30,523 nt of DNA from IMG/VR virus record IMGVR_UViG_3300017783_000123, positions 1 through 30,523 of that record. One strand, written 5' to 3'. The notes below the pieces were generated by a model. It worked only from the letters and a program-made list of their open reading frames with translations, was not told the origin of the DNA and made no database searches. The DNA comes from a virus. The translations under genes were made by a program, and so were the position numbers. Shown here one piece after another: positions 1 to 30,523 of this stretch (position 1 is the first letter of the stretch; each line of letters opens with the position of its first letter).

Positions 1-1
1 C

Positions 2-295
2 GTATTCAATGATGTATATTCTCTTAAGGAATTTGCAGACCCAGAAAAGTACAAGACATATTCAGAGTTGAAAAAGAAACTCTATGATGTTCTTGGTGAA
101 GAAGAAATTGCCGATACGCTACAAGAAAACACAGTTGCGGAGTTGAATGTGACTCGTGAGCCTGTTATTAATAACGCTCCGACTCCTACATCCGCACTAG
201 CTGAGACCCCAGCACCACCTACCAATGTGGATACGGAGGTCGCGGAAGGAGATGAAGACACACTTAGTTATTTTGCCAAATTGGCACAAAGTTAA
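2..295 (+). CDS. 32: Probable gp32 single-stranded DNA-binding protein, C-terminal part
   Basis: This is the 3' part of a gene whose start lies before the window. The open frame runs from base 2 to a TAA at 293-295. The visible 97 residues begin with a lysine- and tyrosine-rich helical stretch (EFADPEKYKTYSELKKKL), followed by VLGEEE, a proline/threonine-rich linker, and an acidic tail ending in GDEDTLSYFAKLAQS. A helical end, a flexible linker and an acidic tail fit T4-like gp32, which coats single-stranded DNA during replication and recombination and recruits partner proteins through its acidic C-terminus. The OB-fold and zinc site that would prove this lie outside the window. It is followed at once by an intrinsic terminator and converges on the minus-strand structural operon. 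It could be another acidic-tailed replication protein, so the name is likely rather than certain. Confidence 0.6.
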   Translation, partial: VFNDVYSLKEFADPEKYKTYSELKKKLYDVLGEEEIADTLQENTVAELNVTREPVINNAPTPTSALAETPAPPTNVDTEVAEGDEDTLSYFAKLAQS

Positions 296-319
296 GGGTT
301 AAGAATCTCTCCATGGCAC

Positions 320-351
320 AGATCGGCATCAGAAATGGTGCCGATCTTTTT
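320..351 (+). terminator. Intrinsic terminator after gp32
   Basis: An 11-bp stem (AGATCGGCATC pairing with GGTGCCGATCT, with one T-G wobble) and a six-base loop AGAAAT are followed by a run of five T. It starts 24 bases after the gp32 stop. On the minus strand the stem is not followed by a T run, so it looks directional. It would stop plus-strand transcription from running against the convergent tape-measure operon, whose stop codon is at 354-356. Confidence 0.85.
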
Positions 352-353
352 GC

Positions 354-2801
354 TTAAAAGCAAGCTGCAACAAGTTCTAGTGTACGATCAATATGCCTAT
401 CAGAATTGATCGTTGTATTTGTAATATTTTGATCTCCTGCATTATTAACAACAGCAGTATTACCTACACTATTACTAGCTGCTTTAAGTGCTTCGGCTTC
501 TCTCATTTGATCAATCTGTCTCTGATTCGTCTCAAGTTGTGCTCCAGATGAATTCTCTGCAAGAAGGATTTTCCTTCTTTCCGCGACGAATTCGTTGTGA
601 TCTGCACCATATAATGAACCTAACTTGTTCATGTCTGATTCAGAATGTTTCCCAGACTTCTTCATTGACTTGAGTATCTGCCGCTTTATGAACAAATCGA
701 ATTGTTCCTCTGATATTTGCCCAGTGCGTAATCCGTGCTCTTGTAATCTAAGTTTTTTTCTCGCGCCTTCTGCACTTTGAGATGAGTTTGATCTAGCTAA
801 TCCATCCAGCACTTTCTTTTTAATATCTGGGTCCATCTCATCACCACTTGCAACTTGACCGATCGCTTTGTTACTCATAGCACCAACTTCACCATACTGC
901 TTAAAAGTCTTGTCACTAAACTTATTAACTGACTTATTCGATAAAGATGCTGTTGAGGCAGACCCTACAGTTTTTGGAGCAGCGGCCACTCCTGTTGCTA
1001 TTACCGACATATTTTTCATTACTTCAGCAACTGTTTTTAATTTCAGTTTAGAAAGTCTTTTAATCTGATCAACAAATTCTTCTAATTTATCAGGCTCGCC
1101 AGTATCGAAATTCTGGATAGCCTCTCCAAGACTATCGATTGATCCTGCAACTGTTTCTAAGTCTGGTCCAACCTTACCTAATTCAATAAATTTACCAACA
1201 GGATCATCTGAAAAGAAATTCAATACTCCTCCAACAGCCGCAGCCGCCGCAAAGGCTACTAAAGCTGCAGATACTGCGGCTATTCCACCAGAAGCTAGAT
1301 AAAGACCCGGTCCAACACTAGATAGTAGTACAAGAGAATCAATAAAACCTGATAAGAAGTCACCCACAGCCTCAATTACCATACTTGTAGCCATTCCAAA
1401 TCCAACTAAAAAGGGTGTCATTAATTCTAGAGCCTTACCAAACATCATAAAGGCTCCTGCTGCCGGAATCATTGCTGCACCAAGCGCTGCTATTGCCGCG
1501 GCACCTATAAAGATTGCAGGTGAGATAAATGATAGACCGAAAGCAGCTAAGCCTAATGCAGCCAGAACTCCTATTCCTATTCCCACACCTTTCCAATTAA
1601 TATCAGCAAATTGTTGAAAGGCTTTACCCGTAATAAACATTGCACTACCAAGGGCAATAAGTACACCTGCTCCTATTAAATATTTTGGATTCGAAATTGC
1701 TTTAAGACCTTTACCCAATCCTTTTAACAATCCAGATATTCCCGCACCTGCGCCTTTTCCTATTCCAGCCATCGCGCCTCCAGCTGCCCCACCTGCCGCG
1801 GCCTTTGCACCACCAAAACCAAATTTAGATTTAATACTATCTTTAATTGAACTTAAAACGCCACCTGCCGCCTTTTTTTCAGGGCCACTATCTTTAGAAT
1901 CATTGTCACTTATCTCATTGAGAGCTTCGATTTGCCTCTCTTGTCTAGCTATATCTTCTTTACGATTTTCTCTAGCCTGTAATACATCACCTTCTGATGA
2001 TTCTACTAATGATTCTAGAGATGAACTTGTATTTGTAATAGCCTCAAGAGCATCAGGGGGAATAACAGAAGATGCTGCTCCTGCTGGAGCACCTCCAACT
2101 GCTGGAGCACCTCCACCTACACCACCAGTAATATTATCGACTGCTTCCTGTGGATCAAATTTCTTGGCAGCCTTGGAAATTCTATTTAATAGACCTTGGC
2201 GAATCAGAAAGAATCTAGTCTTTGTAAGAAAATCTTGTTCTGGCGTTGCACCAAGAACATCATTAAGTGACATCTTTGGATCAATTTCTAATTCAACACC
2301 CTCTGTTGCTTTTTCAACCTTTTGAAGAATATTTCTCTTTATTCTTAACCATCTTAAAGCATGGATTATATTTATTTTTGGAGATTCACCAAGAATATCA
2401 GATAATTTCAATTGCTTATCAATATCTAAGTCTAGATTACCACCCTTTGTGGCTTTATCAACAGATTGAAGAATATTACTCCTAACTTTTAAAAATTTAA
2501 AAGCCAATGCGAAATTTAAATTCTTCAATTCCGTCATATCACCCATTAAGGATGATAAAGAAATAGTCTTATCAATATCTAATTCTAACTTGCCACCTCC
2601 TGTAGCCTTTTGGACAGAATCCAAGATATTGCCTTTTATGGCATCAAGTTCATCCACGAACTTTAGATTACTACTTTTTATACCAGAAACTAACTGCTTA
2701 GTTGCATCGTCGATAGTCTTGCCAAGTTCGCCCGCTTGTTTTTCAAGTGATACTTGCAATTTATCATTGATGTCATTAAGTTTATTATTTTCCTCAGGCA
2801 T
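354..2801 (-). CDS. 29: Probable tail tape measure protein (gp29 position)
   Basis: 815 residues, against 590 for T4 gp29. Residues 50-213 contain three full copies and one partial copy of a unit of about 50 residues (NILxSVxKATxGG, then LxLDIDK, then LSxxLG; near 55-88, 106-139, 154-185 and 200-213). A Gly/Ala/Pro-rich linker (224-245), a charged coiled-coil-like stretch (265-300) and a Gly/Ala-rich hinge (310-370) follow. Residues 375-530 carry several strongly hydrophobic segments, as in tape measure proteins that end up crossing the host membrane. The C-terminus is polar. It directly follows gp26 and the small -1-frame ORF, the place of the tape measure behind tail assembly chaperones in tailed phages and of gene 29 in the T4 order 26-51-27-28-29. 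Its start overlaps the end of that small ORF by 8 bases. The role is inferred from composition and position; I see no direct sequence match to T4 gp29. Confidence 0.7.
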   Translation of the reverse strand: MPEENNKLNDINDKLQVSLEKQAGELGKTIDDATKQLVSGIKSSNLKFVDELDAIKGNILDSVQKATGGGKLELDIDKTISLSSLMGDMTELKNLNFALAFKFLKVRSNILQSVDKATKGGNLDLDIDKQLKLSDILGESPKINIIHALRWLRIKRNILQKVEKATEGVELEIDPKMSLNDVLGATPEQDFLTKTRFFLIRQGLLNRISKAAKKFDPQEAVDNITGGVGGGAPAVGGAPAGAASSVIPPDALEAITNTSSSLESLVESSEGDVLQARENRKEDIARQERQIEALNEISDNDSKDSGPEKKAAGGVLSSIKDSIKSKFGFGGAKAAAGGAAGGAMAGIGKGAGAGISGLLKGLGKGLKAISNPKYLIGAGVLIALGSAMFITGKAFQQFADINWKGVGIGIGVLAALGLAAFGLSFISPAIFIGAAAIAALGAAMIPAAGAFMMFGKALELMTPFLVGFGMATSMVIEAVGDFLSGFIDSLVLLSSVGPGLYLASGGIAAVSAALVAFAAAAAVGGVLNFFSDDPVGKFIELGKVGPDLETVAGSIDSLGEAIQNFDTGEPDKLEEFVDQIKRLSKLKLKTVAEVMKNMSVIATGVAAAPKTVGSASTASLSNKSVNKFSDKTFKQYGEVGAMSNKAIGQVASGDEMDPDIKKKVLDGLARSNSSQSAEGARKKLRLQEHGLRTGQISEEQFDLFIKRQILKSMKKSGKHSESDMNKLGSLYGADHNEFVAERRKILLAENSSGAQLETNQRQIDQMREAEALKAASNSVGNTAVVNNAGDQNITNTTINSDRHIDRTLELVAACF

Positions 2802-2979
2802 TTCTTTGTTTTATTCTCTCATTTTCTTCTTTAATATAATTCTGTAACATTCCAATGTAAATTTGTCTTTCCCATGGCAACATATTATCTAGTTCAGTCA
2901 AACTATATTTATGATGCTGCATCAAGGAGAAGTTAGTCTGATAGTGATTAACCAGTGATTCGTGAGAAAGACTTAGATA
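2794..2979 (-). CDS. gp51-like -1-frame extension of gp26 (tail assembly chaperone, probable frameshift product)
   Basis: A 61-codon frame, -1 relative to gp26, runs from the slippery site at 2979-2985 to a TGA at 2794-2796, inside the start of the tape-measure gene. Translated from the shift it begins YLSLSHESLV and contains MQHHKYSLTELDNMLPWERQ and a basic, helical C-terminus. The SLTELxxMxPWER pattern resembles the short second chaperone domain made by frameshifting in many tailed phages. An independent start is possible at the ATG at 2920-2922 (42 residues), but no Shine-Dalgarno sequence precedes it. The fusion with gp26 would be 291 residues. It sits where T4 has gene 51, but T4 gp51 is far longer and I claim only positional analogy. 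The reading frame and overlap are seen directly; the frameshift is inferred. Confidence 0.65.
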   Translation of the reverse strand, partial: YLSLSHESLVNHYQTNFSLMQHHKYSLTELDNMLPWERQIYIGMLQNYIKEENERIKQRNA

Positions 2980-3668
2980 AAAAAATCACTCAGTCCAGAA
3001 AGTTTATATTCATTTTCATGTCCACAGAACTTGCATGTATATTTAAGATTATGTTCTAGTTTAGGTTGGTTAGCAATAAATTTTTGAATAGACTCTAAGT
3101 GTTTATGTCCTAAAGAATCAACGAAAGTTTCGAGTTCACTTCGATCTGTTTCATCCGTAAGATAAACATTATCTTTATCAAAGATAGACTCAATTGATGC
3201 AATGATAGCTGATGTTACATCATTATCATCTTCCATTGAATCTATATCTTTAACACGAATTGAGCGAAGAGTGAGACCAATCTCTTCTTCAATAATAATT
3301 CTAGGGTCCACTTCTGTTTCGGGCCAGTGAATTTTAGCTTCTGTTAAATCAAGGGTTACTACATTTTCTTTACCACACTCTTCACATTTGATATTGAAAT
3401 CTACTGTCTCTCCAACACTGATCGCTCTTAGTTGAAGGAATATATATTCGAGATCGAACATGGTCAGATCGTTTACTTTAATTTTATTAAATGCACAAAC
3501 ATTAATAATTTCTTTAATCATCTTGAGGATTTGTTTTTGATCCTCAGATTGTTGAGCTTGGATTAATAGTTTTTCTTCTTTAACAAGGAATGGTCTTATC
3601 TCGATCTTTTTCTTTGTAGATGGAATCTCAATCGTGTGTTTAGATGTTTCTAATACTGGTAATGGCAT
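2973..3668 (-). CDS. 26: gp26-like baseplate hub / tail assembly protein
   Basis: 231 residues. The N-terminal pattern IEIPSTKKKIEIRPFLVKEE is characteristic of the T4 gp26 family (T4 baseplate protein). Two CxxC pairs (Cys95/Cys98 in CEECGKEN and Cys212/Cys215 in CKFCGHEN) could bind one zinc ion. In T4, gp26 is assigned to baseplate hub assembly. Its position just before a small -1-frame ORF and the tape measure suggests instead, or in addition, the role of tail assembly chaperone. The last codons are AGT GAT TTT TTT ATC TAA, so a T TTT TTT slippery heptamer lies just before the stop. No Shine-Dalgarno sequence is seen before the ATG. A TATAAATA late promoter lies 39 bases upstream, between this gene and the previous one. 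Confidence 0.8.
   Translation of the reverse strand: MPLPVLETSKHTIEIPSTKKKIEIRPFLVKEEKLLIQAQQSEDQKQILKMIKEIINVCAFNKIKVNDLTMFDLEYIFLQLRAISVGETVDFNIKCEECGKENVVTLDLTEAKIHWPETEVDPRIIIEEEIGLTLRSIRVKDIDSMEDDNDVTSAIIASIESIFDKDNVYLTDETDRSELETFVDSLGHKHLESIQKFIANQPKLEHNLKYTCKFCGHENEYKLSGLSDFFI
2979..2985 (-). promoter_or_regulatory. Candidate -1 ribosomal frameshift site T TTT TTT
   Basis: Seven T in a row on the minus strand (2985 to 2979) read as GAT TTT TTT ATC in the gp26 frame. Both tRNAs can re-pair after a -1 shift, which gives TTT TTT TAT and enters the 61-codon extension. It lies three codons before the gp26 stop. No strong downstream stem is evident by eye; only a weak AGTCT/AGACT pairing about 30 bases apart can be drawn. 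Confidence 0.6.
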
Positions 3669-3707
3669 AATATTTTAATAATTTAGTTAATGATTTAGTT
3701 AATAATA

Positions 3708-3715
3708 TATTTATA
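3708..3715 (-). promoter_or_regulatory. Late promoter TATAAATA before gp26
   Basis: A perfect T4-type late octamer on the minus strand in the 52-base gap between the tail-tube-type gene and gp26. With T4 spacing the transcript would start near 3702, leaving a leader of about 34 bases before the ATG at 3668. It would drive gp26, the -1-frame ORF and the tape measure. Confidence 0.65.
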
Positions 3716-3720
3716 CAGAT

Positions 3721-4266
3721 TTAAATTTTATCCCCTTCATGTATAATATCTCGGCATGCAAAAGTTACTGACAATTTTAAGGCAGAATCCACTGTTTCAT
3801 TTGATTTTTCAATAGCACTCACAGTTATAGGATAGCAATCGACGGCTTTTATAGCATATTTAGGATTATTTTGTTTATCTTCATGTTGAAAAGATAAATC
3901 AGCTACATATTCATCAAGATAACGAGCCTTGTATGTTTTTTGATCAATGATTCCTGCTTGCCATGTTTCAAAGATTTTCTTTACGTAAAAATCTTCTGTT
4001 AGTCTGAATGTAACACTGAGTTCATCATTCAGATAACCACTTGGCATTTTTAATAAATTTCTATACATCGAATAATCAATGCTTTCAATTTGTTTGCCTG
4101 GAAATGTGATGGATTCACAAAGTAGCGTCTGTGCACTCAAGTCAAATCCTTCGACTTCATCTATTACATATTGAGGTGCGTTGAAGAAAGCCGTGAATCT
4201 ATTTGGATTTGCTAATCCTCTCTTGTTTATCTGACCTAATAATGCTTTTATTGTTCTGGTATCCAT
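3721..4266 (-). CDS. Tail-tube-fold protein (gp19 family; tube initiator gp54-like or terminator gp3-like)
   Basis: 181 residues. The pattern NPNRFTAFF near the N-terminus, then LLCESITFPGK, SVTFRLTEDFYVKKIFETWQ and a C-terminal LKLSVTFACRDI follows the layout of T4 gp19 (163 residues): asparagine-rich start, a strand pair with a 'fully extracted' cysteine/proline motif, a helix with a conserved Trp, and a closing strand. Proteins of this fold make the tail tube and its end adaptors. The true gp19 normally lies after gp18, beyond this window, so this copy is more likely an adaptor: a baseplate-tube initiator (gp54 role) or a tail terminator (gp3 role). It starts one base after the stop of the upstream 197-residue gene, so the two are co-translated. 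I cannot decide between the adaptor roles from sequence alone. Confidence 0.6.
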   Translation of the reverse strand: MDTRTIKALLGQINKRGLANPNRFTAFFNAPQYVIDEVEGFDLSAQTLLCESITFPGKQIESIDYSMYRNLLKMPSGYLNDELSVTFRLTEDFYVKKIFETWQAGIIDQKTYKARYLDEYVADLSFQHEDKQNNPKYAIKAVDCYPITVSAIEKSNETVDSALKLSVTFACRDIIHEGDKI

Positions 4267-4267
4267 A

Positions 4268-4861
4268 TTAATATATTAATTCTTTTGATGCCTTCCAAAT
4301 GATTGCTTTACTTTTTCTGACAAATTGTTCAGTTGGTAGAAATAGTGCTGCTTCCCATTCTGTTGCTGGGACTTCGGCAATTGTTGATTTTACATTTGAA
4401 TTTAAGTATCTCTTAAAGCACGGCGCAAATTCTTTTAGTTTTGAAGATGATTTAAGAAAATTGTATGTGATTCTAAATCTTGTTGAGTCATTATATTTCT
4501 TATTACTCTTAAAATCTAAAAGTTTATCAAAGAATTTTGCTCTCAATGTAGGAGATAAGTAGTGTAAATTTAATCCATAGAAACCATCTGATGTTCTTTT
4601 TACCATAATGATAAGAGGAAATCTATCATAGTAGGGTAGTGTATCTTTTGTTTTTGGATCATAGAAATACATGAACATACGACCCGAAAGAGGTTTGTCT
4701 ACCTTTTTCAATGCACTATCTTTTAGTAATCCAGTACGTGAAGGTCTAGTAATAGACGAAAGTGTTTTTCTGAACCATTTGAGTGATTCATCTGATCTAG
4801 GATTAACACCTGCTCTAAAAGCCTTTGCCTGAATTTTATCAAAATAAGAAGTCTTTGCCAT
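4268..4861 (-). CDS. Conserved T4-like protein, possible gp2 DNA end protector
   Basis: 197 residues, basic. A conserved-looking core reads MFMYFYDPKTKDTLPYYDRF, then PLIIMVKR, GLNLHYLSPTLRAKF, and a C-terminal part with FLPTEQFVRKSKAIIWK. This pattern (YD-P-K-TLPYYDRFPL followed by LNLHYL) recurs in T4-like phages in a gene next to gp4; from memory it is often named gp2, the protein that caps packaged DNA ends and protects them from RecBCD. The neighbour gp4 agrees, since genes 2 and 4 are adjacent in T4. T4 gp2 is longer (about 274 residues), so the name is tentative. The ATG lies six bases after a TATAAATA late promoter that follows the gp4 stop directly. No signal peptide or membrane segment is seen. 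Confidence 0.45.
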   Translation of the reverse strand: MAKTSYFDKIQAKAFRAGVNPRSDESLKWFRKTLSSITRPSRTGLLKDSALKKVDKPLSGRMFMYFYDPKTKDTLPYYDRFPLIIMVKRTSDGFYGLNLHYLSPTLRAKFFDKLLDFKSNKKYNDSTRFRITYNFLKSSSKLKEFAPCFKRYLNSNVKSTIAEVPATEWEAALFLPTEQFVRKSKAIIWKASKELIY

Positions 4862-4867
4862 ATAATA

Positions 4868-4875
4868 TATTTATA
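4868..4875 (-). promoter_or_regulatory. Late promoter TATAAATA, 6 bases before the ATG at 4861
   Basis: The octamer begins right after the TGA of gp4 (minus-strand order: TGA, TATAAATA, six bases, ATG). With the T4 rule that the octamer spans -13 to -6, transcription would start within one base of the ATG, giving an essentially leaderless message. Confidence 0.65.
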
Positions 4876-5322
4876 TCATGTTAGTAGTTTTATTCCAAAT
4901 GATTTCATTGTTCTTTCAGTCCATATCTGAAATACCCAACCACGACTATCACAATATTCTCTTGCTGCTTCCCATTTAGATTGATTTTTTACGTATGTCA
5001 TCACCTCATTGATATATTTTTTAGTCTTCCTTGATCTTACCTTTGGTTCCTTTGTTTGTGCTTCTGGTTTTATTTCGATAATATAAGTTTTCCCATCTGA
5101 CAACTTTATTTTTAAATCTGTATAATATCTGTGCATTTTTCCATCAGTCTTACACTTGTATGGAACAACTACTTCTTCACTAGACCATTTTACCACTTTA
5201 GGGTGCTCATCAAGCCATCTGAAAGCCTGTCTTTCCCATAGGGATCGAAACACACAATTTGATGAATCACCTTCATATTTATTAATATTCTTAACTCTAT
5301 ATTTTCCTTTGTATGTTTTCAT
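4876..5322 (-). CDS. 4: gp4-like head completion nuclease
   Basis: 148 residues, close to the 150 of T4 gp4. It starts MKTYKGKYRVKNINKYEGD, has the SLWERQAFRWLDEHPKV and WSSEEVVVPY segments, then HRYYTDLKIKL and YIIEIKPEAQT. The Asp in YTDLK and the ExK in IEIKP match a PD-(D/E)xK nuclease core of the TnsA-like type, with the early ER residues also fitting. In T4, gp4 acts on filled heads before tail joining. It is the first gene of the minus-strand cluster and diverges from gp48 across 26 bases. A minus-strand TATAAATA at 5342-5349 precedes it by 19 bases. The start is fixed by the motif-rich N-terminus. Confidence 0.8.
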   Translation of the reverse strand: MKTYKGKYRVKNINKYEGDSSNCVFRSLWERQAFRWLDEHPKVVKWSSEEVVVPYKCKTDGKMHRYYTDLKIKLSDGKTYIIEIKPEAQTKEPKVRSRKTKKYINEVMTYVKNQSKWEAAREYCDSRGWVFQIWTERTMKSFGIKLLT

Positions 5323-5329
5323 ATAAATA
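5322..5329 (+). promoter_or_regulatory. Late promoter TATAAATA toward gp48
   Basis: A perfect octamer whose first base overlaps the complement of the gp4 start codon. With T4 spacing the start would be near 5335, giving a leader of about 14 bases before the ATG at 5349. Confidence 0.65.
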
Positions 5330-5341
5330 GATATAACTAAT

Positions 5342-5349
5342 TATTTATA
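5342..5349 (-). promoter_or_regulatory. Late promoter TATAAATA toward gp4
   Basis: A perfect octamer on the minus strand whose last plus-strand base is the A of the gp48 ATG. The predicted start is near 5336, next to the predicted start of the opposing transcript. The spacing to the gp4 ATG is 19 bases, equal to that of the plus-strand partner. Confidence 0.65.
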
Positions 5350-6242
5350 TGGATACACCTACACTACTATTCCCCTTGGAGATTTCCTCCCAGCCTGAAA
5401 GACCAACCATAAGATTCACAGCCTATGACCGAAGTAATGGTAAAGCTGATCAGCATCATATAGTTCTTCCATGTCCACAATCCTTAGCATTCTCAGATGC
5501 TGCCGACTTTAGTTCAATAGATTTAGGTGCACTTGGTGGTACAATAGCAAGTGGAGTAGAAAATGGTGTGGGTAATACTGTATCTTCGACCAGAGTAACT
5601 GATGTTCTACAAGTCGCTGCAGCAAAAACGCCAAGTTCTGATACTGTATCATTTGTTCGGAAGACTGTAGTAAATCCAAATACAAATACTACTTTTAAAT
5701 CTAATAGAGTTCGTAACTTTGCATTTAATTTTAAGATGATTGCAAGATCACAACAAGAGTCTGATGTAATTCGATCAATACATTCTAAATTCAGAAAATT
5801 TACATACGCATCACAAAGTGGTGGTGGTAGTAATCTGATGTTAGATTTTCCTCCAGTGTGGACGATTCGTTTTCTTGATTTTTCATCGGATACTGATGAA
5901 AATACATTCATACCTAAAATATATTCTTGTTATCTTACCCAAGTTGAATCTACATTCAATTCTGATGCCAATCTTTATTTTAGGGATTCTGCACCTCTTG
6001 TAGTTGATATCTCTTTACAGTATCAAGAGACAAGGGCTCTTACAAGAAATGATATCGATAGTATGGATAATGATGTTGCAGGTCGCCGAGGAATTGATGA
6101 GAGTGGTAATCCTAGAGTCACACCTAAACCTACAGTACAAAATCAAGAAGCAAAGCCAACAGCTACTACACCACTATCAAGCAGAGGTCGCCGTCCGCGA
6201 GCAGGTGCTAGGAGAAATATAGTAGATAGAAGAAGAGGATAA
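5349..6242 (+). CDS. 48: gp48-like baseplate tail tube cap
   Basis: 297 residues (T4 gp48 is 364). The N-terminus LLFPLEISSQPERPTIRF and the DLGALGG segment, with HHIVLPCPQSLAFSD between them, match what is annotated as the gp48 tube cap in marine T4-like phages. The middle (FNFKMIARSQQESDVIRSIH and IYSCYLTQVESTFNSDANLYF) has the strand pattern of the tail-tube fold, as expected for a protein joining baseplate hub and tail tube. The last 50 residues are Pro/Thr/Arg-rich and end in a strongly basic tail (RGRRPRAGARRN, RRRG) that is probably flexible. It opens the plus-strand baseplate operon; gp53 follows after four bases. The assignment rests on family patterns and context. Confidence 0.65.
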   Translation: MDTPTLLFPLEISSQPERPTIRFTAYDRSNGKADQHHIVLPCPQSLAFSDAADFSSIDLGALGGTIASGVENGVGNTVSSTRVTDVLQVAAAKTPSSDTVSFVRKTVVNPNTNTTFKSNRVRNFAFNFKMIARSQQESDVIRSIHSKFRKFTYASQSGGGSNLMLDFPPVWTIRFLDFSSDTDENTFIPKIYSCYLTQVESTFNSDANLYFRDSAPLVVDISLQYQETRALTRNDIDSMDNDVAGRRGIDESGNPRVTPKPTVQNQEAKPTATTPLSSRGRRPRAGARRNIVDRRRG

Positions 6243-6246
6243 AAAT

Positions 6247-8283
6247 ATGAGATTTTTTTCACAGTTTCCAATTACAGATTATAAAATTAATGGAGAGGCC
6301 ACTTCTTCTTCATTAATTGATATTTACAGACACGTTGATGTCAATGAAACATTAATTGATGATATAACAAGTTATAGATTATATAATATTAAAGATGGTG
6401 AAAGACCTGATATCGTTTCATTTAAATTATACGGTTCACCAGAATATCATTGGAGTTTTTTCATAATAAATGAAGAACTGAATAGTATGAATGATTGGCC
6501 AAGGAGTTTTAATGAACAGGCTTCTTTCATTGATAAAAAGTATGATGAACATTCCGTCTTAGAGTTTTTTCCATATCAAGAAACATTAATAAATGCATTC
6601 CCACTTGAAAGTATACCTTCTAGATTCACTACATTTGATCTACCAAATGGGAATGGAGCCTACAGCAGGATTATTGATGGAACTTATGGCGAACCCAGAT
6701 GGATAATATCTCGTATCGATGGACAAAGGATAATTATTTCTATCCGTAAATATGATGTAGATGATGAATTATCATATGCCTGGACGATTAAGAATATAAC
6801 GCCAGGAACCATTAATAGTGATCCTTTCATAAGACTTCCAAAGGGTTCATTAAATGATGTATTCGCTCAAAGATTTTGGGAACAGACAGGATGGTATAAT
6901 GAAATAACATCTACCAATGTTGTCGAAGAACCAAAATTCACATTTGGTAAAGAAATATTAAAATATCATAATTATTTTGGAAATATAGATTTTAGTGATC
7001 CGAATGTAAAAATAAAAGTTAAGGGAACAAATCACGAAGCAGATGTTGAAGCTTATGATTCTGAAAGACTTCAACTTTGGGTCAAAAATATTTCTGCCAA
7101 TTCTTTTCTATCTAATGATGAACTCACTTATGTATTAGATTATGATTCGGATGCTGCAGTATCAGAGAGAGAAACTTGGTTAAATACCAATATCTTACCT
7201 TGGTTACAAGAACATCACGGCGATCAATACAATAATTTAATTAATGATGAAAGAGTTATATCAGATAATATTCTTCCTTATACACGAGGTTTTTTAGATA
7301 CTAATTCAGCCTCGAATACTTCGACAACGATACTTGGAGAAGTATTGAATGTAGGAAATGGAATCATTAAATTGGGAACCTTAGATTCTAATATTCAATT
7401 TAGTATAACTTCTGGCGGAGTTGGTAATATCATTGGAGTTGATTCGTCTACATCATACAATGTTTCATCTACAAGTGGTCGTGTAATGGATGATTCTTCT
7501 AATGAAATGCAGGTAACCATTGCATCAATGCCTGAAATTAGTGGAACATACTTTGCAACAGACAGCTTACTTGACTATGTTCCTGCAGCAGGACCTATTG
7601 ATGGAATGACTAAATGGATTCACCCTGAAACCGGAACCACCATCGTAGCAAATAATTTTATTGAGACAAGAGGCTACGAGTATTTACTCACCACTTTTTT
7701 CTATCCAGATGAGCAACCCCATAACATTATCGTCGGCCTTGGTGGAGTTGCTCCTAACTTTATTGATCGGCCTTGGAAGACTATTCAGAATCCTAATATT
7801 GGCTTTGGAATCTCAGTTACTGCTCCTATCGTAAATTCAATCACATTAGGTAATGGTAGTGGAACATATACAGTAGGAGAAAAAGTCACACAGAATATTT
7901 CTTATGATAGAAGTAAATATGATGCAGGTGGTGTAGATAGTACCGGGATTATAAGTGGGACTAATTTCTTTAGAGGATCAATCACATCCTTTGTAAATAA
8001 GAGTGTTACAGATTTATTATATTCTGATTATCTCCCTAATGTGGAATTTAAGACCAAACGTACATGGTTAAAGTCTTATAACGCACCACATAATTATTTA
8101 AGTGATGATGGAGATGATATTACTACGTATGATGCTCTAAAAGCCGATGCAGATAATGATGCTTATGTCACTTATTTTTCTGCTGAAGAAGAAGAGAATG
8201 AATCTAAGAAGAATATAAGAGTATTGAGGGATGCAGATGTCGAATCATTTGCAGATTATTATAAAGAACTGATCAATGAATAA
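6247..8283 (+). CDS. 53: gp53-type baseplate wedge protein with long C-terminal extension
   Basis: 678 residues, against about 196 in T4. Residues 1-110 fit gp53: FFSQFPITDYKINGEATS, DIYRHVDVNE, YRLYNIKDGERPDIVSFKLY and GSPEYHWSFFIINEELN, parallel to the T4 pattern of a short hydrophobic start, then GNPQLYWVLLMCND. In T4, gp53 locks neighbouring baseplate wedges together. A second gp53-like part near residues 210-330 (PKFTFGKEILKYHNYFG onward) is followed by beta-rich, Ser/Thr/Gly-rich sequence. Residues 531-550 (GNGSGTYTVGEKVTQ) resemble a stretch in gp14. A real Shine-Dalgarno GAGG (6235-6238) lies eight bases before the ATG, unusual for this window. The end overlaps the next gene by eight bases. 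Confidence 0.75.
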   Translation: MRFFSQFPITDYKINGEATSSSLIDIYRHVDVNETLIDDITSYRLYNIKDGERPDIVSFKLYGSPEYHWSFFIINEELNSMNDWPRSFNEQASFIDKKYDEHSVLEFFPYQETLINAFPLESIPSRFTTFDLPNGNGAYSRIIDGTYGEPRWIISRIDGQRIIISIRKYDVDDELSYAWTIKNITPGTINSDPFIRLPKGSLNDVFAQRFWEQTGWYNEITSTNVVEEPKFTFGKEILKYHNYFGNIDFSDPNVKIKVKGTNHEADVEAYDSERLQLWVKNISANSFLSNDELTYVLDYDSDAAVSERETWLNTNILPWLQEHHGDQYNNLINDERVISDNILPYTRGFLDTNSASNTSTTILGEVLNVGNGIIKLGTLDSNIQFSITSGGVGNIIGVDSSTSYNVSSTSGRVMDDSSNEMQVTIASMPEISGTYFATDSLLDYVPAAGPIDGMTKWIHPETGTTIVANNFIETRGYEYLLTTFFYPDEQPHNIIVGLGGVAPNFIDRPWKTIQNPNIGFGISVTAPIVNSITLGNGSGTYTVGEKVTQNISYDRSKYDAGGVDSTGIISGTNFFRGSITSFVNKSVTDLLYSDYLPNVEFKTKRTWLKSYNAPHNYLSDDGDDITTYDALKADADNDAYVTYFSAEEEENESKKNIRVLRDADVESFADYYKELINE

Positions 8284-9598
8284 TGTATCAAGAAATATTG
8301 ACTTTGGTACTAATAAAAGTGTTGTACCGGGCGCCTATAAAATAAAAACAGTTACTTTTTTTAATCATGATTCGAAAGAACTTGAAATACAAAATGTAAT
8401 AACTAAAATTTCTATTACGGAAAGTATCTATTCAAATACTCTCATATGTAAGATGAATATTAGAGATACCAATAATCTCATTGAAGATTTTCCTCTTATT
8501 GGTCAAGAAAGAGTTAAAGTAAAATTTGAGAGGCGTGGCGAAGACGGCACAGATAAGTCTATTGACTTAGAATTTTTTATTACGGAATATCCTTTATATG
8601 GTAGAGGTTCTGAAAAGCACGTACAAGTTTTTTCTTTCACTGGTATTTCAAAACACGCATATCTTTCTAGATTCAAGAAAATATCTCGTTCTTTTACAGG
8701 TCTGACATCTGATGAGATTTCTAATATCATAACAAAGGATTTGGGTGCAGACAGTTTTGTCTTAAATAGCCCTCCTATATCAAGATTCAAGGGAACTATC
8801 AATACACAAACACCACTAGATGCTGTAGAATGGTTGAGGAAGAAGTCATTCGATGATAATCAATCACCTTATTATCTTTATCAGAATCTTCATGGCGACA
8901 TTAATCTGTCTTCACACACTGAATTGGTTGAGCAGGAGACTTATCTTGAATATTATAGTAGTAGAGATTTTAATCACCTACCAAATAGTGAAGATGATTA
9001 TCTTGAAAGAAAACATAGAATACTTGAAATAACTTCTGATCTTAAACTAGGGAAAATATTTCAGGCTATTGATGGAGCATATGCTTCAGAAAATTTTTAT
9101 CTTGACATTGGAAATAAAACTTTCACTTCAACTGAATTTTCTCATTCTCTTGAAAAAAATTCTCTTGGAAAAAAATCACCTTTCTCTTCAAGTTTTTTAA
9201 TTGAAGATGAATCAATCAATAATAAATTTCAGTCTCATCACGAATATATTTCGACTAATGCTCTTGCCTTTGGTGATATAAATAAGAATTATAACGAGAT
9301 GAAAAAAGAAAGTGGGGGCATTACCAAAGCCTTCGTTGAAAATCTTGAGACTATTACACACGATTTAAAACTGTTTGGAGATTTTGATTTAAATGCTGGA
9401 AAAGTTATTCATATAACACTTCCTCGGGCGGTAGAACCTGCAATACAGAGAGAGGTAGTTCATGAGACTAAAGATGGATACATTGATGAACATCTATCTG
9501 GTAGATATCTAATAACATCTTCTATACACACATTTGAAGATGGTGAATATTTTACACGACTTAAGTTGAAGAGAGATTCCTTTACTATAGATTTATAA
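8276..9598 (+). CDS. 27: gp27-like baseplate hub protein
   Basis: 440 residues (T4 gp27 is 391). N-terminal strands ITKISITESIYSNTLICKM, RVKVKFERRG and FSFTGISKHAYLS follow the phage hub fold (gp27/gpD/VgrG N-terminal type), with a central WLRKKSF helix and a late LITSSIHTFEDGEYFTRLKL closing strand typical of hub proteins. In T4 a gp27 trimer forms the hub cup on which the gp5 spike sits. The next gene here is the gp5-like spike, so hub and spike are encoded together, as in VgrG systems. The ATG at 8276 lies inside the end of gp53 (eight-base overlap), which points to coupled translation. The fold-level assignment is good, but no single diagnostic residue proves it. Confidence 0.7.
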   Translation: MNNVSRNIDFGTNKSVVPGAYKIKTVTFFNHDSKELEIQNVITKISITESIYSNTLICKMNIRDTNNLIEDFPLIGQERVKVKFERRGEDGTDKSIDLEFFITEYPLYGRGSEKHVQVFSFTGISKHAYLSRFKKISRSFTGLTSDEISNIITKDLGADSFVLNSPPISRFKGTINTQTPLDAVEWLRKKSFDDNQSPYYLYQNLHGDINLSSHTELVEQETYLEYYSSRDFNHLPNSEDDYLERKHRILEITSDLKLGKIFQAIDGAYASENFYLDIGNKTFTSTEFSHSLEKNSLGKKSPFSSSFLIEDESINNKFQSHHEYISTNALAFGDINKNYNEMKKESGGITKAFVENLETITHDLKLFGDFDLNAGKVIHITLPRAVEPAIQREVVHETKDGYIDEHLSGRYLITSSIHTFEDGEYFTRLKLKRDSFTIDL

Positions 9599-9600
9599 TT

Positions 9601-10581
9601 ATGAATACTGAAAATTTTATGAAGAACGGTGGAAGATTTCACTGGTTCACAGGTGTTGTTGAAGATATCCAAGACCCTAAAGAGATGGGCAGGGTTCGTG
9701 TGAGATGTTATGGTTATCACACAAAGAATAAAGATGATATCCCAACAGAAGATTTACCTTGGGCATCACCAATGCTTCCGATCACTTCTCCATCAATGAC
9801 AGAATTGGGTACTTCGGCTACAGGATTATTAAAAGGTACATGGGTAATTGGTTTCTTTAGAGATGGCTCTAATGGTCAAGACCCTATTATTATGGGAACG
9901 ATTCCTTCGATGTCTTCTGCTGTTGATTATCAATATGGATTTACTGATCCAGAAGAAAGATATCCAGTAGCATCTAAGTTAGATATTCCAGAAACACCAC
10001 TTGCAGCCAAATCGAATGAAGAGGCTTATAAAACAGCATTCTCCTACACAAAGAAAGTAGAATTGAGAGATACTCATGATATTGTTCCAACTGCAAATGC
10101 TGCTCACAATAATGATTGGATGTTTCCTCCCATTGATTCTGTTATTAAACCACAATATCCAAAGAATCATGTTATGGCTTATGAGAAAGCCGATGATACG
10201 AAGGAAGATTCTCATATAGTTGAATATGATGTGACACCGGGTCAAGAAAGAATCTCAACTATTCATAGAACTGGAACGTATCATGAAATAACACCAACGG
10301 GTGATGAAACAACCACAATTGTTGGAAGTGAATTTAAGATAGTTGTTAAAGATCAAAATGTTAATGTCGTAGGAAATTGTAATTTAACAGTTGACGCTAA
10401 CTGTTCGACTTACATTAAAGGTAATTGGAATATTCAGGTTGATGGAAATGTAGTTACAAATGTCGGAGGCAGTTACGAAGAAAATATTGGCACCACATTG
10501 AAACAGACTACTGGTGGAACGTGTACAGAGTCTTATGGTGGAAATCAAACAACAACTGCTCCCAATATACTACTGAATTGA
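9601..10581 (+). CDS. 5: gp5-like baseplate hub spike without lysozyme domain
   Basis: 326 residues, against 575 in T4. Residues 15-110 are an OB-fold (FTGVVEDIQDPKEMGRVRVR, then WASPMLPITSPSM, TWVIGFFRDG, DPIIMGTIPS). Residues 205-230 (HIVEYDVTPGQERISTIHR) resemble VgrG spikes, and residues 235-315 are repeated short strands (VVGNCNLTVDANC, IKGNWNIQVDGNV, VGGSYEENIG) that would form the trimeric beta-helix needle. The lysozyme domain that T4 gp5 carries between these parts is missing: the 95-residue linker has no Glu-Asp-Thr type catalytic motif. The protein would puncture the outer membrane mechanically without cutting peptidoglycan. This domain arrangement is usual in marine relatives. It begins two bases after the gp27 stop. 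Confidence 0.85.
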   Translation: MNTENFMKNGGRFHWFTGVVEDIQDPKEMGRVRVRCYGYHTKNKDDIPTEDLPWASPMLPITSPSMTELGTSATGLLKGTWVIGFFRDGSNGQDPIIMGTIPSMSSAVDYQYGFTDPEERYPVASKLDIPETPLAAKSNEEAYKTAFSYTKKVELRDTHDIVPTANAAHNNDWMFPPIDSVIKPQYPKNHVMAYEKADDTKEDSHIVEYDVTPGQERISTIHRTGTYHEITPTGDETTTIVGSEFKIVVKDQNVNVVGNCNLTVDANCSTYIKGNWNIQVDGNVVTNVGGSYEENIGTTLKQTTGGTCTESYGGNQTTTAPNILLN

Positions 10582-10589
10582 TATAAATA
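10582..10589 (+). promoter_or_regulatory. Late promoter TATAAATA, 5 bases before the gp25 ATG
   Basis: It directly follows the TGA of gp5 (10579-10581) and lies five bases before the ATG at 10595, so the predicted T4-type start falls on the ATG. The TGA-octamer-short gap-ATGG layout repeats the one before the 197-residue gene on the other strand. Confidence 0.65.
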
Positions 10590-10594
10590 GAAAT

Positions 10595-11023
10595 ATGGGT
10601 AATAGTTTTTCAGATAGTAATACAACTTCTCTTGTTTCCAGAAGGAGATCATATGCTGATCTACCCCTATCTTTTGCAATCCATCCCAATACAAAAGACC
10701 TCACAGCATTGAAAGACATCGATGCAGTAAAACAGTCTGTTAAGAATCTTGTATTAACAAATTTTACCGAAAGACCATTTCAGCCCAGAGTAGGATCAAA
10801 TGTGACACGTTTGTTATTTGAGAATTCTGATCCATACACACAACTGGCTATTAAAGATGAAATTCTCAGAGTATTAAGAGAATATGAACCCAGAGTAAAT
10901 GGTGTGACAGTGGAAGTGATTGATCAATCTGATCGTAATTCATACCAAATTAATATACAATTCAACGTAATATTCTCTGACAGAAGAGAAGAAACTAATT
11001 TTTACCTCGAAAGAACACGATAA
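10595..11023 (+). CDS. 25: gp25 baseplate wedge protein
   Basis: 142 residues (T4 gp25 is 132). It has the GPW/gp25 family signature: LPLSFAIHPNTKDLTALKD, IDAVKQSVKNLVLTNFTERP and FQPRVGSNVTRLLFEN, followed by VNGVTVEV and a final strand ending FYLERTR. The ERPF motif is the most conserved part of the family and is intact. gp25 lies at the wedge core beside gp6 and gp53 and helps start sheath polymerisation; the gp6 gene follows immediately, sharing one base (TAATG). Confidence 0.93.
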   Translation: MGNSFSDSNTTSLVSRRRSYADLPLSFAIHPNTKDLTALKDIDAVKQSVKNLVLTNFTERPFQPRVGSNVTRLLFENSDPYTQLAIKDEILRVLREYEPRVNGVTVEVIDQSDRNSYQINIQFNVIFSDRREETNFYLERTR

Positions 11024-12858
11024 TGGCACAATTCAATGTAACAGAACTAGACTTTGATAGGATAAAAGAAAATCTTATTAATTATTATAAAAATTATCCT
11101 GGCGATAAATATAAGGATTATGATTTTGAGGGCGCCGGACTTAATGTGTTGATGGATATTCTTGCATATAATACACACTATAATGCAATTACAGCACATA
11201 CTTCAATTAATGAAACATTTCTTGATTCTGCTCAATTGAGAGCAAATGTAGTTTCACGAGCCAAACTATTAGGTTACACACCAAATAGTGTGAGAGCATC
11301 ATACTGTTCTCTCACATTACAATTTGATGCTTCAGTTAATTCTAGTCAAGAATCTTTTACACTTGTGGGCGGAAAGAAAATTACAACAAAGATTGATGGC
11401 ACGACCTATACATTCATAACTCTTCAAGATTCTACTACATCTCTAGTTGATGGAAAATATACATTTGAGGATATAGTATTCTATCAAGGGATAGTTAAAA
11501 CTCAAAGATTTGTTGTTCGTGATACTGCAGAAAGTGGACAGAAATATGTATTGAAAGATGTTACAGCTGATGTATCACAATTAAAAGTTAAAGTTTATGA
11601 TAACGTAAACAGTGATAATTTTTCAATCTATACAAAATTTGCCACATTTAATGATATAACAGATAGTAGTGAAATATATTTTATCACAGAAAATCATGAT
11701 GGAAATTATGAAATAGAATTTGGTAATAATGTCTATGGTAAAAAACCAAGTTCTCAGAATATTATTGAATTTGAATACGTAAGTACACTTGGAGAACAAG
11801 CAAATAATGCAACTTCTTTCACATGGGCATCGAGTGATCCAGCTCCGACTGCAATCACATTGGTATCTAAGGCTGCAGGAGGTGCGCCCAAAGAAAGTAC
11901 TGAATCAATTCGATTTAATGCTCCACTAACATTTGCATCACAAGAAAGAGCAGTTACAGTTGATGATTACTTAGCTTTAATTAATAGAGATTTTCCTGCA
12001 GCTGACATTATTTCTGTTTGGGGCGGTCAAGATAATGTTCCACCCCAATATGGAAAGATTTTTATATCAATAAAACCTAGTTCAGAAAATACATTAACGG
12101 ATACTGAAAAACAACAATTAACAGATTTACTATCTTCAAAAAATGTTGCATCAACTACCACAGAAATAGTTGATCCAGATTTTACATATCTATATTTTGA
12201 TGTATTCTTTAAGTATAATTCAAATCAGACTGACTTGAGTAAAAATGATCTTGAATCTGATGTAAGAACAGTTTTAAGAAATTATAATGATGATGTTATC
12301 TCAAGTTTCAATACTGTATTCCGTCATTCAAATCTACTATCTACGATTGATAGTTCAAATGATTCGATCATCAGTTCAGTTGCTAGAGTCTATGCTTATA
12401 AACAAAAGGCTTTGCAAGAAGGAGATACAATATCGTCTGAACTCTCATTTGGATTTGAGATTTATGGTGATATAGATGATAATGAATCCTTTATATCCTC
12501 AGACACATTCAAATATCTTGATTTCATTGTTAGTTTAAGTGATGAACCTTTAAATGCTACAACAAGAAAGATATCTATTTTTAGAGTTGACTCTACAGGA
12601 GCCATGATCAAGGTTCAAGATAATGTTGGCACACTCACACCATCCACGGGTTTAATTGCATTAAATCCTATACCAACTCAAGAAGCAAAGACAATTAACA
12701 TATATGTTTCTCCAGCGTCAAATGATGTTGTTGCAAAAAGAAATAATTTAATTCAATTTGATGTTGATAAATCTGATATTTCTGGAGACATCGATACTAT
12801 TGCTGTAGGTGGAGCATCTGGTGCTGGCGATTATAAAACGTATAATAGACAAGATTAA
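11023..12858 (+). CDS. 6: gp6 baseplate wedge protein
   Basis: 611 residues (T4 gp6 is 660). The N-terminus has the conserved pattern DFDRIKENLINYYKNYP, then YDFEGAGLNVLMDILAYNTH and NETFLDSAQLRANVVSRAKL followed by LGYTPNS, shared by gp6/gpJ-type baseplate proteins. The middle is beta-rich and the C-terminal third contains the NRDFPAADIISVWGGQD segment common in the family. gp6 dimers form the ring at the centre of the baseplate wedges. Both flanking junctions are one-base TAATG overlaps, so gp25, gp6 and the next gene are probably translated as a coupled set from the promoter at 10582. Confidence 0.92.
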   Translation: MAQFNVTELDFDRIKENLINYYKNYPGDKYKDYDFEGAGLNVLMDILAYNTHYNAITAHTSINETFLDSAQLRANVVSRAKLLGYTPNSVRASYCSLTLQFDASVNSSQESFTLVGGKKITTKIDGTTYTFITLQDSTTSLVDGKYTFEDIVFYQGIVKTQRFVVRDTAESGQKYVLKDVTADVSQLKVKVYDNVNSDNFSIYTKFATFNDITDSSEIYFITENHDGNYEIEFGNNVYGKKPSSQNIIEFEYVSTLGEQANNATSFTWASSDPAPTAITLVSKAAGGAPKESTESIRFNAPLTFASQERAVTVDDYLALINRDFPAADIISVWGGQDNVPPQYGKIFISIKPSSENTLTDTEKQQLTDLLSSKNVASTTTEIVDPDFTYLYFDVFFKYNSNQTDLSKNDLESDVRTVLRNYNDDVISSFNTVFRHSNLLSTIDSSNDSIISSVARVYAYKQKALQEGDTISSELSFGFEIYGDIDDNESFISSDTFKYLDFIVSLSDEPLNATTRKISIFRVDSTGAMIKVQDNVGTLTPSTGLIALNPIPTQEAKTINIYVSPASNDVVAKRNNLIQFDVDKSDISGDIDTIAVGGASGAGDYKTYNRQD

Positions 12859-14030
12859 TGGAAATAGCAATTGCAACAGCGAGGCCCGCAACCACACAAT
12901 CAAATACTGTGGATTCTCTTGTGCCTATGCACTTGAGAGAAGGTGCTAAAAACTTCATTAATTTTATTGAAGATTATTATTCTTATCTGAATACTGATGG
13001 GCTACCATCAAAAGATATAGACAATATTGTTTCAGAACAAGATATTGATCGTACATCTATTCAGTATTTGGATTTGATACAAAAAGAGATAGCCAAAAAT
13101 ATTCCGAGGGCAGCCGCATTTGATAGAGTTTCTCTTTACAAGAAAATAGTCAAGTATTATTTGACAAAGGGTTCCGAAGACAGTATTATAAATTTCTTTA
13201 AGATTTTTTATGATGATGTCATCTCTATTCAGTATCCTCGTGAGCAGTTATTTAAACTATCATCTGGTAATTATAATGGCGCGGCCTATCTCGATACTAA
13301 AGGATTTTTATCTGATTCAGATGTTATCCAAGATAGTTTTTTCTGGCAGGATTTTTCATATGTGATTAACTCTTCGGTATCGGTACTTGAATGGAAGAAT
13401 TCATTCAATGATCTGGTTCATCCTGCAGGATTTAAATTCTTTGCAATATTATCTTTACTTATAGCAAGAAGAAACAATTGGATAGGTCGATTTGTTAGAT
13501 TTAATTCACTGACACGGAAATACGAGAAAACACTACCCGACAACTATTATGATTTGTATAAGACACGAAACTATGATGATCTCAATTGGCAAATAGGATT
13601 AACTCAGCCACATAAGTCAGATTATAGTGATGATATTGGTGATCATATGCCAATGTTTCAATATGGTTTATTAGGGAATGTGATCAATGTGAATCTAACT
13701 CTTAAGAATTTCCAGAAAATCAATGAACTTGATGAAGATGGATTTCTTAGACTTGTTAAAGTAACTCTATTATTTTTATCACAAAGTGATGCAAATCATT
13801 ATGAAACTACCAGAGATGACTACATTAAAAATTTAAAATTCTTGGATAAAGATAGTATCAATGAATATAAAAATGTAACGATAAATAAAACTATTAATAG
13901 GAATAGACTATTTTCAAATATATCTAGCTTTATATCAGTAAGTTCAACTGAATCATTTAATCTTATAACATTAAGTGGTGATGATATAACAACTCTAACA
14001 AACTCCAATGAAATCAATATTATCACTTGA
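12858..14030 (+). CDS. Virion protein in the gp7 position
   Basis: 390 residues, mainly helical in the first 130. The pattern MHLREGAKNFINFIEDYYSY, then LNTDG, DIDRTSIQYLDLIQKEIAKN, IPRAAAFDRVSLYKKIVKYY, LTKGSEDSIINFFKIFYDD and IQYPREQLFKLSSG is a domain I recognise as widespread in structural proteins of marine myoviruses, but I know of no assigned function. The remainder has aromatic-rich segments and a polar C-terminus. In T4 the gene between 6 and 8 encodes gp7, a 1032-residue wedge protein. This protein is far shorter and I see no gp7 similarity, so it may be a functional replacement that links gp6 to gp8. It starts by a one-base TAATG overlap with gp6. Confidence 0.65.
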   Translation: MEIAIATARPATTQSNTVDSLVPMHLREGAKNFINFIEDYYSYLNTDGLPSKDIDNIVSEQDIDRTSIQYLDLIQKEIAKNIPRAAAFDRVSLYKKIVKYYLTKGSEDSIINFFKIFYDDVISIQYPREQLFKLSSGNYNGAAYLDTKGFLSDSDVIQDSFFWQDFSYVINSSVSVLEWKNSFNDLVHPAGFKFFAILSLLIARRNNWIGRFVRFNSLTRKYEKTLPDNYYDLYKTRNYDDLNWQIGLTQPHKSDYSDDIGDHMPMFQYGLLGNVINVNLTLKNFQKINELDEDGFLRLVKVTLLFLSQSDANHYETTRDDYIKNLKFLDKDSINEYKNVTINKTINRNRLFSNISSFISVSSTESFNLITLSGDDITTLTNSNEINIIT

Positions 14031-14057
14031 ATATATCTCATTTTCATTTTAAATACA

Positions 14058-14065
14058 TATAAATA
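14058..14065 (+). promoter_or_regulatory. Late promoter TATAAATA, 6 bases before the gp8 ATG
   Basis: It lies in the 41-base gap between the gp7-position gene and gp8. The six-base spacing to ATG 14072 would make the message start at or next to the start codon. Confidence 0.65.
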
Positions 14066-14071
14066 ACATCG

Positions 14072-15568
14072 ATGAGCGCAATAATTACAAATAATTTTAG
14101 AAAAGAATCTTGTAAAAGATTTATAGACGATGTAATCTCTTCTGGGAGCGATTACTTCATTGGACTGGGGAAAACTGATAAGTGGCCAGATGACGCTACG
14201 TTACCAGAAGACAATCCGTTGTTTTCTGTTCCACTACCAAACGGAACCATTATCGAAGATGCTGATGTACTAGACAATCTTATTTCCTTGGTAAAAGTAT
14301 CTGATCAAAAAGCTCTTATCCCAAGGAACGAATGGAAAAGTGGTAGAAAATATAAAGTTTACGATCCATATGATCCTAAAACTTTCGATCTTGAGGGCAG
14401 CCAATATCCTTCATACATTACAGTAAATAATAATATCTATGTCTGCTTAGATAATAAAAATGATAATGGTGAGTTAGTAGCATCAACTGAATCACCATAC
14501 GGTGCTACATTGACAGCCTATACCACATTTGACACAGATAATCATGTAAGGAAGACAAGTGATAGTTACGTCTGGGCATTTCTACAGAATAATGATGAAG
14601 CTTCACCATTTTACACTCCAGAATTTATTCCAGTCAATGTCGATTTGACTGATTTTACAAATGCCCGTGCAGCTACAGGTGGACTTCTATATAATTTTAA
14701 TGTAGAAACTAGTGGAACAGGTCTCGACAGTACTACAGTATTCAAATTAACTGGAATTGATGTAAATGGTAACGCTAAGCCCGAAGTGATTCTAAATACC
14801 GATTCAAGATTTGCTTTACAAATTGGTGGTGGTAATAACTCTCTTCAGAGAATTGATTATGTCGATATAAATGATGTATCATCACCTTCGGATGTTTTAA
14901 CTGGTTATTTTAAAGCAACAGTTCAAGTTTATAATTCTAATGGTACTTTGAGAGATGATGTTGTTGTTAGACCTCTTATTGCTCCGCTAGATGGTTTTGG
15001 CTCTAGACCTATGTCTGATCTACCTTCCTTTTATGCCGGCTGTTATAGTCGATTTACAGGAACAGTCGATGGTGAAGCCCTTGTGGATACACCCATTCGT
15101 CAGATATCTCTTGTAAAAAATCCAGAAAGAAGTCTTGATAGCCCATCGGTTAATGATGATGGTGCATCATATGAAGATGAAAATGCCTTGGATGCAGTTA
15201 ATTACATTCAATTTGCCCCAGGTACACTTGCGGCCGCGGCTCCGACTGGATCAATAATTTTGCAGACTCATACAGGCTCGGATACCATTGCATATGTTGA
15301 TGGCTATGATACTACAAATGATAGAATTTATTATCACAGTAATTCCAGTAATGATGTGAATTATATTCCATTTTCTGCCGACGATGATATAACTGTAACA
15401 CCTTCTACTGGAGGCGAAGCACTAACTTATACAGGCAGCGAAATCACTGGATTAGTAAATAGTGAGTATGTTCACAATACAGGTAAGGTCATGTTTGTTG
15501 ATCATCGCAAGAAGATCGTGAGAAATATTGATCAAACCGAAGATATTAAAATAGTAATACAATTCTAA
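14072..15568 (+). CDS. 8: gp8 baseplate wedge protein
   Basis: 498 residues (T4 gp8 is 334). The N-terminus IITNNFRKESCKRFIDD followed by DYFIGLGKTDKWPDD parallels T4 gp8 (VTSKFRTEKMLNFYN and TIFITFGRSEPW). It then has VSDQKALIPRNEW and YVWAFLQN, and the C-terminus HTGKVMFVDHRKKIVRNIDQ TEDIKIVIQF parallels the T4 ending RHSGEMIYMENRPPIIMAMDQ-TEEINILFTF. The end-to-end match makes the call and the start codon secure. gp8 dimers link the wedge to gp7 and gp10 in T4. The extra 160 residues lie mainly after residue 190 and are Ser/Gly/Asp-rich beta sequence. The stop overlaps the next start by one base. Confidence 0.92.
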   Translation: MSAIITNNFRKESCKRFIDDVISSGSDYFIGLGKTDKWPDDATLPEDNPLFSVPLPNGTIIEDADVLDNLISLVKVSDQKALIPRNEWKSGRKYKVYDPYDPKTFDLEGSQYPSYITVNNNIYVCLDNKNDNGELVASTESPYGATLTAYTTFDTDNHVRKTSDSYVWAFLQNNDEASPFYTPEFIPVNVDLTDFTNARAATGGLLYNFNVETSGTGLDSTTVFKLTGIDVNGNAKPEVILNTDSRFALQIGGGNNSLQRIDYVDINDVSSPSDVLTGYFKATVQVYNSNGTLRDDVVVRPLIAPLDGFGSRPMSDLPSFYAGCYSRFTGTVDGEALVDTPIRQISLVKNPERSLDSPSVNDDGASYEDENALDAVNYIQFAPGTLAAAAPTGSIILQTHTGSDTIAYVDGYDTTNDRIYYHSNSSNDVNYIPFSADDDITVTPSTGGEALTYTGSEITGLVNSEYVHNTGKVMFVDHRKKIVRNIDQTEDIKIVIQF

Positions 15569-17601
15569 TGGCAGATGTAACAATAACAGGTTTGCCTGGT
15601 GGGACTACTCCATCCGGCTCAGAATTAATAGTATTAGATCAGGGCGGATCGACTGTAAGATTATCTTTATCAGATATCTTTCTACAAGGTGGCGAAGAGA
15701 CTTTAACCAGTTTCTCGTATGATAATAATACAAATGTATTTTCATACATTGCAGAAGATGGAAATTCTTCTGACATAAATTTTGGAGATGAATTTCTAAC
15801 ACAAGAGATAGGAACTGATTGGAATACAGGTACACCCCAAGGTAATGATAAACTCTATATTAAAAATATAGGTGCACACACTGATTACGATCCAATTGGA
15901 TCTGGTTCTGATGTGGATAGTAATAATAATTATTTCTTGGATAAAGATGAATTTTCATTAGTCATCTCTGATAATGATAATAGTACAGATGGGCCAAATT
16001 CACATGGTATAGTATTATATAATTCATCTGGTACAGCCGGAAGTTTTGCACCAAGTATTTTATTCGCAAGTAAGGAGACTGGTTCCACTGATTTTAGAGC
16101 AGCGACTGCAGGAATTTATTGCCGAAGCCCACTTGGAGTTGGAGGAGTTGTAGGTGCAACTAGTGAATCAGATACTAATTATGGTGATGGTGAACTGATT
16201 TTTGCTACTTCGGGTCTATTAAATGATACTACGATTAATAGTAAAGGTTTAACACAAAGAATGGTAATTGATCGTTCTGGTAAGGTTGGTATTGGTGTCA
16301 GTAATCCAGCAGAAGCTTTAGATGTCAGTGGTAATATTAGTTCTAGTGGTAATATTAGTGCTAGTGGAGATGTTAGTGCAGGTGGAGATGTTATCGTGAT
16401 TGGAACTGTTACAACATCTACTCCAACTAATAATGGTCATGCCACAACCAAGCTTTATGTAGATAATGCTATCACTGCTTCAAATTCTGTTGCAGCTACT
16501 CTTTTGGATGAAAGTGTAACTTTACCAAAGTTAGCTCCTCAGACTGATCAGACAATCATTGGTAATATATCGGGAGCATCTGCCTCGCCTGTTGAAGTGC
16601 CTATTGTGGGAGGCATACTTATTAATAATGATAGTCTAGGAACAGATGATACAAAGGGTGCAACCCAAGGTAGTGTTAAGGCTTATGTTGATTCAGAAAT
16701 AGCGACTGTTAGTTCAACGATACCGACGGTCAATGATTATAAACCAAACATTGTACAAGTTGTTAAGACTAATAGCCAAGTTATAACCACCAATCCAAAC
16801 AATCAATGGTTTGATATTCCCGGTCTTACAGCTAGTATTATCCCAAAGTACTCTAATTCCAAGATGTATGTTCAAGCTTCTGTTTCTGCTGCTGTAAATA
16901 ATGCTTCATATTCAGTAATATTTAAATTACTTAGAGAGGTTCAGTCAGATTCTAGCCCGGAGGGATTCCGAGACATCCATGGTTCTTTAGGCGACCTCGA
17001 TAATCTAAATAGACAAGCTACATTTGCAGTAGGCTACTACGGAGGATACGCAATGCAAACTGGTGGAATTAATTACCTTGATAATCCCAGTGTTCTGGAT
17101 TCACCGAAAGTAGTATGGGTAACAACTAATACTTCTACTGGTGATGTGTTCGACACTGCATATTACTACGACGAAATCAATCAGTACTGGTATAATGGGA
17201 GAGATTTAGTGAATGGTGTCCCAACTCCTAACAACTCAGGCGGATATTTCCTCTGGAGTCAAGCAAATAACAGATGGCAATTTGGCGCGACCCTTAGTTA
17301 TGCACAAGCCGGTTCGGCTTATTTAAGTCCAAGTCCTACTGAAGCTGAAGGCTTTTGGTCAATTGATGCCAATCAGAATTGGCTTGGGAATGCCTCAATA
17401 AGAGCCAGATGTAGAAGATTTTTGTATTCTACTAATCAAACCGACGAGACAATGACTGTAGGAGTACCTATTTCGTATAAGATTCAGTGTACGTGTGAGA
17501 CAACCGTTGATATTTATATTAACAGATCGAATACAAAAGCTAGTGCAAATCATTCGCCCGTCGGAATTTCTACACTAACTATACAAGAAATGTATCAGTA
17601 A
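15568..17601 (+). CDS. Fibre-like virion protein, possible receptor-binding protein
   Basis: 677 residues. The N-terminus ITGLPGGTTPSGSELIVLDQ is a common attachment module of phage fibre proteins. Residues 230-290 hold KVGIGVSNPAEALDVSGNIS and a short tandem repeat (GNISSS, GNISAS, GDVSAG, GDV; bases about 16327-16392), then TTKLYVDNA, a module shared with the later 748-residue fibre. The C-terminal 280 residues differ: PNIVQVVKTNSQVITTNPNN, then a beta-sandwich-like domain interrupted by a Trp/Tyr-rich stretch around residues 515-595 (YYYDEINQYWYNGRD, FLWSQANNRWQFG, EGFWSIDANQNWLG). This could be the receptor-binding tip. It is coupled to gp8 by TAATG and lies where T4 has gp9 to gp12. Confidence 0.65.
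   Translation: MADVTITGLPGGTTPSGSELIVLDQGGSTVRLSLSDIFLQGGEETLTSFSYDNNTNVFSYIAEDGNSSDINFGDEFLTQEIGTDWNTGTPQGNDKLYIKNIGAHTDYDPIGSGSDVDSNNNYFLDKDEFSLVISDNDNSTDGPNSHGIVLYNSSGTAGSFAPSILFASKETGSTDFRAATAGIYCRSPLGVGGVVGATSESDTNYGDGELIFATSGLLNDTTINSKGLTQRMVIDRSGKVGIGVSNPAEALDVSGNISSSGNISASGDVSAGGDVIVIGTVTTSTPTNNGHATTKLYVDNAITASNSVAATLLDESVTLPKLAPQTDQTIIGNISGASASPVEVPIVGGILINNDSLGTDDTKGATQGSVKAYVDSEIATVSSTIPTVNDYKPNIVQVVKTNSQVITTNPNNQWFDIPGLTASIIPKYSNSKMYVQASVSAAVNNASYSVIFKLLREVQSDSSPEGFRDIHGSLGDLDNLNRQATFAVGYYGGYAMQTGGINYLDNPSVLDSPKVVWVTTNTSTGDVFDTAYYYDEINQYWYNGRDLVNGVPTPNNSGGYFLWSQANNRWQFGATLSYAQAGSAYLSPSPTEAEGFWSIDANQNWLGNASIRARCRRFLYSTNQTDETMTVGVPISYKIQCTCETTVDIYINRSNTKASANHSPVGISTLTIQEMYQ
16327..16392 (+). 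repeat. Short tandem repeat in fibre gene (about 18 bases per unit)
   Basis: Units of the type AGTGGTAATATTAGTTCT, AGTGGTAATATTAGTGCT and AGTGGAGATGTTAGTGCA lie in tandem and encode the SGNISS/SGNISA/SGDVSA stretch. Such short coding repeats are prone to change in copy number, which would change fibre length by six residues per unit. Confidence 0.7.
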
Positions 17602-17641
17602 TATTTCGTGATAGTGATCACAATTTAATACATTAATTTAT

Positions 17642-17649
17642 TATAAATA
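17642..17649 (+). promoter_or_regulatory. Late promoter TATAAATA, 6 bases before the ATG at 17656
   Basis: It lies at the end of the 54-base gap after the 677-residue gene. It is preceded at 17614-17621 by the perfect 8-base palindrome GTGATCAC, whose role is unknown. The short spacing again predicts a nearly leaderless message for the 1723-residue protein. Confidence 0.65.
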
Positions 17650-17655
17650 ATTGAT

Positions 17656-20600
17656 ATGTCAGAAAACACAATAAAAACTTATAGTGACCCACCATACAAT
17701 GATGATTTTCATTCCATTGATCCAGCCACAGGAAAAACACCCGAAGAAAAAAATTATCTAAGGATTTTATATAAGCCTGGTGTTAGTGTTCAGTCACGAG
17801 AATTGAATCAGATGCAATCTGTGATTCAGTCTCAGATTGATAAATTTGGACAGGGAGTATTTTCTGATGGCGCATCAGTCATCGATGGCGAAAAGAATTT
17901 CGAAGATGATATCTATGCAATCGATGTAGAGTTCGATACAGCACCGGGTTCTGCAATCGATAATCTTATTATGATTAAGAATGGTGCCGGTAGCATAGAC
18001 TCGACGCCTGCCCAGAGTGTTCTTGAAGCATCTATCATGAAGGCTGATCCAATTGGAACATCTGATACTGAATATAGACTTTTCATTCGTTATGAAAATT
18101 CAGTTCAAGATAATGATAATGAAAATATTAGAGAATTTTCTAATGATGATGTTATCTATGCTTTAGAAGACTTTGGTACGATTGCAGAAGCAAATGGTAG
18201 AATTGGTAAAATTACCTCTATCAAATATGCTGCCCTAGCCAAGGTAGAGAGTGGCGTTTTCTTTGTTAAGGGTGAGTTTGTCTTATGTGATGAGCAAGAA
18301 ATCTACATGATTAAACCTAATAGAGACTATCTAATTAGTGGTAAAGTTGTCCTTGAAGTTATTGAAAGTGTAAAATCATCGGGCTCTGATCCCACACTTT
18401 TAGATAATGCCGCAGGAACACCGAATTTTAATGCGCCAGGCGCAGACAGATATGCAATAGAACTTGATCTAGCATTCATTAGTGATGACGCTACAGTTGC
18501 TGGTACTCAAACTGGTGATGATTATACTTTTATTAATGATAATAGTTCTGTGGTCATTGGTAAAAATAATGATATCATTGCACAAGGTTCATTTTCAGAG
18601 ATATTGACAATTGTCCATAATAATATTCAAGAAAAATCAAAAACTATATTTTCCGATAATATTGAATCTACTTTGGCACGAAGAACTTCTGAAGAAAGTG
18701 GTGACTATGCAGTAAATCCATTTGTGATTGATATTCGTGAATATCTAAATGATACAACTGACTCAGAGAATAGAGGATTATTTACATCTGATCAAATTAA
18801 AACTTTTGGAATTGAAGTAGAAGTAGGAGATATTTCTGGTGTTGCACCAGATTCGAATACAAATATTGATCCTAGCTCAAGTGATACAATGGTTCATGAT
18901 TATGGTAAATCTAGATTTGTCATTGGTATTGAACCCTCGGTGGCTTATGTTGAAGGATTTAGGATTGCTCCAGAATCAAGAGTAGATGTTCCAGTCCCGA
19001 AGGCAAGAACAACAGATAATAATGTTGAAGTATACACCACTGCTCGATTAGGAAATTATCTTGAGTGTGATGGATTTACAGGTGGCTTGCCTAATCTAGG
19101 TGAAACTCTCACTATTGGAAATATCACATCTAAGATAAGAGGATTAGAACTTGTAGGAGGAAAGTATAGATTATATCTTTATGATCTTAGTGGACCGATT
19201 GATCCAACCGCCACTACTGGAACTGCTACTTCTGGATTTTCTATTACTTTTACTGCGGCTGTTGGTTTACAAGATTCAGAATTTTCAAAATCCATCTTTG
19301 AATTGCCATATGATAATATCTCAGATGTAAGCAATACTGAATTTACACTAAGAGAAAAGAAAAATGGTATAATTGTTTCTGATGAAAATAAGATTCAGAT
19401 TTCAGATCTTAACGCTAGATTCTTTGATGAGAGTGAGAACTCTTACATTGTTACCGATATCAATGGCAACATTGTTCCTATCGAAAGTGTATTGATTTCA
19501 GGTTCGAATAATAGTACAGTAACACTGACAATAAATGAAGATACACCACAACAATATATTGATGGTGATCAAATGGATGTGCTTCTTTCTTATAAAAGGA
19601 AATTGATTCACGCTACGAAATCTAGAACCGAGTTCAATGAAGTTTTCGCGGCAAATACTTTGACCAGTAATTTCACTGATCTTGCTAAGTTCGATGTTTT
19701 AAGTGTTGATACTGCAATATATACTGATGTATCGGATAGTAATAATCCCGTAGAATACGATATCACAAATGACATTGTAATTGATAATGGGCAGAGAGAC
19801 GGCATCTATAAAAAATCAAAGATAAGATATACAGGTTCGGTCGATCTTTCAAATGGTGATGTTTCAGTTAAATATCATTATTTTCTTCGTAGTAGTGGAG
19901 ATTTTTACAGTAGAAATTCATACTCAGTAGATTACGAAGATATTCCATCATACAATGATACTCGACTTTCAGATGTATTAGATTTTAGACCAGATGATGG
20001 TGCAACTGGTATAGCATTCATTGATCCAAATAGTGTTGTCGAAGCTACTGTAAGTTATTATCTCAATAGAATCGATAAAGTTATTGTTGATAATTTAGGC
20101 GAGTTCAGAGTTATAGCAGGTACACCTGCTCTTAATCCTAATGAACCAGAGACTCCAGAAAATTCTATGCATCTTTACACTGTTGATGTGCCTGCATTCA
20201 CATTTGACATAAGAGACATTAACTCCAGATATGTTGATAATCGTGGATACACCATGCGAGATATTGGTGAGATTGAGCAAAGAGTTAAAAACATAGAATA
20301 TCAGATGACATTATCTCTTCTTGAAAAAGAAGCATCTGGTAAACAAATTTTTGATACAGACGCACTATACGAAAGATTTAAAAATGGTGTCATTGTAGAT
20401 AGTTTTAATGGTCATACTGTAGGTGATATAGATGATGCTGGATATCTATGTTCAATGGACCCAGAAGAGGGTATTTTAAGACCCCTATTTGATCAAGCAA
20501 ATACAAGATTTATATTACAAGATGAGTTTTCTTCATACGGAGGCATAGCTTCCCTTGATTATGGAGACAATGAAATACCATTCATTGAACAACTGAAAGC

Positions 20601-22827
20601 AAGTACACACATGAGTGTCAATCCTTATGCCGTTGCAGCGTGGTGGGGAGAGGTTAAACTTTCACCATCATCTGATGAATGGAAAGAGACATCACAGAGA
20701 CCAGACGTTGTTATCAATAGAGAAAATGATCCAGATGTTTTGAGAAGTATTGCAGATGCTACTAAAGCCCAAGGTACAAGATGGAATTCTTGGAGAACAC
20801 AATGGGTAGGAAGATCAAGATGGGGTTGGGGAAGACGCTACTGGAGAGGAAGATGGTACAATGGAAGAGGAAGATATCGGAGAAACAGATGGTGGCGTAG
20901 ATGGCATCTACATAGGGCATCACAAACAAGAGAAGGAGTTAGAACAACAGCATCCATTGAAACTGTAAGAAATGTTATCAATGAGAAAGTTGTTGATACT
21001 TCAGTTGTACCTTTCATTCGCTCAAGAAGAGTATATTTTCAGGGCAAGATGTTTAGACCTAATACCAAGATGTACATATACTTTGATGGCGTTGACATTA
21101 GTAAATATGCAACCTTGGCAGACTTTAAACAATATAGTGGTAATAGGGATATTCAAACATTCTTAGATAAAGAACCAACTACAATCTTTCAGCAATTAGA
21201 AGACTCAGACTCACCTTCGACAGGGCTGCCACCAAGACAAGAGATCATAACAGATATTCATGGTAATATCGAAGGCTTCTTTGTGATACCTAATAATGCT
21301 GCTCATAAGTTTAGGACTGGAGAAAGAAAAGTTGTATTTACAGATAGTGATGAGAATGATAGCACGGAGGCTACTACTAGTGCCACCGCAGATTATTCTG
21401 CTACTGGTGTAATGCAACATATGCAAAAAACTGTGGTATCGACACGAAAAGTCAAATTGACTGAGGAAAGAGTCACGCAAAGAAGAAATATCTGGAGATG
21501 GAATACTTGGTATTACAGACATAGAAGATATCGTCATAGGTACAATAGATATGGCCGCTACTACGGATATTATTATAATCAAAACTGGCGTAGAAGATGC
21601 TGGCGTGATCCCCTTGCACAATCATTCATGATTGGTGAAATTGAATCTGGTTTATATGCAACTTCATTAGATTTATACTTCCGTAATAAATCAGCAAATG
21701 TTCCACTTCAAATGTATATCGTCACAACAGATAATGGCTATCCTTCTCAAGAACAGGTGCCAGGCAGTGAAGTTACATTATTGCCGGAAGAAGTCGATGT
21801 GTCTGAGGATGCAAGCCTTCCAACTAAATTCAGATTCGAAACACCAATCTATCTAAAGCCTGGTGTAGAATATGCCATAGTTGTTCTTTCAAATGACGAT
21901 GCTTATAGAATGTGGCTTTCCGATATTGGTAAAGATGATGTCTTGACAGGTGAATACATTGCTAAGAATCCATATACAGGTGTGATGTTTAAGTCACAAA
22001 ATGCTTCGACATGGACAGCAGATCAGAATAAAGACTTCAAGTTTGCTTTCTATAGAGCTAGGTATCCTGTTGATACTCCAAGAGAACTAATCTTTGATAC
22101 ATTTGGAATTGGTGATGGTCTTGATTCACCACCTGATCCTAATAGTAATGGGCCTCTCTCATACTCACAATTGAGTGTTTTATCAGAATCAATAACACTT
22201 CCAGAGACATCGATTAATTATCAGTTAAGTACAGATGGTGGTAATAGTTATTATGATATAACAACGGATGAAGATATCTACAGATCAAGTGGAAACACAT
22301 CTGTAACATCCGATAATGATATAAAACTCAAGGCTACATTATCAAGTGATTCTGAATATGTAACGCCTACCATTGATTTGGATCGAACATCATTGATATC
22401 CATTAAAAACTTAATCACCACTGAAACAGATTTATTAAATGATGATAGTCCTGTTGGAATTGATGGTGAACTTAGTCCTACACATGGGTCTGCAGTAGCA
22501 AGGTATCTTACAAGAGAAGTCGAACTTAATAAACCGGCTGATCAATTAAATATATATCTTAATATTATTCGACCCATTGAAGGTTCTAATATAAAAGTCT
22601 ACGCCAGATTTAAGACTGGAGAAGAAGATATCAAAAATCTTGATTATATAGAAATATCTCCAAAAAAAGTAATTCCAATTGGTGGTGAAGACTTCGAAGA
22701 AATTTTATTCGAAAGTGCAAGTAATCTAGATAGTTACCAATCATTTCAAGTTAAAATTGTATTGGTTTCAAATGAACATGAAAATGTTCCAACTGTAAAA
22801 GATTTTAGAGCAATTGCCACTACTTAA
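17656..22827 (+). CDS. Large virion protein (DUF4815-type) with two Arg/Trp/Tyr-rich segments
   Basis: 1723 residues, the longest gene here. The N-terminus (SDPPYNDDFHSIDP, YLRILYKPGVSVQSRELNQM) resembles the DUF4815-type start of large structural proteins in marine T4-like phages. Later parts include VVPFIRSRRVYFQGKMFRPN with TKMYIYFDGVD (about 1115-1150), and DPLAQSFMIG (about 1319) leading to a conserved-looking adhesin-like region with FETPIYLKPGVEYAIVV (to about 1480). Residues about 1042-1092 contain 10 Trp and 16 Arg, and 1276-1318 contain 14 Arg, 10 Tyr and 5 Trp; these two segments bracket the FIRSR domain. It stands where T4 has gp10 and fibre genes, so a baseplate-to-fibre connector is likely. 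I see no catalytic motif. Confidence 0.7.
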   Translation: MSENTIKTYSDPPYNDDFHSIDPATGKTPEEKNYLRILYKPGVSVQSRELNQMQSVIQSQIDKFGQGVFSDGASVIDGEKNFEDDIYAIDVEFDTAPGSAIDNLIMIKNGAGSIDSTPAQSVLEASIMKADPIGTSDTEYRLFIRYENSVQDNDNENIREFSNDDVIYALEDFGTIAEANGRIGKITSIKYAALAKVESGVFFVKGEFVLCDEQEIYMIKPNRDYLISGKVVLEVIESVKSSGSDPTLLDNAAGTPNFNAPGADRYAIELDLAFISDDATVAGTQTGDDYTFINDNSSVVIGKNNDIIAQGSFSEILTIVHNNIQEKSKTIFSDNIESTLARRTSEESGDYAVNPFVIDIREYLNDTTDSENRGLFTSDQIKTFGIEVEVGDISGVAPDSNTNIDPSSSDTMVHDYGKSRFVIGIEPSVAYVEGFRIAPESRVDVPVPKARTTDNNVEVYTTARLGNYLECDGFTGGLPNLGETLTIGNITSKIRGLELVGGKYRLYLYDLSGPIDPTATTGTATSGFSITFTAAVGLQDSEFSKSIFELPYDNISDVSNTEFTLREKKNGIIVSDENKIQISDLNARFFDESENSYIVTDINGNIVPIESVLISGSNNSTVTLTINEDTPQQYIDGDQMDVLLSYKRKLIHATKSRTEFNEVFAANTLTSNFTDLAKFDVLSVDTAIYTDVSDSNNPVEYDITNDIVIDNGQRDGIYKKSKIRYTGSVDLSNGDVSVKYHYFLRSSGDFYSRNSYSVDYEDIPSYNDTRLSDVLDFRPDDGATGIAFIDPNSVVEATVSYYLNRIDKVIVDNLGEFRVIAGTPALNPNEPETPENSMHLYTVDVPAFTFDIRDINSRYVDNRGYTMRDIGEIEQRVKNIEYQMTLSLLEKEASGKQIFDTDALYERFKNGVIVDSFNGHTVGDIDDAGYLCSMDPEEGILRPLFDQANTRFILQDEFSSYGGIASLDYGDNEIPFIEQLKASTHMSVNPYAVAAWWGEVKLSPSSDEWKETSQRPDVVINRENDPDVLRSIADATKAQGTRWNSWRTQWVGRSRWGWGRRYWRGRWYNGRGRYRRNRWWRRWHLHRASQTREGVRTTASIETVRNVINEKVVDTSVVPFIRSRRVYFQGKMFRPNTKMYIYFDGVDISKYATLADFKQYSGNRDIQTFLDKEPTTIFQQLEDSDSPSTGLPPRQEIITDIHGNIEGFFVIPNNAAHKFRTGERKVVFTDSDENDSTEATTSATADYSATGVMQHMQKTVVSTRKVKLTEERVTQRRNIWRWNTWYYRHRRYRHRYNRYGRYYGYYYNQNWRRRCWRDPLAQSFMIGEIESGLYATSLDLYFRNKSANVPLQMYIVTTDNGYPSQEQVPGSEVTLLPEEVDVSEDASLPTKFRFETPIYLKPGVEYAIVVLSNDDAYRMWLSDIGKDDVLTGEYIAKNPYTGVMFKSQNASTWTADQNKDFKFAFYRARYPVDTPRELIFDTFGIGDGLDSPPDPNSNGPLSYSQLSVLSESITLPETSINYQLSTDGGNSYYDITTDEDIYRSSGNTSVTSDNDIKLKATLSSDSEYVTPTIDLDRTSLISIKNLITTETDLLNDDSPVGIDGELSPTHGSAVARYLTREVELNKPADQLNIYLNIIRPIEGSNIKVYARFKTGEEDIKNLDYIEISPKKVIPIGGEDFEEILFESASNLDSYQSFQVKIVLVSNEHENVPTVKDFRAIATT

Positions 22828-23031
22828 ATGCAAGAAGATTACATTAAAATTGAAGATCACGATTCTTTAGTTAAGAGCCTTAAATCTTCTGCTATAATAT
22901 CAATTGATGATGCGGCATATGAGACCGCATTAAGGAGAAGAAAAAGTTCTAAAAAAGTTAAGCAGATAGAAAAAGATATAAGTGAACTTAAAACAATGAT
23001 GTCAATCATTATACAAAAATTAGATAAATAG
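22828..23031 (+). CDS. Small coiled-coil protein, function unknown
   Basis: 67 residues, starting directly after the stop of the 1723-residue gene (TAA then ATG). The middle is very basic (LRRRKSSKKVKQ) and the C-terminal half (VKQIEKDISELKTMMSIIIQ) has a heptad pattern of hydrophobic residues, so a short coiled coil that trimerises or pairs with a fibre is likely. Its last codons overlap the GATAAATA promoter of the next gene. It could be a minor virion part or a fibre assembly factor; neither can be shown from sequence. Confidence 0.7.
   Translation: MQEDYIKIEDHDSLVKSLKSSAIISIDDAAYETALRRRKSSKKVKQIEKDISELKTMMSIIIQKLDK
23023..23030 (+). promoter_or_regulatory. Variant late promoter GATAAATA, 5 bases before the ATG at 23036
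   Basis: The octamer differs from consensus at the first base only and overlaps the TAG stop of the 67-residue gene. The five-base spacing to the ATG fits the pattern seen at the other late promoters. Confidence 0.5.
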
Positions 23032-23035
23032 AAAC

Positions 23036-25282
23036 ATGGTATATTTAAGTTTAGACAAAGCATATATTGCAGCTGGCGAATCTTTTAAACTCGGTTTAAC
23101 TGATGCTACACCAGATGCCTCTTCGCCATCATCATACAGTTACACAATAACTGGAGAAGGTGTTACCACTGATCATTTTGTCGGAGAGACATCACTGAGT
23201 GGCAATATACAATTGGGTGTTAATAATACAGGATTTAAGACTTTTGTAACAACAGCAGATTTTCCTGCGGGTGATAATTCTCTTGATCTTACACTATCTT
23301 CTGGAAGTACTAGTGTAACATTGAAAGTATATTCATCAAATCATTATCAAACACTTAATACAAAGATTGATCTGACTGATACATTTGATACATGGAGAAA
23401 GAAGACCAATTCATTTGTAGCCAGACTTGATAGTTTAGAAAGTGGTACTAGTGATATTAAGGCGCAGACCCTAATTGGTAATGGGATATCTGATACTTAT
23501 GTATTAAATTTTCAAGTGGTTGGAGCGAATCCATATTTCTTTGATATAAACATTGATGGTATTACTCAAAATCCATTTGATGCTTATACAATCGATGGAA
23601 CATCTAATTCTATTGTATTCACTGATACACCACCAGCCGATTCTGTAATTTCTGTTCTTCATAAATTTGCAATTGGTGCAACTTTTAAGGAAATCACTGA
23701 AGACTTTGATGTAGGAGGTACTCTACGTGTGGGTGAAGAACTCTTCATTGATACTCAATTAACTAATGTTAATGTAGGCACAACCTTGACAGACTTTGGA
23801 AGTCGTATTAATCAATTAGAAGATGAGACTGCTACTGTTCAGACCATGACTATTACTGCTGCTGGTGGTACTACATCTTCTTATGTATTAGGTTTTACAG
23901 TAGACACTGAAAATCCATATTTCTTTCATGTAAATATTGATGGTATCACTCAAAACCCTGCAGATGCTTATACGATTACGGAAAGTAGTAATACAATTGT
24001 ATTCTCTGAAGTGCCTCCCACTGATTCTGTAATTTCTATAATTCATCACTCTTTTACAGAAATTACGAATGATCTTTCTGTGGCAGGAGATGTTTTTGTT
24101 ACTGATAAGATTACACATACTGGAGATGAAAATACATCTTTAAGATTTCCTGCTGATGATACAGTTGCAATTGAAACTGATGGAGTCGAAAGATTAAGAG
24201 TCAACTCTACTGGTGAAATTGGTATTGGTAAGACTGCTACTACAGGAGTTGAATTAGATGTTAATGGTAATATCGTAGCAAGTGGAACCGTAATTGGTGC
24301 AACACCTACCGAAAATACACATTTAACTACAAAGTCTTATGTTGATACGGCTGTTGCAGGAATAGTTGATTCGGCGCCTGAAGCACTGAATACACTAAAT
24401 GAAATAGCTGAAGCATTGAATGATTCTCCTGGGCAGATTGATAACATATTAACTGCAGTAGGAGAAAGATTAGTCATAGCAAATAATCTATCAGATTTAA
24501 ATAATACTGCTACCGCAAGAACTAATTTAGGATTAGGTAATGTTGATGATACAACTGATGCGGGTAAACCAGTTTCAAGCGCGCAACAAACTGCATTAAA
24601 TTTAAAAGCAGATAAAGAATCTCCAACTTTTACTGGAAATATACTATTAGAAAATTCAACTAATACTAATAAAACATTAATTAAACAGAAATCTTACGGA
24701 GTAAATGGTTCGTTTCAACTCCAAAGAGGAACTTCATCTGATGAAAGCCTAAGTACTTTTTGGGAGGGCTCGAGTGCTGAAAATCTTGTTATTCGACAAT
24801 ATTTTGAAGGAAACCAAGAGGGTCAAATAAAATTCTTAGGAGATACTCCTAATGGATCAAACACTCTAAGACTAGATGCTAAAAATATAGATGTCGGTTT
24901 TAGTAATACTGACTTGACAAAAATATTTAGCAATACTAACATTGTTTCTAATAAAAAGTTAGTGTTTACTGACACTCGCACTAATGATCACGGACTACAG
25001 TTTAATCATTCTGGAGCTTCTGAATTAGTGCAGATGGGAATGTATGGTTCTTATGGTGATTCTAATATTGGTGAATTCAAAATAACACATAAAATTGGAG
25101 CTTCTGCAAATACAGATGTATTGAGTATAGCGCCTGAAGCAGCCAAAGTTACGATACACAAGCAGCTTAATATTAAAAATATACTCGTCTTTGCTGATAA
25201 TACAGCCGCGAATGCTGGAGGATTGCTAGATGGCGATGTTTATAGAACATCAACTGGAGAGTTGAGGATATTTTACTCGTAA
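23036..25282 (+). CDS. Tail fibre protein with duplicated module
   Basis: 748 residues. Residues 1-105 look like an Ig-type domain (LDKAYIAAGESFKLGL, a strand-rich middle, VTLKVYSSNHY). Two copies of a 70-residue unit follow at about 142-211 and 269-338, sharing NPYFF-INIDGITQNP, DAYTI, and SNSIVF or SNTIVF with PP-DSVIS. After them come a GEIGIGKTATTGVELDVNGN stretch, TTKSYVDTAVAG, the fibre motif APEALNTLNEIAEALND, and NLSDLNNTATARTNLGLGN, all common phage fibre repeats. The C-terminus ends NTAANAGGLLDGDVYRTSTG, a frequent fibre end. A long fibre is the best call; whether it binds the receptor or serves as a shaft is unknown. Confidence 0.75.
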   Translation: MVYLSLDKAYIAAGESFKLGLTDATPDASSPSSYSYTITGEGVTTDHFVGETSLSGNIQLGVNNTGFKTFVTTADFPAGDNSLDLTLSSGSTSVTLKVYSSNHYQTLNTKIDLTDTFDTWRKKTNSFVARLDSLESGTSDIKAQTLIGNGISDTYVLNFQVVGANPYFFDINIDGITQNPFDAYTIDGTSNSIVFTDTPPADSVISVLHKFAIGATFKEITEDFDVGGTLRVGEELFIDTQLTNVNVGTTLTDFGSRINQLEDETATVQTMTITAAGGTTSSYVLGFTVDTENPYFFHVNIDGITQNPADAYTITESSNTIVFSEVPPTDSVISIIHHSFTEITNDLSVAGDVFVTDKITHTGDENTSLRFPADDTVAIETDGVERLRVNSTGEIGIGKTATTGVELDVNGNIVASGTVIGATPTENTHLTTKSYVDTAVAGIVDSAPEALNTLNEIAEALNDSPGQIDNILTAVGERLVIANNLSDLNNTATARTNLGLGNVDDTTDAGKPVSSAQQTALNLKADKESPTFTGNILLENSTNTNKTLIKQKSYGVNGSFQLQRGTSSDESLSTFWEGSSAENLVIRQYFEGNQEGQIKFLGDTPNGSNTLRLDAKNIDVGFSNTDLTKIFSNTNIVSNKKLVFTDTRTNDHGLQFNHSGASELVQMGMYGSYGDSNIGEFKITHKIGASANTDVLSIAPEAAKVTIHKQLNIKNILVFADNTAANAGGLLDGDVYRTSTGELRIFYS
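23528..23972 (+). repeat. Direct duplication inside fibre gene
   Basis: Bases from about 23528 (AATCCATATTTCTTTGAT) and from about 23912 (AATCCATATTTCTTTCAT) start two closely similar stretches of about 60 bases, 384 bases (128 codons) apart. The protein similarity extends over about 70 residues in each copy, so this is an in-frame module duplication that has since diverged. Confidence 0.75.
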
Positions 25283-25317
25283 TCTTAGTAAATCAAATTC
25301 AAGACAAATACCAATCT

Positions 25318-25325
25318 TATAAATA
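25318..25325 (+). promoter_or_regulatory. Late promoter TATAAATA, 6 bases before the ATG at 25332
   Basis: It lies in the 49-base gap between the two fibre genes. The context CTTATAAATAATTATTATG is almost the same as at 17642. Confidence 0.65.
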
Positions 25326-25331
25326 ATTATT

Positions 25332-26837
25332 ATGTCAGAAACATTTTCAAAAATAATTTTAACAAAAAGTGGTGTCTCACAGGCTCAGCCAGCGGCTGCA
25401 GATTTAGATTATGGTGAACTTGCTATTAATTATAGTGATGGAAGACTTTTCTTTAAGGATAGTGATAACACAATCACTACGATAGCATCGAGTCAAGAGT
25501 TATCTAGCCTCAATTCACACAAGAATAATATAAATAATCCTCATAATGTTACGGCGTCTCAATTGGGATTACAAAACTTTGTAGACTTATCGCCTAGCAC
25601 TTTGGAAACATCACAAACTACATTACTAGCTTTGGCTGAAAAAGCAGATCAAAGCGAGACTTATACTAAAGCCGAAGTTGATGCAAATATTTCCAGTGGA
25701 ATTACTGATAAGATAACACTTGATAATCTAAGTGTTGGGCCAACCGAACAACCTAATGGTAATGGTGCATTATCTTATGATCCACTGAATGGTGAATTCA
25801 CATATACTCCGCCTGCCCTTGATACCGAGTTCTTTCGTGAAAGTATAAGTGTTGGAGCAACCGCGGCTCCAAATGGTGGTGGTGGTCTTACATATAATAA
25901 TAGTAATGGTGAATTCACATACACTCCGCCGGGAGTTAGCGATCTGACATCCATATCTGTTGCATCCCAAGCCAGTCCTTTAGGTAATGGTGGGATTGCA
26001 TTTAATAGTTCTAATGGTGAATTAACATATACTCCACCCGTTATAAACAGCTTAACCAATCTAGGAGACGTAGATTTCGGTAGCAACAAGATTTTGTATT
26101 CTAATCATTATGCTACTACAAACGATCTACCAAGTGCTTCTACATATCATGGTATGTTTGCCCACGTTCATTCAACGGGTAAAGGATATTTTGCACACGC
26201 AGGTAATTGGGTAGAACTTGCAAATTATTCTGATATTCCAAATGGACTTAATGGTCTTGGCGAAGTCATTAATGAAGATAGATTCATTGTATCGACTGGT
26301 ACTGGAGCATTTGAATATCAATCAGGTACTACTGTGAGAGATAGTCTCGGATTAGGTGTGGATGATACTCCAGAATTTGATGGAATTGATTTGGATGGTG
26401 GTGACTTAGTCTTAGATATTGTAGGTAATACTAAGATAACTACTTCAGGTCCTCCTAATCAGATTGATTTTGAGTTTGATGATGGTCTGAATACTAATAC
26501 AAGTGAGTCTAAATTACAGATATCATATGATGTGGTAAATGGTAATGGGGCAATTGCTCCAACCACAAATGATGATATTGATTTGGGTTCTAGTAGTAGT
26601 AAATTTAGAACTTTACATGCCGACTCTATAGAGTTATCTGATCTGATTGTAACTGGTGGTAGTTTAGGTTTTTACGGCACTGCCGGACAAAATCAACCCG
26701 ATACCAACAGCGGGAGTGCAACACACGTTTCTAACACTACGTTCGGCAGCTCAAGTGTAAATATAAATGATACATTTGATGGATATACATTATCACAAGT
26801 TGTTAGGGCTCTAAGAGATTTAGGTTTATTGGCTTAA
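25332..26837 (+). CDS. Fibre-like virion protein with beta repeats
   Basis: 501 residues. The N-terminus (FSKIILTKSGVSQAQPAAAD, LDYGELAINYSDGRLFFKD) is a well-known start of phage fibre and appendage proteins. Residues about 130-236 hold three copies of a 36-39-residue unit (SVGPTEQPNGNGALSY-NGEFTYTPP type). The middle has FVHVHST-like sequence with YHGMFAHVHSTGKGYFAHAG, and the C-terminus ends SQVVRALRDLGLLA, a frequent closing motif of marine phage fibres. It probably forms a trimeric appendage together with the preceding fibre. Binding partner and receptor are unknown. Confidence 0.7.
   Translation: MSETFSKIILTKSGVSQAQPAAADLDYGELAINYSDGRLFFKDSDNTITTIASSQELSSLNSHKNNINNPHNVTASQLGLQNFVDLSPSTLETSQTTLLALAEKADQSETYTKAEVDANISSGITDKITLDNLSVGPTEQPNGNGALSYDPLNGEFTYTPPALDTEFFRESISVGATAAPNGGGGLTYNNSNGEFTYTPPGVSDLTSISVASQASPLGNGGIAFNSSNGELTYTPPVINSLTNLGDVDFGSNKILYSNHYATTNDLPSASTYHGMFAHVHSTGKGYFAHAGNWVELANYSDIPNGLNGLGEVINEDRFIVSTGTGAFEYQSGTTVRDSLGLGVDDTPEFDGIDLDGGDLVLDIVGNTKITTSGPPNQIDFEFDDGLNTNTSESKLQISYDVVNGNGAIAPTTNDDIDLGSSSSKFRTLHADSIELSDLIVTGGSLGFYGTAGQNQPDTNSGSATHVSNTTFGSSSVNINDTFDGYTLSQVVRALRDLGLLA
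25718..26040 (+). repeat. Three in-frame repeats (108-117 bases) in fibre gene
   Basis: The core AATGGTGAATTCACATATAC (start 25788) recurs at 25905 with one change and at 26013 with a few changes. The spacings are 117 and 108 bases, both multiples of three. Each unit encodes a NGEFTYTPP or NGELTYTPP end. Confidence 0.8.
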
Positions 26838-26845
26838 TATAATCT

Positions 26846-26853
26846 TATAAATA
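26846..26853 (+). promoter_or_regulatory. Late promoter TATAAATA, 5 bases before the ATG at 26859
   Basis: It fills most of the 21-base gap before the 112-residue gene and would drive the neck and terminase genes that follow, since no other octamer is seen between here and the window end. Confidence 0.65.
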
Positions 26854-26858
26854 GTTAT

Positions 26859-27197
26859 ATGGCTTCATATAAAAATTTATTCATCGATCAAGGATCGGAT
26901 TTTAATGTCACTATTGATCTTGATCCAATAGTTGGTTCATTAGTTTTGACCAATTATTTGGGAGTAGGACAGATCAGAAAGACATACAATTCAATTACAA
27001 AGACTGATTTTACGATCACACTTGATACGATTAATAAAAAGTTAGTCTGTAATCTCGACTCGACTAAAACAGCCGCATTGAAGCAAGGGAGATATCTTTA
27101 TGATATTGAAATACATTCACCCGATTCTCCTTCAATCATCACAAGAGTGATTGAAGGACAAGTAGAAGTCACGCCTCGTGTGACAATTGTAACATAA
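26859..27197 (+). CDS. Small beta-rich virion-associated protein
   Basis: 112 residues. The sequence is a series of strands: FIDQGSDFNVTIDLDPIVG, VGQIRKTYNS, DFTITLDTINKKLVCNLDST, GRYLYDIEIHSPDS and VIEGQVEVTPRVTIV. This looks like a single Ig-like sandwich of the kind found at the N-terminus of baseplate and fibre-associated proteins. Related short proteins occur before gp13 in marine T4-like phages, as far as I recall, but without a proven role. It stands at the border between fibre genes and neck genes and has its own late promoter. Confidence 0.65.
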   Translation: MASYKNLFIDQGSDFNVTIDLDPIVGSLVLTNYLGVGQIRKTYNSITKTDFTITLDTINKKLVCNLDSTKTAALKQGRYLYDIEIHSPDSPSIITRVIEGQVEVTPRVTIVT

Positions 27198-27210
27198 TAT
27201 AACTAGAGAT

Positions 27211-27963
27211 ATGGCTAAACCAAATTCAAGACAAGATTTAATTGACTATTGCATGCGCTCCTTGGGTGCACCAGTGATCGAAATCAATGTGGATGAAGAT
27301 CAAGTTTCTGATCGTATAGATGAGGCAATTCAATTTTATCAAGAATACCATTCAGATGCCGTTGTCAGAACTTATCTCAAACATAAGATTACGCAGGATG
27401 ATATAGATAATCGATATATCACTCTACCAGATGAGTTGCTTTTTGTGAATAGAATTTTTCCTATTGATGGTGGAACAACTGGTACAGGAATGTTCTCAGT
27501 AGACTATCAGATTCATCTTAATGATATATTTGATCTGAATAATGTCGCTGGAGGATTGCTAAACTACGAGATGACTCAGCAGTATCTTTCATTAATCGAC
27601 CGACAGATTAGTGGTATGCAACACATCTCGACATTTACAAGACATGCTAATAGATTGGCAATTGAAATTGATTGGGCTGCTAATCTTTCTGTTGATACAT
27701 ATATTATTGTTGAGGGTTATCAATCACTCAATCCAGAAACATATACAGAGGTTTATAATGATAGATTCCTCAAAAAATATACCACTGCTCTTATTAAAAG
27801 ACAATGGGGACTGAATCTAATTAAATTTGAAGGTATGCAACTTCCGGGCGGAGTTACTTTAAATGGTCGCCAAATTTATGACGACGCTGTACAAGATATT
27901 GAAAAGATTGAAGAACAGATGCAACTTACCTACGAGATGCCTCCTCACTTCTTTGTTGGGTAA
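27211..27963 (+). CDS. 13: gp13 neck protein
   Basis: 250 residues (T4 gp13 is 309). The N-terminal pattern KPNSRQDLIDYCMRSLGAPV with IEINVDEDQVSDRIDEAIQF and YQEYHSDAV is diagnostic of gp13 in marine T4-like phages, and the C-terminal YNDRFLKKYTTALIKRQWG with GVTLNGRQIYDDA also fits. gp13 and gp14 form the neck ring complex that closes the filled head and accepts the tail. gp14 follows after six bases. A weak AGAG Shine-Dalgarno-like sequence lies just before the ATG. Confidence 0.93.
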   Translation: MAKPNSRQDLIDYCMRSLGAPVIEINVDEDQVSDRIDEAIQFYQEYHSDAVVRTYLKHKITQDDIDNRYITLPDELLFVNRIFPIDGGTTGTGMFSVDYQIHLNDIFDLNNVAGGLLNYEMTQQYLSLIDRQISGMQHISTFTRHANRLAIEIDWAANLSVDTYIIVEGYQSLNPETYTEVYNDRFLKKYTTALIKRQWGLNLIKFEGMQLPGGVTLNGRQIYDDAVQDIEKIEEQMQLTYEMPPHFFVG

Positions 27964-27969
27964 TATATT

Positions 27970-28875
27970 ATGCCAAGAAATCAATATTTCAGTTTGGGCA
28001 CAACGTCTGAGAAGAGCCTCTATGAAGATATAGTCATAGAAGGTCTTCGCATATACGGTCATGATGTCTATTATCTTCCAAGGACAATCATCAATAAAGA
28101 TGGTGTTTTCAATGAAGCTGCTTTAAATGAATTTGGTGAAGCCTTCCAAGTTGAAATGTATGTTGAAAATATTGACGGTTTCGAAGGAGAAGGAGACATA
28201 CTTTCTAAGTTTGGTTTAGAAATGAGAGATCAAATGAAACTTGTTGTTTCCAATCGTAGATGGGAGCAGCTCGTGGGAAGATTTCAACCTAATGCTGAAG
28301 CTAGACCTCAAGAAGGTGATCTAATCTACTTTCCACTCGTAAAAGGATTATTTGAAATTCGTTATGTTGAAGAGGAAACACCATTCTATCAGTTACAAAA
28401 TATTCCAACATTCAAATTGAGTTGTGAATTATTTGAATATAGTAATGAAGCAATTGATACTGGAGTTGAAGAGATTGATGTATTTGAAACTAAATTTGCA
28501 AGTAGGACTACTCTTACATTAGGAACAGGAACAGGAACATTTGCCACAGGAGAAGATGTCACACAAACAGTTTCTTCTCTAACCATAAGTGGAGAAGTCG
28601 CTGAACTAAGAACTAATGAAATTGATTTAGTTGGTATTACATCAAGTGATGGTACTAATGTATCCTTTAGTGTAACAGGAGGCTCTAATGGTGATCTAGT
28701 AGGTTCGACAAGTGGCGCGTCTTATGCAATTCTATCACGAGATTCTGACTTTAAAAATATAGATGACATTGATCCATTTGCAGATAATGAAGAAATAGAA
28801 TCCTTTGTAAGAGAAGGTAACTTCATAGATTTTAGTGAAACAAATCCATTTGGAATACCAGACACAACATTATAA
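27970..28875 (+). CDS. 14: gp14 neck protein
   Basis: 301 residues (T4 gp14 is 256). YEDIVIEGLRIYGHDVYYLP, FQVEMYVENIDGFEGEGDIL, SKFGLEMRDQMKLVVSNRRW and PQEGDLIYFPLVKGLFEIRY are the conserved gp14 blocks. Residues 181-262 are an extra beta-rich stretch (GTGTGTFATGEDVTQ onward) that resembles one in the gp53-type protein. gp14 partners gp13 in the neck. The stop overlaps the gp15 start by one base (TAATG). Confidence 0.92.
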   Translation: MPRNQYFSLGTTSEKSLYEDIVIEGLRIYGHDVYYLPRTIINKDGVFNEAALNEFGEAFQVEMYVENIDGFEGEGDILSKFGLEMRDQMKLVVSNRRWEQLVGRFQPNAEARPQEGDLIYFPLVKGLFEIRYVEEETPFYQLQNIPTFKLSCELFEYSNEAIDTGVEEIDVFETKFASRTTLTLGTGTGTFATGEDVTQTVSSLTISGEVAELRTNEIDLVGITSSDGTNVSFSVTGGSNGDLVGSTSGASYAILSRDSDFKNIDDIDPFADNEEIESFVREGNFIDFSETNPFGIPDTTL

Positions 28876-29633
28876 TGCTTACAGGAACACACTTTTATAA
28901 TCAGACACTTAAGAAATCTGTTTCAGTTTTTGGAACGATCTTCAATAATATTCGTATAGTTAAACATGGCGGAGTTGAGGAAAGAGTACCAATTTCATAT
29001 GGACCGAGACAAAAGTTTTTGGCTAGACTTGAGCAGTCAAGTAGTAGAGATGAGCATATTGCAATAAAGGTGCCCAGAATGAGTTTTGAGATTACTGATC
29101 TATCTTACGATTCTTCAATCAGTCTTAATAAGATGAATAAGACATATCATTCATCTTCTGATTCATTTATTTCTAGAGATTCTCTAAGTCAAAGTGTGCC
29201 ATATACTTTGTCTATTGAATTAAATATAATTTCGAAGACTCAAGATGAGGCTCTTCAGATAGTTGAACAGATTTTACCTACATTTACACCAGAATATACT
29301 GTAGGAATTACTAATATGAATGGGCCTGATAAAACGGTCGATGTTCCTATTATATTAAATAGTGTTTCTATTCCTAACGAATATGAAGGTGATTTTGAAT
29401 CCAGAGGTACTATAATTTATACATTAAGTTTTACAATGAAAGTAAGATTCATTGGACCAATTGCACCGAAGGCTATCATACGAGATGTTTCGACAAACTT
29501 ATTTGGTGACATAAAAGAAGATGGTGAACAGACTCCTATTGGTCGAGTAAAAACTGAACTGGGTTCATCTAGTGATACTCCTTTTGATTTTACAACAATT
29601 ACAACATTTGGCTTTGATGATGATTCTCCGTAA
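28875..29633 (+). CDS. 15: gp15 tail terminator / sheath stabiliser
   Basis: 252 residues (T4 gp15 is 272). HFYNQTLKKSVSVFGTIFNN parallels the T4 start FYNSSFRRYATLMGDLFSN, and RVPISYGPRQKFLARLEQ, RMSFEITDLSYD, PYTLSIELNIISKTQDEALQ with IVEQILPTFTP match T4 blocks in order (T4: IVEQILPYFQP). gp15 forms the ring that ends the tail and joins it to the neck. One-base overlaps on both sides couple gp14, gp15 and gp16. Confidence 0.94.
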   Translation: MLTGTHFYNQTLKKSVSVFGTIFNNIRIVKHGGVEERVPISYGPRQKFLARLEQSSSRDEHIAIKVPRMSFEITDLSYDSSISLNKMNKTYHSSSDSFISRDSLSQSVPYTLSIELNIISKTQDEALQIVEQILPTFTPEYTVGITNMNGPDKTVDVPIILNSVSIPNEYEGDFESRGTIIYTLSFTMKVRFIGPIAPKAIIRDVSTNLFGDIKEDGEQTPIGRVKTELGSSSDTPFDFTTITTFGFDDDSP

Positions 29634-30049
29634 TGAAAACACAAAAAGATATTTTAGCTGCACTTGAAACAAACCTTCCACAACAACTAAAAAAGATAAA
29701 AACTGAGGTAGCTCAGACAGAAATCGTCGTTGATACTGAGGAAGATTATATTTATTCAAGAGAAAAGATTAAAGAATTAATCGAAAAGGCAGAAGAAGCT
29801 ATCGATACTATGATGGCTCTTGCAAGTGAGACTGAACATCCTAGAGCCTTCGAAGTGCTTTCTGGAATGTTTAAGACTACTACTGATATGATGGATCAAC
29901 TTATAACTTTACAAAAGAAGAGAAAAGAATTAACACAATCAGAAGAACAAAAAGCCATCGCTTCTGGTAGTACTACAAATAATGCAATCTTTGTTGGTTC
30001 TACAACTGAACTACAAAAGTTTTTGAGTAAGAATAATAATGCTGATTAA
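29633..30049 (+). CDS. 16: gp16 terminase small subunit
   Basis: 138 residues (T4 gp16 is 164). The central region IYSREKIKELIEKAEEAIDT with MMALASETEHPRAFEVLSGM and FKTTTDMMDQLITLQKKRKE is the coiled-coil core typical of T4-type small terminases, which form rings on DNA and stimulate the large subunit. It lies directly before gp17 and overlaps it by 11 bases, as expected. It starts by a TAATG overlap with gp15. Confidence 0.93.
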   Translation: MKTQKDILAALETNLPQQLKKIKTEVAQTEIVVDTEEDYIYSREKIKELIEKAEEAIDTMMALASETEHPRAFEVLSGMFKTTTDMMDQLITLQKKRKELTQSEEQKAIASGSTTNNAIFVGSTTELQKFLSKNNNAD

Positions 30050-30523
30050 TGGTGAAAAAGGTTACCTCGGCAATAATTTAGTTAAGCGCGATGGTGTAAA
30101 AGATAGCTTCACAAAAGAGGAAGTTGGGGAATATGTAAAGTGCATGAAAGACCCAATATACTTTGCAGAGAAGTATATTAAGGTCATCTCACTTGATGAT
30201 GGACTGGTTGAATTTAAACCTTATGATTATCAAGAAAGAATGTTTAATCATTTTAATGATAATAGATTCTCCATTGTTCTTGCTTGCCGCCAATCAGGCA
30301 AATCTATAAGTACAGTAATTTATATTCTATGGTATGCAGTATTTCATCCAGAAAAGACTATTGCTATTCTAGCCAATAAAGGTGCCACTGCAAGAGAGAT
30401 GTTATCTCGTGTTACACTTGCCCTTGAGAATCTTCCATTCTTTCTTCAGCCAGGATGTAAGGCATTAAATAAAGGTAATATCACATTTGCAAATAATACA
30501 AAGATCATTGCAGCTGCTACATC
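30039..30523 (+). CDS. 17: gp17 terminase large subunit, N-terminal part
   Basis: The first 161 residues of the packaging motor; the gene continues beyond the window. It begins MLINGEKGYLGNNLVKRDGV, then DPIYFAEKYIKVISLDDGLV, FKPYDYQERMF, and the Walker A motif CRQSGKS (residues 83-89; T4 has SRQLGKT), followed by FHPEKTIAILANKGATAREM, as in the ATPase domain of gp17. The Walker B and nuclease parts are outside the window. The N-terminal region before Walker A is about 78 residues shorter than in T4. The ATG at 30039 lies inside the end of gp16; the ATG at 30049 is in another frame and stops after ten codons. Confidence 0.95.
   Translation, partial: MLINGEKGYLGNNLVKRDGVKDSFTKEEVGEYVKCMKDPIYFAEKYIKVISLDDGLVEFKPYDYQERMFNHFNDNRFSIVLACRQSGKSISTVIYILWYAVFHPEKTIAILANKGATAREMLSRVTLALENLPFFLQPGCKALNKGNITFANNTKIIAAAT

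Follow-up and report, generated by a model that had tools for sequence, protein, structure and literature searches.

In phage lambda, a short and a long tail-assembly chaperone (G and GT) are produced by a -1 frameshift, at G_GGA_AAG, close to the end of a small gene lying between those of the tail tube and the tape measure. This G-T frameshifting has been described as conserved among long-tailed phages "except T4" (Atkins et al. 2016, PMC5009743), and the T4 protein gp51 is known to be needed for assembly yet absent from the particle (PMC3004832). According to papers that cite them, Vladimirov, Gautam & Davidson (2022, Virology 566:9-15) identified the chaperone genes of T4-like phages: some of these phages have a short gene together with a long, fused one (as cited in PMC10274946), and poly-T signals are present in the TAC-N genes of T4-like phages (as cited in PMC12846349). 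The TAC-N gene of Vandenendeviridae and Andersonviridae (phage Adele, PMC12846349), which are other families, likewise ends with a conserved poly-T signal for a -1 frameshift, with the motif GTTTTT. Since Vladimirov et al., as cited in these two papers, had already described frameshifted chaperones of T4-like phages, the gene that we report here is a new, well-supported member of a kind already known, and the earlier note on this DNA, which knew of no such arrangement in T4-like phages, has to be corrected on this point.

The window that we analysed is the whole of IMGVR_UViG_3300017783_000123, a virus fragment of 30,523 nt (30.5 kb) from an uncultured marine T4-like phage. This record contains a single gene of the family PF12322 (T4_baseplate), located at 2973..3668 on the minus strand and encoding a gp26-like protein of 231 aa, which we call TAC-N, for the short form of the tail-assembly chaperone. 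The protein matches PF12322 with an E-value of 5e-59 and 200 bits (the curated cut-off being 24.5) and also matches PHROG 150. On the minus strand the gene ends with AGT GAT TTT TTT ATC TAA, as can be read directly: the seven Ts at 2985-2979 are in the zero-frame phase (GAT TTT TTT) required for a tandem -1 slip and form a slippery heptamer, T_TTT_TTT (2979..2985, minus strand), followed one codon later by the zero-frame stop TAA (2973..2975, minus strand). From base 2979, the -1 frame reads YLSLSHESLVNHYQTNFSLMQHHKYSLTELDNMLPWERQIYIGMLQNYIKEENERIKQRNA, i.e. 61 codons, and is closed by a TGA at 2796-2794, so that this extension occupies 2794..2979 on the minus strand. It matches PHROG 634 (E 6e-27) and would be the C-terminal, T-like domain of a fusion protein with a predicted length of 291 aa (230+61) and a predicted junction peptide SDFFYLSLSHESLVNHYQ. 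The heptamer placed by the earlier note just before the gp26 stop was thus found base for base, as were its 61-codon -1 frame, which runs 8 bases into the following gene, and the predicted length of 291 residues.

The gene order resembles that of lambda, with a tail-tube-like gene, gp26, the extension and a long ORF at the position of the tape measure. The tail-tube-like gene (3721..4266, minus strand) matches the PHROG 45 tail tube family (E 2e-28), and an iterative HMM started from it reaches T4 gene 54 at 3e-25, so that its family includes T4 gp54. The corresponding stretch of KVP40 (minus strand) contains two matches to this family. The long ORF (354..2801, minus strand, 815 aa) starts with an ATG at 2801, overlapping the extension by 8 bases, and is hydrophobic near residues 375-450 and 498-528. 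It has no match in Pfam or PHROG, tape-measure families included, so its putative tape-measure function is suggested by its position, together with the hydrophobic segments. Relatives of this ORF were recovered in only 19 of the collected loci, indicating that it diverges far faster than the adjoining chaperone. The likeness to lambda G/GT concerns both the location of the shift, between tail-tube-like and putative tape-measure genes, and its two expected products, a short and a long chaperone; the sequences are different, and the N-terminal part encoded in the window adds a CxxC-bearing domain after the chaperone-like fold.

In order to compare this junction with that of its relatives, viral contigs were scanned with the window protein, which yielded 80 loci, and scans with T4 gp51, KVP40 gp26 and phiM7 gp26 added 10, 2 and 78 loci, respectively; every ORF of every locus was then searched with profiles of the N and C parts built from the loci found. 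In every locus with both halves readable (159 out of 159), an in-frame NNT_TTT_TT[T/C/A] is present just before the gp26 stop and the same C-terminal domain follows downstream, always in the -1 frame. The remaining matches to the N part are cut by contig ends, have the heptamer without a readable C part (L079), or come from T4-type phages. Clustered at 70% amino-acid identity, the 159 loci fall into 79 clusters, which include KVP40, P-SSM4, phiM7, Cr30 and Melnitz; the heptamer is U_UUU_UUC in 51 of them, U_UUU_UUU in 27 and U_UUU_UUA in one, and the zero-frame stop lies 0-1 codons past it in 72. In the comparison of the junction that the earlier note had proposed, the heptamer and the frame are conserved throughout these 159 loci and the small ORF has no conserved start, and we infer from this conservation of site, frame and domain that frameshifting would also occur in the window gene.

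The residue that precedes the two phenylalanines varies between clusters (S, D, N, A, T or H), yet its codon is NNT in all 79, against 43.9 expected from the genes' own codon use (log10 P -21), and the first Phe codon is TTT in all 79, against a background of 65% (0.654; log10 P -14.6), both probabilities being somewhat overstated as they assume independent clusters. This codon use shows that selection acts on the nucleotides of the heptamer. On the upstream side, almost every cluster has the dinucleotide GG at -11/-10 (76 and 75 out of 79), and with a spacer of 6-10 nt the pairing to the anti-Shine-Dalgarno sequence is about 1.1-1.3 kcal/mol stronger than when the codons are resampled synonymously (t -4 to -6). 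This Shine-Dalgarno-like element of the heptamer-type loci resembles the one that stimulates frameshifting in E. coli dnaX; the window's own copy is weak (-3.0 kcal/mol). On the downstream side, no strong hairpin is predicted in the window. At 6-14 nt past the heptamer, 50-nt windows fold in excess of codon-permuted sequence (z about -0.7 to -0.9); since 60-nt windows elsewhere in the gene reach z -0.4 and the predicted folds are not the same from one locus to another, we do not claim a conserved downstream hairpin.

These data lead us to conclude, with a high degree of confidence, that the short and the long tail-assembly chaperones of this phage are both made from a single gene by a -1 ribosomal slip at the seven Ts. 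One could imagine that the long form arises instead by slippage of RNA polymerase on the T run (transcriptional realignment), since the run comprises seven Ts in the window and a homopolymer would be conserved under either mechanism. We consider this quite improbable, because 51 of the 79 clusters have T_TTT_TTC, thus only six Ts, which is short for productive polymerase slippage, and because the run stays in strict register with the codons, led by an NNT codon, and has the Shine-Dalgarno-like element enriched upstream at the spacing of a stimulator.

Slightly less probable still is that the small ORF forms a gene apart (gp51), with a start codon of its own or with ribosomes re-initiating on it once they have terminated gp26, which is how most annotations present it: in the relatives the -1 extension is usually listed under the name gp51, "baseplate hub assembly catalyst", with its own CDS in P-SSM4, KVP40, phiM7, Syn1, S-CRM01, Cr30 and Melnitz, and none of the eight heptamer-type records that we viewed has a joined CDS. 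However, the annotated starts vary from record to record and cut off conserved residues, whereas conserved coding extends up to the heptamer. The substitutions between loci in the extension fall at 31/15/54% on positions 1/2/3 of the -1 frame codons, which is the pattern of a translated frame. In the window itself, the -1 frame lacks ATG, GTG and TTG ahead of extension codons 18-19 (numbering from 0), and the start codons located there have no Shine-Dalgarno match. Neither a conserved start nor a conserved Shine-Dalgarno sequence was found for the small ORF across the 79 clusters: a start with a 4-base Shine-Dalgarno match at or before codon 5 is present in only two of them, and in five of them not one of the first 25 extension codons is a start codon. 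The view expressed in the earlier note, that the extension has no good start or Shine-Dalgarno sequence of its own, is thus borne out in the window and in its relatives. The fact that T4 gp51 carries the C domain fused to an N part also speaks against a separate gene. The annotation of the extension is inconsistent in other respects as well (L183:3268-3399, L182:2505-2691, L085:5861-6004), being truncated by an internal start in Syn1 and Melnitz and unannotated in ACG-2014d. Finally, the idea that an indel has split one gene, by sequencing or assembly error or by decay, is what a homopolymer at the junction of a metagenomic contig might suggest, but it has virtually no chance of being correct and can be ruled out by the identical frame relation in 159 loci, finished isolate genomes included.

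The predicted structure of the N-terminal part is in agreement with the ribosomal frameshift reading. An AlphaFold2 model of the window gp26, built with 74 relatives, has a pLDDT of 94, and in a second-look alignment its best match among 995 PDB chains is 2ob9, the chaperone of HK97 (84 residues aligned with Z 7.1 and rmsd 4.1 A), followed by YqbN, 3klu (Z 7.0), the tail-assembly chaperone of a phage element; the next row has Z 3.7. Both matches are confined to the first 85-87 residues and are moderate (Z about 7, below 8; rmsd 4.1-4.5 A); the rest of gp26 is an added domain, in which CxxC pairs occur at 95-98 and at 212-215. A plain Foldseek search of the same model against the PDB returned nothing significant, the 74-row profile gave only weak unrelated matches among the sequences of solved structures, and the chaperone match did not recur with a gp51-type model, for which there was no structural match with a Z of at least 5. 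We regard the fold match of the modelled N domain as support for its identity as a tail-assembly chaperone, not as proof.

T4 itself has a different arrangement. Genes 26 and 51 lie next to each other in divergent orientation, on the minus and the plus strand respectively, away from the tape measure gene 29, and both proteins match PF12322, as does the window gp26. In gp51 the PF12322 domain continues in frame into a homologue of the -1 extension, and its alignment with the predicted window fusion has no gap at the slip point (aligned segments DVFKLLVNPDEI and DFFYLSLSHESL). Gene 26 ends with GAG TTC TTT GAG TTA CTA TAA and has no slippery site. The same 26/51 pair without heptamer is present in ten further T4-type loci from viral contigs, except in L089, where the short gene runs off the contig, and in L095. 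In the latter (L095:3983-4755, IMGVR_UViG_2974754850_000001), the gp51-type gene is split, with a -1 relation and a 64-base overlap near 4296-4360, either because of a sequencing error or because the reading frame truly changes within the N domain. Aes012, phiP4-3 and RB43 likewise carry two genes; in RB43 (L180:3501-4794), the long and the short PF12322 genes follow one another on the same strand, whereas the pair of T4 is divergent, and this tandem is possibly a relic of a duplication. T4 itself has two separate paralogues, 26 (short) and 51 (long), and no frameshift, and on this point too the earlier note has to be corrected. It had also considered that relatives lacking the heptamer would count against its interpretation; such relatives do exist among T4-type phages, but they have kept the long form as a second gene.

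A PF12322 search of 20 records found one copy in each of the 11 that are of the heptamer type and two in each of the nine without heptamer: one copy with the heptamer and two copies without it are mutually exclusive in 20 records out of 20. KVP40, which belongs to the Straboviridae, the same family as T4, uses the heptamer. In an unrooted tree of the N part, the frameshift-type genes (99/97) and gp51 (100/98) form separate clans, gp26 is on long branches and the gp26 of RB43 stands apart; these separate clans are compatible with a single duplication, the direction of which is not fixed by an unrooted tree. We think it likely that T4-like phages obtain their pair of chaperones in one of two exclusive ways, either from one gene with a U_UUU_UUY -1 shift and a Shine-Dalgarno-like element about 9-14 nt upstream, or from two genes (26 for the short form and 51 for the long one) that go back to one duplication event within the T4 branch, of which the RB43 tandem would be a relic. 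Compared with the chaperones of Vladimirov et al., as these are summarised in the citing papers, the protein family and the tail locus are the same; the window phage is an uncultured marine one, and the all-or-none relation between heptamer and duplication, the codon test and the Shine-Dalgarno-like element were computed here. The strict either/or relation and the selected element may be new.

In the mechanism that we propose, most ribosomes would terminate at the TAA and produce the short form, TAC-N (231 aa), and a minority, with two tRNA-Phe on TTT TTT, would slip by -1 on T_TTT_TTT and translate 61 more codons, producing the long form, TAC-NC (291 aa). By analogy with lambda G/GT, both forms would function as chaperones: the N domain common to both would coat the tape-measure protein, and tube subunits would be recruited by the additional C domain, so that the tube polymerises around the tape measure. 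T4-type phages would make the same two products from the paralogues 26 (short) and 51 (in-frame long), with no slippery site. The suggestion of the earlier note that gp26 is the "G" protein of this phage and the small ORF its "T" domain is now supported by the conserved heptamer and frame, the lack of an alternative start, the lambda-like gene order, the predicted fold of the N domain and the existence of T4 gp51 as a fusion in one frame.

Marine T4-like phages would thus also come under the frameshifted-chaperone rule of long-tailed phages, and T4, for many years cited as an exception, would satisfy the chaperone rule with two genes. The practical value of this finding lies in a corrected annotation of the cyanophage "gp51". 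It also offers a testable role for T4 gp26 and gp51: if the idea of two exclusive routes is true, the "hub assembly catalyst" gp51 would be the GT protein of T4.
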